NCBI RefSeq assembly: GCF_000979455.1
Contig: NZ_JJOY01000005.1
Coordinates: forward strand, 1 to 64,000
Source: Methanosarcina sp. 2.H.T.1A.6
GTDB lineage: Archaea > Halobacteriota > Methanosarcinia > Methanosarcinales > Methanosarcinaceae
Length of the DNA: 64,000 bases
Reading direction: 5' to 3'
In this document: in pieces, positions 1 through 64,000 of the stretch
Layout of the letters: each line of letters begins with the position of its first letter
Numbering within the stretch: position 1 is the stretch's first letter
Notes under the pieces: generated by a model
What the model saw: only the letters and a program-made list of their open reading frames with translations
Told to the model about the DNA's origin: nothing
The model's database searches: none
Translations under genes and position numbers: made by a program

Positions 1-6
1 ACTTCG

Positions 7-1062
7 TTACTCAGAGAAAGCTTGTAATTCCTTCCTTTCTTTAATGCCGTAATTTACAGTTATCCCCACTAAAAGTACAGCTAAAGAGCAGTACTTTTGG
101 ACAGAACTCCTTGTATATCTGTGCAAATCCTCCATAGAGTATGCTTTCTTCGCCAATTTGAATATATCTTCTATGATTGATCTCACAGGTCTGAACTCTT
201 TCCATTTGCTAATTAACTCTTTAAATTTTGCAATTATTTCTTTGTAGATTTTTATTTCTTTTTCAGTGTCTCTTCTTGAATCAAATATTTTCAGAGGATA
301 TCTCAGCATATTGAAAAGTTTCTTAAAATTACAGTTTTTCCTTGGGAAAATTAAAGGTACCACTTTGAACTCTCTGACAGATATAACGTAGTTTTCGTAA
401 GAATAGTATCCTCTATCAGCATAAACAATGTCTCCTGCTTTTAATATTCTCCGTCTTTTGAGTTCTTTAAGTATTTCGGGATAAATTTTAGTTTCTGGTA
501 CATTTGCTTCATTAATCAGAAACGCTAAAGGTTTCAATGTTTGGTATTCAAGTGCAAGAGTCAGTTTCATGCCAATGAAGAATCCTCTGTGTGTTGAGTG
601 ACCCCACTTGTATTCTTTATTTTCCAGGCTTTTTTTGGTAATCTTTTTTGCATGCCAATTCAGGTTAAGATTTATGTCAGTACTGTCAATGATAATGCCT
701 CTTGATCCGTTTTTTCTCTCAGGGCATAATTCGTTCAAGAGTTCAAAAACAAAATAAGTAAACTGGTTTGGTTCATATTTACTCAGAACGCCATAAATTT
801 CATTTTCAGTTGGTACTGAACTGATTTTTAAAAAGTTTCTCAAGCTTTCCCTTTCTTTTAATTCTCTGATAGAATAGGAGATTTCACAGGAAAAAAACAT
901 GCTCAGGAGTACAATTTTAATAGCAGGCACTGATTTCTGGAGGGGCAGAATGCCCCTCCTTGTGAGAATTTGCCTGCAAGATCTCAGATCAAAAACGTTT
1001 AATATTTCGGATAACAATTTCCATTTGAAATCTTCGTTTAGTGGTATAAGCGGAGCTTTCAT
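7..1062 (-). CDS. IS4-like DDE transposase
   Basis: A 351-residue DDE-type transposase. It has a first catalytic Asp block (GIIIDSTDINLN), a second Asp in GDIVYADRGYYSYENY, and a C-terminal block with R-S-I-I-E-D-I-F-K-L-A-K spacing that resembles the R(3)E(6)K part of the IS4-type YREK signature and supplies the catalytic Glu. The frame is intact and long enough to be functional. The stop lies 7 bases from the window edge, so the left end of the element is outside and terminal repeats cannot be checked. Two strong hairpins, one in the 5' part of the gene and one just upstream of it, may belong to the element. Family assignment is by motif only; IS4 or an unclassified DDE group are both possible. 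Confidence 0.85.
   Translation of the reverse strand: MKAPLIPLNEDFKWKLLSEILNVFDLRSCRQILTRRGILPLQKSVPAIKIVLLSMFFSCEISYSIRELKERESLRNFLKISSVPTENEIYGVLSKYEPNQFTYFVFELLNELCPERKNGSRGIIIDSTDINLNLNWHAKKITKKSLENKEYKWGHSTHRGFFIGMKLTLALEYQTLKPLAFLINEANVPETKIYPEILKELKRRRILKAGDIVYADRGYYSYENYVISVREFKVVPLIFPRKNCNFKKLFNMLRYPLKIFDSRRDTEKEIKIYKEIIAKFKELISKWKEFRPVRSIIEDIFKLAKKAYSMEDLHRYTRSSVQKYCSLAVLLVGITVNYGIKERKELQAFSE
939..959. repeat. Perfect hairpin inside the transposase gene
   Basis: GGAGGGGCA, a 3-base loop and TGCCCCTCC form a perfect 9 bp stem. It lies in the 5' part of the transposase coding sequence, about 105 bases inside the start codon. It could act at DNA or mRNA level, for example to limit transposase translation; that role is inferred. 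Confidence 0.6.
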
Positions 1063-1074
1063 AATATATCGCCA

Positions 1075-1097
1075 GAGGAGGATTGTACGTCCTCCTC
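1075..1097. repeat. Perfect hairpin upstream of the transposase
   Basis: GAGGAGGA, a 7-base loop and TCCTCCTC form an 8 bp perfect stem, 13 bases upstream of the transposase start. It could mark a subterminal region of the insertion sequence or block read-through into the transposase. No matching second end can be seen because the other end is outside the window. Confidence 0.55.
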
Positions 1098-1288
1098 AAT
1101 AAAATTTACGGTTTTTTAAGGTCTTAATTAGATTTTAGATCAAAAATAAGATGTACTTTTTTTGGGGAAACTATTCTCTGGCTTAATTGGCAGAAAAAAT
1201 GGAAAATAAGTTCCAGTTAAGGAGTGAGTTTAAGAGGACCCTATATTAGAAAGCTATTTTAACGACGAATATCAATCCTAATTTCCTT

Positions 1289-3595
1289 ATGCAAAACGAA
1301 GCCAGACTTCTTCATGTGACCGGCACAGTGCAGGGTGTCGGCTTTCGCCCCTTCATATATCAGCTTGCAAAACTCCACAGGCTTTCAGGACACGTGAAAA
1401 ATCTTGGAAACCATGTGGAGATCCTTATCGAGGGAAAAAAGGCAAACCTTGAAAGTTTCCTTAATGACCTTCCTGAAAAAAAACCTCCACTTGCCAGAAT
1501 TACGAATATAGAAATAAATACTGTCTCCTTTTCTGGCTGTCCGGAGTTCGTTATCATTCAGAGTGAACCCGGAACGTTTGAAAATTCCATAATTCCTCCT
1601 GATACGGCTATCTGTGAGGAATGCAGGCTGGAGATCTTTGATCCCTCTTCCAGGTACTATCATTATCCTTTTACCGTCTGTACAAACTGCGGCCCTCGCT
1701 ATACAACAGTTCGTACCCTTCCCTATGACCGGGAAAATACTACAATGGCAGATTTTCCTCTTTGCAGGGAATGTGAAGTAGAATATACTGATCCTTTCAA
1801 CCGGAGGCATCATGCCCAGCCTGTCTGTTGTCCGAAATGCGGGCCTGAACTCTGGCTTTCGGATTCTCAGGGAAAAGTGCTCGCAAAGAGTTATGAAGCA
1901 ATTGCAAAAGCTTCTGCCCTTCTTCAGCAGGGCTCAATTCTTTCTGTCAAGGGGTTCGGAGGTTTTCATATCGTTTGCAATGCCCGAAAAGAAGAGCCCG
2001 TGCAGGAGCTTAGAAGGCGACTAGGGCGTTCGGAGCAGCCTTTCGCGGTAATGGCAAAAGATACAACGGTTGTAGAGTCCTTTGCAGAACCCGGGGATTC
2101 AGGTCGGAAATGCCTCACATCTTTCCGCCGCCCTATAACCGTGCTTCCCAAATCAAAGGAGTTCAAACTGGCAGAATCAGTTTCTCCGAACCTGCATAAC
2201 ATTGGGGTCATGCTCCCCTATACAGGCACACAGAACCTGCTTTTTGACCTCATGCCGGATTCTGTATACGTTATGACCTCGGCAAACCTTCCTGGAAGGC
2301 CCATGGTTGTTGAAAATGAAGAAGCACTTGATAAACTCAAAGGGATTGTGGATTTTCACCTGCTGCATAACAGGGTTATTGCAAACAGGAATGATGATAC
2401 GGTTATCCGGGTTGTAAACGGAAAAAAGGCTTTTATCCGGCGTTCCAGAGGGTTTGTTCCTGAACCTGTGGAGTTGCCTTTCGAAGTTGGAGCTTCTGCG
2501 GGAGTAGGAGCTGAAATGAACTCGACAGTAACCCTTGCAAAAGGAAAATTGGCTTACATCTCCCAGTATATCGGAAATACCAGCTATGTGGAGACCTTCA
2601 GGTACCATTCTGAGGTTTTCCAGCACCTGGCCCGGCTTACGGGTATAGACCCTCTCAACTGGGGTTGTGACCTTCACCCTGCTTTTAGTACAACCCGTCT
2701 TGCAATAAGCAGGGGTGGTAAAAAAACACTTCAGGTCCAGCACCATTACGCCCATATCCTTGCCCTCATGGCGGACAATTCTCTGCCAGAAGACTCCAGG
2801 ATCCTGGGAATTGCCCTTGATGGAGCCGGGTACGGTAGAGATGGCACAGTCTGGGGAGGGGAATTTTTGGGGTCCTCGTATTTCGGATATGAACGCCTGG
2901 GAAATCTGCTGCCTCAGCCTATGCCCGGGGGAGACCTTGCAGTAAAAACCCCTTCCCGTATGGTTCTTGGTATGCTTTCCGGGAGGCTTGGAGAGGCAGA
3001 ACTGGAAAAACTTCCTCTTTACTTCCCCAGGGGCAGGCAGGAATTTTCTGCAGTTATGCAGCAGCTTCAAAGAAATCTAAATGTTACTATGAGCAGCAGC
3101 GTAGGGAGAGTGCTGGATGCGGCTGCAGCGCTTCTGGGCATATGCAGAATGAGGACTTATGAGGGAGAGCCGGCAATGAAGCTTGAGTCTGCAGCAAAGA
3201 AAAGTATTCACAGGCTAGATCTCCCTCTGGTTTTCAGAAAAGGGGGAGAATCCGGAGCCCATGTACTTGATACGACTGAGCTCCTGCTGGGGGTTTATGA
3301 ACTCTCCGGGGGAAAGTATTCCCCTGCTGATCTTGCGTTTGCCGTTGAAGAGAACCTTGCAGAAGGAATCTCGGAAATTGCCATCTCCCTCGCTGCGAAA
3401 AACGGTTTTGAAAAGGTCGGTCTGAGCGGAGGGGTTGCCTACAACGACCATATCACCTCATGCATTGCAGGAATTGTGAAAGAAGCAGGTTTTGAATTTC
3501 TCACGCACCGTTATGTCCCGTGCGGAGACGGTTGCATTTCCTTTGGGCAGGCTCTAGCAGCCGGGCTTAGAACAGATTCCGAAGGAACTCAATGA
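1289..3595 (+). CDS. hypF: Carbamoyltransferase HypF
   Basis: HypF makes the CN ligands of NiFe hydrogenases from carbamoyl phosphate, passing a carbamoyl group to HypE. All family domains are present in 768 residues, the usual length. There is an acylphosphatase domain (about 1-95, with VQGVGFRPFIYQLA), two zinc fingers of C-x2-C-x18-C-x2-C type (about 109-185), a YrdC-like nucleotide-binding domain (about 200-390), and a C-terminal Kae1/HypF domain with the metal-binding HHYAH motif. The start is the ATG just before the acylphosphatase core; no strong ribosome site precedes it. No other hyp gene or hydrogenase is in the window, so its targets are encoded elsewhere. Confidence 0.96.
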   Translation: MQNEARLLHVTGTVQGVGFRPFIYQLAKLHRLSGHVKNLGNHVEILIEGKKANLESFLNDLPEKKPPLARITNIEINTVSFSGCPEFVIIQSEPGTFENSIIPPDTAICEECRLEIFDPSSRYYHYPFTVCTNCGPRYTTVRTLPYDRENTTMADFPLCRECEVEYTDPFNRRHHAQPVCCPKCGPELWLSDSQGKVLAKSYEAIAKASALLQQGSILSVKGFGGFHIVCNARKEEPVQELRRRLGRSEQPFAVMAKDTTVVESFAEPGDSGRKCLTSFRRPITVLPKSKEFKLAESVSPNLHNIGVMLPYTGTQNLLFDLMPDSVYVMTSANLPGRPMVVENEEALDKLKGIVDFHLLHNRVIANRNDDTVIRVVNGKKAFIRRSRGFVPEPVELPFEVGASAGVGAEMNSTVTLAKGKLAYISQYIGNTSYVETFRYHSEVFQHLARLTGIDPLNWGCDLHPAFSTTRLAISRGGKKTLQVQHHYAHILALMADNSLPEDSRILGIALDGAGYGRDGTVWGGEFLGSSYFGYERLGNLLPQPMPGGDLAVKTPSRMVLGMLSGRLGEAELEKLPLYFPRGRQEFSAVMQQLQRNLNVTMSSSVGRVLDAAAALLGICRMRTYEGEPAMKLESAAKKSIHRLDLPLVFRKGGESGAHVLDTTELLLGVYELSGGKYSPADLAFAVEENLAEGISEIAISLAAKNGFEKVGLSGGVAYNDHITSCIAGIVKEAGFEFLTHRYVPCGDGCISFGQALAAGLRTDSEGTQ

Positions 3596-3690
3596 TGTCA
3601 GAAGCACTTAATTCCGCCGACAGGAAATTTATTTTCGCCCTTATGATGGTTCCTATCTGGAGCTTACTAATTCAACATACTGAAATTTGA
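3592..3690 (+). CDS. Possible 32-residue small protein overlapping the hypF stop
   Basis: A short frame starts at an ATG overlapping the hypF stop (ATGA) and encodes 32 residues with a hydrophobic stretch (FIFALMMVPIWSLLI). An AAGGA-like site precedes it inside hypF. The overlap and hydrophobic segment are compatible with a translationally coupled micro-protein, but length and composition alone do not prove coding. No family is recognised. Confidence 0.25.
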   Translation: MMSEALNSADRKFIFALMMVPIWSLLIQHTEI

Positions 3691-3753
3691 TCCGAAAAAC
3701 AGAAATACAAAATTAAATAAATGATCCATGCTTACATAGGAGTGGGAGCATAA

Positions 3754-4209
3754 ATGGGGTTAGGTAGTATACGGATTAGAGTGGTAACCAGCAGGGATGA
3801 AATCCTTAACCTGGAACACGGGGAGAATGCAGTGCATCTTGCTTTTAGGCCCTCGGACAGGGATCTTTTCAGTCTGGTCAAGACCTGTCCTGGAATTGAA
3901 ATTCTTCAGCTTCCCGCATCTTCCTATGATGGACTTTCTAAATTTATTAAAATGTACCTTACATCTTCAGGAATTCACCTGGTAAAGGGTGATGTCAGCG
4001 GGCACTGGCATGACCTTAATAATTATTTTGTAATACCTTCTTATGTGCTTGAAAAGATAAAGGAACTGGAGGTTCAGGGGAGAACTGAAGAAGAAATAAT
4101 CGGGGAGATAACAAGTCTCAGGAAAATCAGCCCTGATATGGTTCTTCACCTGCTTCATAGTTCTTTTCTTACTACATGTCCCGAAAGGCCTGGACTGAAC
4201 AAAATTTAA
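3754..4209 (+). CDS. DUF1699 family protein
   Basis: A 151-residue protein of the archaeal DUF1699 family, function unknown. Its core (IRIRVVTSRDEIL, HLAFRPSDRDLFSLV, CPGIEILQLP) closely matches the second copy at 14468-14875, so the two are paralogues. This copy has about six extra N-terminal residues and a longer C-terminus. GGAG-rich sequence lies just upstream of the ATG. No membrane segment or cysteine cluster is present. It sits alone between hypF and a convergent coiled-coil gene. Confidence 0.85.
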   Translation: MGLGSIRIRVVTSRDEILNLEHGENAVHLAFRPSDRDLFSLVKTCPGIEILQLPASSYDGLSKFIKMYLTSSGIHLVKGDVSGHWHDLNNYFVIPSYVLEKIKELEVQGRTEEEIIGEITSLRKISPDMVLHLLHSSFLTTCPERPGLNKI

Positions 4210-4273
4210 CCGATTTTAAACAAATTTTATGTAAAGGAAGTATTTTTGTAAAGGAAGTATTTTTATTTCGGGC

Positions 4274-5773
4274 TTACAGGCGTTTCCACCATTTCTTTGA
4301 GGCTTTCTGTTCTTCTATCTGTCTTAATCCTTCAGCTTCATATTTCTGCTGCATTCTGTACTTTCTGTTTTCGTCATTGAGCCTGGAAACTTCTTCTTCT
4401 TTGCTTACAAGTGTTCCTTTAATCTGTTTTATTAACTCGTCTTTTTCCCTGAGCTGCCCTGCCAGTTTTTCTTCTCCTTCATATCCTGAGAGTTGTTTTT
4501 CAAGCTTTTTGACTTTCTCGTTGCTTGCGGCAAGCATGGCTTCTAATGTGTTTATCGTTCTCTCTTTTCCGGTGAATTTCTCTTCAATACTCTTTACTTC
4601 CCCACTCTTTGCAATAACCTCTTCGGCAAGAATCTTAAGGTCCTTATCCTTTACTGAGATGCTTTCTTCAAGTTTTTCCATGGTCCTTTCTTTTTCCTGG
4701 AATTTTTCATGAAGTGCTCTTATTTCCTCAGCTTTTAGTTTGAGTGCTCTATCAAGGCTATTTCTTTCATTTTCTTTTTCACTCAACTCTGACTCAAGTT
4801 TTCCGATTTCCGTATCCTTATCGGCAAGTTTTTCAACGAATTCCTGAAGCTTTGAGTCCTTTTCCTGAATCCCCGTTTCAAAAACACTTATAGCTTCTTC
4901 TTTTTCGTTCAGTCTGAGTTTAAGTCCTTCAACAATGCTGCTGTTTTGAGTGATCCGACCTTCGAGTCCTTTTATTGCTTCATCTTTTTGAATAAGCTGA
5001 TTCTCCAGATTCTTTACAGCTTCATCTTTTTTAGCAATATTGTCCTCAAGGTTTTTTATTTGTTCGTTCTTTTCAACGATCCCCTTCTCAAGTTCCCCCA
5101 GGTTCCCTTCCTTTTCGAAGACAAGCTTTTCAAGTTCTTTGAGTTCGACTGTCTTGACTGTGAACTGTTCATCAAACCCTTTTATTTTCTGCAGGCTTTC
5201 TTCAAGCTTTATTTCCAGGTTTTTTAACTCGGTATCCCTGTTTGAGAGCTGGAGGTAAAGAGAAGTTATCTCGGCTTTTTCTTTACTTTCCTCCACTGAT
5301 GGAGTAAAAGAAAGATCTGTTTCAGGAAGATCTGTTTTGGACTCAGAGGCTTGAAGTTCTTTTTTTTCCGAAAGAAGGCTGATCTGTCCTCTTGTGTTTT
5401 CACAGATTTCAGCCCAGGCAAGAATTGATGCTATTGGCGTCATCCTCTTAAATACGCTATCTCCTATCTTGCAGCCGTAGACTTTACTGGCAATATAACC
5501 TTCCATGGTATTCAGATCAAGGTTCGGATCTCCCAGCCTGGAGTTTGTTGCATTTCCTTTTTTCGCCTGGCCTCCATTTTCCTGCAAAAAATTAACGGCT
5601 TCGGAAAATGTTTTCCAGGGGAGAAATGGCTGATTTTTCAGGTTATCAACGTAGATTCCATCTTCTTCAGCCCGGGCTTCGAAAAACTGCTTCCCGTTCA
5701 TGAGTGGAATCTTTACCGGATTTCCTTTTTTATCAAACTTGTTTTTTATTTTTGCAACAACAGGGTCTTCCAT
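4274..5773 (-). CDS. Coiled-coil protein with a small N-terminal globular region
   Basis: A 499-residue protein in two parts. Residues 1 to about 135 look globular, with the segments KIPLMNGKQFFEARAEEDGIYVDNL and MEGYIASKVYGCKIGD. Residues 150 to about 480 are a nearly continuous heptad-type, highly charged coiled coil full of E, K and L, with repeated phrases of the type 'KDxxIxxLExxL'. The C-terminus is basic (KKWWKRL). No membrane helix or enzyme motif is seen, so a structural or scaffolding role is likely but not demonstrated. It is convergent with the upstream DUF1699 gene. Confidence 0.75.
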   Translation of the reverse strand: MEDPVVAKIKNKFDKKGNPVKIPLMNGKQFFEARAEEDGIYVDNLKNQPFLPWKTFSEAVNFLQENGGQAKKGNATNSRLGDPNLDLNTMEGYIASKVYGCKIGDSVFKRMTPIASILAWAEICENTRGQISLLSEKKELQASESKTDLPETDLSFTPSVEESKEKAEITSLYLQLSNRDTELKNLEIKLEESLQKIKGFDEQFTVKTVELKELEKLVFEKEGNLGELEKGIVEKNEQIKNLEDNIAKKDEAVKNLENQLIQKDEAIKGLEGRITQNSSIVEGLKLRLNEKEEAISVFETGIQEKDSKLQEFVEKLADKDTEIGKLESELSEKENERNSLDRALKLKAEEIRALHEKFQEKERTMEKLEESISVKDKDLKILAEEVIAKSGEVKSIEEKFTGKERTINTLEAMLAASNEKVKKLEKQLSGYEGEEKLAGQLREKDELIKQIKGTLVSKEEEVSRLNDENRKYRMQQKYEAEGLRQIEEQKASKKWWKRL

Positions 5774-6550
5774 GCATGGGCCTCACAACAGTCTTAGTTT
5801 CTGAGATATAATAAGTATAACATTTAATAAAAGTTATGTTATTCTCTATTAATTTTATAGAGCAGAGAGTAAGTGATTTGCAAACATCAGATGTATTCTC
5901 CGGCATGCCAGGTTATTATCTGTAAGGAAGTTTTAGTTTGGAGGATCACCTGCACTGCCGAAAACTCAGGGGCATAATAAATGGTGCTCAAATGCCCAAT
6001 AAAAGGTTCTCAAATTGAATGATATTACTTAAAACAGTAGGCTGAGGGCCGGATCTCTATTATCCCCTCGATACTTATATATACTTTGTAACTGTGTGGG
6101 AGGTCAGTTACTAAATATAAATCTGGAATTTATATTTATAGTTAAATTTGGAATTCAATATCAGACCGAAAATCAACACCATGCTGGAAAATCAACGTCG
6201 TTGATACTATAAACGGGGCTGTTAATTTATCAAAGCTTGAAGGTTTTATAGGGGGATACTTCAAGAATTTACATGTTTATTTTTCAGAGGCTCTTTGTTT
6301 TTTATAATAGTGTTTATTATATTGAATAAATATATTTTTAATATACACAGTGATTTTTTTATCAGGGCCACCTTTCCAGCAAAGTTATCAGTTTTTCTGA
6401 TGACGGTTAGTATATCTATTTTTGAAACAATACTTAATTGCTTTCTGTTGGAAGAAGGAAAAGATCCGGACCTTTACCCTGTACATCTTCAGATGCAATA
6501 TGGAGTATCAATAATTGTGGAATATTATTTGTTGTGGAATATTACCCACG
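5774..6550. other. Long AT-rich intergenic region upstream of the mtp leader
   Basis: About 780 bases with no gene I can support. A hydrophobic 86-codon frame (6295-6555) exists but lacks a ribosome site and recognisable motifs. Long untranslated leaders are usual upstream of Methanosarcina methyltransferase operons, so part of this stretch may be promoter or leader of mtpC. Confidence 0.5.
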
Positions 6551-6735
6551 TTTGACAGATCCTACTAACTAATGCTGTATTTCCTCACAAAAAATGCATT
6601 GTAACGGCGTAATGCTGTTAGAATAATGAACAATGCCAATAGTCAAAAAACATCAGGTCGAACTTTGAATTGTAAGAGGAAAACAGAATCATGAAGCCCA
6701 TTAATACATTATAATATGTATTATTCTGTCAAATT
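6551..6735 (+). promoter_or_regulatory. mtpC leader, copy 1 of a diverged inverted repeat
   Basis: This stretch just upstream of mtpC matches the reverse complement of 11081-11261 over about 180 bases with small gaps. A 33-base core is identical (6679-6711 against 11105-11137), and similarity continues on both sides. Preservation of such a long non-coding block suggests regulatory content, such as promoter, operator or leader RNA. It holds the palindrome at 6702-6723. Confidence 0.8.
6702..6723. promoter_or_regulatory. Palindrome upstream of mtpC, candidate operator
   Basis: TAATACAT, six bases and ATGTATTA form an 8-6-8 palindrome ending 50 bases before the mtpC start. The arms are identical in the inverted copy (11093-11114) while the spacer differs (TATAAT against TAAAAA). 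Conserved arms with a changed spacer are what a dimeric repressor or activator site, or an RNA stem, would show. The Msr-type regulator encoded nearby is the obvious candidate binder; this is inference. Confidence 0.6.
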
Positions 6736-6773
6736 CGGGATATTAATGAGCAAATCTAACCAGAGGTATAAAA

Positions 6774-7568
6774 ATGGATGATCTACCAGAAGAAGTACAG
6801 GAATTAATTGAAGAACTTGATGAGGCAGCAGAAGATGAGGACGAAGATACAATCAAAGAGCTGACTCAGAAGCTTCTGGAGACCGGGGCTGATGTGGAAG
6901 CAATTACCCTCAAAAAACTCTCTATCCTGGTAATGGACGGCGAGGAGGAAATGACCCGGGGCTGGACAGAGGTGGCAATTCAGATCGGCATAGACCCTTT
7001 CAAGACTCTTATAGAGGGTCTCGCAGCGGGTATGAGTCTGATCGGGAAAAAATATGAACAGGGAGAAGCTTTTGTGCCCCAGCTTCTTATCGCTTCGGCT
7101 GCAATGTACAGTGGGATGGACCTTCTTGCTCCCTATATGAAGCAGGATGAAAACAGCAATTCAAAGCCCGTAACAGTCGTCATAGGAACGGTTGAAGGTG
7201 ATGTCCATGATATCGGGAAGAGCCTTGTAAAGACCCTCCTCAGTGCAAACGGTTTCAACTGCGTGGACCTTGGAAACGACGTACCTGCCTCCAGGTTCAT
7301 TGAAGCTGCAAAGGAGAATAAGGCAACAGCAATTTCCATGAGCACTCTGATGACCACAACCATGGCCGAAATGCCAAAAGTGCTCAATCTACTTGAAAAT
7401 GAAGGCATCAGGGACAAACTACTGGTGATGGTGGGCGGCGCTCCGATCACAGCCGGGTATGCAGCCCAGATAGGGGCAAATGTCTCTCCTCACGATGCAG
7501 CCAGTGCAGCCACCTGGCTGAAAGAATCAATTGTTAATTTCCCATCTGAAAGCGTGAGATGGGATTGA
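6774..7568 (+). CDS. mtpC: Methylotrophic corrinoid protein (MtpC-type)
   Basis: A 264-residue corrinoid protein that carries the methyl group on cobalamin between a methylated substrate and the coenzyme M methyltransferase. The N-terminal helical cap (about 40-130) is followed by a Rossmann-like B12 domain with the lower-ligand motif GDVHDIG (142-148, His145) and the downstream STLMTTT and VGGAPI loops. The first 35 residues are unusually acidic. It starts 50 bases after the conserved palindrome. The order corrinoid protein, UroD-like methyltransferase, MFS transporter, Msr regulator is that of the M. acetivorans mtpCAP-msrH locus for methylmercaptopropionate. MtbC- or MtsB-like roles are the alternative. 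Confidence 0.85.
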   Translation: MDDLPEEVQELIEELDEAAEDEDEDTIKELTQKLLETGADVEAITLKKLSILVMDGEEEMTRGWTEVAIQIGIDPFKTLIEGLAAGMSLIGKKYEQGEAFVPQLLIASAAMYSGMDLLAPYMKQDENSNSKPVTVVIGTVEGDVHDIGKSLVKTLLSANGFNCVDLGNDVPASRFIEAAKENKATAISMSTLMTTTMAEMPKVLNLLENEGIRDKLLVMVGGAPITAGYAAQIGANVSPHDAASAATWLKESIVNFPSESVRWD

Positions 7569-7641
7569 GCTTTAAACAGGTGTTTGAGAATTTACCTGAG
7601 AGTTAAAAACGCATAAACGGAGTAAAAAAAGGAGAAAAAAC

Positions 7642-8676
7642 ATGGTATCTGAGATGACCTCAAAAGAAAGGGTCCTTGCAATGCTCGACAGAAAACCTGT
7701 TGACAGGGTCCCGGTGATGACTGGTTCTGCTATGGTCAAGGAATATATCGAGAAGAGCGGGAGTTCCTGGCCGGACTATCACTGCGATGCAGAGATGATG
7801 GTCAATACTGTAAGCCTGATGCATACTGATGCCGGGCTTGATAATATTGTGCTGCCTTTTGGTATGTTCATAGAATCCGCAGCTCTTGGCCTTGAAGTGA
7901 AGATGGGAAGGATTGATATTCAGCCTTCGGTAAGGAGCTTTTTCAGCAAGCCTGAAGAGGTAAACTATGACAACTTCCTTGAAAATAAATATGTAAAAAC
8001 CACACTTGAAGCCATCAAACTCTCAAAGGAAAAGTATCCCGATGCAGCAATTACTGCTTTCCTCGTTGCTCCCATAACTCTTACAGGAGACCTCATGGGT
8101 GCAGAGAACCTTTCCATGCTCAGCATCAAGTGCCTCCAGAAAGAAAAACAAATGCAAAAAATGCAGGACTGGCTTTCGAAAGCCCTGGAGATTAACAGGA
8201 TCTATGCCGAGGCCTGTGTCGAAGCCGGAGCTGACATACTATACTATTCGGATGCATCAGCATCTCCTAACCTGGTGATGCCTGAGTTCTACTACCAGGT
8301 AGCTGTCCCTGCTGAAAAAGAGATCGGTGACTTTGTGCACCACCTTGGATGCCCCTGGGAACTTCACATCTGCGGAGATACTGTCCCGATCATTGAAGGG
8401 ATGGCTTCCACAGGCGCAGACTGCCTCAGTGTGGAACAGGCTGTTAATATGAAGGAAGCAACCAAGATTGCCGGGGATGTGCCTATTGTCGGAAATGTGA
8501 CTCCTCTCCTGATGGTTGAGGGCACGGAAGAGCAGATTATTGACGAAACAAGAAAAGGGCTCGACAGCGGAGCAAAAGGCAGCATGCTCGGATGCGGAAC
8601 CCCACCCTTGAGCACTTCAGACAGGATAAGGACCTGGGTAAAAGCTGCAGCTGACTGGTCCGCAGAAAATCTTTGA
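7642..8676 (+). CDS. mtpA: Methylcobalamin:coenzyme M methyltransferase (MtpA-type)
   Basis: A 344-residue zinc methyltransferase of the uroporphyrinogen-decarboxylase fold (MtaA/MtbA/MtsA group). In this family it moves a methyl group from, or both onto and off, the partner corrinoid to coenzyme M. The zinc motif His-x-Cys...Cys is visible as His242 and Cys244 (LHICGDT) and Cys318 (LGCGTPP). AAGGAG sits 7 bases upstream of the ATG. It lies 73 bases after mtpC and the pair is clearly one operon. Pairing with an MFS permease supports the MtpA assignment over MtbA, but substrate specificity cannot be read from sequence. Confidence 0.85.
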   Translation: MVSEMTSKERVLAMLDRKPVDRVPVMTGSAMVKEYIEKSGSSWPDYHCDAEMMVNTVSLMHTDAGLDNIVLPFGMFIESAALGLEVKMGRIDIQPSVRSFFSKPEEVNYDNFLENKYVKTTLEAIKLSKEKYPDAAITAFLVAPITLTGDLMGAENLSMLSIKCLQKEKQMQKMQDWLSKALEINRIYAEACVEAGADILYYSDASASPNLVMPEFYYQVAVPAEKEIGDFVHHLGCPWELHICGDTVPIIEGMASTGADCLSVEQAVNMKEATKIAGDVPIVGNVTPLLMVEGTEEQIIDETRKGLDSGAKGSMLGCGTPPLSTSDRIRTWVKAAADWSAENL

Positions 8677-8869
8677 GAAGCTCATTGTAAAAAACACGAA
8701 TAGACCTGTTTGAAGAAGAAAGCTGTCTCAGGAAGAGATCTATCTCAAGAATAATGGATTTTTTAGTATCTTTCTGAGATCAGAAACTGAGGTATCAGGT
8801 TTCAGGCTAATCCTTTTAAGGGTGCCTGATTCCAGTACCCAATTTACAACTTTGTTCTCTATGTTCTAA

Positions 8870-8892
8870 ATTATTATTATTATTATTATTAT
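8870..8892. repeat. ATT trinucleotide run
   Basis: About seven to eight ATT units end just before the GGGAG ribosome site of the MFS gene. Slippage here could change the spacing in the mtpA-mtpP intergenic stretch. Confidence 0.9.
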
Positions 8893-8906
8893 CGGGAGCG
8901 ATAGCT

Positions 8907-10274
8907 ATGGAAATTGATCCGAATAAAATAAGCAAAGTAATGAAATATCGCTGGGTGGTGTTTATTATTCTCGCCCTTGCATATTTCTTTGTGTATTTCC
9001 ACCGCGTGTCTACCGCAATAGTTGCGACTGACATAATGAATACATTCGGAGTGGGCGCTGCATCTATAGGGCTGCTCGGTTCAGCTTACTTCTATGCTTA
9101 CACGGCAATGCAACTTCCAAGTGGGATTTTAAGTGACAGTTGGGGTGTAAAAAAGACTGCCTGGGTCTTCACACTGCTCGCTGCAGCTGGAGCTGTTCTT
9201 ACCGGAGTTGCTACCAACTTCACTATGGTCCTTATCGGAAGGGTTCTAATAGGGATAGGGGTGGCAATGGTCTACATTCCTGTAATGAAGGTGCTTGCCA
9301 TCTGGTTCAAAAAGAATGAGTTTGCTTCAATGTCCGGAGTCCTGCTAGCAATTGGAAACATAGGAGCCCTGAGCGCCGCCGGTCCCCTTGCTGTAATAGC
9401 AGCGTTCTTTGGAGACTGGCAAAAGGTCTTCCTGATGCTGGGTGTATTTTCAGGGCTGCTCGCATTAGCTATCTTTTTACTGGTTAAGGACAAACCCGAA
9501 GATATGGGCTGTCCGACTATTGCAGAAATCGAAGCCTACGAAAAGGGTGAAAAATACATTCCCCCGAAAGCCGTTGCAAAGATTCCGATGGGAGAAGCCC
9601 TCAAGCAGACTTTCAGCTCCGGAATGAAGTTCTGGCCTCTGTCCATCTGGTTCTTCTTCATGTACGGAAGCCTGATGGTCTATCAGGGATTATGGGGAGG
9701 TCCCTTTTTCAGGGATGTTCTCGGCTGGGACAAGGGAACCTATGCAGGTGTCCTTTCCTTCATAGCAATAGGTATGATTTTCGGCTGTCCGATTGCAGGT
9801 TACCTCTCTGACAAAGTGCTCAAGTCCAGAAAGAAAGTCCTTATTGCAGGCACTGCAGTATATATAGTGCTCTGGGGAATCATCTGGTCCCAGGCAGGAA
9901 ACATTACCAGTACTGCCGCATACACCCTCATCCACTTCCTCTTCGGGTTCTTCGGGGGTTTCTTCGTCGTATCCTATGCCCAGATAAAAGAATGGTTCCC
10001 TCCATCGATCATGGGGACTGCAACAGGTGCGTATAATATCTTTCCCTTCCTTGGCGGAGCCATTTTCATGACAATAACCGGGAAGATGATGGATGTCTCT
10101 GATGGAGCTGTTGCTTCCGTAGCCCAGTACAAATCTGTCTGGCTCCTCATGTTCGCATGCATGATTTTCTCCTTCCTCTGCCTTCTGGTTTCCAAAGAAA
10201 AAGGCGCAGAAAATGCTGCAGCTCCTGTAAATATCACAGAAGCCGGAGATTCGCCGGTTGGATCTCATAGATGA
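8907..10274 (+). CDS. mtpP: MFS transporter (MtpP-type)
   Basis: A 455-residue major facilitator with about 12 membrane helices. The loop 2-3 signature appears as LPSGILSDSWGVKKTAW, and a central cytoplasmic loop is seen near residues 190-230. GGGAG precedes the ATG. It follows mtpA by 230 bases in the same direction. In M. acetivorans the third mtp gene is an MFS permease thought to import the methylated sulfur substrate (methylmercaptopropionate). Here the same role is inferred from context; sequence alone says only organic anion or small-metabolite MFS. Confidence 0.82.
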   Translation: MEIDPNKISKVMKYRWVVFIILALAYFFVYFHRVSTAIVATDIMNTFGVGAASIGLLGSAYFYAYTAMQLPSGILSDSWGVKKTAWVFTLLAAAGAVLTGVATNFTMVLIGRVLIGIGVAMVYIPVMKVLAIWFKKNEFASMSGVLLAIGNIGALSAAGPLAVIAAFFGDWQKVFLMLGVFSGLLALAIFLLVKDKPEDMGCPTIAEIEAYEKGEKYIPPKAVAKIPMGEALKQTFSSGMKFWPLSIWFFFMYGSLMVYQGLWGGPFFRDVLGWDKGTYAGVLSFIAIGMIFGCPIAGYLSDKVLKSRKKVLIAGTAVYIVLWGIIWSQAGNITSTAAYTLIHFLFGFFGGFFVVSYAQIKEWFPPSIMGTATGAYNIFPFLGGAIFMTITGKMMDVSDGAVASVAQYKSVWLLMFACMIFSFLCLLVSKEKGAENAAAPVNITEAGDSPVGSHR

Positions 10275-10347
10275 GGTCTTGAAGATGAGGTCTTGAAGAT
10301 GAGGTCTTGAAGATAAGGTCTTGAAGATGAGGTCTTGAAGATAAGGT
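10270..10347. repeat. 14-bp tandem repeat at the mtpP stop
   Basis: Five and a half units of GATGAGGTCTTGAA (with GATAAGG variants) begin exactly at the last codons of mtpP and run into the intergenic region. The repeat overlaps the stop codon, so unit loss or gain would not alter the protein but would change the 3' UTR. Confidence 0.92.
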
Positions 10348-10391
10348 ATGGATAAACAAGGAATCGAGAAAAAGGAAGGTATCAGAGACCG

Positions 10392-10434
10392 GGCTGGCCT
10401 GTAAACAATAGTTAATTATGTGTTCAGGCTAGCC
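10392..10434 (+). terminator. Hairpin downstream of mtpP, candidate terminator or processing site
   Basis: GGCTGGCCTG pairs with CAGGCTAGCC (nine Watson-Crick pairs and one wobble) around a 23-base AT-rich loop. It is the strongest stem after the mtpCAP operon. No immediate T-tract follows, so it may protect the 3' end instead of terminating. Confidence 0.45.
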
Positions 10435-11080
10435 AGTTGGGGAGTGGGATTGATGTTATTCTCATAACCTTACTCCTCAACCTTTTAATAACGAAATTCA
10501 AAAGTTTGCCCCATGATTGAGATTAAACTTCAGAAGTGTAAAACCTCCAGAGTCAAAAAACACGCATATTTTCCAGAAGATATAGAAAGAGTTTCCAGGG
10601 TATCTGAAAATCCTCAGTCTTCCAGAAAATACCCGTATTCATTCAGAAATCAAGGTAAATGGTTCTTCGCGCATTTTGCGGGAGCAGTTAGTTTCCAAAA
10701 ATGTGCATAGGCTTTTAGAAAAGCAGAGTGGTTTCAGACACTGAAATGTGTCCAGTAAGTTTGCAGTAAAAACCTGCAAAAAGGCGAAGAGCTTCATTTA
10801 CATACTTCCTGGCAAGAGCCAGTCAGGTTGTACCGTGTTTCACGCTGATGGTAGTATACTTCTTAAGCTTCTCCGAGATATACTGTCATCATATATCCCC
10901 CAAATAGGCATTAAGACCTGCAGTACTCTCTCTGCGCAGGCACAGATTTTCCATTTTAATTTGCTTGCGCAGGCTTATTTCTCTGCAAAATCTTCGTTTC
11001 TGAGGTTTTTCATGGCTGATTTTCTTTAATATTTGAAAAACTATCCGAATAATACGGGACAAGGATAATCGTTTAACCAT
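10435..11080. other. Non-coding stretch between mtpP and msrH
   Basis: No supported gene. Short frames exist on both strands, including one that begins inside the inverted leader copy and reads leftward, but none shows a family motif or convincing ribosome site. No corrinoid-protein remnant is visible on the minus strand, although the leader copy reads into this stretch. Confidence 0.5.
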
Positions 11081-11261
11081 AATTTTACATAATAATACAT
11101 TTTTTAATGTATTAATGGGCTTCATGATTCTGTTTTCTTCGTAAAATTCAAAGTTACATCGTGTTTTTTTGACTGTTTACCTTTTCCTTTTTTATCAACA
11201 TTATCCGCTACAATGCGTTTTATGTGGGGAAATAATGTATTAGTTGGTAGGGTCTGTCTAA
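11081..11261 (-). promoter_or_regulatory. Inverted copy 2 of the mtpC leader
   Basis: The reverse complement of this block aligns with 6551-6735. It shares the identical 33-base core (11105-11137) and the 8-6-8 palindrome (11093-11114). It reads leftward, away from msrH, and nothing recognisable is encoded downstream of it. It may be the remnant of a second methyltransferase operon, or a working control element between mtpP and msrH. Confidence 0.8.
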
Positions 11262-11446
11262 TTGGGGTTTAATAACCTTTTGATACTTTAAAAATAATAA
11301 CTTTTTAATATCAAGATCCCTATATTAGGTTGTTTATAAATTTCAATAAATGTTCCCTTATTCTCTTCTGTTAATATTCGATAGTGTTGTTCCTTTCATG
11401 CTGTCGTTTTGCCCTGAAGGCGGTTATAAGTTCCTGGTGATTGAGA

Positions 11447-12301
11447 TTGGACCCATCGTGCCTGATAAAAACAATCTTCTTATCTGAAAAAAGAAAAAAC
11501 GTACTGGTTCTTCTGTTGAAAGAAGGACCCAAGAACATCGATGAAATAAAAGAGGTTCTTGATGTCAATTCAAGTGCTCTTATGCCCCAGATTAAGAAAC
11601 TTCTTAAATGGGATCTCGTAACCTATGATCCCATTGAAGACATGTATAAGTTGTCTGATATGGGGGTTCTTATTGTAGAAAAAATAGAGGAATTTCTGAA
11701 TATTATCAACATTTATGCAGAAAACCATGAGTACTGGGAAACCCGTGACCTTAGTGAGATCCCGTATCATATGAGAAAGAGGATTGGAAACCTGAAGCAT
11801 TGTGAGCTTCTGGAGGCAGACAGAGATTGCCTCTTTGAGTTCCATCCGAACGTTGTCGAAAATGTTCTTGCCTCAAAATATGTTATGATGGCAAGCTCCG
11901 CCTTTCAGCCTCAAACAGTCAGCATCTTTTCAAAGCTTCTCCAGAAGAACGCAAAGGTCTCTTTCGTACTTACGGAACAGGTTTTTGATAAGTTTTTCGA
12001 CGATTTCCCGGATCAATTTAAATGTTTCCTCGGCCACGAAAACATGAATATTTCCATGCGCAACGGACATATTGGCCCTCTTACTCTTGTTGTAACGAAC
12101 ACCTTTATGGCTCTCTGGCTCTTTGACAAGAATGGACGGTTTGATGGGACTATGCTTATAAGTTCTGAGGAGAGCGCCCTCAAATGGGGAAGGGAACTTT
12201 TCACTTATTACTCCAGCATTTCAAATATGGTCTATATTGACCCTGACTCCGGGAAAATGGAGTTTACTGGTTATAATATCACAAAAGCCAATAAATTCTA
12301 A
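11447..12301 (+). CDS. msrH: Msr-family ArsR-like methanogenesis regulator (MsrH-type)
   Basis: A winged-helix regulator of the methanogen-specific Msr family: an N-terminal HTH (about residues 5-75, FLSEKRKNVLVLLLKEGPKNIDEI) and a C-terminal DUF1724-type domain with VVTNTFMALWLF. The family controls methyltransferase operons. I place the start at a TTG at 11447, six bases after GGTGA; an earlier TTG at 11441 abuts that site directly and is less likely. A stop precedes it in frame. It is downstream of mtpCAP in the same direction and separated by the inverted leader copy, so it is probably transcribed on its own. In M. acetivorans the regulator next to mtpCAP is MsrH. Confidence 0.82.
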   Translation: MDPSCLIKTIFLSEKRKNVLVLLLKEGPKNIDEIKEVLDVNSSALMPQIKKLLKWDLVTYDPIEDMYKLSDMGVLIVEKIEEFLNIINIYAENHEYWETRDLSEIPYHMRKRIGNLKHCELLEADRDCLFEFHPNVVENVLASKYVMMASSAFQPQTVSIFSKLLQKNAKVSFVLTEQVFDKFFDDFPDQFKCFLGHENMNISMRNGHIGPLTLVVTNTFMALWLFDKNGRFDGTMLISSEESALKWGRELFTYYSSISNMVYIDPDSGKMEFTGYNITKANKF

Positions 12302-12348
12302 CTTTTTTTCCTAATTTTTTCTTTTTAGCTGTAGATTTCTCTTTATTC

Positions 12349-12465
12349 AGGAATGATTCAAATATAATATCAAGGATTTTTGTTGCCGAGAATGATTATT
12401 TGGGGAGATGGAGTTATAGAGTAATTCCCGAACTGAAATTTTGAAGTTATATTTTTATCATTCCT
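12349..12465 (+). mobile_element. MITE-like element, copy 1 (117 bp)
   Basis: The element starts AGGAATGATTCAAATATA and ends with the near reverse complement (TATATTTTTATCATTCCT), giving terminal inverted repeats of about 18 bp. Nearly the whole interior recurs in inverted orientation at 48164-48290. It has no coding capacity. This is the architecture of a miniature inverted-repeat element mobilised in trans. Confidence 0.7.
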
Positions 12466-12994
12466 TTATACTTCTTATATTTTGAAGCCGTTTCATCAAC
12501 ATTTTTCATAATGATTATTCATTAATTTACTTCTTTGCTTCTTCGACATAATCGAAGCTGTTATATAGTTGCTTCACAAAGAATTATTAATCTAGCTACA
12601 TTCATCTATGCAGGATTCTTTTATATATCAATTTATAATACCCTCCTGAGTAGATAAAATCACAGAGCTTGAAATAAAGCCCCGCTTTGAAGTCAGTATT
12701 ACACAAAACTGAATAAATGATATTAGCTTAATGTATAATGGTCTAAGTTTGAGGCTGAATAATGATATCGGCTTAAAGCTAAGTGTTCAGGGGAAATTAT
12801 TTTAAATTTATTCATACAAACGCTTATTTACCTGGATGTAATCTCACTATATTCATGCTTTGACAACCTTTTACTGCCTCTGTGCTATGATAGTATCGCC
12901 GATTGGCTAAAATAACTTTAATTCTTATCAGTATTTACTTGCGAGAGGAAGGTATTAGACACTTACAGGATAATTCAATCGGAGGGAAAATAAT
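12466..12994. other. AT-rich intergenic stretch
   Basis: About 530 bases without a supported gene. It leads into two micro-protein genes and may hold their promoter; no single TATA element stands out. Confidence 0.5.
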
Positions 12995-13111
12995 TTGGTT
13001 AATTTCAGGGTAAAATCCTGGGTCATTGACCTGGTTTTTATGCACATTTTGTTCATTGCGATCCTGTATATAGTCTACGTTTTTATCGTGCCAGTAATAG
13101 TCCCGGGTTGA
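12995..13111 (+). CDS. 38-residue single-helix membrane micro-protein
   Basis: A TTG start nine bases after GGAGGG opens a 38-residue frame: a short basic N-terminus (VNFRVKSW), then one long hydrophobic segment (DLVFMHILFIAILYIVYVF) and a short VPVIVPG tail. The strong ribosome site and clear membrane helix support real translation. The helix and tail resemble those of the next gene (D-hydrophobic-F-x-H/Q-I/L-L ... V-P), so the two are probably related. Function unknown; candidates include a transport accessory or membrane-complex subunit. Confidence 0.6.
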   Translation: MVNFRVKSWVIDLVFMHILFIAILYIVYVFIVPVIVPG

Positions 13112-13192
13112 ATTAAGGGGAAATAAATATCAGGCTAAAGGGTTGTTTATACTCAAAAATGATTGTAAAATAGGATTAAAAGGTGGTTTCAA

Positions 13193-13384
13193 GTGACGGA
13201 AGGAATGAAATCTCAGATCGGCGACAATAACGCGAAAAAAAGAAAACAAGATCCTGATAATGAGGGGGATAGTCCAAAAGGACTGAAGTCCAAAGGTTAC
13301 TATCTTGATGTGATCTTCATTCAGCTTTTGCTTCTGTTACTTCTGTATGGAGTCGCTAAATTTGTTGTGCCCATGCTGTCTTGA
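13193..13384 (+). CDS. 63-residue single-helix membrane micro-protein
   Basis: A GTG start after AAGGTGG gives a protein with a highly charged first half (residues 1-35, rich in K, D, E, N) and one C-terminal membrane helix (LDVIFIQLLLLLLLYGVAKFVVP). The helix and the F-V-V-P end mirror the preceding 38-residue protein. Both lie 80 bases apart in the same direction and may be co-transcribed. A tail-anchored topology, with the charged part in the cytoplasm, is likely. No known family is recognised. Confidence 0.6.
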   Translation: MTEGMKSQIGDNNAKKRKQDPDNEGDSPKGLKSKGYYLDVIFIQLLLLLLLYGVAKFVVPMLS

Positions 13385-14467
13385 AGTTCTTCAATTTGAC
13401 TGAAAAAGGTTCTGGTTTTCTTCGGTGAAGTGTTTCAATTTCTTCCCGAAGAAGTACCACACTATTTTACGTGGATTTTCCTTACATTCTGGTTCGTTGA
13501 TTAATTCTTTTGGACTCCGGTTTCTTCCAGTTTCAGGGTCAGTTTTTTCAGTCACTCCCTGCACAGGTATCTCTTTCTAAGTCAGTCTCTTGCTACGTAT
13601 CTTTTCTCCATTTTACAGGTCCTGTATCTCTTTCTGACTCTGTATTTTTTCTGGATGATTGTACTAGATGGAGAACTTTAGTACTAAATGGATAACTTTA
13701 TTACAGATTGTTTTATTGATAACAGATAGGAGGTCGATTCCGAGAAAACCTATCTATGTTCTGGTTTTTCCATTGTCTTCAGATATTTTCTTTTTTACTT
13801 TGTAAATATGAGACTCCAATTGATTACAGAATAATTCGGTTTTAGAACATTCTCGGAGGCATTAGAGTTCGCTGAAGTTTTAGGTTGGAATTAATATATT
13901 TTATAAATCAGATCTGTATAATTGGGATACTTGATCATATATGGTCCGTATGGATTAACAATAATATTTAACTCTGGGCGCTCGGAGGCACAGCAGGAAG
14001 TTCCCTTCCTCGGAGGGCATCAGCTTGACAGGTGAGGTAAGTTCACAGAGGTAAATAAGTGCAATTTGGAGGGTTAAATTTATATTGAAAACTTCAGCAA
14101 AAGAGAAATCCAAAGAAAGTTTTCATAAAATACCAGATTTCATCTGGACTTTATCGAGCTACATATCAAAATATTGAAAATGCCCTGACCTGCGGCAAAA
14201 CAAATATTGTTTTGATAATATTCTTATTTTTTGTTGATTTTGTTCCTCATGCTTTTCAGAGTGTCTAACTGAATATTTATTGATTTGTTAAATTAAGAGG
14301 TGCTACTCATGCCGATTTGTCTTTTCGGTTTATAAACTTTAAAAAAATAAATGAAAGAATGTAAATACTAGTTCTCTCTAAATAAATCCTGTAATTATAG
14401 AAAAATATTTAATGAAGAATTTTTTACTATCAAATGAAAAAAAATCAATAGATAGGGAGGACAAACT
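13385..14467. other. 1.1 kb intergenic region upstream of DUF1699
   Basis: No supported gene. A 61-codon frame (13510-13695) has no ribosome site or motif. A small GGAAG/CTTCC stem occurs near 13999-14012. The last 60 bases before 14468 are very A-rich and carry the GGGAGG site of the next gene. Confidence 0.45.
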
Positions 14468-14875
14468 TTGAAAATAAGGGTTGTGAGTTCTAGAGAAGAA
14501 ATCTTTACATTGAATCCAAACGAAAGAATAGTTCATCTGGCTTTTAGGCCTTCGAACAAGGACATCTTTTCCCTGGTCGAGAACTGCCCGAAGATTGAAG
14601 TTATTCAGTTGCCTAAATCTTACAGGCGCACGGTCTCAAAGTCCATAGAAATGTTCCTTGAAATGCAGCGTATCCAGCTCATAGAAGGAGATGTCTGGGG
14701 TCACAGAAAGGACATAAACGAATATTACCGTATTCCTACCTCTATAATTGAGGAGATAAAGGAACTGAAAATTGAAGGTAAATCCACTGAGGCTATTGAA
14801 GAAAAAGTCTCAAGGGAAAGCAAACTGAACCCTGAAATGGTTGCTTACATCCTCCGAAAGGATGTTAGTGCATGA
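14468..14875 (+). CDS. DUF1699 family protein, second copy
   Basis: A 135-residue paralogue of the protein at 3754-4209. The shared core includes MKIRVVSSREEIF, HLAFRPSNKDIFSLVENCPKIEVIQLP, GDVWGHRKDINEYY and an IIEEIKELKIEGKS helix. The start is TTG, seven bases after GGGAGGA. The family is archaeal and uncharacterised. No operon partner; a terminator-like hairpin overlaps its stop. Confidence 0.85.
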   Translation: MKIRVVSSREEIFTLNPNERIVHLAFRPSNKDIFSLVENCPKIEVIQLPKSYRRTVSKSIEMFLEMQRIQLIEGDVWGHRKDINEYYRIPTSIIEEIKELKIEGKSTEAIEEKVSRESKLNPEMVAYILRKDVSA

Positions 14876-14900
14876 GCCTCTGAAACATATTTTCAGGCTC
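14874..14900 (+). terminator. Hairpin at the end of DUF1699
   Basis: GAGCCTCTGAAA pairs with TTTCAGGCTC (10 pairs, a 2-base bulge, a 5-base loop). The stem starts at the stop codon and is followed by T-rich sequence. Confidence 0.6.
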
Positions 14901-15303
14901 TTCCCATTTTATTTTCTTCTAACTTCTATTGCTTCGTAATTTTTATTATTCTTTTATTGATGTTACTTTTTAAGTTTGATGTTTTACAGTTTTATTATTT
15001 TTCAAGTTTTGTTTCGTTTTTCTTTTTATCACTCTTTATTTTTAATTACGTTTTTATTTTTGTGGTTTTTGTACTTTTGTGTGATAACGCTGTTTTTAAT
15101 TATTCTTCTCCTCATAATCACCTATAAAACGCAATTGGATGGCACCTCTGGTTCTATCTTCTCACTACCCTGAAAGTGTACAAGTTTTTCAAAGCTGATA
15201 TTGTAAATTTCATTAAAAAGAAAACCCGGAGAAAAACCTCAAAAACCTTCTAACACTCTGTAATCCTCTATTTGGATATATTTGAGCTATTTATTTTACA
15301 ACA
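14901..15303. other. T-rich intergenic stretch
   Basis: About 400 bases, strongly T-rich on the plus strand between about 14900 and 15100. The only long frame there (14976-15173) is hydrophobic simply because of the base composition. Likely termination and spacer DNA. Confidence 0.5.
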
Positions 15304-15576
15304 TTAATTCTCACTTCTATTTTCTAATGTAACTCGTATAAGGGTAATATGCGGCTTTAATTTTATAGCTACCTTTTTATAAAACAAACGTACGCTGAGA
15401 GGGTAGTTTTTGTAACTTTTATCCCCGGTCATTATATGGTCTTTCGGATCAAGGGGAAGCACAAATGTGAAAATCCTACCTTCTCCAACTTTGTTTTCAA
15501 CCCGGATTTTGCCACCGTGCTTTGGCAGACCGGACTTTGATAACCCCATACCAGGAAACAGGTGATGATATAAAAC
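15304..15576 (-). pseudogene. Remnant of a histidine kinase (C-terminal ATPase end)
   Basis: The minus strand encodes GMGLSKSGLPKHGGKIRVENKVGEG followed by FTFVLPL, the G2 box and last strand of a HATPase_c domain (compare [20 protein letters not shown] in the kinase at 18997). The H-box, N-box and G1 box are absent, and the frame is closed by a stop shortly upstream. About 35 residues after FTFVLPL are unrelated. This is the tail of a deleted kinase gene. Confidence 0.65.
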
Positions 15577-15659
15577 GGAAGATATTTTTTACATATTTAA
15601 TAAGGGTTTGAATTGTTTGATTTTGTTTCTTTCTGGGTTTGACGGGATAGCTTTTGTTC

Positions 15660-16760
15660 TTACAAGAGGCGAGATTTCCCCCTCATAAATTCCTTTACGG
15701 GAGTGAAGTGAAGCTTTGCTACTTCTCCTATGTCGTGTTTGTTGTGCACTCTGGCCAGGAAGCTGCCTACCATATTTGCTCCCTTGGGAACTGTAACTCC
15801 AATCTCTTTGGACCTCTCGTCCATGACACTCAGGAATGCATCTCTGGCAAGTACGGATGCTGCAGCTACTGCCATAGACTTCTCTTCGGCCCTGGTGGTC
15901 TCGATGAGGTTTACTTTGTTCAACACATTTCTCTGAGACAGGGCTTCAGACACAACATTGTTACTTGCAAACTGGTCGACGACGACAGTTGGACACTCGA
16001 TGTTGATCAGTTTCACAGCTTCTGCAATGTTTCGTGCATGGGCCTGGGCAAGGAGAACATTCAGGTTGCCGTACTTTGCATACATTGCATTATACTCGCG
16101 TGGGTTATACGTGTGGATTACATACTTTCCAGCACAGTGCTTCTTAATGAGCTGAGCAACCTGCCTGATCTTGCCATCAGTCAGGGTCTTGGAATCCGCA
16201 ACCATGTGCTTCAGGATGGACATTGCTTCCTGAGACAGTGAATTGTCGATGCAGAATGCAGCTGTTACCAGAGTCTCACATGCTCCGCCCTTTCCTACTT
16301 CATCTGCTCCTATACAAAACAGGGGAAACTTCTCCGAGACGATTGGGTTACTGATTCCATTTTCCGAAGCCTGGGAAGCTACTATCTCGGACAGCCGCTG
16401 CAGGCAGATGGCAGGAATTGTAATCTTATGCTTGAATTCGCTCAGGTCGATGTTCTGGATAATCTCTATGATTTTTGCAGATTCTGGGTTATCTCCAAAC
16501 CTGGACATGTCGATGGTAAACCCATTTTTCTTGGACGAATAGATGTTAATCTGACCTACCCAGTTGCTGAAGCCAGTCCTGAACTGGATAAATTCTGCAG
16601 TGTTCTGCATCATCTTTATGTCCGAGACTACAATACCATGAGCCGTAAGCCCATTTGAAACCAGTGTAAACATCTCTTTTAGGGTCATGATCATCGAAAA
16701 GTGAGTTGTGGTTTTGGGAGGAAGAACCCTTTGATCCGGATATAGATGAAAAAACTGCAA
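15660..16760 (-). CDS. Ribonuclease H type 2 (HII/HIII-like)
   Basis: A 366-residue RNase H that cleaves RNA in RNA-DNA hybrids. The C-terminal catalytic domain (about 148-366) has the Asp-Glu pair in IGADEVGKGG (Asp153, Glu154), Asp262 in VVVDQFA and Asp307 in SVLARDAFL. The extra 145 N-terminal residues resemble the substrate-binding extension of RNase HIII more than the short archaeal HII. The first 22 residues look non-conserved and an internal ATG at 16694 is a plausible real start; neither start has a clear ribosome site. It is followed by a decayed kinase fragment and preceded by a tRNA region. Confidence 0.85.
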   Translation of the reverse strand: MQFFHLYPDQRVLPPKTTTHFSMIMTLKEMFTLVSNGLTAHGIVVSDIKMMQNTAEFIQFRTGFSNWVGQINIYSSKKNGFTIDMSRFGDNPESAKIIEIIQNIDLSEFKHKITIPAICLQRLSEIVASQASENGISNPIVSEKFPLFCIGADEVGKGGACETLVTAAFCIDNSLSQEAMSILKHMVADSKTLTDGKIRQVAQLIKKHCAGKYVIHTYNPREYNAMYAKYGNLNVLLAQAHARNIAEAVKLINIECPTVVVDQFASNNVVSEALSQRNVLNKVNLIETTRAEEKSMAVAAASVLARDAFLSVMDERSKEIGVTVPKGANMVGSFLARVHNKHDIGEVAKLHFTPVKEFMRGKSRLL

Positions 16761-16841
16761 TTAAATATCTACTGTAGACTCCTGTTTGCGCTAAAACATG
16801 CACAAAAAAAGTAAGGATTATTTCCACAAACATCACATAAA

Positions 16842-16896
16842 GCTCTATGGCTTAGCACGTCATTGGTAAGGATGAGGGCCACAGGGTGAAAATACA
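16842..16896 (+). pseudogene. Degenerate tRNA-Thr relic
   Basis: Between 16849 and 16877 the plus strand matches tRNA-Thr(GGT) from the D-arm to past the anticodon arm, 26 of 29 bases, if eight bases of the D-loop are deleted. It keeps the TTGGTAA anticodon loop. Weaker similarity to the T-arm follows. The acceptor stem no longer pairs, so it is not functional. It lies about 170 bases from the intact tRNA-Thr, in the opposite orientation. Confidence 0.6.
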
Positions 16897-17043
16897 AAAT
16901 AGCCCTGAAAATTCACCTGAACTGTTACAATTCTGTTGGGTAAAATTCAAAAAAAAGTTCAGTAGAAATTGTTCTATTCACACAGGAGAAAAGTATAGTG
17001 GGAGGTGGACTTGTAGCCCACATATTCCCTAAAAATATTTTTA

Positions 17044-17115
17044 AGCCTCGGGCGGGATTTGAACCCGCGACCTCGTCCTTACCAAGGACGCGCTATACCC
17101 CTAAGCCACCAAGGC
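17044..17115 (-). tRNA. tRNA-Thr(GGT)
   Basis: On the minus strand a full cloverleaf can be drawn: acceptor stem GCCTTGG/CCGAGGC (one G-T pair), a D-arm with GGCTTAGGGGTATAGC, anticodon stem GTCC/GGAC around TTGGTAA (anticodon GGT, Thr), and a T-arm GCGGG-TTCAAAT-CCCGC. No intron and no encoded CCA. A TATA-like TTTATATC lies about 40 bases upstream (17155-17162). Confidence 0.96.
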
Positions 17116-17300
17116 ACTGTTGCTGTAAGAGCATCTCCAAAATATCACACCAGAGATATAAAGGTTTCGACTGATCAGGTTGCAGACAGGGAAAAAGCCC
17201 CTGACTGTCTGAAGATATATATATCTATTTTGGAAAATCTGGAGAACTTTCCGGAAAAAATACCCACTCCTTAGCATTTGTTTTCCGGTATTTCAGGTTT

Positions 17301-17813
17301 TTAAAGGTTCCAGCGCTCATCGATGGGGAAGCGTTCATTGATCCACATCAGGACATAGTTGTTATGGACGATTTTATAGGAGCGGGAAAGGACTGGAATG
17401 CCGTCAAAAGTGGTTTCTTCTTCCAGGACTTCGAGTTCTCCCATGTCGCGCCTGGTCTCGAGGTTGTGGCTGCGCAGGATCCTGCCTATGGGGATGTCTG
17501 CGCGCATTAGCTGTTCCTTCATAGTTGCAGGCATGCGTTCCAGAGGAGAGAGTGACCTTGCCTGGACGAATACCGTATCCCCTGCATAGAGCCGGACTGT
17601 CCTGTTATTTACCTCACTGCCCTCTTCCACACCAAGAAATGCAGCCATTTCCTTATCGGCTTTGATTATGTGCTGGGACTCGGTTTTTACATTAACCGGT
17701 TTTCGGGTCATGATCTCGAGGAGAAAGGTTACGGAACCATCGGTCCCACAGCAGACCCGAAGGCAGGTGGGAATTTCGAGGCATTTCAGTTTATCAAGGA
17801 AATCTACTTCCAG
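17301..17813 (-). CDS. Chorismate-lyase-like (DUF98) protein with a non-standard start
   Basis: From the first ATG (17711) the frame gives 136 residues resembling the UbiC-like/DUF98 fold (HIIKADKEMAAFLG, RSHNLETRRDMGELEV, WINERFPIDERW). The same frame is open and homologous-looking upstream: it encodes VDFLDKLKCLEIPTCLRV and then CCGTDGSVTFLLEIM, the typical LRxxxGTDGSxTxLLE block of this family. No ATG, GTG or TTG exists there. GGAGGT at 17820-17825 lies six bases before CTG (17813) and three before ATT, so initiation at CTG or ATT is the best explanation. Family members may release 4-hydroxybenzoate or a related product from chorismate; activity here is unproven. Confidence 0.65.
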   Translation of the reverse strand: MEVDFLDKLKCLEIPTCLRVCCGTDGSVTFLLEIMTRKPVNVKTESQHIIKADKEMAAFLGVEEGSEVNNRTVRLYAGDTVFVQARSLSPLERMPATMKEQLMRADIPIGRILRSHNLETRRDMGELEVLEEETTFDGIPVLSRSYKIVHNNYVLMWINERFPIDERWNL

Positions 17814-17882
17814 AATGATACCTCCAGGTAAGGGCTGCCTGATGTTATTGATAATTTGAAATAAGAATGAGAGGTAAGGAGT

Positions 17883-18197
17883 TTATTCCTCTCCGACTTC
17901 TTTTTTTGCATTTTTCAACCGCTCTTTTGCCGTGTATCCGGTAGCCTTTAAGAGAAACTCCCGGTAGGCTTTGTTAGTCTGCAGGATCGTTTCATCATCT
18001 TTGACAGTAACATCGGAAACAGTGTCCACAAAGAGCATTTTGTTTTCTATCCAGACCGTTATCTTTGACATTGCTCCATAGGAAGTTTCAATATGGTCCC
18101 CGTTCCGTGAGATCTCAGTCGGGAAGCATTCCTGCATTGCCGAGTAGATTCTATCTATTTCAGGCTTAAAACCGCGCTTTAACTTATATTGCTGCAT
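17883..18197 (-). CDS. DUF5611-like small protein
   Basis: A protein of about 104 residues beginning MQQYKLKRGFKPEIDRI. The start at 18197 is chosen because AGAGG lies six bases upstream and the preceding 46 residues of the longer frame (from 18335) look non-coding. It resembles short euryarchaeal proteins annotated DUF5611; function unknown. Its stop is close upstream of the chorismate-lyase-like gene, in the same direction and on the same open frame, so the two are probably co-transcribed. Confidence 0.7.
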   Translation of the reverse strand: MQQYKLKRGFKPEIDRIYSAMQECFPTEISRNGDHIETSYGAMSKITVWIENKMLFVDTVSDVTVKDDETILQTNKAYREFLLKATGYTAKERLKNAKKEVGEE

Positions 18198-18474
18198 TGC
18201 TATCCTCTTATAAGATATTTTCATTTCAGATAAAGTTTGCTCAGAGCCGTTTTGTCTGGAATCCGCATTGATAATCCGAAGCAGTCGAATATAGTGTACA
18301 GAAAGGTGGATTTCTCCCCAGGAATTGTTCTTCATATATTTTTGCTTCAGGTCTATCCACTAATTATCTATCTAATAACGCCGATTTTCTGTTTATCGCC
18401 ATTGATTCCAGGTTATATTAACGCTTCCTATTTATTTGAATATTAGTTTTATCATTATCAATTTAATTATAATT

Positions 18475-18923
18475 ATGTATTTGCTCTACGCTAATATTGA
18501 ACTGAAAATTAAAGGGGAAACCGGACATGGAATACTTCCTGCAGATGTAAAAGAAGCACTTGCAAATCAGCAGGTTACCTCTCAGTAACCGCAGACAAAA
18601 ACGGCGTTCCAAACGTATGCCTGATGGGTTTGGTGAAAGTAAGAAACGATGAGACTCTTTATCATGGCAAATGTTTCCCGGAAAAAGACCGAGCAAACCT
18701 GAACGAAAACCTGAAAGCTGCCCTCTGCGCTTACATGCCTCCGATGAAAGCCTACCCAATAAAAAGAAATGTGGAACTTATCAGTGAAGTTCCTCTCATG
18801 AATGAGGTTGCCGACCGGGTCATTTTGAAGATAGTAAACCTTAAACCCAACGGAGCTACCTTCCCCATGTAGAGGAGATATACAGTTTATCCCCCGGTCC
18901 GAGTGCAGGGGAAAGAATCTCAT
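18475..18923 (+). pseudogene. Frameshifted pyridoxamine-oxidase-like flavin protein
   Basis: Frame 1 encodes ILPADVKEALANQQVT and then stops. Moving one base, the sequence continues VTADKNGVPNVCLMGLVKV..DETL.. to NLNENLKAALCAY, the usual pattern of small FMN-binding split-barrel (PPOX-class) proteins. One missing base near 18585 joins the halves. A second stop (TAG after ATFPM, near 18870) cuts the C-terminus, although YTVYPPVRVQGKES still follows. A small flavoprotein gene has been inactivated here. Confidence 0.72.
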
Positions 18924-18996
18924 AAAAATTTCATAAGAATTTTTACCTAATTTTTCATTTCTACTGTGTTCCGGCACAGCTCACTTTTTTCCCGAA

Positions 18997-20424
18997 TCAT
19001 TTAATCGGTAATGTGAACATGAATGTGCTGCCTTTTCCTACTTCGCTCTCTATCCCTATTTTCCCACCATGCAGTTCCACAATTTTCTGGACAATGGTGA
19101 GTCCAAGTCCGCTTCCCTGATACGTGCGTGCCTCCTCGGTGTCTATCTGGCTGAAAGGCTTAAATAGCTTCTTCTGGTCCTCCTGCGAGATCCCAACACC
19201 ATTATCCCTTACAGAGATTTCTGCAAAGTCTCCGCCAATCTGGGCCCCGATGGTCACTGAACCTTCACAAGGCGTGAACTTGATTGCGTTGCTTGTAAGG
19301 TTGTAGAGGACCTCTTTGAATTTTTCTCTGTCTGCGTGGAGTACCCGGAGCTGGGGGTCGAGATCTTTCTCAAGGCGGATATTCTTTTTTGATGCCAGAG
19401 GAAGGAGTGTTGTCACGACCTCACAAATCGATTCCGGTACCGAGATCTCTGTATATCGCAGCTCCATCTTTCCTGCTTCGATTCTAGAAAGGTCAAGGAT
19501 ATCATTGATTAGAGACAACTGGTGTTTTCCGTTCATGGAAATATTGCCAACATACTTTCTTTGCTTCTCATTCAGCGGTCCGATAACCTGCTCAAGCAAA
19601 AAATCCGAATATCCAATAATAGAGTTCAGAGGTGTCCTCAATTCATGGCTCACGTTGGCCAGAAACTTAGACTTGGTGTTGTTTGCCTCTTCAGCGGCCA
19701 GTTTGGCTCGAACCATCATCTCTTCTGCTCGCATCTGATCGGTTACATCGATCCCCAGGCCTCCGTAGACTGTTGCTCCTTCGTCCAGATTGATAGGAAA
19801 CCTTATGGTGCGGTAGAAAAGTTCTTTTCCTTCCGGATCTACAAGAGTTTCTGTCTTTGTGATACTGTCTTTTTCTTCAGAGTTCGCATCTCTGATCCAC
19901 TCCTCTATTCGGAAGTATTCTTTCAGATAATTATTTGAATTCAGATAATTATTTGAATATACAACAAGTTCTGCGTCATCTTTTATGAATGCAGCAGCAG
20001 GCAAATTATCCATAAATGTGGCAAATTGTTTTTTGCTATGCTGTAGTTTTTTGGAGTATTTTTTTAGTTCTCTATTCGTCTGCTCCAGTTCTTCAGCATA
20101 TCTCTGTAGTTCTCTCCTGCTTTTTTCGGAAGCTTCGATCCATTCTCTGAAGGCAAGGCCATAGGCCATCATCATTTCCATCAGAGGGGTTGAAATATAA
20201 CGTGCGGATTCGATGAGTTTCGCGTTTGGATAAGTTTCTGCAAGGCGAGCTATTGCTTCCTCATGGATCTCTGCGAGGTCCTCAGGAGGTATGTTTTCTC
20301 GGACAAGCTCTCTACCGAGTTTCTCTATTTCAAAAAGGTACTTTTCATCAGGGTCATCAAAATAATTTTTTAGAAGACTGTGGTATCGGTGTTTGAATTT
20401 TTGCAGTGGCATAGGGTAAATCAC
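18997..20424 (-). CDS. Histidine kinase with RsbU-like N-terminal domain
   Basis: A 475-residue soluble kinase. Residues 5-95 resemble the RsbT-binding N-terminal domain of RsbU ([39 protein letters not shown]); a coiled coil spans 95-135 and a PAS domain 135-235. HisKA has [20 protein letters not shown] (His260), and HATPase_c has NAIKF, DNGVGIS and [13 protein letters not shown]. The GTG start overlaps the stop of the RsbX-like phosphatase gene by four bases, implying translational coupling; an ATG 12 bases later is possible. No receiver domain or membrane helix is present. As last gene of an rsbR-S-T-X cluster it is probably the output partner of RsbT. An 18 bp tandem duplication lies in the PAS region. 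Confidence 0.9.
19922..19957. repeat. 18-bp in-frame tandem duplication in the kinase PAS domain
   Basis: Two perfect copies of TTCAGATAATTATTTGAA lie head to tail and encode a repeated SNNYLN segment (about residues 158-167). The duplication is in frame and lengthens a PAS loop by six residues. Confidence 0.9.
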
Positions 20425-21035
20425 TCATTATATCTGTTATAGATTAGAATTGTAGCATCGTCTGTTTCTTTTGCATGATCCCGAAGTATTTGATTTGCCA
20501 GTTTTTGCACATCCCTGCAGAGGAACTCGTCATAACCGGAAATATCAAGACGTTCTGAGATGCCGTCAGTCCACATGAACACAAGGTCACCATCAGCCAG
20601 GTCTACAGTATTTGTATTTAATTTCCTGTACCCACCCCCAACGATACCCCAATCGCTGCTCAAATTCATTTTTTTTCTACCCTTTATCACTACATTGATA
20701 TTCCCTATTCCCCCATGAGTCAATGTTGAATTGTTTTTATCAACAATGACTATGCTCATTGCCGTCCCTCTTGTATGTTTTATCTCCCGGTCACACTTCT
20801 CAAATATACGGTGCAGTGGTTCACAGAGGTTACGAGATATACAGTCTATAGCTGCTTTTGCAGCCTTTTCAGCCTCTATTCCATGCCCGAGGCCGTCAAC
20901 CATACATAATGTTATATTATCCTCGTTTTCCCACCACCTACACTGATCTCCACAATGTGGGTCGTTGAAGAAAGAATGAGTTGCAGTACCTATGTTCATG
21001 TGTTTCATTCTCTTTTCCAGGCTCTCTGATTCCAC
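20421..21035 (-). CDS. rsbX: RsbX-like PP2C phosphatase
   Basis: A 204-residue SpoIIE/RsbX-type serine phosphatase. Metal-binding aspartates are visible in [20 protein letters not shown] and [11 protein letters not shown], and HGGIGNINV is the central motif. In Bacillus, RsbX removes phosphate from RsbR and RsbS and resets the stressosome. Here it lies between rsbT and the kinase, as rsbX lies near rsbRST in bacteria. The frame opens at GTG (21035); ATGs at 21008 and 20999 are alternatives, and the phosphatase fold begins soon after. The 3' end overlaps the kinase start. Confidence 0.85.
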
Positions 21036-21207
21036 CTTAAATGGCCGTTATATTTTCCCAACTCTTTGACAGTTTATCCTGGTTCCGGACTTTACCTTCT
21101 GCAGGATTCAGGTGCTAATATCTTCACAGCGCCCGGTTCAACAAATTAAATGGTTCCCCCATTTCGAGGATGAATTTTTTATGTTAGGATTTTTGCGTCA
21201 CATCAAA

Positions 21208-21606
21208 TTATTTCCGGGCTCTTTTGATCTCCAGGGTAATTTTTGTATATCCTGGCTCTGATGCTATGTCAAAATTGTTTACAAGCCGCCTGGCTCCCGG
21301 AAGCCCTGCCCCCAGCCCATTTCTCGTAGTGAATCCGTCTTCCATTGCCTGCTCAATATCCCCAATTCCGGGGCCGTTGTCTTCTACAACTACTTTAATA
21401 CCCATTTCCCTTTCATCCTGTTCTTCACAAATTGAACAGCTTCCTTCTCCTGCATATTTCAGGACATTCCTGGCCAGTTCAGAGATGGCCGTGGCCATAC
21501 GTGTCTGATCTGCCGAACCAAACCCCAATTCCTTCATGGTCTCCTTTGCTGTCTGCCTTGCGAACAGGAGATCACTCTCGGTTTTAATCGGTATTTTCTT
21601 ATTCAT
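21208..21606 (-). CDS. rsbT: RsbT-like switch serine kinase
   Basis: A 132-residue GHKL-type kinase of the RsbT/RsbW group. The N-box is ISELARNVLKYA, the G1 box VEDNGPGIGD, and the glycine lid GLGAGLPGARRLVN. The LPGARRL form is typical of RsbT, not of RsbW. In Bacillus, RsbT sits in the stressosome, phosphorylates RsbS and RsbR, and is then released to activate RsbU. It contains four closely spaced cysteine or acidic positions (SCSICEEQDE) not usual for the family. It is flanked on both sides by gaps of about 170 bases. Confidence 0.9.
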   Translation of the reverse strand: MNKKIPIKTESDLLFARQTAKETMKELGFGSADQTRMATAISELARNVLKYAGEGSCSICEEQDEREMGIKVVVEDNGPGIGDIEQAMEDGFTTRNGLGAGLPGARRLVNNFDIASEPGYTKITLEIKRARK

Positions 21607-21778
21607 TGCTTATTCCCTCTCAGGTTATCCCCCATCATTAATCTGGTATTTCCCATAATTTACCCATACCCGGACTCTGTATGCAATTTTCCACTCATCT
21701 TATTATCCTGTTGCTGTGGCACAGGTAAGTATGGAAAATACATCCCCGCAGGTAAGAATTTATACAATTTTTAATTCT

Positions 21779-22153
21779 TCAACTGTTTAATGAGGTCTGA
21801 TTCCATTTTGTGGAAATGAGTATTTTGTCAAGCCCCTTGCCGAGGTTAAGTGCTGTCTGCACACCTATCAGTTCGCGCCCCATTTCAACAAGGGTCAGAG
21901 CAACCATAGGCTGCATGCCGCAGAGTACCACTTCCGCCCCCATTATTTGCGCCATATTTGCCGTTTCATTGATAACTCTCGCCATAAATGAATCGACAAT
22001 CTCCATGCCCGTTATATCAATGAGAACTCCTATTGCTTCGGTTTTTTCAAGCATTTTCAGCATCTGGGACTGGTATTCAAGTACCTCGTTGTCTGTAAGG
22101 TCCCCTGGTATCGATGACAGCAAAACGTCCTTCACTTTCAATATCGGAATCAT
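21779..22153 (-). CDS. rsbS: RsbS-like STAS protein
   Basis: A single STAS domain of about 124 residues, starting MIPILKVKDVLLSSIPGDL. The phospho-acceptor loop DITGMEIVDSFMARV carries the serine equivalent to Bacillus RsbS Ser59, and GMQPMVALTLVEMG is the family C-terminal motif. I choose the ATG at 22153, which follows GAGGT and gives the length of bacterial RsbS; a GTG at 22171 would overlap rsbR. In the family RsbS, together with RsbR, forms the stressosome core and holds RsbT. Confidence 0.9.
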   Translation of the reverse strand: MIPILKVKDVLLSSIPGDLTDNEVLEYQSQMLKMLEKTEAIGVLIDITGMEIVDSFMARVINETANMAQIMGAEVVLCGMQPMVALTLVEMGRELIGVQTALNLGKGLDKILISTKWNQTSLNS

Positions 22154-22160
22154 TTTTTCA

Positions 22161-22967
22161 TTACCTCTCACAGGAGACTACTTTCTTTCCCATTATACCG
22201 AAGGCTTTTGAGATCCCTGTTTTCAGTGAACCGCAGGTCGTGATATTGCTCAGGTCTATTCCGAGTGTGACCAGGGTCTGTGAGACTTCAGGGCTGAAAC
22301 CAGTTAGAATTGTCTTTGCCCCGAGCATTTTTGCTGCATTTACTGCCTTGATGATATGCCTTGCAACTGCAGTGTCTACTACCGGCACTCCCGTGAGGTC
22401 CAGAATCGCCAATTCTGCTTCATTTTCCACAATTGAATTTAGCAGGTTTTCTATAATCTGCTGTGCACGTGCTGTATCGATGGCTCCTACCAGAGGCAGC
22501 AACAGGACCCCATCCCATATTTTGATCACAGGGGTTGCAAGCTCCAGAATCGTCCGGGTCTGTACACGAAGATCATTTTCCAGCTTTACTCTGTTAGTAA
22601 TATCCGTAATATATTCGAGCCCTCCAACGATGTTCCCATCCTCGTCTTTTAAGGGCACAGCTGTTATCTCTACGTTGATTGTTTCTCTCTGACACGGAAT
22701 TTCATAGTGGCCTGCATATTTTTTGCCGCTGTCCATTGCTCGCTTGATCCCACACTTAGAGACACTGCAGCACTTTGCTTCCAGAACTTCGTAACATTTT
22801 TTTCCAATTACTTCTTTCAATTCTTTTTTATGCCACTCGCAACCCGCCGGGTTGATAAACAAAATCTTAAAGTCCTTATCTACAGCTATTACAGGAATTG
22901 GGATTGATTCAAGAAGAGCATGTTCCAGGTCTCGTACCTCTATGTTGGATTTATTTGCAGTGTTCAT
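22161..22967 (-). CDS. rsbR: RsbR-like PAS-STAS stressosome sensor
   Basis: A 268-residue protein with an N-terminal PAS domain (about 12-128) and a C-terminal STAS domain (about 140-262). The STAS part has TPVIKIWDGVLLLPLVGAID, the phospho-acceptor loop DLTGVPVVDTAVARH and TGFSPEVSQTLVTLGIDL, all typical of RsbR paralogues. Instead of the globin-like sensor of Bacillus RsbRA it has PAS with a cysteine cluster (KCYEVLEAKCCSVSKCG), as in other methanogen sensor PAS domains, which suggests redox, heme or metal sensing. It is the first gene of the rsbR-S-T-X-kinase cluster and faces a 430-base AT-rich promoter region. Confidence 0.9.
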   Translation of the reverse strand: MNTANKSNIEVRDLEHALLESIPIPVIAVDKDFKILFINPAGCEWHKKELKEVIGKKCYEVLEAKCCSVSKCGIKRAMDSGKKYAGHYEIPCQRETINVEITAVPLKDEDGNIVGGLEYITDITNRVKLENDLRVQTRTILELATPVIKIWDGVLLLPLVGAIDTARAQQIIENLLNSIVENEAELAILDLTGVPVVDTAVARHIIKAVNAAKMLGAKTILTGFSPEVSQTLVTLGIDLSNITTCGSLKTGISKAFGIMGKKVVSCER

Positions 22968-23399
22968 TTTTCACCCTCAGTTGCCTGATTTTCTAATCTT
23001 GTGGAGCAATGTTTCACGGCCTTTATTATTTAAAATGAAGTTAAAACCAATTATTTGAAGTCTTCAATTTTTGCTGTATTAAATTTAAATCTCTTACCAT
23101 TATATTATATACTTTTATTTTATATTTAATATATTGGTCAGTATTGTACTTAAATTTTTTTATACACTTAGTTGCTATACTTCATGCTTTAATTTAATAC
23201 TAAAGATGCTCTTCTATTAAAGTGGAGGAAAATTAGATTCTGAATCAGGTTTTCAAAGGAGTATGGGGCACTCTAAATTTGGGAAACAACATAAATATGA
23301 TCATACTTATCAGTAATTTACTGAATTGCACACAAAATTCGGATGGGCAAACAAACTTATACCCCATAATCCTAACAAAAAGAGGACGGTGATCCCTGG
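22968..23399. promoter_or_regulatory. AT-rich divergent promoter region
   Basis: Between rsbR (leftward) and the 100-residue protein gene (rightward). It contains several TATA-like runs near 23095-23170 that could serve the rsb cluster. GGTGA lies seven bases before the ATG at 23400. No further gene is seen. Confidence 0.5.
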
Positions 23400-23702
23400 A
23401 TGCACAAAACACTCAATCTTGAAGATTTAATCGCCAAAAAGAATAAAGAGAATGTAGAGAAAGATGCCGATCTGGAGTATGAAGAGCTCTACGACCTGAT
23501 TATCCCCCCTGGAACGGTTGTGTCCATCATCTACGATATCGTGGAAGAATTTGGTCTTGAACCCGTAACGCGGAAGATGCCTATTGGTATTGTAAACAGT
23601 GAGGAAAGGGAAATTCTTGTCCTTCGTGGCCCTCTTGAAAAGGTTCAGGCCGCAGAAGAATTTCTCTATAATGAAATGAAGGCCTGGGTCGAAGATAAGT
23701 AA
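23400..23702 (+). CDS. Conserved-looking 100-residue acidic protein
   Basis: A 100-residue soluble protein with a charged N-terminus (residues 1-28) and a compact C-terminal part including LIIPPGTVVSIIYDIVEEFG and ILVLRGPLEKVQAAEEFLYNEM, which looks like a small alpha-beta domain. GGTGA precedes the ATG with good spacing. I recognise no named family. It is convergent with the methanogenesis marker 2 gene. Confidence 0.7.
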   Translation: MHKTLNLEDLIAKKNKENVEKDADLEYEELYDLIIPPGTVVSIIYDIVEEFGLEPVTRKMPIGIVNSEEREILVLRGPLEKVQAAEEFLYNEMKAWVEDK

Positions 23703-23828
23703 ACCTGCACAGGCCCGGTCAAATGGGGATAAAAAATAGAAACAGGTGCTGGATAAGTAAAATCACAACTTTTCAGCAAACTAATATTTTTTCTTTGAAA
23801 CAAGTACAAGACATACAGAAGGTTCCGA

Positions 23829-24809
23829 TTATTCGGAACCGATGCCTGTAATACTGTCTTTTGAAAAGTCAAAAACAGTAACTCTGCCTGTTTTATCGTA
23901 TATGTCGAGTTTTGAGCCCTCTTCTATTTTTCCTATAACTGCAGCTGTGAGCCCGGCATTTTCAAACACATTTACGCACTCTTCTGCTTTTTTCGGGTCT
24001 GCAGTAAATACATACCCTGTTCCGGGATGCACTTTCAGCCACTGTTCAAAGTCCACATCTTCCGGTCTGGGAATTTTTTCCAGATCCACTGAGGCTCCCA
24101 CCTTGCTCGTCTCACAAAGCATTCCGAGCGTTCCTATTAGCCCTGGATTGCTTATGTCCTTGCCAGCGGTTGCAAGTTTTCTCTTTGCTATTTCTTGGGT
24201 TACGAGATAGCTTTCCCTTACCACTGAAGGCTCTTTGAAAGAAGTCGTATCCCAGCTGTAAGGGGAATTTGGGCCAATTTTTCCGTCCATATCATAGGCT
24301 GCAATTACCAGATCTCCGGGGTTTGCAGTATCACTCCTGATTACGCAGTCTCTTTTGACAATCCCTATAATAGCAACGGAAAGGGAATTGTACCGTGTAT
24401 CGGGATGTACATGCCCTCCTACCACAGGAACTCCGAATTTCCTGACCCCCTCAGCCAGCCCTTCCATCAGTTCCCTGCAGGCATCCTGAGAATTTGCAGA
24501 GGCGATATCCACCATGGCAAGGGGTTTTCCACCCATTGCCGCAATGTCATTTATATTGACGACCACAGCCCCGTAACCTGCCCACCAGGGGCTTGCATCT
24601 AGCAGCCGCCCCCAGATGCCATCTGCTGCAAAGAGGATAACATCATCTCCTCCAATATCGATCACTGCAGCATCATCCCCGAAATCAACGATAGCGTCCC
24701 CATATTCCGGACGGACGGCTTCGAAGATGGAAACTATATCCTCTATCTGTTTTTTTCGGGTAACTCCTTCGAAATTCTTTATCCCTTCTGCTAGCTCTTC
24801 CAGATTCAA
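23829..24809 (-). CDS. Methanogenesis marker protein 2 (AIR synthase-related)
   Basis: A 326-residue protein of the PurM/ThiL/SelD superfamily. The N-terminal part has the phosphate-binding GDDAAVID and the NINDIAAMGGKPLAMVD motif; GGHVHPD and a C-terminal PurM-C domain with HPGTGYVFTAD follow. This combination matches methanogenesis marker 2, found across methanogens and of unknown reaction, probably an ATP-dependent synthase or kinase. The start is TTG at 24809, preceded by a weak AGGAAG. Thiamine-phosphate kinase is a less likely alternative. Confidence 0.85.
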   Translation of the reverse strand: MNLEELAEGIKNFEGVTRKKQIEDIVSIFEAVRPEYGDAIVDFGDDAAVIDIGGDDVILFAADGIWGRLLDASPWWAGYGAVVVNINDIAAMGGKPLAMVDIASANSQDACRELMEGLAEGVRKFGVPVVGGHVHPDTRYNSLSVAIIGIVKRDCVIRSDTANPGDLVIAAYDMDGKIGPNSPYSWDTTSFKEPSVVRESYLVTQEIAKRKLATAGKDISNPGLIGTLGMLCETSKVGASVDLEKIPRPEDVDFEQWLKVHPGTGYVFTADPKKAEECVNVFENAGLTAAVIGKIEEGSKLDIYDKTGRVTVFDFSKDSITGIGSE

Positions 24810-24884
24810 TCAAAGGCTTCCTGTTTGTTTTTTAATTGTATCAATGATAGTTTCAAAAATTGTCACTAAGATAACAGTAAACAT

Positions 24885-25130
24885 AAGATAACAATAAATT
24901 AATGATAAGCTAATGGTAAGGTTGTGATAGATCACAGAAACTAATGGTAAGGTCCTGGTAAATTACTGATAAATTGATAGTAAGTTAATGGTAAGGTATT
25001 GATAAGTTACTGATAAATTGATGGTAAGTTGATGGTAAGGTCCTAGTAAGGTCCTGGTAAGTTACTGATAAATTGATAGTAAGTTAATGGTAAGTATATA
25101 TAAGTTAATTATAAGCTAATGGTAATCAAT
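24885..25130. repeat. Degenerate tandem repeats built on (A)TGGTAAG
   Basis: Three long units begin TTACTGATAAATTGATAGTA at 24963, 25007 and 25062 (44 and 55 base spacing). Shorter TAATGGTAAGGTCCTGGTAAG pieces surround them. No stable hairpin is evident. They lie upstream of the marker-2 gene and of the ferredoxin promoter. Confidence 0.85.
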
Positions 25131-25352
25131 GCCACATTTATATGCTTGCCTGCTCTATTTCTTCCTTAATAGTCAGGCAATGCGATATATTATGGCCAGT
25201 ACATAATTCCGGTTATCCTTTATCTGTTTATTTCTTTGTACCGAAGAATGGAAGCGACAGCTTTTTATTAAATTATTATATCCTAATATGTCAACCTAAT
25301 ATAATTCCGGCTTTATAAAAGTCCTGAATTGATGAAATAAGGAGTGAAAAAC

Positions 25353-25529
25353 ATGGTAGCAAAAATCGATGCAGATGCCTGCACAGGCTGTGGAAGCTGT
25401 ATAGATGAATGCCCTGCAGCTGCAATCTCCCTCAATGACGATGATATTGCAGTTGTAGACGAAGATGAATGCCTTGACTGCGGTGCATGTGAAGATGCCT
25501 GCCCGAATGGGGCAATCACCCTCGAGTAA
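25353..25529 (+). CDS. 2[4Fe-4S] ferredoxin
   Basis: A 58-residue acidic ferredoxin with two perfect CxxCxxCxxxCP clusters ([12 protein letters not shown] and [12 protein letters not shown]). The start is the ATG at 25353, seven bases after AAGGAG; a GTG nine bases earlier overlaps that site. It is monocistronic, with a hairpin terminator after the stop. It is convergent with nifB and may be one of its electron donors, though it may serve many pathways. Confidence 0.96.
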
Positions 25530-25552
25530 CGCTTTTAAAATAAGTCTGAGAA

Positions 25553-25577
25553 GCGGAGTTCTTGAGCTCCGCCTTTT
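25553..25577 (+). terminator. Ferredoxin terminator hairpin
   Basis: GCGGAG, an 8-base loop and CTCCGC are followed by CTTTT, 24 bases after the ferredoxin stop. The position between convergent genes suits a terminator. Confidence 0.7.
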
Positions 25578-25641
25578 AGGCTCCCAGTTTCGCTCCCGTT
25601 TTCAGGGATTTTTAACCTGGAACTGAATGTTCTCCAGTTTT

Positions 25642-26613
25642 TCAGGCTTCTTCTTTTCCATTCTTCTCCAGAATCTCTCTTGCTTTTTCCATATCTTCTT
25701 TTGTCTGGATTTTTATAACCTTTCTGCGCTCTTCGCTCATCTGCGACATGTCCTGGGCAAGGAGCCCGTAAGCATCGGCTCTGCACTGCCTGCAGTGGCG
25801 CATCTGCATAACGTAAGGCTCGCAGGCTTCCTGAACTGCTTTTCTTTCTTCGGCTGTAGGGGGCTCAATGTCTACAAAGGCTCCCTGGTTGATCAGGGGC
25901 ATGACGTTCATAATGTAAACCCCGAGTTCATTGAGTTTTCTGGCAATCTCAACTACGTGTTTGTCATTGATGCCCGGGGTGAGCACGGTGTTGACCTTAA
26001 CAACAATTCCTGCATCAACAGCTGCTTTTATTCCCTGAAGCTGGTTTTTAATCTGGATCTCTGCAGCTTCAACTCCCCTGTAGACTTCACCGTGGTAAAC
26101 TATATGGTCCACTATCTTTGCCTGGATTTCGGGGTCGATTGCATTTACCGTAACCGTTAGTGTGGAAACTCCCACACGCAACATGTCCTGCAGTTTTTCG
26201 GGAAGCAGGAGTCCATTTGTGCTCATGCAAAGGGTTACTTCAGGGAACTCTTTTCTTATAAGTTCAAAGGTCTCAAAGGTCGCATCATTAGCAAGAGGAT
26301 CACCCGGCCCTGCAATTGCAACTACCTTGATGAATGGATATTCTGCCAGGATCTGCTTTGTCTTTTCAAGGGCTTCCTCCGGAGTCAGGACCTTACTAGT
26401 AACCCCGGGTCGGCTCTCGTTTACGCAGTCGAATTCTCGGACGCAGAAGTTGCACTGGATATTGCACTTCGGGGCCACAGCCAGGTGAATTCTCCCGTAT
26501 TTATGCTGAGCTTTCTTGTCGTAACAGGGGTGCTCGGCAATCTTTCTCAGGAGCTCCTCCCCAAGTATGGGACCGTTATTGGGCTCTTCTATAGATTGGT
26601 TTTTTTCTGGCAA
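25642..26613 (-). CDS. nifB: NifB, nitrogenase cofactor radical SAM enzyme
   Basis: A stand-alone NifB of 323 residues, without the NifX-like domain seen in bacteria. It has HPCYD and the radical SAM cluster motif CNIQCNFC, followed by VREFDCVNESRPGVTS, AGPGDPLAN and a C-terminal CRQCRADA. NifB fuses two 4Fe-4S clusters with carbide insertion into NifB-co. The start is TTG at 26613, seven bases after GGAGGA; the 37 residues upstream in the longer frame look non-coding. No nifHDK is in the window. Archaeal NifB proteins are functional in cofactor synthesis. Confidence 0.92.
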   Translation of the reverse strand: MPEKNQSIEEPNNGPILGEELLRKIAEHPCYDKKAQHKYGRIHLAVAPKCNIQCNFCVREFDCVNESRPGVTSKVLTPEEALEKTKQILAEYPFIKVVAIAGPGDPLANDATFETFELIRKEFPEVTLCMSTNGLLLPEKLQDMLRVGVSTLTVTVNAIDPEIQAKIVDHIVYHGEVYRGVEAAEIQIKNQLQGIKAAVDAGIVVKVNTVLTPGINDKHVVEIARKLNELGVYIMNVMPLINQGAFVDIEPPTAEERKAVQEACEPYVMQMRHCRQCRADAYGLLAQDMSQMSEERRKVIKIQTKEDMEKAREILEKNGKEEA

Positions 26614-26810
26614 ATTATTCTCCTCCGTTCGGAATTTAAAAGTGAAGTAGATCTCATTAAAGGGGAATTTTTGAATGTCTAAAGCACCTATGATACAGAC
26701 CCTTGATATACATTTTGGAATCATTTAGGAATATCTGTGAAATTTTTTTGTAATTTCGATAACACTATTTTAAAACTATTGTGGAGTCTGAGATAAGTTA
26801 TTTCACCTTT

Positions 26811-27164
26811 TCAGTCCGAAAAATTGTCCATCTCGCACCACTTACCTTCCCCTTCCCAGACTCTTACCAGAAGGGAAAAGCCGAACCTTTCCAGAAGGTG
26901 GGAATGGATCTGCTGGCAGAGATGTTCGGAACTGGGAAACTCTATGAGGTCGTTTAACAGGGTATGGTCATATTCCTGAAGGGTTTCCTTGATGCCTTTT
27001 TTCAGGTCATAAAAATCAATTACCATCCCGTTTTCCCTTACTTCTCCTTCTACCACTACCTCTATTTTGTATGTATGTCCATGTACTCGTCCGCATTTCC
27101 CGTGCCCTGGGAGGTAATGGGCGCTGTCGATATAATCAATAATTCCCAATCTCATATTTGTCAT
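26811..27164 (-). CDS. queD: 6-carboxytetrahydropterin synthase QueD
   Basis: A 117-residue member of the PTPS/QueD family. The zinc histidines are in SAHYLPGHGKCGRVHGHTYKI, Cys in GKCG is the catalytic cysteine, and the DHTLLND and E residues (VWEGEGKWCE) complete the site. It converts dihydroneopterin triphosphate to 6-carboxytetrahydropterin on the way to preQ0. The ATG at 27164 has GGGGTG a few bases upstream; a GTG nine bases earlier is less likely. It is the last gene of the preQ0 cluster, 114 bases after queE. Confidence 0.92.
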   Translation of the reverse strand: MTNMRLGIIDYIDSAHYLPGHGKCGRVHGHTYKIEVVVEGEVRENGMVIDFYDLKKGIKETLQEYDHTLLNDLIEFPSSEHLCQQIHSHLLERFGFSLLVRVWEGEGKWCEMDNFSD

Positions 27165-27278
27165 TTTATTCACCCCTTTTTGATTTAACTGCTCTTGCCA
27201 TTTAATCGCTTGCTGTCTATTGTTTCTTATTTTACGTTTTGACTGTTATTTTATGCTTTATCTGAGCCTCATTTCTGG

Positions 27279-28046
27279 TTATAAGCACCCCCACATCCTG
27301 TGGGTCTGGGGAATGATGCGCGTATCGGTCAGTTCAAGCAGGGTTTTCTGCAGTTCTATAATGGCCTGCACAGATGCCTGTGTAAACCCTGGTGTCCTTA
27401 CTGCACTGCCAACTGGCGTTTCGGGCTGGAGTATTATACAGGATACATAGGGGGCTATTGCTTCTGCAGCCAGAAACACAGTTTCGGGTTTTGTGTCCCT
27501 GCCTACAACAATCTTGCAAAAGCAGTCTCTTGAACTGTTTTTTCTCAGGAGCCTGAAACACTCGATCGTATTTTCCACATGCACTTCACGGGTTTCAGGG
27601 GAAATTTCCCTGATAGCTTCCGGAAGTTTAAAGTCCCCTGCAACATATGAGATGTTTTCACGCAGCTTCCTCGCCTGCTCCGGCAGAGTCATATTGGATT
27701 CCAGGTACAGAGGCACGGAGAGGTTCAGTTTTTCTATAAAATCTGCATGCAGGAGAGGCTCTCCTCCTGTAAGAGATACAGAATGGAGTCTATTGAAAGG
27801 CTGCAGCATGGATTCCAGATTTTCTACACTTACAGGATTTGGAACCTTTTCGAAAATTCCACTTCCCTCGACTTTTTCATAATCGCATGTCCCGGAGTTT
27901 TCAAAGGCCGTATCACAGTAGTTGCAATTAAGGTTGCAGCCTGAAAATCGGACAAAAGCCTGCCTTGTGCCAACGTACGGGCCTTCTCCCTGCACAGAGC
28001 AGAAAATCTCTTTTATGTGAGCAGATTCCCTGTCTGAAGAGGGCAT
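27279..28046 (-). CDS. queE: 7-carboxy-7-deazaguanine synthase QueE
   Basis: A 255-residue radical SAM enzyme that contracts 6-carboxytetrahydropterin to 7-carboxy-7-deazaguanine. The N-terminal EIFCSVQGEGPYVGTRQAF is followed by the cluster motif CNLNCNYCD and LTGGEPLLH. The start codon follows directly on the stop of the DUF366 gene, with GAGTGG just upstream, so translation is coupled. Length and motifs fit archaeal QueE. Confidence 0.95.
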   Translation of the reverse strand: MPSSDRESAHIKEIFCSVQGEGPYVGTRQAFVRFSGCNLNCNYCDTAFENSGTCDYEKVEGSGIFEKVPNPVSVENLESMLQPFNRLHSVSLTGGEPLLHADFIEKLNLSVPLYLESNMTLPEQARKLRENISYVAGDFKLPEAIREISPETREVHVENTIECFRLLRKNSSRDCFCKIVVGRDTKPETVFLAAEAIAPYVSCIILQPETPVGSAVRTPGFTQASVQAIIELQKTLLELTDTRIIPQTHRMWGCL

Positions 28047-28607
28047 TTATACCACTCCGAGAGGCCGGGATTTTCTGAGGTCCTTTTCTATGTCCTCGAA
28101 TTCCCTTACGTAAGCTTCCCCGATTTCCTGCATGAACCGCACAATGCCTTCATCGTCCCCTATTCCGGCTTCTCTCAGGTTTCCATATACTTCGTGGGAG
28201 ACATTGATGCCGAAGTGGATCTTCTGGGAAACAGCCGAGGTACTGGCAATTGATACGGTCAATTTTTTACCTTTGATGAAAAGGTCATCTCCTTCTCTTG
28301 CTGTGTTGACTCCCAACCCGGCAAGGTGTTCCCTTACAAGGGCGGTAAAAAAGCGCTGACGTGCATAAATCAATTTCAGGTCAGTAGAATCGAAATGTTC
28401 TATAATAAAACTCACCATGTCTTCGGACCAGATAGACTCGTTTGCCCTACGGTCTTCGAGGTCAATCATGTGCTCGATTTTTACGTCACATACACCTCTT
28501 AAAACAATAATCGAATCTTCCTTCACTCCAAAGCTGTTGTATGCCCAGAGGGAAGAAATCTGGCTCCCGTCATAGTCAAGTTTTTCGGGTAGTATAATGC
28601 ACTTCAT
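28047..28607 (-). CDS. DUF366 family protein in the preQ0 operon
   Basis: A 186-residue archaeal protein (DUF366) beginning MKCIILPEKLDYDGSQI. It has internal blocks VLRGVCDVKIEHMIDLEDR and YARQRFFTALVREHL. No catalytic motif is obvious. It is placed between queC and queE with no gap to queE, which suggests a role in archaeosine or preQ0 metabolism; the biochemical role is not established to my knowledge. Confidence 0.85.
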   Translation of the reverse strand: MKCIILPEKLDYDGSQISSLWAYNSFGVKEDSIIVLRGVCDVKIEHMIDLEDRRANESIWSEDMVSFIIEHFDSTDLKLIYARQRFFTALVREHLAGLGVNTAREGDDLFIKGKKLTVSIASTSAVSQKIHFGINVSHEVYGNLREAGIGDDEGIVRFMQEIGEAYVREFEDIEKDLRKSRPLGVV

Positions 28608-28636
28608 GGAACTCTCTCTTCAATTCTTTCTTTAAC

Positions 28637-28666
28637 GTATTCTATTGTATTCTATTGTATTCTATT
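28637..28666. repeat. Three perfect 10-bp repeats
   Basis: GTATTCTATT is repeated three times exactly, in the short gap between DUF366 and queC. Confidence 0.9.
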
Positions 28667-28706
28667 CAGTATCGTATCTGTTCCTGCTCCGGACGATTTT
28701 TCTGAT

Positions 28707-29402
28707 TTAGATCCCAGGCCTTTCCAGAAGCGGGTCTTTTACACCTGCATTTTTGAATGCTCTGGCTCTTCGCATACAGCTTTCGCACTCCCCACAGGGA
28801 GTTTCTCCACCGTGGTAGCAGCTCCAGCTGTATTCCAGGGGAGCCTTTACTTCAAGAGCCCTTCTTAAGATCTCAGTTTTTCCGAGTTTGATCAGGGGAG
28901 CCAGTACCCGGACTCCATTCTGAGTAGAATAAGAAAAGGCATGGTCCATTGCCTGTACGTAATCCAGGGAATTATCAGGGAAGGTCCCGGCTTCTTCTCC
29001 ATTGAAACCTACTATCAGGTAGTCACAACCCCTGCTTTCGGCAAAGCTTCCTGCAATATTCAACATGGCCCCATTCCTGTTCGGGACCCAAACAGCCTTT
29101 GCAGAAGCTTCGGTAATTGTAGCAGGAGCAGTTTCATCAATGTCTTCAAAGGACAGAGAAGGAACGTCTTCATCCCTGTTTACGAGGGATGTGTGTGTTA
29201 TTTCTGCAAGCCAGTCCAGCTTGATTACCTTGTGTTCTATTCCGAAATGTTCGCAGACCTTTCGGGAGTATTCGATTTCCCGCTCACAGGCCCGCTGCCC
29301 GTAATCAAAGGTAAGTGCCATCTCAATTTCCAGGCTCTCAGCTGCAATCGCAAGAGCTGCAACAGAATCAAGCCCACTGCTCAGGAGGGTTATAGCTTTC
29401 AT
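28707..29402 (-). CDS. queC: 7-cyano-7-deazaguanine synthase QueC
   Basis: A 231-residue ATP-dependent enzyme that converts 7-carboxy-7-deazaguanine and ammonia to preQ0. The PP-loop motif is [11 protein letters not shown] at the N-terminus, and four zinc cysteines lie at the C-terminus ([15 protein letters not shown]). PreQ0 is inserted at position 15 of archaeal tRNA and turned into archaeosine. It is the first gene of the minus-strand cluster queC-DUF366-queE-queD. Confidence 0.96.
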
Positions 29403-29613
29403 TCCGACTCACTAACTCTAATTTTATGGACAATTCCCCTTTATTTGTTACTCTCACAGGGTGCTCGTAGTATTCTCCAGGGATTACCTTGATAATACCT
29501 ATAACTTATATTTAAAAATAGCTGACTTTCTGGCTGGAGAATCATCCTTTCGGAGAACTCCGGGGCATGTATTAAATATTTAGGACATCTAATATTAACA
29601 GAGGTGGGATTAT

Positions 29614-30114
29614 TTGATAGGGATCATTTCGGATTCGCACGATAACCTGACAGCTATCCGGAAAGCTGTGGAGTTCTTCAACAAAAAACAGGTAAAAGCG
29701 GTGCTGCACGCAGGGGATATTGTCTCTCCTTTCACGGCAAGGGCCTTTAAAGAACTAAGTCCAAAACTCTATTTTGTCTTCGGGAATAACGACGGAGATA
29801 AAGTGACCCTTACAAGATGGTTTGAAGAAATAGGGGCTATCCCCTGCGGGGAGTTTGGGGACCTGACAATTGACGGGCTGCATATCGCCCTCCTGCATGG
29901 GACAAATGAGGCGCTGGTCAAAGCCCTTGCCAGATCAGGGGATTTTGACGTGGTGGTCCGGGGCCACACCCACGACCCGGGCGTCAAAATGATCGATGGG
30001 ACTCCGGTTATAAATCCGGGGGAATGCTCAGGGGTGCTTTCAGGAAAAGCCACGGTTGCAATCCTTGAGATTGCAAACCTGAACGTTGAGATTACGGAAC
30101 TTGAGATCGATTGA
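29614..30114 (+). CDS. YfcE/MJ0936-type phosphodiesterase
   Basis: A 166-residue calcineurin-like phosphoesterase. Metal motifs are ISDSHDN, LHAGDIV, FGNNDG, LLHGT and VRGHTHDPG in the expected order. Family members hydrolyse phosphodiesters in vitro and the natural substrate is unknown. The start is TTG, seven bases after GAGGTGG. The stop codon lies inside a GATT-type microsatellite. Confidence 0.93.
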   Translation: MIGIISDSHDNLTAIRKAVEFFNKKQVKAVLHAGDIVSPFTARAFKELSPKLYFVFGNNDGDKVTLTRWFEEIGAIPCGEFGDLTIDGLHIALLHGTNEALVKALARSGDFDVVVRGHTHDPGVKMIDGTPVINPGECSGVLSGKATVAILEIANLNVEITELEID

Positions 30115-30153
30115 TTGATTGATTGATTGGTTGATCGATTGATCGATTGATCG
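30105..30153. repeat. GATT/GATC tetranucleotide microsatellite at a stop codon
   Basis: About twelve GATT or GATC units span the end of the phosphodiesterase gene. Unit changes would alter the C-terminus or 3' end. Confidence 0.9.
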
Positions 30154-30300
30154 CTCCTGATCTTTCCTTATCTTTTCAGTACATTCTACTGTCAGATGGG
30201 TCTGTCAGGCTGGCAAAATATCGTAAATTATATCAGGTCTCACGTAAATTTTAATTTCAATATTTTTTGAAACCATTTTTTATTATAATTTGTAATATGC

Positions 30301-30714
30301 ATGGGATCTGCAAGAATGACAAATAATGAGCTTATGCCTGACAGGGCAAAAGAAAAGGAAAGCACAGTCGGAAGAAGGAAGAATATCCTTATTTTTGCCT
30401 GTTCAGGTCTTTCGAATACCGGAAAACTTACAATGCAGGCAGCTTCTACTCTCGCTTTCAGGAGGCCGGATATGTACAGGGCTGCAGCTGCTCACAAAGG
30501 GGTCGACATGGTAGAAGATGCAGCCTCCGAAGGCTTCCGAATTCTTGCCCTTGACGGCTGCACGGACCGCTGTGCTACGAAAAAACTCGATGAAGCCGGC
30601 CTGAAGGCAGATCTCTACATGCTGGTTACGGAACTCGGGATTGAAAAAACCAGGCCTTCGGATGTGAAGCCCGAATACGTAGAAAAAATCATACGTGCGA
30701 TAAGGGATACCTGA
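30301..30714 (+). CDS. DGC-domain putative zinc-binding protein
   Basis: A protein of up to 137 residues of the DGC family, with conserved cysteines in IFACSGLSNTGKL and LALDGCTDRCATKKL. Family members are small and probably bind zinc; function is unknown. The start is ambiguous (ATG at 30301, 30316 or 30334), since the first 25 residues are not conserved-looking and no ribosome site stands out. It is convergent with the phosphoesterase that follows. Confidence 0.85.
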   Translation: MGSARMTNNELMPDRAKEKESTVGRRKNILIFACSGLSNTGKLTMQAASTLAFRRPDMYRAAAAHKGVDMVEDAASEGFRILALDGCTDRCATKKLDEAGLKADLYMLVTELGIEKTRPSDVKPEYVEKIIRAIRDT

Positions 30715-30725
30715 ATTTTTGATTT

Positions 30726-31427
30726 TCAGTATCCCCGCTTAAGAATACCTGTTAGTTCTTCTGCATATGGCATCCGTTCTTCTATTTTCGCGCAGACTGC
30801 ATCGATATCATACTCTAGGCGGAAGAATTCCACATCTCCTGTTTCGGTATCGAAAACCGCACAGCCTGCCCGGGTGTCCCCGTCTCTCGGCTGGCCCACT
30901 GATCCCGGGTTTATAATTGTCAGGTCTTCCAGTTTCCGGCTCATTGGAATATGGGAGTGTCCGACTACGAGGAATTCGGCATCAACAGGTTCCATTGGGT
31001 CTGCAATCATTGCCAGGATATCTTCGTCCGGAGTCTCAGGCTTTATGTACTCGAACATGGAGCGGGGGCTCGCGTGGGTTAAAAAGAGCTTCTTTCCGTT
31101 GATTTCTTCCTTGATGACGAGAGGAAGCTTCTGCAGGTACTCCATCCGTGAGTCGTCAAGGACTCCCCAGGTATACTCCCGGGTCGCGATTGAGAGGTGC
31201 TTGTACTTATACCCGCACTGGCAGTCCATCTTAAAGGCTACGGCATTATCGTGGTTTCCTCTTATGGTTGGAATGTTCTTTTTTTGCAGGAGATCTATAC
31301 ATTTGTCCGGGTCAGGCCCGTAGTCTACTATGTCTCCCAGGCAGATTGCCCTGTCATGCGGAACATCAAGGACTGTCCGGAGGGCTTCAAGGTTTGCGTG
31401 GATATCGGCTATCAGCAGGATTTTCAT
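30726..31427 (-). CDS. Calcineurin-like phosphoesterase
   Basis: A 233-residue metallophosphoesterase with ADIHANLEA, CLGDIVDYGP, RGNHDNAV, THASP and VVGHSHIPM in order, and INPGSVGQPRDGD near the end. This type is related to diadenosine tetraphosphatase and YfcE; the substrate is unknown. It has an extra segment (CQCGYKYKH) with two cysteines. It stands alone. Confidence 0.93.
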   Translation of the reverse strand: MKILLIADIHANLEALRTVLDVPHDRAICLGDIVDYGPDPDKCIDLLQKKNIPTIRGNHDNAVAFKMDCQCGYKYKHLSIATREYTWGVLDDSRMEYLQKLPLVIKEEINGKKLFLTHASPRSMFEYIKPETPDEDILAMIADPMEPVDAEFLVVGHSHIPMSRKLEDLTIINPGSVGQPRDGDTRAGCAVFDTETGDVEFFRLEYDIDAVCAKIEERMPYAEELTGILKRGY

Positions 31428-31581
31428 GTTTTTTCTCCTATCTAATAATGGTCTGATCTTAGAAAATATTAGGGTTTACTGAACCCTGTCTGCTAATCCC
31501 GTATATTGGTCCTGGTCTGTCGGTTTTCAAAATAAGAAATAAAGGGAAGGGAAGAAGAGTCTGAAATCTGAAGGATTTGTT

Positions 31582-33510
31582 TCAGATAGGCAGCCCCCTC
31601 ATTCCTACTCCCATTACCAGCAGATTTGTCTCCATTGGAGGGTGATTCCAGCCATCAGGTGAGATTATCTTTTTCTCAATGGAAACTTCAACCTGGTTTC
31701 CGCTGAGGCCGCAGTCTTTCATATAGTCCGTGACAATCTTTTTTCCGAGTTCTGTTGCTGCTTTCAGGGCGTCTGCATATAAATCGAACCTCAGCCTGCT
31801 GCCGGGCGCAAATACAAGGAAATCAGTTTCAGGTAACATCAGGCTTGCAGGCCTGATCAGAATTTCCACCCTTTTGATGCCTTTTCCTGCAAGAGCTCCT
31901 ACTGCATTTCCTACTTCGGCGTGTTCGGGGACCAGGATCTCGGCGTCGATGATTTCTTTTAACTCTTCCCGGTACGCCCGGACCGGGCCTCCGAGCAGGA
32001 CAATCGGGGTTCCAAGCTTGAACTTTGCGGGGTAGTTTCCATCCAGGATTTTTTCAATGGCTGTGTATGGCACTCCTTGCAGGATATATGAGAGGAGGTG
32101 AAGTGCCATGTTCCTTGCAACCCTCTTTTTTACGGCAGTGCAGAATTCTCCGGGAGTCATGCGCATGAGCCTTGCAAGTCGTTCAGCCCCTATTCTGGAG
32201 GCTTCTTCATTCCAGGCGGTGTAATCTCCGAGCACATGCAAAGCATCAGTTGGCGTAAAGCCAATTGCCTGGACAAGGCGCTTTTTAATCAGGGAGTCCA
32301 GGGTCTGAGGATGAAGGTCTTTTCTGAGAAAGGTTTTGATTTCATGCACGGAAACCGGTTCTTCTCCGATTGCTCCGAGCACTTCGGCTTCGGCTTTGCT
32401 CAGTTCGCCTGCCTGATAGCCTGACCTGACAAAAAACTTTGTGGGCTGGATGTTTTCCCCCAGGTCTTCTCTGGAAGGCATGGGTGTCCTTTTCAGGTTA
32501 TTCAGAAACCCCTGATACTTCACTGCAGCTACTGCGAGGGGTATGACTCTCCTTGGCCCGAGGAAAAGTTCTCTGTTCACGGTCCAGATATGGCTGTCTC
32601 CACCTGTAGCTGTTGTCTCCATCCTGATTGCCCGGATCCTTGTTTTCCAGCCGCCAACAACTGCTCCTTCATCGCTCAGGTCAGGGACTCCCATACAGAT
32701 TGAGGAGATATCGGTACTTGTTCCTCCCACATCCACAACCGCGCAGGTCTTCAGCCATGAAAGGTAAGAGGCACCTACGAGGCTTGCTGCAGGGCCTGAA
32801 AATATAGTTTCGATTGGTTTTTGCAGGGCATCTTTTATCCCCACCACCGAACCGTCACATTTGAGCATAAGGAGCTGTGCATTAATTCCTCGTATTCTTA
32901 TATCTGTAATAATGGACTGTACAAACTGCCTTGTTATGGGGATCAGCTGGGCATTCAGGAAAGCTGTAACTGCCCTTTCGTAGGCTCCCAGTTCCTGTGA
33001 GAGTTCATGCCCACAAACTGCAGGCAGCCCTGTTAACTTAAGTATGGAGTCTCTTGCTTTAAGCTCATGTTCAGGGTTACGTGTGCTGAAATAGGAAGAT
33101 ATGGCAAAAGCTGATACTTTGTCCTTCACGCTCAGCGCAAATTTCTCGATGGCTTCAAGCTCCAGGGGAAAAACCTCTTCTCCGTTGTGGTTGTGTCCCC
33201 CTCTGGCAAAGAGCACGTGCCCAGTTGGCAGTTCTTTTTCAAGAGGGTGGTCCCCTATGAGGATCAGGGCTACGGGAAAACCGGTCCCTTCAAGTATGGT
33301 ATTTGTGGACAGCGTGGTGGAGACCGAAACCAGCTTTACGTTTTCAAGATATCCAGGATTAAGCCCATCAACTACATTTTTGATGCCGGCAAGAGGATCG
33401 GGATAGGTCGTCAGGGCTTTATTTGAGTCTATAATTTCTCCATCCGAGTCCCTTACGAGCACCGCATCGGTGTAAGTGCCCCCCGCATCAATCCCAAGGC
33501 TGTAATGCAT
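31582..33510 (-). CDS. Hydantoinase/oxoprolinase family ATPase
   Basis: A 642-residue ASKHA-fold protein. The N-terminal hydantoinase domain starts with IDAGGTYTDAV and contains TTLSTNTILEG; the middle has SGPAASLVGASYL and the ATPase motif VVDVGGTSTDIS. Family enzymes cleave cyclic amides such as 5-oxoproline or hydantoin, or carboxylate ketones, using ATP. No B subunit is next to it, so the substrate is undefined. The C-terminal 200 residues diverge from bacterial HyuA. Confidence 0.85.
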   Translation of the reverse strand: MHYSLGIDAGGTYTDAVLVRDSDGEIIDSNKALTTYPDPLAGIKNVVDGLNPGYLENVKLVSVSTTLSTNTILEGTGFPVALILIGDHPLEKELPTGHVLFARGGHNHNGEEVFPLELEAIEKFALSVKDKVSAFAISSYFSTRNPEHELKARDSILKLTGLPAVCGHELSQELGAYERAVTAFLNAQLIPITRQFVQSIITDIRIRGINAQLLMLKCDGSVVGIKDALQKPIETIFSGPAASLVGASYLSWLKTCAVVDVGGTSTDISSICMGVPDLSDEGAVVGGWKTRIRAIRMETTATGGDSHIWTVNRELFLGPRRVIPLAVAAVKYQGFLNNLKRTPMPSREDLGENIQPTKFFVRSGYQAGELSKAEAEVLGAIGEEPVSVHEIKTFLRKDLHPQTLDSLIKKRLVQAIGFTPTDALHVLGDYTAWNEEASRIGAERLARLMRMTPGEFCTAVKKRVARNMALHLLSYILQGVPYTAIEKILDGNYPAKFKLGTPIVLLGGPVRAYREELKEIIDAEILVPEHAEVGNAVGALAGKGIKRVEILIRPASLMLPETDFLVFAPGSRLRFDLYADALKAATELGKKIVTDYMKDCGLSGNQVEVSIEKKIISPDGWNHPPMETNLLVMGVGMRGLPI

Positions 33511-33838
33511 GATGAAAATAACTCCTTTTTATATTTGTTTTTAATATTGGGTTTATTGCAATTTGATAATTAAGTACAATAAATTGGCTATGTTAAAACT
33601 GATTGTGATTTAGGTATACCGAACATCAGATAAAAGGAATTGCTTGTCACTGTGAACATTAAATTCAGAGATCGAAAGCGATTTTTTATTTTTACCCTGA
33701 GAGATTCAGGTAAATCCGGGTTTGAAAATGGAGTGCCATATAAATTTGATTTGGATGAAAAATTGGATGTACTCTTTTTAGGAAAACGATTAATTACCTT
33801 AGTTTCTGAAACGTAGATAAATAATCTTCAATTAGATC
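33511..33838. other. Intergenic region
   Basis: 328 AT-rich bases between divergent genes; probably two promoters. No RNA gene or repeat is recognised. Confidence 0.5.
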
Positions 33839-34576
33839 GTGAGTAAAAAAGGGGATCCTGCTGTTATGACTCCTGCAAAACCTACTCAGAACGCTATTCC
33901 TCATCTTCCAGAGGATTACGATGCCCGGATATCCGGCATTCTTCCTTACTACTCGTCTTTTCATCAGGAAACTATCAACTTCATCAAATCGCTGCCATCC
34001 AGCCCGAAGGTATGGATGGATGCCGGCTGTGGAACAGGGTCCCTGGTAAATAAGGCAATTGAGGAATTTCCCAATACAAAATTCCTTTTACTTGATCCTT
34101 CGGAAGGCATGCTGGGCCAGGCAAAGGAAAAACTATCATCCTGCCCTGCCGGAAGGCTGGAATTTCTGAGAGCTTCACCTACCCAGGAATTCTCTCCGGA
34201 CTCTCAGGAATTAGAAGAAAAACCGGATGTTATAACTGCTATACAGTGCCATCACTACCTTAGCCGCGAGGGCAGGGCAAAAGCCATCAGCGTGTGTTAT
34301 AATCTGCTACAAGAAAGTGGAGTTTACGTCACCTTCGAGAACATCAGGCCGCTGACAGAAGATGGCATCACCATAGGAAAACGATACTGGGGCAACTTTC
34401 AGTTAGCTCACGGCAGGAGTGAGGAAGAAGTAGAGAGGTATCTTGAGCGTTTTGATACTGAGTATTTTCCCCTAACTGTTGAAGAACATTTGAAGCTGCT
34501 GAGAGAAACAGGATTCAAGACCGTGGAGTTGTTCTGGTATTCTTACATACAGGCTGGTTTTTACTGTATTAAATAA
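33839..34576 (+). CDS. Class I SAM-dependent methyltransferase
   Basis: A 245-residue methyltransferase. Motif I is VWMDAGCGTGSLV (about 58-70), the acidic residue follows in FLLLDPSEGML, and IQCHHYLSREGRAKAI serves as the motif IV region. The substrate cannot be deduced. The frame opens at a GTG without clear ribosome site; the ATG at residue 10 (33866) is a fair alternative. Confidence 0.85.
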   Translation: MSKKGDPAVMTPAKPTQNAIPHLPEDYDARISGILPYYSSFHQETINFIKSLPSSPKVWMDAGCGTGSLVNKAIEEFPNTKFLLLDPSEGMLGQAKEKLSSCPAGRLEFLRASPTQEFSPDSQELEEKPDVITAIQCHHYLSREGRAKAISVCYNLLQESGVYVTFENIRPLTEDGITIGKRYWGNFQLAHGRSEEEVERYLERFDTEYFPLTVEEHLKLLRETGFKTVELFWYSYIQAGFYCIK

Positions 34577-34804
34577 TGCTATTTATTTGCTACACAGACT
34601 TGTGGTTATCTGTTAACCGAATACAAATCCACCGGAGAAAAACGCAAAATCCTGTTTTATAATTTTGTGCGGTTTGAGCCCATCGATTTCTGAACCCGGT
34701 TTTACGGAGTTAGAAGGCTATTTTTATCAAAGTCCATTTGGATTGCATACAATGCCCGAATTTAGAATAAAAAAGCGAAGAAAAAATAAATTCTGGCAGT
34801 TTGC

Positions 34805-35638
34805 TTACACATCCACCTTGTTGAACCTCCAGAGTGACGTGGCTAACATTGTAAGGGCGAAGAACAGAAGACCCAGGAAAGATATGCTGATATCAGCTGG
34901 TGTATACATATAGTGAATACCCATTACAGAGAAGTTATCTCCTAAAGCAAAGTAGCGGATTCCGTTTGCCAGAAGTGTCAGCGGGTTAAACATTGAGAGA
35001 AACCTGAGGACAGCAGGGAAGGCATCAACGGGATATAACGCATTGCTTACGAAAAACAGGGGCATACTGAGAAGGGTAAGAATAGACTGCATTCCTTCCG
35101 GGTTCTCAATGGTGATGGCAATAGAACCGGAGAGGAAAAGGAAACCCAAAGTGAAAATCCCTACAAGCAAAAAGATGCCTGCGATTGCAATAAGAGTTTC
35201 AGTAAGTGTATACCCCAAAAAGAAATCCATTCCTATCAGTTTTCCGAATCCTATTATCATGGCAGTTTGAATAAATGCTTTTGTTACGCCGGAAAGCCCT
35301 ACCCCCAGAATGATGTGAAATCTGGGTGTCGGACTTGCGAGAGTTTCCCTTAGCAGGCTATATTTTTTGTCAAACATAAGAGAAGTCCCACCAAAAAGGC
35401 TGCTGAACAGCACATCCATAGCAATTATTCCTGCTCCCATATAGGAAAGGTAATCAACATTCTGTACCCCTTCGATGGGCGGGATCATAGAGGTCAGCTG
35501 GTCAAAACTCTCTGACATTGCAAGCCCGAAAAATGCCAGCCACATCACAGGCTGGATTAATGAACTGATAAGCATCGATTTAAATCTGAAAAACTTAAGC
35601 ATGTCTCGCCAGTATATGGCCCGAAATTCAAAATTCAT
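34805..35638 (-). CDS. ABC-2 type permease
   Basis: A 277-residue membrane protein with about six helices and the ABC-2 exporter pattern (YWRDMLKFFRFKS at the N-terminus; FFVSNALYPVDAFPAVLRFLSMFNPLTLLANGIRYF near the end). Its ATG overlaps the stop of the ATPase gene by four bases. With that ATPase it forms an exporter of the DrrAB/NatAB type; cargo unknown. Confidence 0.92.
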   Translation of the reverse strand: MNFEFRAIYWRDMLKFFRFKSMLISSLIQPVMWLAFFGLAMSESFDQLTSMIPPIEGVQNVDYLSYMGAGIIAMDVLFSSLFGGTSLMFDKKYSLLRETLASPTPRFHIILGVGLSGVTKAFIQTAMIIGFGKLIGMDFFLGYTLTETLIAIAGIFLLVGIFTLGFLFLSGSIAITIENPEGMQSILTLLSMPLFFVSNALYPVDAFPAVLRFLSMFNPLTLLANGIRYFALGDNFSVMGIHYMYTPADISISFLGLLFFALTMLATSLWRFNKVDV

Positions 35639-36624
35639 TCAGAGACCCCCATTGGTTCTATTCCTTCATATTTTTCCTGTGGTTCTCCTTCCCTCAAGCC
35701 ATGCCCTGTGTAGTGAACAAAAACATCATCCATTGAAGGTTTTTTAATGTTTATGGTTGTAATCTCTATTCCTGCCTGTCTGATCTTCTCTATAATTTGG
35801 GGAAGTACGTGAGTAACATCTTCTCCAATCATGACTCTCAAAGACTTTGTATCTTCTGTTACGGTTTTTACCGACCCGATTGCCCTTAAAATCTCTGCAA
35901 CAGTTTTATTATCGCCGGTTTCCAGATAAATCAGGTCTTTACCGAGTTTATTTTTTAATTCATTTGCAGTTCCGGTTACGATTATTTTTCCGTGGTCAAT
36001 TATGCTGATCCTGTCACTAAGCTGATCGGCTTCTTCCATATAGTGGGTGGTCAGGAATATCGTAGTGCCTTCTCTCTTAATCTCTCTCAAATACTCCCAC
36101 ATCCTCATTCTTGTCTGGATGTCAAACCCTATTGTCGGCTCATCCAGGAAAAGGACTGCAGGTTTTGTCATCAATCCCCTTGCAAGCTCAAGTCTCCTCT
36201 TCATACCACCACTCAGATCTTTTGCCAGGGTATCCCTTTTATTCTCCAGCTCTGTTAGCTTTAAAAGCTCTTCAATGCGTGCTTTTCTTTCTTTTTTTGG
36301 CATCGAATAGATCTTACCGTGGTATTCCAGATTTTCACATACAGTCATTTCATGATCAAGGCAAAGCATCTGAAAAACAATGCCTATTGACTTTCTTACG
36401 GATTTTGATTCCCTTGCCACATCATACCCGTTAACTCTGGCTTCTCCTTTCTGGATCTTCCGAAGCGTTGTAAGAATATTAATCACAGTACTCTTGCCAG
36501 CTCCGTTTGGACCAAGAAATGAGAATATTTCCCCCTCTTTTACAGTAAAACTGATATTATCAACGGCTTTTACAGAGCCATATGAGTGCTCAAGACTATC
36601 TACTTCTATGACATTTGCAGTCAT
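35635..36624 (-). CDS. ABC transporter ATP-binding protein
   Basis: A DrrA/NatA-type ATPase of about 329 residues: Walker A GPNGAGKST, signature LSGGMKRR, Walker B LFLDEPTIGFD, H-loop TTHYMEEAD, and a C-terminal regulatory extension. I place the start at the ATG 36624, just before the conserved VDSLEHSYGSVKAVDNISF region; the 21 residues encoded upstream to 36687 look unconserved. It is coupled to the permease gene by an ATGA overlap. Confidence 0.92.
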   Translation of the reverse strand: MTANVIEVDSLEHSYGSVKAVDNISFTVKEGEIFSFLGPNGAGKSTVINILTTLRKIQKGEARVNGYDVARESKSVRKSIGIVFQMLCLDHEMTVCENLEYHGKIYSMPKKERKARIEELLKLTELENKRDTLAKDLSGGMKRRLELARGLMTKPAVLFLDEPTIGFDIQTRMRMWEYLREIKREGTTIFLTTHYMEEADQLSDRISIIDHGKIIVTGTANELKNKLGKDLIYLETGDNKTVAEILRAIGSVKTVTEDTKSLRVMIGEDVTHVLPQIIEKIRQAGIEITTINIKKPSMDDVFVHYTGHGLREGEPQEKYEGIEPMGVSE

Positions 36625-36687
36625 CTCTAAATCAACCCCCTTCCCCCTGCTGTATTGAACGTACCCCATCACTCTGACTGACCCCAA

Positions 36688-37598
36688 ATTTTGAGTGATA
36701 AGTGATTCAGGATATTTGTTGAATCAATTAAGTTCGGATAAATATCAAGATAGTTTTACACGAGTAGTTGTCTCTCAGATGGCTTATATAACTAGGAAAT
36801 ATAGATTCGAAACTATCTTCTCATAAGCTCTTTGTTTTCTGTTTTCAATGCCTGAGAGATACCTAAGATCCTGTTTAATCTTTCTTTCTTTCGTTAATTA
36901 AATGGCCAATAACTTTCCCGAGTTTGTTTTTTCAAAATTAATTTTTTTCATAACAATTTTTATTCAATGCAGATTATAAATCCGAAATAGATATCTTTAT
37001 ATATTATCATGACCTGCCAAAAGCCGGTACACTTCTTTTGAATCAACTGATAAATTCTGGACTCTGAAGTTAGAATGAAATTTGAGAAACTGCTCTTAAA
37101 AAAATCCGATAACAATTACTTTAAAGTTCATGAAAGTTCCAGAATAATTGAGACCGAAATTCCATTGTATCCTGTATCGTGATCTGCTTCTTGTTTTATA
37201 CTTATTCTCTTGTAACCAACTCAGGCACTTATAGTTATGCGGTAACCTAATTCTAGTACTGAAATAATTGAACTAGAGCCTGATTATTAATCTCATGCCG
37301 GCCCAAAAATCCAACTATGATTATATTTTTAAGTCAGATGCATAAGCAGCTTGTATTTAATTACCAAAATAATGATAACTATCCTGCCTGGGTAAAGCAA
37401 CGTCAATAGCCATCTTCATTACGATTCAATGGGCAAATTTCAGTGAGCTTATTTTCTTTAATTGTTGGCGATAGATTCGGTTTTTCTTTTTTCATTAGTT
37501 AGTTACCAGACGTGTCTGTTACGTCTAAATTGATATCAAACAACTGATTTTTGGTAGGCTGGATAGTTGCCAAATTATGACTTAAATACCTTGGCGAA
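36688..37598. other. Long intergenic region upstream of amtB
   Basis: About 900 bases with no strong gene. A 35-codon frame at 37075-37182 has coding-like composition but no ribosome site. The region separates the leftward ABC operon from the rightward amtB operon and probably holds both promoters. Confidence 0.45.
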
Positions 37599-37601
37599 AT
37601 C

Positions 37602-37645
37602 TTTAAATATCTAAAAGTAGACAACCACTTACCGGTAGCCGGTAA
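37602..37645 (+). promoter_or_regulatory. amtB promoter with palindromic operator
   Basis: A TATA box TTTAAATAT (37602-37610), preceded by a CGAAA BRE-like element, is followed by the perfect palindrome TTACCGG-TAG-CCGGTAA (37629-37645). The palindrome sits where the transcription start is expected, about 25 bases after the TATA box. This is the layout of a repressor site; the archaeal nitrogen repressor NrpR is the likely binder, although the sequence is not its classic GGAA-N6-TTCC form. Confidence 0.7.
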
Positions 37646-37669
37646 AACACAGGGAGGCAAAAGAACAGT

Positions 37670-39428
<1,759 letters not shown>

Positions 39429-39506
39429 CCAGGCACCTCTTTTTTTCCATTTTAACCTCATTAATTCTCAAATACTGAAACGATTCAAGGAATAAGGCAA
39501 GATACC

Positions 39507-39938
39507 ATGATGACCGAATTCAAATCCGAAACTCCTACCTTTGAGATTCCCCGCGGATACAGCATGTCTGTAATTAATTTATATTTCTGGGTAGGACTGG
39601 TTTCCGCAATCCTGCTAAGAGGTATAATCATAGCTGACCACTACAGTGTTTTCTGGGGAAAGGCAATATGGTATCTTGGAGTCGCAGGTTACCTCTGGTT
39701 CTTCACACACAGATACCATATTGCAAAACGAAGGTTTAGTGTGGTTAAAGACCTGAGTCTGCTTGAAAAGGTAAGGGCCAGACAGAAACTTTCAGAAAAA
39801 GATCTTGAAGGAATGGAATATCTGCTATGGAGCCTTTCCGTATCAAAAGAGCGTGCAAATTACCTTGTAATTTCAGTGTTCTCAGTAATAGCAATTGCCC
39901 TGTCCCTGAGCCTTGACCTGGGAATCCTGAAACTCTGA
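39507..39938 (+). CDS. Membrane protein downstream of glnK
   Basis: A 143-residue protein with an N-terminal cytoplasmic stretch, two membrane helices (about 22-41 and 50-68), a charged middle (RRFSVVKDLSLLEKVRARQKLSEKDLEG) and a C-terminal helix (VISVFSVIAIALSLSLDLGIL). No family is recognised. It follows glnK by 78 bases in the same direction and may belong to the nitrogen operon. Confidence 0.75.
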   Translation: MMTEFKSETPTFEIPRGYSMSVINLYFWVGLVSAILLRGIIIADHYSVFWGKAIWYLGVAGYLWFFTHRYHIAKRRFSVVKDLSLLEKVRARQKLSEKDLEGMEYLLWSLSVSKERANYLVISVFSVIAIALSLSLDLGILKL

Positions 39939-40643
39939 AAAAGGTTCCCCTCATCTGAAATAAATTCTTTCTACAGGAACCTTTCAATACTTTTTTCTTT
40001 GTTTTTTACAGTTTGTTTTTACACATCTATGATTTCTTTGAGCTTTAATTTATGGAGCGAAGTGTAAAACCTCCGGTTTAGCCTATGGGATATAAGCATC
40101 AACTTCAACATAGTTATTTTGAGGGCCTTTGCACTTGAAAAACTCTCTTAAAAGACTCTAAGTACTACAGAGAAGAGTTGCCCCAAAGCAAAAAGGCTCA
40201 ATAAATAGTGAAAAGGCAAAACGAAAACTTTCAAAGCTCCATGAAAAAAATAAGCAATCATAGACACGATTTTCAACACAAACTCTCTTTTAAACTTATT
40301 AGCGAAAACCAGGTAATAGGTGTCTAAACTCTGAATGTTAGAGGGTAATTCACTAATGTATCGATTCCAAAATAAGCCTCTTATTTTGTAGTGTAAATTC
40401 GTGATTTATAGGCAGATTTAAAAGTCCAAGTTTGTGAACATACTTTGGAATCGCAGTACTAGTAATAGCTATATACCAATGGAAAATAATAACAAGGTAG
40501 TTTCTGGGGACGATTAAGAGAACAGGTAGTTCTTTTCAGGATTCAGTACTATGGCCTGAAGTCGTGCTTTAGATAACGAAAAATGATTTTTGTCTAAAAT
40601 CTGAGGTGAGAACATAATAGAAACAGAGTCCGAACAGATACGT
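39939..40643. other. 700-base intergenic region upstream of the peroxiredoxin
   Basis: No gene supported. It contains the perfect hairpin at 40368-40388 and a GAGGTGA at 40603-40609 that is 35 bases from the peroxiredoxin ATG, too far to serve it directly. Confidence 0.5.
40368..40388. repeat. Perfect 9-bp hairpin in the peroxiredoxin upstream region
   Basis: CAAAATAAG, CCT, CTTATTTTG: a perfect inverted repeat with a three-base loop. It could be an operator or a terminator of the nitrogen operon upstream. Confidence 0.6.
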
Positions 40644-41303
40644 ATGCCTCTTATTGGGGATGATGCTCCTTCATTTGCTGCAGTGACAACACAGGGAATG
40701 CTCAATTTCCCCGAGGACTATAAAGGGAAATGGGTCATCCTGTTCAGTCATCCTGCAGACTTCACGCCCGTATGCACGACAGAATTCATGACATTTGCCA
40801 GTATGCAGGAAGAGTTCCGAAAAATGAACACCGAACTTATAGGGCTCTCTATAGATAGCGTCTTTTCCCATATTGCCTGGCTTAAGCGGATCGAAGAAAA
40901 AATAGAATATAAAGGGATGAAAAATCTCGAAGTGAAATTCCCGGTGATAGCTGACCTGAAGATGGACGTTGCCAAAAAATATGGTATGCTCCAGCCAAAT
41001 GCCTCAACCACGCAGGCTGTAAGAGCCGTATTTATTATAGACCCGAATGCAAAAATCAGGGCAATGCTTTACTATCCACTGTCAACCGGAAGGAATATGC
41101 AGGAAATTAAGAGGCTCGTGACCGCCCTGCAGAAAAATGAAGCCGAGAAAGTCGCAACTCCTGCCAACTGGCAGCCAGGAGACGACGTAATCATTCCGCC
41201 TCCAAATACAATGGAAGCAGTCAAAGAAAGGCTTGGAAAAACAGAAGAAGGCAAGTCATGCCTTGACTGGTTTATATGCCTTAAAAAAGACAGTCAAAAA
41301 TAA
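40644..41303 (+). CDS. Thioredoxin peroxidase (peroxiredoxin)
   Basis: A 219-residue archaeal peroxiredoxin of the Prx6-like 2-Cys group. The peroxidatic Cys44 is in HPADFTPVCTTEF, and the C-terminal pair Cys206 and Cys212 (CLDWFIC) matches the spacing of the Aeropyrum enzyme. It reduces hydrogen peroxide and alkyl peroxides, relevant for an anaerobe exposed to oxygen. The ATG gives the standard N-terminus (MPLIGDDAPSF). Confidence 0.95.
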   Translation: MPLIGDDAPSFAAVTTQGMLNFPEDYKGKWVILFSHPADFTPVCTTEFMTFASMQEEFRKMNTELIGLSIDSVFSHIAWLKRIEEKIEYKGMKNLEVKFPVIADLKMDVAKKYGMLQPNASTTQAVRAVFIIDPNAKIRAMLYYPLSTGRNMQEIKRLVTALQKNEAEKVATPANWQPGDDVIIPPPNTMEAVKERLGKTEEGKSCLDWFICLKKDSQK

Positions 41304-41939
41304 GTTAAAAACAATAAATCATATTATTTTTTCCTTTTTTCAATAGTAATCTCGCAGAGGGTAAGGGTTTAGGTGAGGATTAAACATGATGAATTTGAAG
41401 AGGGACCTCTTACCCCCATAAGAGATTCCCTCTGGCGAACGAAGAAGGTCCAAAACTCCGTTTCGCCATATTTATCTCAATTTTTCATTCAGCTTTTGCT
41501 TATTTCAGGTTTCAATTAATCGTGATTTTCTAACCTGTAAACATTCCAACTTTAGAACATTCTATTCAAGTTCTCCAGGGCTGCGAATTTTTTCCATTAA
41601 TAACGACATTCGTCAGCGAACTGAATTAATCACAATTGAAAGCTGGACATGAAATATGAAGTATGACCCCCCGTCAGCCCCAATCTTTCATGTTCAGCTT
41701 GATTCTTAGATATAGATTATATTGAATCCACTAATATATAATATTTACTGGCATTTATCACAATTGATCATTAACTATTACTGAAAAATTAAAAGCAATA
41801 AGCAGGAAAAAAGGCCAAAGACAGAAAAGAGGAATTAATTAGCTCTAAATCTAATTTTATCTTAATAAATTTGCGTTTTGAAAACTTATTCAAAAGAAAA
41901 ATACTGATCGAAAATTAAAAAGAAGGAAGGAATCGGATT
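41304..41939. other. Intergenic region with a bulged hairpin
   Basis: 636 bases between the peroxiredoxin and proC genes, which converge. At 41400-41432, GAGGGA/TCCCTC and CTCTTA/TAAGAG form a 12-pair stem with small bulges around a C-rich loop. It could be a 3' structure or a small RNA; no gene is seen. Confidence 0.5.
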
Positions 41940-42752
41940 TTATTTTTTTCCGAGTTCCTTTGAGCGTTCACTTGCCCTTATAACGGCATTCATAAAGGCA
42001 GCCCTGATTCCGGCTTCTTCAAGGGCGTGAACCCCCTGAATAGTAGTTCCGGCAGGAGATGTAACCATATCTTTGAGTTCTCCGGGGTGCATGCCTGTTT
42101 CAAGCACCATTTTTGCGGCTCCGAGCACAGTCTGGGCTGCAAGGGCAAGGGCGCTCTTTCTATCCATCCCCTCAAGGACAGCCCCATCAGCCATTGCTTC
42201 AATAACCGGGAAAATGAACGCAGGTCCGCTGCCCGAAAGTCCTGTAACTGCATCCATCAGAGATTCCGGCACCTGGACTGCTGTGCCAACCGCAGAAAAT
42301 ATCTCAAGGGCAGCTTTCAGATCATCAGGAGTGGCATTCTTTCCTGGGGAAATTCCTGAAGCGGCTTCAGAAACTGTCGCTGCTATGTTTGGCATCACGC
42401 GCACAACCCTGGTGCCTTCGAGGAGAGCAGCTTCGTAGGTGGAGATAGGTACTCCTGCAGCAATTGATATTAAGAGTTTTTCTGAAGTTATATCATTTCT
42501 CATATTTGCGAGCACCGAGCCAAGGGTCTGGGGTTTTACTGCAAGGATAAGAATATCCGAATCCCGGACGATATCAGCGTTGTTCGTTGATACCCTGATT
42601 CCCAGTTTTGCCTGCAGCTCTTTCAAAAAGGGCTCGTATACATCACTTGCACCTATATTTTCAGGCTTTACGATTCCGGCTTTAATGATGCCCTGCATGA
42701 GAGCAGAGCCCATTTTTCCTGCTCCTATGAATCCTATTTTTTGATCTGTCAT
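41940..42752 (-). CDS. proC: Pyrroline-5-carboxylate reductase ProC
   Basis: A 270-residue NAD(P)H-dependent enzyme for the last step of proline synthesis. It has the Rossmann start IGFIGAGKMGSALMQGI, AVKPQTL, and the signature GLSGSGPAFIF...AMADGAVLEGM near the C-terminus. It lies downstream of proA and proB in the same direction, separated by 223 bases. Confidence 0.96.
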   Translation of the reverse strand: MTDQKIGFIGAGKMGSALMQGIIKAGIVKPENIGASDVYEPFLKELQAKLGIRVSTNNADIVRDSDILILAVKPQTLGSVLANMRNDITSEKLLISIAAGVPISTYEAALLEGTRVVRVMPNIAATVSEAASGISPGKNATPDDLKAALEIFSAVGTAVQVPESLMDAVTGLSGSGPAFIFPVIEAMADGAVLEGMDRKSALALAAQTVLGAAKMVLETGMHPGELKDMVTSPAGTTIQGVHALEEAGIRAAFMNAVIRASERSKELGKK

Positions 42753-42975
42753 ATATGAAATCTCCTTATTTCCAGAAAATAATTGTAAATTAACTTTAAA
42801 TTTGAAATGAACTGGTTTCGAAGCTCACCTGCAAGAGGTTAATTTCAAAACATGCCTGCATTTATTACCTGTTGAAGCTTCGGAAACTCAATAGCACCGG
42901 TTAGACTCCCTGGATCGATAATACTGGTTTCCAGGACCAGAGGAGATCCGGGAAATCTTCCTGAGCTCGATGGAT

Positions 42976-44133
42976 TTAGTTTAACTCTTCCAGTATGCCG
43001 ATATTTTCTTTCTTTATAACATTATCATAATTATTATAGCCCAGAATATTTTCAATCTGATTTGTGTGGGCTCCTTTGATTTTGATAAGTTCTTCGGAGT
43101 TATAGTCTGTAATTCCTTTTGCAAAGACCCTGCCTTCACACTCGAGTTTCACGACGTCTCCCCTATCAAAAGTTCCCTCAATACCCACAATGCCTGCCGG
43201 AAGGAGGCTGTTTTTTCCCAGAACAGCAGCTTTCGCCCCGGCGTCCACACGGACAGTTCCTGAGGCCCTGGCAAGAATAATCCAGCGGGCGCGGTTTTTC
43301 TGAATATGCCTTTCAGCAAGGAAGAGAGTTCCGATATCTTCTCCGGAGAGAATCTTCAGGATAATATTCTCGATTTCACTGTTTGCGATTACGACATAGC
43401 AGCCTGCCATGCTGCAGATCTTTGCAGCTTTTATCTTGGTCCGCATTCCCCCCACACCCTTGAAGCTTGTAGGGTCACCCCCATAGCTCTCGATTTCAGG
43501 CGTGATCTTTTTTATGAGGGTCAGCAGTCTTGCATCACTATGCGTTTTTGGGTTCTTGTCAAAGAGGCCGTCAATGTCCGAAAGGATGATCAGTAGATCG
43601 GCATCAATTTTGCTTGCAACCATTGCAGAGAGTTTGTCATTGTCCCCGAATATTGCTTCAATCTCGTTTGTACAGGTACAGTCGTTTTCGTTTATTATCG
43701 GGACGACACCATACTCCAGAAGGGTTGAAATGCTGTTTCTCAGGTTAAGGTAGGTTACGCGATCGGAATAGAATTCGTAGGTAAGAAGTATCTGGGCTAC
43801 TTTCATCCCGTACCTGGAAAAAGCCTTGATCCAGTCCTGCATCAGTATGCTCTGCCCCACAGCTGCAGCTGCCTGTCTTATAGGGATCTCACGGGGTTTA
43901 GGGGCTATGCCCATCTCGTTAAGCCCGACGCCTATTGCTCCCGAACTTACAAGGATTACTTCTTTTCCCTGTTTTCGCAGCTCGGATACCTGAGCTGCGA
44001 TGCTTTCCATGAAGGCCGGGTCAATGTTGCAGTTTTCCTTTGTATGGTCACAGCCTTTTCTGGTGATCGAAGAAGTTCCAATCTTAATAACGATTTTATT
44101 AACATCACGGAAGAATTGTTCTCTATCTGTCAA
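42976..44133 (-). CDS. proB: Glutamate 5-kinase ProB
   Basis: A 385-residue kinase for the first step of proline synthesis. The amino-acid kinase domain has VIKIGTSSITRKG, LVSSGAIGVGLNEM and INENDC; the C-terminal 90 residues form a PUA domain, as in bacterial ProB. An insertion carries CDHTKENC near the N-terminus. Confidence 0.95.
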   Translation of the reverse strand: MTDREQFFRDVNKIVIKIGTSSITRKGCDHTKENCNIDPAFMESIAAQVSELRKQGKEVILVSSGAIGVGLNEMGIAPKPREIPIRQAAAAVGQSILMQDWIKAFSRYGMKVAQILLTYEFYSDRVTYLNLRNSISTLLEYGVVPIINENDCTCTNEIEAIFGDNDKLSAMVASKIDADLLIILSDIDGLFDKNPKTHSDARLLTLIKKITPEIESYGGDPTSFKGVGGMRTKIKAAKICSMAGCYVVIANSEIENIILKILSGEDIGTLFLAERHIQKNRARWIILARASGTVRVDAGAKAAVLGKNSLLPAGIVGIEGTFDRGDVVKLECEGRVFAKGITDYNSEELIKIKGAHTNQIENILGYNNYDNVIKKENIGILEELN

Positions 44134-44271
44134 TGGAAGTGCCTCTTAAGGTTATTTGGAAAATGGCTGCAGATGATCTCAGCTGCAGTCGGGATTTCCG
44201 GTTTTTGCACTTAACCTGCGCTGGTATTTCAATTCAAATATATAAACATATCATAAATATTCAAGGATGTA

Positions 44272-45615
44272 TTAATTCACATCCTTGAACTTAAGGTCAA
44301 GCTTCCTGTGAGTATAGGGTTTTGCGTTTTCTCCTGCATAGTCGGCAACAACCTGACCTTTACCCATAAGAATATACTTGTAAATCAGCAGCCCTTCCAT
44401 GCCAACAGGTCCACGGGAGTGAATCTTGTTTGTACTGATTCCGACCTCTGCGCCTTTTCCATAACGGTATCCGTCTGCAAAACGGGTAGAGGCGTTCACC
44501 ATAACGCTTGAAGAGTCGACAAGCCCTATGAACTCTTTTCTCCTGGATGCATTTTCCGTGATTATTCCATCGGTGTGGTGGGAGCCGAAGGTGTTTATAT
44601 GGCCAATTGCTTCTTTTATGGTATCTACGAGCTTTATTGAAAGGATAAGGTCGTTATATTCAAGACTCCAGTCCTCTTCGGTAGCCTTTGAGAGAGGAGA
44701 AAGCCCCTTTTCTGCAAGCAGAGAATAGCTGTCCTCGTCACAGCGCAGTTGCACTCCGGCCTCTATGTACATTTCTGCCATCTTCGGCAGGAAAGCTTCC
44801 GCAATCCCGCGGTTTATAAGAAGAGTTTCAATAGCGTTGCATACTGCAGGGTACTGGACCTTAGCATCAAAACATACCTTCCAGGCTGTGTCCAGATCTG
44901 CAAACTCATCTACATAGATATGGCAGATCCCGCTTGTGTGCCCGAGTACCGGGATTTTTGTATTATCCTGAATGAACTTGACAAACTCATTGGAGCCTCT
45001 GGGGATCAGGAGATCTACATACGCATCAAGGCTTAGAAGGCTCATGATCTCTTCTCTGGTTTCCATTAGCTGGAAGGCTCCTTTCGGCATACCCTCGGTG
45101 GATTCTATGGCTTTTACAAGAATTTCGAAAATTGTGCGGTTTGACTCCCTGGCTTCACTTCCGCCTTTGAAAATAGTTGCATTTCCGCTCTTCAGACAAA
45201 GAGACATTACCTGAGGCACCACATCAGGCCGGGATTCAAAAATTACTCCTATCAGGCCTATAGGGCAGCTAACCTGATAGAGGACCAGATCATTGTCCAG
45301 TTCGAGTGTGGAAAGAGTATCCCCTACAGGGTCTTTGAGCCTTATTACATCCCTGATTCCTGCGATCATCCCGTCGACCTTTGAGTCAGTGACCTTAAGC
45401 CTATCTACAAGGGCCTGGGTGAGCTTCCCGGCGGTTTTTAGTCCGGCTGCATATTCAAGGTCCTTTACATTTGCCTCAAGGATAGATTTTCTTTCTCTAT
45501 CCAGAGCTTCTGCCATAGCCTCAAGAGCCCTGTTTTTTACCTCTTCGCTTACATCGGAAAGCTCAATTGAAGCTTTTTTTGCCTTAATCACTTTAGTTTC
45601 AATATCTTTAGCCAT
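44272..45615 (-). CDS. proA: Gamma-glutamyl phosphate reductase ProA
   Basis: A 447-residue aldehyde-dehydrogenase-fold enzyme for the second step of proline synthesis. The catalytic cysteine is in VQYPAVCNAIETLL, and FGSHHTDGI and NASTRFADGYRYGKGAEVGISTNK are family motifs. The ATG at 45615 follows GGTGA with six-base spacing; the 13 residues upstream in the longer frame are not conserved. It leads the minus-strand proA-proB-proC group. Confidence 0.95.
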   Translation of the reverse strand: MAKDIETKVIKAKKASIELSDVSEEVKNRALEAMAEALDRERKSILEANVKDLEYAAGLKTAGKLTQALVDRLKVTDSKVDGMIAGIRDVIRLKDPVGDTLSTLELDNDLVLYQVSCPIGLIGVIFESRPDVVPQVMSLCLKSGNATIFKGGSEARESNRTIFEILVKAIESTEGMPKGAFQLMETREEIMSLLSLDAYVDLLIPRGSNEFVKFIQDNTKIPVLGHTSGICHIYVDEFADLDTAWKVCFDAKVQYPAVCNAIETLLINRGIAEAFLPKMAEMYIEAGVQLRCDEDSYSLLAEKGLSPLSKATEEDWSLEYNDLILSIKLVDTIKEAIGHINTFGSHHTDGIITENASRRKEFIGLVDSSSVMVNASTRFADGYRYGKGAEVGISTNKIHSRGPVGMEGLLIYKYILMGKGQVVADYAGENAKPYTHRKLDLKFKDVN

Positions 45616-45654
45616 ATATTCACCGTCTTTATGTAATAACCCTGAACGCTTCAA

Positions 45655-46540
45655 CCGGATAAGCTGGTAACATGCTCTTTAACCGAATCCAATTTATTGA
45701 ACCAGACTTACCGGGTCAAAGATCTACTTAAGATATAATACTTAAAATGTAATTTATTGAGATTATAAGAGGAAGAACTAAATCAATAGAATATTTGATT
45801 TTTTTTTCATGCATGGAGATGAAAAAAGAATCAAGAGAGTCCTATGATAAATATTTTTGTATGCCGTCTCGGTATATGATATGGCAAGGTTCTAAATAAA
45901 AGATACCATTTAGCGAAGTAATTTTTGGTCCCTGTGACAGAATCAAATAGTTATGTTTATATCATTCTTCTTTTATTCAATTTATATCGATATTTATGGG
46001 GTTTATAAAAATCCGCTTGAAGCTGGAATATTTCCTGATTTTATAATTAGCCCGGAGAAATATCTCCATTCATGCTGAAATTGGGAATTAAAAAATGTAG
46101 TTTACAGGATCAACAAGAGAATATTATATTACTATAAATAAAAAACTCATTTCTTAAATAACTCAACTAAATCGGATTTAAGGAAAGTTCTCCTGTTATC
46201 AAAATATTATTTCAAAACGAATATATATACGATGCATATAACTATAAAATATGCGGCTTCATTTCATGGAGGCGCATACGATATCTTGAAAAAAGAAATT
46301 GTAGAACCCCCTGTAATTTTTGAGCATATTTTGCATAAGAAGGAAGGCGGACAAATATTAAGGCCCCGAAACTGGCCATTTTTAACATTATTATTTAACA
46401 TTATTATATATGATGAGGATGCCATATCCGCCTGGACAAATCATGGTAATCCACTAAGCCGTTTCATAAACAAAGTTTATTATAGGGGTAGATCTATATC
46501 GAAATGGGGATAACTTCAGTTGATTGGTGGTGTGTAAAAA
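45655..46540. other. AT-rich intergenic region
   Basis: About 890 bases between divergent proA and DUF356 genes. A 93-codon frame at 46232-46513 has no ribosome site or motif. Several TATA-like runs occur near 46200-46230. Confidence 0.45.
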
Positions 46541-46957
46541 ATGAAATCATTCGCGTTAGTCCGGGCAGACGACTCGGATAAAGTAAAAATAGCATTACAT
46601 GACCTAGAACGATACGGACATATTCAATTTTCAGCGACTCCGAAATGTATTGAACCAAACTATGCTGATGAGCTTCTTGTAAATGTAATGGGCGTATCAC
46701 TCAAGTCAAAATGCAACTCTGCAGCCCTTGTGGAGTTGAATAATCACGCTGGAGCGGCTATTAGCAGGTTGAAGAAGATTCACCCCCCTGCGCATATAAT
46801 TATTATCAGTCCAAGGCATAAAATGTTTGAAGAGCTGGCTGGCAAATTTCAAAAATATCCGGAATTTGACAGAACATTCAATCATCAAAAAAACCCGCAA
46901 AGTATGGATCTGATTCCGGATAATGCAGAATCATCCAATCCCATGCATAAAGAATAA
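46541..46957 (+). CDS. DUF356-like methanogen protein
   Basis: A 138-residue protein beginning MKSFALVRADDSDKVKIALHDLERYGHI, which resembles the methanogen DUF356 family; function unknown. GGTGGTG precedes the ATG. The C-terminal 30 residues are polar and variable. Confidence 0.7.
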   Translation: MKSFALVRADDSDKVKIALHDLERYGHIQFSATPKCIEPNYADELLVNVMGVSLKSKCNSAALVELNNHAGAAISRLKKIHPPAHIIIISPRHKMFEELAGKFQKYPEFDRTFNHQKNPQSMDLIPDNAESSNPMHKE

Positions 46958-47195
46958 TACTTCCTCTTCTTAAGGCTAGAATGCAAATTAATTTTTATTT
47001 TTTTCATTTTCTGGAATAGCTGGAGAAAAAGGAAACTCTCTTTTTTATATAGCTGATTTTTTGCAGAATTTTTGCCCAGGTTCCATTCCATTTAATTATT
47101 ATTTTTATTTTACAGTTTTCCCTTTTAGATCAGTTTTTCCCTTTTTGATTGGTTCATGCTTTTGGAGTGTTCAGTTGGTCCATTAGTTTCGAGTC

Positions 47196-47642
47196 TCATA
47201 TTCCATATTCCTGATCGAAAGATGGGCCCGTCTTTGACCTTAGCTTGGAAATGTAAGTATACAGGCTTTCCACATCTTTAATTTCTTTCTGCGTTATTAA
47301 TTTCAGTTTATTCCGGATCTGGAGTTCAGGCTTTACTCCAAAGTTATCAAAGTATTCTGAAAGTTTGACGGCAAGCAGGTCACCTCTCCGATCCCAGTCC
47401 GTGAGTATGATTACCTCGCAGCCGAGTTTCGCGATTCTCTCTGAAAAATTAAAAAGAGATTGGTGGGTTGCAAGCTCAAAGCTGCCTTCAATACCGAGTC
47501 GCTTCATGGAAATAATATCTCTTTTTCCTTCAACAATAATCACTGCCCCTCTTTCAGAGTGCTCTGTAAGTTCTGCGATCAGTTCTTCTATCCTTTCCAG
47601 TCGTTTTCTGTATATTTCAATATCAGTCACGTTACTCTGCAA
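47196..47642 (-). CDS. Toprim domain protein (UPF0292-like)
   Basis: A 148-residue stand-alone Toprim protein: [13 protein letters not shown] carries the catalytic glutamate and [13 protein letters not shown] the DxD motif. Archaeal proteins of this kind are related to primase or RNase M5 Toprim domains; the role is unknown. The DUF167 gene lies just upstream on the same strand. Confidence 0.88.
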
Positions 47643-47697
47643 CCCTTTTCGTTAAACAATAGGTATAGTTTGAAAGCCGTTTCCCGCAGTCCTGTCT

Positions 47698-48027
47698 TTA
47701 TCCTTTTAAATGGTCTCCAAAAACCGAAACTGCCCGTTGATGGGAAACCCCTTTTATCAGTAAGGACTTCTTGCTGCTTGTAGCTCCGCTGTTTATCTGG
47801 ATATCCGAACTGCTGATCCCGAAGAGTTTGGCGAGGCTCTCAATAAGTTGTTCATTTGCTTTTCCTTTCTGGGCGTTTTTAGTAAGTTTTACTTCGATTC
47901 TCTTGCGCCATTCATTATAGCCGCTGGGAACGGAAAGTGACCTGGAACCCGGGGTAACTTCAATATCAATAATAATACCGGAATCCAGAGCTTTTATTGC
48001 CTCTTCGAAGGACATATGTGTCATCAT
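47698..48027 (-). CDS. DUF167/UPF0235 family protein
   Basis: A 109-residue protein of the YggU family: IDIEVTPGSRS, KRIEVKLTKNAQKGKANEQLIESLAKLFGI and the IQINSGATSSKKSLLIKG end. It precedes the Toprim gene by 55 bases. Function unknown. Confidence 0.92.
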   Translation of the reverse strand: MMTHMSFEEAIKALDSGIIIDIEVTPGSRSLSVPSGYNEWRKRIEVKLTKNAQKGKANEQLIESLAKLFGISSSDIQINSGATSSKKSLLIKGVSHQRAVSVFGDHLKG

Positions 48028-48163
48028 TTTGAATGTATCTATATAAATGAGTAACTAGACAACCGACAAATGGTAGCAATAACCATCGATCAATAAAAAT
48101 AGCCCGAAACGAATAAAGCTATAATCCAAAACGGGCTGAAAGACAGCCTGAATCAGCTAATTA

Positions 48164-48290
48164 AGGAATGATTAAACTATATTTTCAAATTTTCAGTTCG
48201 GGAATTGCTCTATAGTTCCATTTCCCCAAATAATCATTCTTGGCAACAAAAATCCTTGGTATTATATTTGAATCGTTTTTAATTATTCCT
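48164..48290 (-). mobile_element. MITE-like element, copy 2 (inverted)
   Basis: The reverse complement matches 12349-12465 along its length. It keeps the AGGAATGAT terminal sequence at one end; the other terminal repeat is interrupted by a 10-base insertion (GTTTTTAATT). Confidence 0.7.
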
Positions 48291-48321
48291 TCTTATATTA
48301 TATATTAAAGTTATCAAAAGT

Positions 48322-48445
48322 GAGTTTTATAAAAATAGATTTGTGTAAATATGAGTTTTATAAAAATAGATTTGTGTAAATATGAGTTTTGTAAAAATGG
48401 ATTTGTGTAAATATGAGTTTTATAAAAATAGATTCGTGTAAAATA
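48322..48445. repeat. 31-bp tandem repeat, four units
   Basis: Four units start GAGTTTTATAAAAATAGATT at 48322, 48353, 48384 and 48415, with exact 31-base period and few substitutions. Confidence 0.93.
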
Positions 48446-48856
48446 GTGCTGTAGCCCGGACGCACTAACTCCGAAAGTTCATCCTCTGGTTTTCCGCAGT
48501 CCCTTTCAGTTACCCTCGTGCCGAGCAGTGTCACACTATTGATGTACCGCATTGGGGTTGTCTATACACTCACAGTTAGGATTTACCATTATCTCATGCA
48601 AGGACCTATACAATGCGACATATGACTATATATATTTTCTAACTTATAAATATGCCGGTAAGAATGACCCTCGTCATGCATATATAATTGAGGACAACCG
48701 CTTAAAATATAAGAATAAATATTCTGGCATTTCCCAATCAGAGAAAAATGTACGGGCAGCACAAAAGGCGCATAAGGAAAAGTTATATATGATGTATATG
48801 TTTGGTCTTTCATTAATTGAGCACAGGCGTTTGATGAGCAGCAGGGGTGCGTATAT
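48446..48856. other. Intergenic region upstream of the amidohydrolase
   Basis: About 410 bases. A frame at 48552-48878 overlaps the next gene start and has no motif. Nothing else recognised. Confidence 0.4.
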
Positions 48857-49966
48857 ATGTACGGCACTGAACAGATAATTCCCGGAACAATCATTGCAGG
48901 TCCCGAACTGGATCCCATAGTTGGGTACATCTGTGTACGAAACGGGATTATCACGGAAATTGGAGAAGAGCACACATATTCTGCAAATATAATAGCGCCC
49001 TGTTTTGTCAATGCCCACACCCATCTCGGAGATTCAGTTTGCAAAGACCCTCCCCTGGGAAACACTACCGGTTTTCGGGTTAAGAGAGATCTTGATTCCC
49101 TGGTAAAGCCGCCGGATGGATTAAAACACCGAATTCTCAGGGAAACTTCTTATAAAACACTTATTGAGTACATTAGAAAGTCTCTATTAGATATGATTGC
49201 GACAGGGACCTGTGCTTTTGCGGATTTTAGAGAAGGAGGGGTTGTAGGTGTTGCAGCCCTGAATAAAGCTCTTGAGGGGTTGGAATTACATTCCCTTATA
49301 TTTGGTAGACCCACAGAACCTCAGCTACCTCTGGGGGTGGTGCTTGCCGAAGTAAGAAGGGTTTTATTGAATTCCGATGGGCTTGGAATGAGCGGAGCAA
49401 ATGATCTCAATATGGAACTCTTGCAGGAGATTATAGCCTGCACACGAGATCGAAAAAAGCTCTTTGCAATTCATGCAGGGGAAAAGAGCAGAAGTGACAT
49501 TGAAAAAGCCCTCTCTCTGGAGCCCGACTTGTTGATCCATCTAACACAAGCCACAAAAAAAGACCTTGATGAAGTCGCTCAGACAGAAGTTCCAGTTGTT
49601 GTCTGCCCGAGATCAAACTTCGTAACAGGAGTAGGAATGGCACCGATAGCTGAAATGCTCGAGGCTGGAATCCGGGTGGCAGCAGGTACAGACAATGTAA
49701 TGTTAAACTCTGTAAATATGTTTGCTGAAATGGAATTTATGTCCAAAGTCTTTTCGATCGAAGATAGGCAAGTATTTAAAATTTGCACACTTAATGGTTC
49801 TTTTGTAATGGGGCCAGACTCCACGGGGTCGATAGAAAAGGGGAATAAAGCTAATTTGATGGTCCTGAATGGGAGTTCAAATAATCTGGCCGGGATAAAG
49901 GACCCTATAAGTGGAATCACAAAAAGGGCAAGACCTGACGATATATTAGCGGTGCTTCATTCGTAA
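48857..49966 (+). CDS. Amidohydrolase family protein
   Basis: A 369-residue metal-dependent hydrolase of the deaminase-like amidohydrolase group. Metal ligands are visible as HTH in CFVNAHTHLGD, His in FAIHAGEKS and Asp in VAAGTDNVMLNS. Similar archaeal proteins deaminate nucleosides or bases or open ring amides; the substrate is not determined. The universal stress protein gene follows by 19 bases. Confidence 0.88.
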   Translation: MYGTEQIIPGTIIAGPELDPIVGYICVRNGIITEIGEEHTYSANIIAPCFVNAHTHLGDSVCKDPPLGNTTGFRVKRDLDSLVKPPDGLKHRILRETSYKTLIEYIRKSLLDMIATGTCAFADFREGGVVGVAALNKALEGLELHSLIFGRPTEPQLPLGVVLAEVRRVLLNSDGLGMSGANDLNMELLQEIIACTRDRKKLFAIHAGEKSRSDIEKALSLEPDLLIHLTQATKKDLDEVAQTEVPVVVCPRSNFVTGVGMAPIAEMLEAGIRVAAGTDNVMLNSVNMFAEMEFMSKVFSIEDRQVFKICTLNGSFVMGPDSTGSIEKGNKANLMVLNGSSNNLAGIKDPISGITKRARPDDILAVLHS

Positions 49967-49985
49967 AGCAAATGGAGAGCGAGAC

Positions 49986-50438
49986 ATGACGAGCGAATTT
50001 TACCGGAACATAGTAATTGCAACAGACGGATCTGAGAATACCAGGAAGGCAATTTCTTACGGAATTGAGATTGCAAAACTCAGTGGGGCTACGGTTCACG
50101 CACTTTACGTAGTGGACACATCTTCTTTTTCGTCAATACCAATGGATGCCGGATGGGAAGCAATGTACGAAATCCTGAAAAAAGAGGGGGAAAAGGCAGT
50201 CTCTGAAGTGAAGAGACAAGGAGAGATTGCAGGCGTGGATGTAAAGGAGGTACTTGAGGAAGGGCACCCGAGTAATGCGATTCTCGAGTTCGCAGAGAAT
50301 AACAATGCTGACCTGGTAATTATGGGGACACTTGGAAAAACCGGGCTTGACAGATTCCTCATGGGAAGCGTTGCAGAAAAAGTGGTCAGAGGCTCAAAAG
50401 TTCCGGTAATGGTCGTTCGTAGTGTAGAAACAAGCTGA
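49986..50438 (+). CDS. Universal stress protein (UspA family)
   Basis: A 150-residue Usp domain with VIATDGSENTRKA at the N-terminus and the ATP-binding signature GTLGKTGLDRFLMGSVAEKVVRGSKVPVMVV. It probably binds ATP and forms a dimer. Closely spaced with the amidohydrolase upstream and the CBS protein downstream, all co-oriented. Confidence 0.95.
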   Translation: MTSEFYRNIVIATDGSENTRKAISYGIEIAKLSGATVHALYVVDTSSFSSIPMDAGWEAMYEILKKEGEKAVSEVKRQGEIAGVDVKEVLEEGHPSNAILEFAENNNADLVIMGTLGKTGLDRFLMGSVAEKVVRGSKVPVMVVRSVETS

Positions 50439-50523
50439 TATTGCTATCAACTGGAAGCCTTTTGAAGAAGAAGTGATAAACAAAAAAATCCAGGATTCAG
50501 AGGACAACACAGGTGTAAATCAT

Positions 50524-51378
50524 ATGCCAAAAAACATCTTCATAGAAGATATAATGGTAAGGGACGTCGCATGCGCGACCTTGCCAGGTTCCAGGGACGA
50601 GGTTCTTAAAATTCTTAAGAATAAACATATATCGGGAGTCCCGGTACTCAAGGATTCCAAAGTAGTAGGAATCGTGACCCGGACAAACCTGTTACAAAAC
50701 CCTGAAGAAGAACAGCTGGCCCTTCTTATGACACGAGATCCGATTACCATATCCCCTGGATCGGACCTGCAGACTGCCGCACGCCTGCTTCTGCAGCACG
50801 GTATCAGAAGACTTCCGGTCGTCGATGATGGAAAACTCGTGGGGCTTGTTACGGTTGCAGACGTCGTGGGCACAATTGCGGATATGAATATCGATATTCC
50901 TATCAAGGACTATGTGGAAAAGGAAGTAGTTGCAATCTACAGTGAAACGCCTTTACCTGTTGTAGCCAGGATCATGGAACTTGCCAGTGTCAAAGCCGTT
51001 CCGGTGCTCGATGCTGCCCTGGAACTCATAGGGATAATCTCGGACAGGGACGTTATCTCTGCAAGCGTTATTGAAGACAGTGTGGAGATGTCTGATATGT
51101 CCGCAGGCCAGGATGATGATGCGTGGACCTGGGAGTCAATGCGGGATACCATGAGCATCTACTACAGCGTTTCCAGGATCAAGGTCCCAAATCTGATTGG
51201 AAGTGATGTCATGATCCGGGAACCGATCACAGCTACCTACATTGCATCTGTCAGCGACTGCGCAAGAAAAATGAAACGTAACAGGATCGACCAGATACCA
51301 ATCATTAATTCAAACCGCAAGCTTCAGGGCCTCTTAAGAGACCACGATCTCCTGAAGCCCCTGATCGACTCGGAATAA
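50524..51378 (+). CDS. Four-CBS-domain protein
   Basis: A protein of about 284 residues with four CBS domains in two tandem pairs (IEDIMVRDVACA, LLMTRDPITISPG, IKDYVEKEVVAIY, GSDVMIREPITATY). CBS pairs sense adenine nucleotides or SAM. The ATG at 50524 has AGGTG eight bases upstream and starts just before the first CBS; an upstream GTG (50473) is less likely. Confidence 0.9.
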   Translation: MPKNIFIEDIMVRDVACATLPGSRDEVLKILKNKHISGVPVLKDSKVVGIVTRTNLLQNPEEEQLALLMTRDPITISPGSDLQTAARLLLQHGIRRLPVVDDGKLVGLVTVADVVGTIADMNIDIPIKDYVEKEVVAIYSETPLPVVARIMELASVKAVPVLDAALELIGIISDRDVISASVIEDSVEMSDMSAGQDDDAWTWESMRDTMSIYYSVSRIKVPNLIGSDVMIREPITATYIASVSDCARKMKRNRIDQIPIINSNRKLQGLLRDHDLLKPLIDSE

Positions 51379-51601
51379 GCCAGGTTAAAATACCGGACTG
51401 AAAACAGTTTTGAGCCAGGTCAGAAATAGTTCAAGCTCCTGCTCAAACTTATTCCAGTCAAAAAATAAACACAGACTGGAAAATCCGGTAAGAAAAACAG
51501 ACTTAAAGTAAAGTGCCAGGTCTATTCCATAATTCTAATGCGGAAAGGCTACTTTTAGACAAAGTGCCTCTCAATTTAATACTTTTTTCAGGAACCATAA
51601 C

Positions 51602-52288
51602 ATGGACAGGCCCTTCATTTTTATAAACTCTGCTATGTCAGCCGACGGCAAGCTCTCAACAAAGGAGAGGAAGCAAGTAAAGATCTCCGGAAAACTCGAT
51701 TTTGAGCGAGTGGATGAACTAAGAGCTCAGGCAGATGCAATCATGGTAGGGATAGGAACCGTACTTGCCGATGACCCCAGCCTGACTGTAAAATCTCCTG
51801 AACGGAAAGCCGCCAGAAAAACCGCCGGAAAAAACGAAAATCCGGTAAGGATTATTGTGGACAGTGCCGCAAGAACTCCTCTGGATGCCGATATATTCAA
51901 AAAAGGAGACGGGCTCAGGATAATTGCTGTTTCAAATTCAGCCTCTGCAGATAATATCAAAAGCCTCGAAGAAAAAGCTCTGGTCATTAAAACAGGAGCC
52001 CTTAAAGTTGACCTTGGAGAGCTGGCGGCAAAATTAAAGGAAATGGGCATAAACACCCTCATGGTCGAAGGAGGCGCGACCCTGAACTGGGGTATGATCT
52101 CCGCAGGCCTTGTTGATGAGGTCTATACTTTCGTTGGAAACCTCATCATAGGAGGAAAAACAGCTCCGACTTTTACGGATGGGGAAGGTTTCACAGAAGC
52201 CGAACTCTTTGGACTTGAATTGCTTTCGGCTGAAAATATTGAAGAAGGTATACTTCTTAAGTGGAAGGTCAAAGGTAAAAGAAACTGA
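51602..52288 (+). CDS. Diaminohydroxyphosphoribosylaminopyrimidine reductase
   Basis: A 228-residue RibD C-terminal-type reductase of the archaeal MJ0671 group. It has PFIFINSAMSADGKLST, VGIGTVLADDPSLTV, VRIIVDSAARTPLDADIF and the NADPH site MVEGGATLNWGMI. It reduces the ribosylaminopyrimidine intermediate in riboflavin and F420 pathways. The gene stands alone. Confidence 0.93.
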   Translation: MDRPFIFINSAMSADGKLSTKERKQVKISGKLDFERVDELRAQADAIMVGIGTVLADDPSLTVKSPERKAARKTAGKNENPVRIIVDSAARTPLDADIFKKGDGLRIIAVSNSASADNIKSLEEKALVIKTGALKVDLGELAAKLKEMGINTLMVEGGATLNWGMISAGLVDEVYTFVGNLIIGGKTAPTFTDGEGFTEAELFGLELLSAENIEEGILLKWKVKGKRN

Positions 52289-52447
52289 AATTTTTCCTTT
52301 CCTTTCCTCTCCTTTATTTCCCTTCCATTACGATTTTAACAACATGTTGTCTTTTTATCTAAAAATGAATTTTTTAGCCATTTTAATTTCTTTTTTAATT
52401 CTATTACCTTGACGAGCTCGTTCCCCGGATTAAAGCAGTTCTGCTGG

Positions 52448-53212
52448 TTACCTGTCCGATTCATATCTGAGTTTTTTCATTTCAAGCCCGCTGCTGCAGT
52501 ATACAAAAACTTCCAGTTCGCATTCCCCTTTAAGGAATTCCCGCATTCTGCGGTCATATATACTCTGGACGTGTTTTAAGCGGTTCTTCCTGAAATGAGT
52601 TCCCACAACTTCGAAAAAGTCAATCATCTGTTTGAGATAAGCTTCTTCATAAACCCTGGTCTCCCTTCCAATTGCTTCACACGTCAAATTGCCGAGTTCT
52701 GAATTATAGCTCCCATGCTCGTTTAAGCCGCTTATCTGCCGCCAGTCTACTTTTCCTGTTTCATCGGCTTCCCTGTGAAGCATGTGGGGATATACCCTGC
52801 AGATTGAAGGGCGGCTCTCATAAATTCTGCACCTCTTATTTTCCAGGAAAATGCAGGAACCATCAGGTTTTGTTTTCAGGGCATAGCCTGAAACGTAGAA
52901 CCTGCCGTTCTGGTCGCAAAACTCGTAATATGGGGCAGGAGTGATGGCATCCGGATCGATTTGCTTTATTATTTCCAGGTCTGAATCAAGCAGAAATACA
53001 TGGTCGTTAAACTCTTTAGTGCAGCAGCGGGCGCAGAGTTCACACCTGAATCCCAGTTCTTTGATTATGCCGACAAATTCAGAGTCCGGGAAGCTTTTTA
53101 AGTCCCTAAGTTCTTCTCGCACTTCGGCAAGCCTGGTTTCAATAGGATTATTTTTTACGGAAATCACCTTTTCAGAAAAGAATAATGAGGCATTTGTCCT
53201 TTTATTCGTCAA
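52448..53212 (-). CDS. YkgJ-type cysteine-cluster protein
   Basis: A 254-residue protein with the cysteine cluster CELCARCCTKEF, then CIFLENKRCRIYESRPSICRVYP, the YkgJ/FliB-like pattern that binds zinc or iron. The start is uncertain: TTG at 53212 lies inside a 17-base tandem duplication (53200-53235), and a GTG 17 codons later is possible. Confidence 0.85.
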   Translation of the reverse strand: MTNKRTNASLFFSEKVISVKNNPIETRLAEVREELRDLKSFPDSEFVGIIKELGFRCELCARCCTKEFNDHVFLLDSDLEIIKQIDPDAITPAPYYEFCDQNGRFYVSGYALKTKPDGSCIFLENKRCRIYESRPSICRVYPHMLHREADETGKVDWRQISGLNEHGSYNSELGNLTCEAIGRETRVYEEAYLKQMIDFFEVVGTHFRKNRLKHVQSIYDRRMREFLKGECELEVFVYCSSGLEMKKLRYESDR

Positions 53213-53349
53213 TTCCTTTTATTCGTCAATTCCTTCTATTTATCTATTCCTGCTATTCATAAAACCTCAGCAGGAAACCCCAGGGTCTTTAGTTCAGGGG
53301 TAGTTGACTCTTTTTCTGGTATCATCTAAGGTACCTGTACATTTTTAAG

Positions 53350-54012
53350 TGGATCTATACGCATTTTCCAGAGGTTGAATTATTTATATCTTACGCATAT
53401 CTCCACATTTTATGCCTGGATTTCGGTCAATGTCCATAACATTTAATTACTAGCATTTCTCTCTATAACAAACTCAAGGCTTGATGAAACTCATAATTTC
53501 TTACTTTCATGCTTTAAGGAATATCAAACATTCCAATTAAGATCATTGAAATATTACGATTTGACAGATCCTCGAATCAAAATACCTTTTTGCTGAAACA
53601 TTGTGGAAGGAAAAAGCTGCGGCAAACAGCAGTGGTCGGCGATAAGGCAAATGTGGTATGTGAATAAATCACTTATAAAATGGATCTATACGCATTTTCC
53701 AGAGGTCGAATTATTTATATCTTACGCATATCTCCACATTTTATGCCTGGATTTCGGCCAATGTCCGTAACATTTAATTACTAGCATTTCTCTTTATGAT
53801 AAACCCAAGGCTTGATGAAACTCATAATTTCTTACTTTCAGGCTTCAAGGAATATCAAACATTCCAATTAAGATCATTGAAATATTACCGATTTGACAGA
53901 TTCTCGAATCAAAATACCTTTTTGCTGAAACACTGCTGAAGGAAAAAATCCGCGGCAAACAGCAGTGGTCAGCGATAAGGCAAATATGGTATGTGAATAA
54001 ATCACTTATAAA
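53350..54012. repeat. 331-bp tandem duplication
   Basis: Two direct copies (53350-53680 and 53681-54012) agree over about 95 percent by eye, with a one-base length difference. Each starts TGGATCTATACGCATTTTCC and ends ATAAATCACTTATAAA. They precede the small basic protein gene and so may duplicate its promoter region. Confidence 0.92.
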
Positions 54013-54049
54013 TTTAAGCAAATTCAGAATATATTTAAATCAAAATTAA

Positions 54050-54269
<220 letters not shown>

Positions 54270-54487
54270 AGTTATATATTTTAAGTTACTTCATATTCTT
54301 TTTTAAATCCGTTTATCCGGGCTATTTTACTCCAGGTAGCCAGATTTCTAAATGGTGTTTTAAATTCGCTGCTCTAACAGCTGATGCTTTAAACAAATAA
54401 CTTAAAGCCGAGAAAATCCCTGAAACAACCATAAAACAATCTTTATAATCTGCCCTAAGTAACCTCTTCCAGGGGATATCTTCAAAA

Positions 54488-54856
54488 TCAAAGCCTGAGG
54501 GCAAGATATGCGATGCTTACACCCAGAAGGCAGAGCATAACATTTAGACAAATATTGAGAAAAAATGAAACGTTTTGCCCATCCTCAAGTAGCTTGAAAG
54601 TCTCGTAGGCAAAGGTGGAGAAGGTTGTAAAGGAGCCAAGAATTCCTATGTTTAACAGATATACCATGGATTCGGGCTCAGAGGAAAAAGTTAAGAGCGC
54701 AAGCACTATGCTGCCCAGAAGGTTTACTGTCAGGGTCCCTGCCGGAATATTCCGGATTTTTGGCACGCGGCTTGAAACCGTATAGCGGAGAGATGCCCCT
54801 ATAAAACCTCCAGTGCCTATTAAAAAGAGTTCTCCGATACCCGAAACTGGAAACAT
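54488..54856 (-). CDS. crcB: Fluoride channel FluC/CrcB, second subunit
   Basis: A 122-residue four-helix membrane protein with [28 protein letters not shown] and [14 protein letters not shown], the FluC pore motifs. It starts three bases after the stop of the other FluC gene. FluC proteins form dual-topology dimers that export fluoride; paired genes usually give a heterodimer of opposite orientation. Confidence 0.93.
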
Positions 54857-54859
54857 TTC

Positions 54860-55249
54860 TCAGATCTCCCTGCTTGAGAGGGCTTTTATAACACTCCTGC
54901 CGAAGAATACGCCTGTAAGGGTAAGAAAGATATTGGCACTGATATTTCCAAGGGCTGGAATGAAAGGCATGCTGAAAGACTGGACCGCAAATGTGGAAAA
55001 AGTTGTAAATGCTCCCATAAACCCTGTGCCAAATGCAATCCTTCCTTTAGGACCTATGAAACCCAGGTACTCAGTGTCGTACATTATCATGCCCAGCATG
55101 AAACTCCCAAGTACGTTTACAGATAGGATGCCAAGCTGCCCTTCCACAAGTTCGCAGAGCAAAAATCGGCAAATGGCTCCAAGAAAGCCGCCGGCTCCTA
55201 TTAGAAAAATCTTATCCATTTCTTTATCTGGAGAGGGCATTTTTTTCAC
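54860..55249 (-). CDS. crcB: Fluoride channel FluC/CrcB, first subunit
   Basis: A 129-residue FluC with GGFLGAICRFLLC, LSVNVLGSFMLGM and [14 protein letters not shown]. The conserved region begins at the ATG 55219, so the first ten residues from 55249 may not be translated. Upstream there is a GGGAC/GTCCC stem near 55275-55295 but no recognisable fluoride riboswitch. Confidence 0.93.
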   Translation of the reverse strand: MKKMPSPDKEMDKIFLIGAGGFLGAICRFLLCELVEGQLGILSVNVLGSFMLGMIMYDTEYLGFIGPKGRIAFGTGFMGAFTTFSTFAVQSFSMPFIPALGNISANIFLTLTGVFFGRSVIKALSSREI

Positions 55250-55382
55250 TTATATTATCTAAAAATTGGAGTAAGGGACAGTTTTTTCCAGTCCCAATAG
55301 CCCGTGGTAGTATAAAATTTTATTCATTTTCAGAGAGTGAAAAAATACAAAAAGCTAGCCTTATCCGTTCTGTATATCAATT

Positions 55383-56573
55383 TCACTCGATCAGGAAAAC
55401 ATTCACTTCCTGTCCTTCCTCATAGCCTTCCACGTGCTCAGGCACGAGCACATATCCGTCAGCCTTCGCAACCGAACTCAGGACTCCTGCCTTTCCCGTA
55501 AGCGGGCGTATCATGTCCCCTTCAAAAACGACGCGGATGAAATTAACATATCCTATTTTTGAACTTATTTTTGCAGCCAGGCGCTTTCTAAGGACAAATT
55601 CCGGTACTTCTGGTATAGAACCCAGCTTTCGGATTCCATGGCGGACAAAAAAGTATAGAGCAACAAGCCCGGCAACCGGGTAGCCCGGAAGGCAAACCAC
55701 AGGAGTTTTACCTATGATCCCAAGGGCTACAGGCTTTCCAGGGCTGAGGCCGACCCCGTGCACAAGCAGTTTTCCCAGGGACGCTACAACCTCAGGGGAA
55801 TGGTCTCTTTTACCAACCGAAGTCCCGCCTGAGAGAAGGATCATATCGGCGTCCAGGTTTGCTTCCACCGCTTCTTTTATGCTCTCAGGACGGTCAGGCA
55901 CGATCCCTGTAAATCTGGGAATTCCGCCCCATCTGTCCACATAAAGGGCAGTCATAAGCCCGTTGGTCTCAAGCACCATTCCCGGTGGAGGGACTTCTCC
56001 GGCAGTCTCACGACTTACCAGCTCATCGCCAGTGGGGATGACTGCAACCACCGGTTTTCGGAAGACCTTCGTCCTGTCCAGTCCGAGGGATGCAAGTACT
56101 GCAGCGTCACAGGGGCGAAGGAGATGCCCCTCCTCAAAAACCAGATCTTCTCTTTTTATGTCCTCTCCAATCTGCCCGACGTTCCTTCCCGGATAAACCT
56201 GAGCCCTGATCTCAACCATGTCCCCTGCTGCAACAGTGTCCTCAACCATTACAACCGCATCGGCTCCTTCCGGCATAACGGCTCCGGTATGAACCCACAT
56301 AGAAGTCCCTTCCTCTATACTGTCAGAAAGCTGTAAGAGCACGGGATTTGCAGGGGAAGCACCTGGAGTATCGGATGCCCTGACAGCGTATCCATCCATG
56401 GCAGCACGCCTGTAATGAGGTACATCTCTTCCGGAAACTACAGCTTCTGCAAGTACCCTGCCTGCACAGGCTTCAAGTGGTACTTCTTCTGTGTGCCTGA
56501 GAGGGGAAATACTTTCAAGGAAAAGCCGTAAAGCTTCATCAACTGAAGTGCGTTCTTTAAATATCCTGCCCAT
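55383..56573 (-). CDS. moeA: Molybdopterin molybdenumtransferase MoeA
   Basis: A 396-residue MoeA that inserts molybdenum or tungsten into molybdopterin, needed for formylmethanofuran dehydrogenase. It has AMDGYAVRASDT, VMVEDTV, PTGDELV, LLSGGTSVGKRDHS and LSPGKPVALG motifs, and domain IV at the C-terminus. The ATG at 56573 follows GGGGTGAG; the residues upstream to 56630 are not conserved. It follows the MoaD gene by 19 bases. Confidence 0.96.
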   Translation of the reverse strand: MGRIFKERTSVDEALRLFLESISPLRHTEEVPLEACAGRVLAEAVVSGRDVPHYRRAAMDGYAVRASDTPGASPANPVLLQLSDSIEEGTSMWVHTGAVMPEGADAVVMVEDTVAAGDMVEIRAQVYPGRNVGQIGEDIKREDLVFEEGHLLRPCDAAVLASLGLDRTKVFRKPVVAVIPTGDELVSRETAGEVPPPGMVLETNGLMTALYVDRWGGIPRFTGIVPDRPESIKEAVEANLDADMILLSGGTSVGKRDHSPEVVASLGKLLVHGVGLSPGKPVALGIIGKTPVVCLPGYPVAGLVALYFFVRHGIRKLGSIPEVPEFVLRKRLAAKISSKIGYVNFIRVVFEGDMIRPLTGKAGVLSSVAKADGYVLVPEHVEGYEEGQEVNVFLIE

Positions 56574-56592
56574 ATACTCACCCCTTAAAAAA

Positions 56593-56898
56593 TTAGCCTC
56601 CTGAAACGGGAGGTAGAACCCCAATTTCATCCGAGTCCTTTAGAAGAGTATCAAGCCCTTCCAGGTGCCGGACATTGTTTCCGTTGACCAGGACATTAAT
56701 TGAGCCGCAAAGGACCGGGGTCTCGCTTTTTTCATCACTTTTGTCATCGCTTTTTTCAAAAATAAGGTTTTTTAACTCCGGATGTTTGTCGGTGAGGGAT
56801 AACAGGACATCAATGACCTTTTCTCCGGAAAGCAGGAGTTCCGGTGTGCCTGCTGCCTCACGCAGATTTGCAAATAACTTAATTTTTACTTCAGCCAT
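56593..56898 (-). CDS. MoaD/ThiS-like ubiquitin-fold sulfur carrier
   Basis: A 101-residue beta-grasp protein beginning VKIKLFANLREAAGTPEL and ending GVLPPVSGG, with the C-terminal Gly-Gly used for thiocarboxylation. A charged insertion (KSDDKSDEKSE, about 50-60) interrupts the middle. With moeA it points to molybdopterin synthase small subunit, though archaeal SAMP-like roles are possible. Confidence 0.9.
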   Translation of the reverse strand: MAEVKIKLFANLREAAGTPELLLSGEKVIDVLLSLTDKHPELKNLIFEKSDDKSDEKSETPVLCGSINVLVNGNNVRHLEGLDTLLKDSDEIGVLPPVSGG

Positions 56899-56978
56899 GA
56901 GAAAGACTATTTCATCCTATTCCTTAAATATACCTATGCCTTATAAGGAACAGCCATCACCGGCAGGTTTGGGAAACA

Positions 56979-58613
56979 ATGCAGCAAAGTCCAGATTCTG
57001 ACCCCGTAAATTCACCGAAGCTCTCTGATAAAAAGTACAGGCTTTTCGGGCTTCTGATCGTTTTTTTTGCCCTCGCCCTCAGACTATTTGAGCTTGGAGA
57101 GAGGGTTTTTCATCATGATGAAAGCGTACACGGCAGTTTTACCCTCAAACTGCTTGAAACCGGGGAGTACAGTTATAATCCAGCCTACCACGGCCCCTTT
57201 CTTTTCCATTCTACTGCAGCTGTCTTCCATTTCCTGGGAATAAACGATACAACAGCTCGCCTGGTCCCGGTCTTTTTCGGAGTGGCAACTATTCTGTTGC
57301 TCTTTTTGCTGAAGAAAGAATTGGGAAAAAGCGGAGTGCTCTGGGCAATGTTTCTGCTTGCATTTTCTCCAAGCATGGTCTACTTCTCAAGGTTCTTCAG
57401 AAATGATATGATAATTGTGTTTTGCACTCTGGCTGCTGTTGCAGGTGTATTCCGCTATCTCGACAATATTCACAGCTCAAAGCGGTACCCTTACCTTATC
57501 CTGACAGCTTCCTCCCTTGCCATTGCCGTAACTGCAAAGGAAAACGCCTACGTTATCATACTTATATTCGGAGCTTATGCCGGGATGGGCTTACTATACT
57601 GGATTCATTCCAGCTGGAAGAGAGAAAACCTGAGTTTGCAAAAGACCCTCCTCCGCAAAGCTTCGGTACTTTTACCCTTCCTCCCTGAAATTCTTCTTTC
57701 AGGGGCGCTCTCCATTTTCATTATAATGTTTTTTTATACAAGCCTTTTCAGGAACGATATTTCCCTTTTCTCAATCGTAGAAAGGGCTTTTACCCACTGG
57801 CTGGCAATGCACAGGATAGAGAGGATCGGAGGTCCATTTTATTATTATATCCCCATCCTTTTCAGATACGAGATTCCGGTTATACTCTTTGGGACTGCAG
57901 GATTTTTCCATTTTCTGAAAAGTAAAGGTCGAAATGTTTCATTTTTCCTTTTCCTCTGTTACTGGGCATTTACCAGCCTTCTGCTCTATTCCTACCTTCA
58001 GGAAAAAGTTCCCTGGCTTGTTGTACATATTGTCCTGCCCTTTGGAATCCTGGCAGGAGCTTATCTGGGAGAAATATTTTCCCGGAATAATGAATATGTA
58101 ATGCCGGAACAGGAGCTTCTGGAAGGAAATCTAAGCCCTCTGACAAGGCCAAGGCCATCTTCTCGGGCAGAACATGCCGGAAAAGCCCGTACTTTAACAG
58201 CAGGAATTCTGGCGCTCGCCCTGCTAATTTCTCTGGGCCAGTGTATCTCGGTAAATTACTACAGGAGCATGGAGCCGGCAGAGCTGATGACGTATACACA
58301 GGCTTCTCCGGATATTCGAGAGCTCATGGAAAAGATAGAAGGTCTAGACCGAAGGCCTGAAAATCTAAGGCTTTATGTGGTTGACCCGAATAAGTTGTAC
58401 TGGCCCCTGCCCTGGTACCTGGAGGACTATGAAAAAGTGGGGTATTCTTCAAAACCTCCTGCAAGCAGTAAGTACGATGCTATTATTGTGCCCATGTCCT
58501 ATGACATGTACAGGGAAATCCCTAAAGAAGAGTACTCCTCTTACAACTTTACCCTGCGCCCGGGAAGAGATTTCACCCTCTATTATAAGAACAAACTTGA
58601 AAAGACCGGATAA
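56979..58613 (+). CDS. GT-C fold membrane glycosyltransferase-like protein (TIGR03663-type)
   Basis: A 544-residue integral membrane protein with about 11 helices and the loop motif FHHDESVHGSFTLKLL near residue 45, typical of dolichyl-phosphate-dependent GT-C enzymes. KENAYVIIL and a soluble C-terminal domain (about 440-544) follow. It matches the methanogen family TIGR03663; the sugar donor and acceptor are unknown. Confidence 0.85.
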   Translation: MQQSPDSDPVNSPKLSDKKYRLFGLLIVFFALALRLFELGERVFHHDESVHGSFTLKLLETGEYSYNPAYHGPFLFHSTAAVFHFLGINDTTARLVPVFFGVATILLLFLLKKELGKSGVLWAMFLLAFSPSMVYFSRFFRNDMIIVFCTLAAVAGVFRYLDNIHSSKRYPYLILTASSLAIAVTAKENAYVIILIFGAYAGMGLLYWIHSSWKRENLSLQKTLLRKASVLLPFLPEILLSGALSIFIIMFFYTSLFRNDISLFSIVERAFTHWLAMHRIERIGGPFYYYIPILFRYEIPVILFGTAGFFHFLKSKGRNVSFFLFLCYWAFTSLLLYSYLQEKVPWLVVHIVLPFGILAGAYLGEIFSRNNEYVMPEQELLEGNLSPLTRPRPSSRAEHAGKARTLTAGILALALLISLGQCISVNYYRSMEPAELMTYTQASPDIRELMEKIEGLDRRPENLRLYVVDPNKLYWPLPWYLEDYEKVGYSSKPPASSKYDAIIVPMSYDMYREIPKEEYSSYNFTLRPGRDFTLYYKNKLEKTG

Positions 58614-58693
58614 ACCCCATATACAGAGAAGAAAGTATCGGAAAACACAAATAATATGTAAAAAGGGGAGAGTTCTATAAATGGGGGCTGGTT

Positions 58694-59359
58694 ATGGACA
58701 AAATATTCGCTCTGGCAAATAATCTTGCAGGAAGAAACTCCTCTCAAGGAAGCAGCAACGAAGAGAGGGAAGAAAAGGAAAAAGGAAAAGATAAACAGCT
58801 GGAAAAGGTTTCTGAAAAGGAAGGAGAATTACCTGATTCTCTTGAAGGGTTTCCGGAAGCTGGTCCTCAATCCGAACAGATCGTCGAAATTTTTGAGCGT
58901 TGCCTCTGGATAACAATTAAAGAACTTATGACCAGAGAAGTGGTAACAGTACAGGAAGACACTCCTCTGGAAGAAGTCTTTTCGCTTTTTGGGAAGCTCC
59001 CCTACCATACTTTCCCGGTAGTGAATAAGAATAATGAGCTTGTGGGAATTATTGATCTTGACATCGTTCTTGAAATCCTGCTTTTGTGCCTGGTTCCCAG
59101 AGCAAAACATACCCCTCTTACAGCTATAAGGTCTCTTGGAGGAAAAGCGGGAGACGTAATGATAACGCATCCGGTGACAATTTCTCTTAACGCTACACTC
59201 AAAGACGCTTCGGATCTTATGATGAAGCACAGGTTTGACCGCGTATGCGTCAGCGAAAATGGAAAACTGGCAGGAATTATCTCCAAGAAAGATCTCGTAA
59301 AGGAGATTTGTAGAAGAAGAAAGAAGGAAAGAATAGGGGACGAAAAAAGAAAAGGATGA
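58694..59359 (+). CDS. CBS-domain protein with charged N-terminus
   Basis: A 221-residue protein with a very charged N-terminal 55 residues (repeats of E and K) and a tandem CBS pair (WITIKELMTREVVTVQED and AGDVMITHPVTISLN). The last 15 residues are basic. A regulatory role through nucleotide sensing is likely; it lies between the GT-C protein and the antiporter genes. Confidence 0.88.
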   Translation: MDKIFALANNLAGRNSSQGSSNEEREEKEKGKDKQLEKVSEKEGELPDSLEGFPEAGPQSEQIVEIFERCLWITIKELMTREVVTVQEDTPLEEVFSLFGKLPYHTFPVVNKNNELVGIIDLDIVLEILLLCLVPRAKHTPLTAIRSLGGKAGDVMITHPVTISLNATLKDASDLMMKHRFDRVCVSENGKLAGIISKKDLVKEICRRRKKERIGDEKRKG

Positions 59360-59363
59360 AAGC

Positions 59364-59535
59364 AGGAAAATTAAATTGAGAGATAAAACAGAGGCTAAAG
59401 TAGAGGGGATAAATCCGGAAAATTAAATCGAGAGATTAAACGGGGAACAAAACAGAGGGATAAAGCCGGAAACTGAAATTGAGGGATTAAACGGAGAACA
59501 AAACAGAGGGATAAAGCTGGAAACGGAAATTGAGA
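59364..59535. repeat. 51-bp tandem repeat
   Basis: Units starting GGATAAA at 59407, 59458 and 59509 have an exact 51-base period and share GAGGGATTAAACGG-type cores. A partial unit precedes at 59364. Located in the gap before the antiporter. Confidence 0.92.
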
Positions 59536-59609
59536 TCTAAAAAGCTCTGGATAAGTCCTGAGAAAAAGGAGTTTGGGGTAAAAAAGCAAAGAGTGGGGGA
59601 CTAACAGCA

Positions 59610-60791
59610 GTGAGTGCTCTGTTTCAGATACTATTCCTGATTTTCAGTGTGAAAATTCTGGGTGAGGTGGCAGAAAGAGTAGGTGTCCCCTCAGTCATGG
59701 GAGAAATTCTGGCAGGTATCTTACTTGGAGTGCTTTTTCTTAACGTAGAAACCGGAGTAATTACTTTCTTTGCCCAGCTTGGGGCTATTTTTCTGCTTTT
59801 CACTGCAGGATATAAAGAAGTGAGCTTAAGGGACCTGAAACCTGCAGCGCTGGCTGCTCTTGTCCCTACACTTTTTCAGGTCGCCTTTGCCTTTGCTTTC
59901 GGTTTCTGGCTTGGAAATATCTTTGATTTCAGTTTTCTTCAAAGCCTCTTTATGGCAGTTGCTTTCAGCCCTACAAGCATAGGAGTGGTGCTCAGGGCCC
60001 TTATAGACCTGAACTACCTTTCCACCAGGCCAGGGACAGTAATACTCTCCTCTGCAATCCTGGACGATATTATAGGGATATTTCTACTCTCTGTGGTGGT
60101 TACCTTTTCCCGCTTTCACCGCGTGCCTTCGGTTCTGGGCGTTCTTACGATTGCAGGAAAAATTCTGCTTTTTCTGCTGATTATGTATATCCTCGGAAAG
60201 TATCTTTTTCCCAGGCTTTTTGTCTATGCTCAGAAAATGCATGCAAAAGAAGCAGTATTTTCCTTTGTGGTTATGGTAGCCCTTTTTTCTGCCTATCTTG
60301 CAGAGTTTTTTGAGCTTCATGCAACAATAGGAGCGTTCATAGGAGGGATCTTAATTTCGGAAATTCCCCTTGCCAAAATCCAGGACGTGCAGAGCAAAGT
60401 AGAAGGACTGGCTTACGGGATTTTGATCCCTCTTTTTTTTGCATTTATAGGCCTTTCAATTGACCTGTCCACCCTGGGAAACACAGGCGTTTTTGCCCTC
60501 CTGGTTGTCCTCTTTGCCCTCTCAGGAAAGCTAATAGGGGGTTTCATAGGGTCAAAAGCCATAGGTTTCGATTTTTATGAAAGCCTTATCTTCGGGATAG
60601 GAGTCATGCCCAGGGCAGGGGTAGAACTTGTGGTACTGACCATAGGCAGGGAACTGGAGATTATCAACCAGGAAATATTTTCGGGGATAGTGCTTATGGT
60701 GGTTGTATCTATTCTGGTTTCACCTCCGCTTTTGAAGTTTGCGATTAAAACTGAAAGAAAAAAGAAAACCGATGATAGGATAAGGGCCTGA
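59610..60791 (+). CDS. CPA2-type cation/proton antiporter
   Basis: A 393-residue membrane protein with about 12 helices. It has GVPSVMGEILAGILLG, SPTSIGVVLRAL and the ion-binding SSAILDDIIGIFLLS motif, typical of the KefB/NapA type. The GTG start has GGGGGA upstream. It likely exchanges Na+ or K+ for H+; no regulatory RCK domain is fused. Confidence 0.92.
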   Translation: MSALFQILFLIFSVKILGEVAERVGVPSVMGEILAGILLGVLFLNVETGVITFFAQLGAIFLLFTAGYKEVSLRDLKPAALAALVPTLFQVAFAFAFGFWLGNIFDFSFLQSLFMAVAFSPTSIGVVLRALIDLNYLSTRPGTVILSSAILDDIIGIFLLSVVVTFSRFHRVPSVLGVLTIAGKILLFLLIMYILGKYLFPRLFVYAQKMHAKEAVFSFVVMVALFSAYLAEFFELHATIGAFIGGILISEIPLAKIQDVQSKVEGLAYGILIPLFFAFIGLSIDLSTLGNTGVFALLVVLFALSGKLIGGFIGSKAIGFDFYESLIFGIGVMPRAGVELVVLTIGRELEIINQEIFSGIVLMVVVSILVSPPLLKFAIKTERKKKTDDRIRA

Positions 60792-60811
60792 CTGCTTAAT
60801 TCTGGGATTCT

Positions 60812-60889
60812 GAACAGGGGAATGACTTTTCGGAACAGGGGAATGACTGTTTTTATCCGGAAAAAGGAACATGGAAATGACTGCTTGAA
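60812..60889. repeat. Short direct repeats between antiporter and P-ATPase genes
   Basis: GAACAGGGGAATGACT occurs at 60812 and 60834, and a diverged copy (GAACATGGAAATGACT) near 60867, in the convergent intergenic gap. Confidence 0.75.
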
Positions 60890-60923
60890 TCAGAGAGCCG
60901 GACAAACTCAATTCACTTTTTGA

Positions 60924-63677
60924 TCAGTGGGCTCTCCTTGCGTTCAGGTACTTTACAATCTCCATCGAGATGAGTGTGGTGGAAGCTAAAGCGAGTATGA
61001 TTCCCCACTCAGAAAATGAAAGGGGAACTGTCCCGAAAGCAAACTGAAGGAACGGGACGTAAACCACCATCAACTGCAGAATCACTGTGGTCAGGACAGC
61101 GTAGACCAGAGGCTTGTTTGTAAAAAGTCCCAGAGAAAAAACCGAATACCTGTCAGAACGCCAGTTGAAGGCGTTGAACATCTCTGAAAAGACCACAAGT
61201 GTGAAGATCATAGTCTGCAGTTTCGAAATGGGAAAACCGCTGTCCAGAGCCCAGACTAATACTATCAGTGCCTGCGAGGCTATAAGCCCTCCCAGCCCCA
61301 GTCCGGCAGCGACTTCACGGCGGGTGATAAGCCCTTCTTCAACGTTCCTCGGCTTCTGTTTCATAAGCCCCCTGTCAGGAGGTTCAACAGAAAGAGCCAT
61401 AGGAGGGAGACCATCTGTAATCAGATTGATCCACAGGATCTGTACGGCAAGCAAAGGCAGGATCTGCCAGCCCAAAATTGCTATGAGGACGATCAGGACT
61501 TCCCCTATATGGGCTGTGAGCCCGTAGGTGATGAAATTTTTGATATTTTTAAATATATTTCGTCCTTCTTCAACTGCCGAGACAATGGACGCAAAGTTAT
61601 CATCGGTCAGGATCATGCTTGAGGCTTCTTTGCTCACATCAGTGCCTGTAATGCCCATTGCTATGCCCATATCCGAAGCTTTCAGGGCAGGAGCATCATT
61701 TACCCCGTCTCCGGTCATCGCCACAACATGGCCCTTCTTTTTTAGAGCTTCTACTACCCTCAGTTTATGGGCAGGGTAGACCCGGGCGTAAACCGAGACC
61801 CTTTCAACTTTGTCTTCAAATTCACTCTCTTCAAGGCTGTCAAGTTCAGAACCAGTAAGTGTAAGGTCGTTTTCTTTCAAAATCCTGAGTTCTCGCGCAA
61901 TTGCAGCTGCTGTAACTTTATGGTCTCCTGTTATCATTACAGTCTTGATGCCGGCATCCTCACAGGTTTTGATTGCAGCTTTCACTTCTTCCCTGGGAGG
62001 GTCTCTCATGCCAATTAACCCTGAAAAGACCATGTCTTCTTCGATCTTCTCTACAGGGATTTCCCCGAACGAAACTTTTTCGGGAGAAAAGTTTTCTTCA
62101 AGCGGGCGGAAAGAAATGGCCATAACCCGCAGCGCTTGGTCAGCAAGCTCCTTAACCTGCTCGGAGATCTCCTGTTCGTGCTCGGGGGTTAAAGCTTTCA
62201 TTTCGCCGTTGAGGAAAGTCTTCGTACACGAGGCAAGGATGACCTCTGGAGCTCCTTTTGAAAAAGTCACAAGCTCGGAATCAAAAAAGTTACCCGGATT
62301 GTCCTCCAGTTTATTGAAGGTAGTCATTCTCTTACTTTCGGAAGAGAAAGGGATTTCTCCAAGCCGTGGATATTTCCGGTCAAGCTCGGATTTTTCAAAT
62401 CCAGCCTTTGCCGCAGCGACTACAAGAGCTGCTTCTGTCGGGTCTCCTGTAATTTTCCATCCGTCTTCTTCTTCATGAAGGTTTGAATCGTTGCAGAGAG
62501 CAGCCCCAAGCAAAAGAATCCGAAGATGTGTATTGTCCTCCGGTACTTCTGAATCTCCTATTTGAAATTTTCCCTCAGGGTTATACCCGTTTCCTGTGAC
62601 CTTGAGGGTCTGCCCGTTAACATATATCTTTTCAACCGTCATTTTGTTCTGAGTAAGTGTGCCCGTCTTGTCAGAACAGATAACATCTGTAGCACCTAGC
62701 GTTTCTACGGAAGGCAGTTTTCTTACAAGGGCATGCCTTTTGACCATGCGCCTTACTCCAAGCCCGAGCCCTACTGTCACAACCGCAGGAAGGGCTTCAG
62801 GGATAGCGGCAACTGCAAGCGCAACACCCCAGAGAAACATGTCAAGAGGGGGAAAGCCGGAAAATACACCGAGCACTGCAACAAAAGCTACAATTACAAG
62901 AGTTGCCCCGCCAATCAATCTGCCGAATTTATCAAGGCTTTCCTGCAGAGGGGTTCTGGACCTTTCTATTGTCCCGAGAAGCCCGGCAAGTTCTCCAAAA
63001 GAGGTTTTCATGCCTGTTGCCGTGACAACAGCCCTTCCTCTTCCATAGGCAACTGCAGTCCCTGCATAGACCATGTTCTTCCTGTCAGCTCCTGGGGTGT
63101 CTGCAGGCAGGGAACCGGTAATTTTCTGGACAGGCACGGATTCCCCGGTGAGCGAGGATTCGTCCACTTTAAGGTTGAACTCTTTACTTATCCTGGCATC
63201 TGCAGGAATGCGGTCCCCGGTTTGAAGCAGAATTATGTCCCCGGGAACCAGTTCTGTTGAGGGGATTTTTTTTTCGGTCCCATTTCTTATTACAACTGCT
63301 TCCGGAGACGTCATGGATTTGAGAAGCTCAATAGCTTTTTCAGCTCTGTACTCCTGCACAAAACCGAGAACTCCAGCAAGAAAAACAGTAAATAAAATCA
63401 CTATTGCATCAATGGATTCCCCAAGTAAAGCCGAAACAATGGAAGCAATTATCAGGATAAAAATTAAAATACTTTTAAATTGTGAGAGGAAGAGGCGAAA
63501 GACAGAGATTTCTTCTTTTTCTTTAAGTTCGTTTTTCCCATACTCTTCCAGTCTTTTTTCAGCTTCTCCGGAGCTCAGCCCTTCCTCTGATGTCTTCAGC
63601 TCTTCAAAAACCGAGCTAATTTCCTGATCGTAGTACAACCCTGACCCTCGTCTTTTTGTAACCCGATAGCTCTGCAC
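60924..63677 (-). CDS. P-type calcium-transporting ATPase
   Basis: A 917-residue P2-type ATPase of the SERCA/PMR1-like group. The actuator TGES (177-180), TM4 PEALPAVV (about 293-300), the phosphorylation motif CSDKTGTLTQNK (Asp336), KGAPE, MITGDHKVTA and MTGDGVNDAPAL hinge motifs are all intact. It probably pumps Ca2+ out of the cell; Na+ or Mn2+ cannot be excluded. No other gene is coupled to it. Confidence 0.95.
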   Translation of the reverse strand: MQSYRVTKRRGSGLYYDQEISSVFEELKTSEEGLSSGEAEKRLEEYGKNELKEKEEISVFRLFLSQFKSILIFILIIASIVSALLGESIDAIVILFTVFLAGVLGFVQEYRAEKAIELLKSMTSPEAVVIRNGTEKKIPSTELVPGDIILLQTGDRIPADARISKEFNLKVDESSLTGESVPVQKITGSLPADTPGADRKNMVYAGTAVAYGRGRAVVTATGMKTSFGELAGLLGTIERSRTPLQESLDKFGRLIGGATLVIVAFVAVLGVFSGFPPLDMFLWGVALAVAAIPEALPAVVTVGLGLGVRRMVKRHALVRKLPSVETLGATDVICSDKTGTLTQNKMTVEKIYVNGQTLKVTGNGYNPEGKFQIGDSEVPEDNTHLRILLLGAALCNDSNLHEEEDGWKITGDPTEAALVVAAAKAGFEKSELDRKYPRLGEIPFSSESKRMTTFNKLEDNPGNFFDSELVTFSKGAPEVILASCTKTFLNGEMKALTPEHEQEISEQVKELADQALRVMAISFRPLEENFSPEKVSFGEIPVEKIEEDMVFSGLIGMRDPPREEVKAAIKTCEDAGIKTVMITGDHKVTAAAIARELRILKENDLTLTGSELDSLEESEFEDKVERVSVYARVYPAHKLRVVEALKKKGHVVAMTGDGVNDAPALKASDMGIAMGITGTDVSKEASSMILTDDNFASIVSAVEEGRNIFKNIKNFITYGLTAHIGEVLIVLIAILGWQILPLLAVQILWINLITDGLPPMALSVEPPDRGLMKQKPRNVEEGLITRREVAAGLGLGGLIASQALIVLVWALDSGFPISKLQTMIFTLVVFSEMFNAFNWRSDRYSVFSLGLFTNKPLVYAVLTTVILQLMVVYVPFLQFAFGTVPLSFSEWGIILALASTTLISMEIVKYLNARRAH

Positions 63678-63805
63678 TCAGTATGTACTGTGCTATAATA
63701 TAAATGAGTTTAATGTATATATAGCGGTTAGACATATCGATATGCAAAGGGGTTTTTATGTAATTTGCAATTCTACAAAACCTTTCCTGGAAAAAATATG
63801 TGGGG

Positions 63806-63860
63806 TCTATCTGTTTCTTTAGAATCTATCTGTTTCTTTAGAATCTATCTGTTTCTCTAT
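63806..63860. repeat. 19-bp tandem repeat
   Basis: GAATCTATCTGTTTCTTTA is repeated with a 19-base period, nearly three units, upstream of the last gene. Confidence 0.9.
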
Positions 63861-63936
63861 CTAGAAATTTCAAGGTTGTAAATGCCAATTCTCAAAAATT
63901 AACTTAAAAATTTAACGAACAGAGGGAAAAATATAC

Positions 63937-64000
63937 ATGAAGATAGTAATTATCGGAAGCGGACTTGCCGGTTTGTCAGCAGGTCACAGGCTCTGTACAT
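63937..64000 (+). CDS. FAD-dependent oxidoreductase, 5' end only
   Basis: The first 21 codons of a gene cut by the window edge: MKIVIIGSGLAGLSAGHRLC. The GxGxxG dinucleotide-binding motif identifies an FAD or NAD-binding protein of the amine oxidase, phytoene desaturase or protoporphyrinogen oxidase type. AGAGGGA precedes the ATG. Confidence 0.85.
   Translation, partial: MKIVIIGSGLAGLSAGHRLCT

Follow-up and report, generated by a model that had tools for sequence, protein, structure and literature searches.

A stressosome-type rsbRSTX module adjoining an RsbU_N histidine kinase in Methanosarcina sp. 2.H.T.1A.6

Stressosome gene sets and the Methanosarcina locus

The genes rsbRSTX have previously been reported from some archaea, and RsbU_N domains have been described on the downstream-encoded proteins of Proteobacteria (Heinz et al. 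2022, PMC9237108); archaeal stressosome genes are also mentioned in PMC10014275 and PMC8942246. An earlier view of the present locus, which took such modules to be mainly bacterial, has to be softened in the light of these three reports. Kinases carrying RsbU_N were found in rst operons (PMC12143880, PMC9237108) and have been modelled (Baral et al. 2025, PMC12143880), and a modular exchange of outputs was proposed for bacteria (PMC12143880). In Bacillus, RsbU_N and its linker bind RsbT, and it is RsbT that activates the phosphatase (PMC12143880). An RsbU_N-GAF-GGDEF cyclase is described for the stressosome of Moorella thermoacetica (Quin et al. 2012, cited in PMC12143880). Archaeal stressosomes are known in outline; our literature search, made largely outside the subscription journals, returned no paper on a Methanosarcina stressosome and no earlier report of RsbT-RsbU_N-kinase wiring in archaea, of a kinase swap or of repeated loss.

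The window analysed here is a stretch of 64,000 nucleotides from Methanosarcina sp. 2.H.T.1A.6. Five adjacent open reading frames on the minus strand at 18997-22967 were confirmed as rsbR, rsbS, rsbT, rsbX and a histidine kinase gene, and both coordinates and Pfam domains agree with the preliminary description of the cluster. Contamination was ruled out, because the flanks of the locus are syntenic with many Methanosarcina genomes. In Bacillus the genes stand in the order R-S-T-U-V-W-sigB-X. The locus does not follow that arrangement but the Gram-negative one, R-S-T-(T2)-X-RsbU_N-kinase, so that the proposed likeness to a bacterial operon holds for the Gram-negative order only.

The locus is closest to the Gram-negative rsbRSTX modules with RsbU_N-HisKA proteins (PMC9237108, PMC12143880), with which it shares the gene set and the order R-S-T-X followed by an RsbU_N kinase. 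It differs from them in its archaeal host and in a kinase core of Methanosarcina type, and whereas those papers centre on globin RsbR, the Methanosarcina RsbR has a cysteine-bearing PAS domain. The Moorella system likewise has an RsbU_N-fused output protein under RsbT, but its output is a diguanylate cyclase and that of Methanosarcina a histidine kinase. With the sigma-B stressosome of Bacillus subtilis and Listeria the locus has in common the RsbR-S-T core, the phospho-sites and RsbX, although neither an RsbU phosphatase nor an RsbV-type protein was found in the Methanosarcina genome.

The rsbR gene (22161-22967, minus strand, as are all features below) encodes a PAS sensor domain, a helical linker and a STAS domain (Pfam PAS_4 and STAS), and rsbS (21779-22171) a stand-alone STAS protein whose true start, judged from the starts in relatives, is probably the ATG at 22153. 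The stand-alone GHKL switch kinase RsbT (21208-21606) matches HATPase_c/HATPase_c_2. Gaps of 172 bases flank rsbT on both sides. The product of rsbX (20421-21035; true start probably about 21000, from the same comparison) is a SpoIIE/PP2C-type feedback phosphatase. In searches of PDB sequences the best match of RsbS was an RsbS (E 2e-26) and that of RsbR an RsbR (E 1.4e-33), while RsbX matched best the SpoIIE-type 3zt9 (E 3e-16), which we take to be a Moorella protein, and the RsbX 3w40 (E 7e-11). A single-sequence search with RsbT retrieved no close relative from the PDB; the protein is 46-64% identical to RsbT proteins from other genomes (bacteria and Methanolobus), nearly all encoded next to rsbS. 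No NCBIfam model exceeded its own cut-off for RsbS, RsbT or RsbX, and it is therefore by PDB matches, gene context and trees that these three are identified.

The residues expected of such proteins are in place. RsbS S61, the putative phospho-acceptor, aligns with Listeria S56 in the PDB-match alignment and is invariant across 11 archaeal RsbS proteins, which bears out the conserved phospho-serine claimed earlier; RsbR T165 and T199 align with Listeria T175 and T209 (Listeria numbering from PMC8942246), and are invariant in Methanosarcina and Methanolobus; archaea further removed have either T or S at these positions. The N-box asparagine of RsbT, N47, is invariant among relatives, and the acidic residues D30, D47, D157, D192 and D193 of RsbX are conserved. 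With a lone-STAS RsbS, a sensor-STAS RsbR, an N-box RsbT and a single-domain PP2C RsbX, the locus is, as judged by sequence, a specific rsbR-S-T-X module.

The RsbU_N kinase as predicted target of RsbT

To our knowledge, archaea have no sigma factors and no sigma-B, and the preliminary description reasoned that the output of the module must differ. A non-sigma output is indeed what the locus points to, but it can already be read: the last gene (18997-20424; true start probably 20412, from starts in relatives) encodes RsbU_N, a helical linker, a middle region, HisKA and HATPase_c. The sequence answers the output question because RsbU_N is the docking domain for RsbT. The protein had been called a histidine kinase, correctly so for its HisKA and HATPase_c domains (Pfam), with the N-terminal RsbU_N overlooked.

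The RsbU_N domain scored 53.3 bits in Pfam (cut-off 25.5). A profile of archaeal RsbU_N sequences matched Bacillus RsbU N-terminal structures in the PDB at 1e-26, a value inflated by the one Bacillus RsbU that had gone into the profile; the Pfam score does not depend on it. The four-helix domain and its long linker helix (20068-20412), predicted to be the RsbT docking and relay segment, were modelled by AlphaFold2 as four helices (pLDDT 92.6), the last being the linker helix at 63-114 of the modelled segment. In Foldseek the top eight neighbours of this model were all RsbU N-termini (probability 0.99-1.00), with E values of 0.035 or worse, so that their ranking supports the RsbU_N fold and does not prove it. 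Kinase residues of about 130-245, the middle region, had no Pfam match. The contacts between RsbT and RsbU are partly kept: on the RsbU side E24 is the same and Y28 is replaced by F, and on the RsbT side R19 is kept, R23 is K and N24 is E. The mapping of RsbU R91 to RsbT D92 stands or falls with a gap in the aligned linkers, where the register is uncertain, and was left out of the evidence. That the reported RsbT-RsbU contact residues are conserved in part only is a point against control of the kinase by RsbT.

The source genome (4.07 Mb, 99.9% complete) was searched for further parts of a partner-switching cascade. One RsbU_N was found genome-wide, in this locus, along with two STAS proteins, RsbR and RsbS, and one SpoIIE-type phosphatase, RsbX; a STAS_2 search returned RsbR only, below the cut-off, and no separate STAS_2 protein. 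Among 16 HATPase_c_2 matches the stand-alone short proteins were RsbT and one 162-aa kinase fragment. The STAS and STAS_2 searches revealed no RsbV-type protein, and no RsbU-type (RsbU_N-PP2C) phosphatase was found in the genome, its sole RsbU_N match being on the kinase and its sole SpoIIE match being RsbX. Since the RsbU_N, STAS and SpoIIE parts are all confined to the locus, a sigma-B-like cascade was ruled out for this genome, where neither an RsbV-type or other STAS protein nor a second SpoIIE phosphatase was found. The adjacent kinase is the only RsbT target evident from sequence.

To learn how widely this arrangement occurs, RsbU_N was surveyed in 60 close relatives, a list that includes the source genome, and in 394 genomes sampled across the phylum. 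It was present in 16 of the former and 23 of the latter, giving 33 distinct Halobacteriota genomes, source genome included. A neighbourhood search, along the lines proposed in the preliminary description, found rsbS-rsbT adjoining the RsbU_N gene in 24 of these 33; two had a clear RsbT elsewhere, and no clear RsbT was found in the other seven, so RsbU_N proteins can exist without RsbT. The modules occur in several archaeal families, and the parts attached to RsbU_N vary from HisKA kinases to a GAF3-kinase and PAS-kinase-receiver hybrids; in one family the protein is RsbU_N-GAF, and no catalytic domain was recognised in it.

We consider it likely that the stressosome-type module controls the histidine kinase by partner switching. 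R-S-T-X might instead act on another target, such as another kinase or a transcription factor, the adjacent kinase being a mere neighbour or an extra input. A few genomes keep RsbU_N kinases but no RsbT, which would fit this, as would the Vibrio vulnificus stressosome, which is tied to a two-component system made up of proteins without RsbU_N (PMC9237108). Against it stand the single occurrence of the RsbT docking domain in the genome, inside this very cluster, and the adjacency kept in those 24 genomes, and we regard another target as unlikely.

Probable origin, kinase exchange and loss of the module

A tree was built from concatenated RsbR-STAS, RsbS and RsbT (53 rows, the bacterial ones collected by similarity to archaeal RsbT). 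Methanosarcina and Methanolobus (nine rows) formed a 100/100 clade with ten bacterial modules, apart from the other archaeal modules and with a branch order inside the clade that the tree does not settle. The ten came from Pseudomonadota, Thermodesulfobacteriota, one genome labelled Myxococcota, one Chloroflexota and one unclassified. One archaeal family sits among several bacterial phyla, and the direction is accordingly read as bacteria to archaea; horizontal acquisition of the Methanosarcinaceae module from bacteria is supported by these sequences. Nine of the ten bacterial modules include T2 and are arranged as in Methanolobus, R-S-T-T2-X-RsbU_N protein; a kinase part was detected in eight of these nine. 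The Gram-negative order implies that the kinase output very likely arrived together with the module. Of the reading proposed earlier, the transfer of the module is supported; the new output would probably be limited to a later exchange of the kinase core. Vertical descent from one Halobacteriota ancestor, with no transfer into Methanosarcinaceae, would suit the occurrence of modules in several archaeal families, but archaeal monophyly was rejected (AU p 8e-5), Methanosarcinaceae and bacterial operons of identical gene order share the 100/100 clade, and two bacterial relatives have the same cysteine-PAS RsbR, all of which makes such descent quite improbable.

The Methanolobus R-S-T-T2-X-RsbU_N-HK operons have orthologous R, S, T, X and RsbU_N with linker, but differ in possessing an additional GHKL gene, T2, and in their kinase core, which is fused directly to the linker. 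RsbU_N and linker of the kinase in the window are 45-50% identical to those of Methanolobus over about 120-130 residues. The HisKA-HATPase_c core (18997-19707) shows only about 27-30% identity to Methanolobus RsbU_N-kinases and is closest to kinases elsewhere in its own genome, a dozen of which are 49-58% identical. A kinase-core tree placed the three Methanosarcina RsbU_N-kinases with own-genome paralogues, separate from those of Methanolobus, though several of its joins have long branches and support values of around 83-94. The simplest reading is that a resident-type core replaced the original behind a conserved docking domain in Methanosarcina; replacement in Methanolobus is the less likely alternative, on the sole ground that the Methanosarcina core resembles other kinases of the genome it sits in. 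T2 is absent from the Methanosarcina locus. A decayed T2 in the gap between rsbT and rsbX was ruled out, Methanolobus T2 having matched nothing but rsbT.

The module was present in three of 31 Methanosarcina genomes, at an identical site in all three, and one further genome has a stub. RsbT was not found in the other 28 genomes, save for one weak match within a long protein; for 15 of them the site was fetched, and the flanking genes were present with the module missing. In the stub genome, one of these 15, DNA matching window positions 23027-22542 is followed after 96 bases by DNA matching 18576-18140; a disrupted 5' remnant of rsbR is left, and by its sequence the junction is a deletion scar. 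In a tree of flanking genes the carriers and the stub genome fell within a single 100/100 set of ten, as expected if the module was gained once in that set and then lost repeatedly. That the locus in the source genome is itself a decaying, functionless remnant, as this pattern of three keepers and one stub and the gaps either side of rsbT might suggest, is very improbable given five open frames, intact catalytic and phospho residues and proteins 69-89% identical to those of two other species. The trees and synteny together suggest that Methanosarcinaceae acquired the module and its RsbU_N-kinase from bacteria, and that in Methanosarcina, where T2 is absent, the kinase core appears to have been exchanged for a resident type and the locus deleted in several lineages.

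Predicted circuit and its meaning

The working steps proposed for the module are modelled on those of Bacillus, Listeria and Moorella. RsbR and RsbS would form a core that holds RsbT; once the PAS domain of RsbR perceives a signal, RsbT would phosphorylate RsbS S61 and the RsbR threonines and leave. Free RsbT would then dock on the RsbU_N dimer and linker, ordering a coiled coil that would switch the autokinase activity of the HisKA-HATPase part, and RsbX would strip the phosphates and reset the core. The phosphoryl group may pass to one or more of the receiver proteins of the genome, which has 23 receiver matches elsewhere; a scan of the ten genes neighbouring the kinase detected no response regulator.

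As to the signal, four cysteines of the RsbR PAS domain (C43, C58, C67 and C72) do not vary among eight proteins from Methanosarcina and Methanolobus and occur in two bacterial RsbRs, L035 and L042; the structure model of RsbR is of moderate quality (pLDDT 74.7). A metal or redox role for these cysteines is hypothetical. More speculatively, the module could be a redox- or oxygen-sensing archaeal stressosome, with an iron-sulfur cluster or a metal held by the PAS cysteines and a core that acts on a methanogen phosphorelay via a kinase exchanged for a resident one at the coiled-coil linker. If this tentative picture were true, the locus would be a natural example of an output swapped while the RsbT docking domain was conserved.

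For an organism without sigma factors, the locus offers a testable wiring of a stressosome, from RsbT through RsbU_N to a histidine kinase. Methanosarcina is a genus with genetic tools. The comparison with Methanolobus suggests a swap of the output kinase that left the sensor core and the docking domain in place; such modular exchange, put forward for bacteria in PMC12143880, would here be seen inside one archaeal family.

Sequences flanking the module

Downstream of the RsbU_N-histidine kinase gene, a segment at window 18582-18977 was found to be kept even in Methanosarcina genomes without the rsbR-rsbS-rsbT-rsbX-kinase module. Also near the cluster, window 15304-15660 of the minus strand encodes a C-terminal fragment of a histidine kinase with an internal stop, which likely represents a kinase pseudogene. 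On the other side, rsbR and a gene at window 23400 are divergent, and the intergenic region that separates them holds a block of ~25 bases, GATCATATTTATGTTGTTTCCCA (window about 23280-23310), which is kept in three genomes and is possibly a control element.

Variation among relatives

In Methanolobus and one related archaeal family, as well as in several bacteria, rsbT is separated from rsbX by the gene for a second small GHKL protein, T2, which is absent in Methanosarcina. In locus-own coordinates, its gene lies at 8319-8762 (L137), 6571-7014 (L138) and, for the related archaeal family, 8993-9352 (L017) and 7630-7995 (L019). Two Methanolobus genomes had no clear RsbT anywhere, although an RsbU_N-kinase is present in each (L142, 7342-8295; L143, 7595-8446).

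The RsbU_N domain

The same related archaeal family encodes an RsbU_N protein with a weak GAF domain (L017, 7289-8383; L019, 8579-9664). Its C-terminus of ~110 residues matches no recognised domain, and no kinase, phosphatase or cyclase domain was found in the protein. When the PDB was searched with a profile from our alignment of archaeal RsbU_N domains (A6, including one Bacillus RsbU), the C-terminal domain of KaiA (1r5q) was matched with an E-value of 1e-4, in addition to the N-termini of Bacillus RsbU. As this domain was also listed among the structural neighbours of the AlphaFold2 model of the RsbU_N segment, the two results together suggest that RsbU_N and the KaiA C-terminal domain have a common fold.
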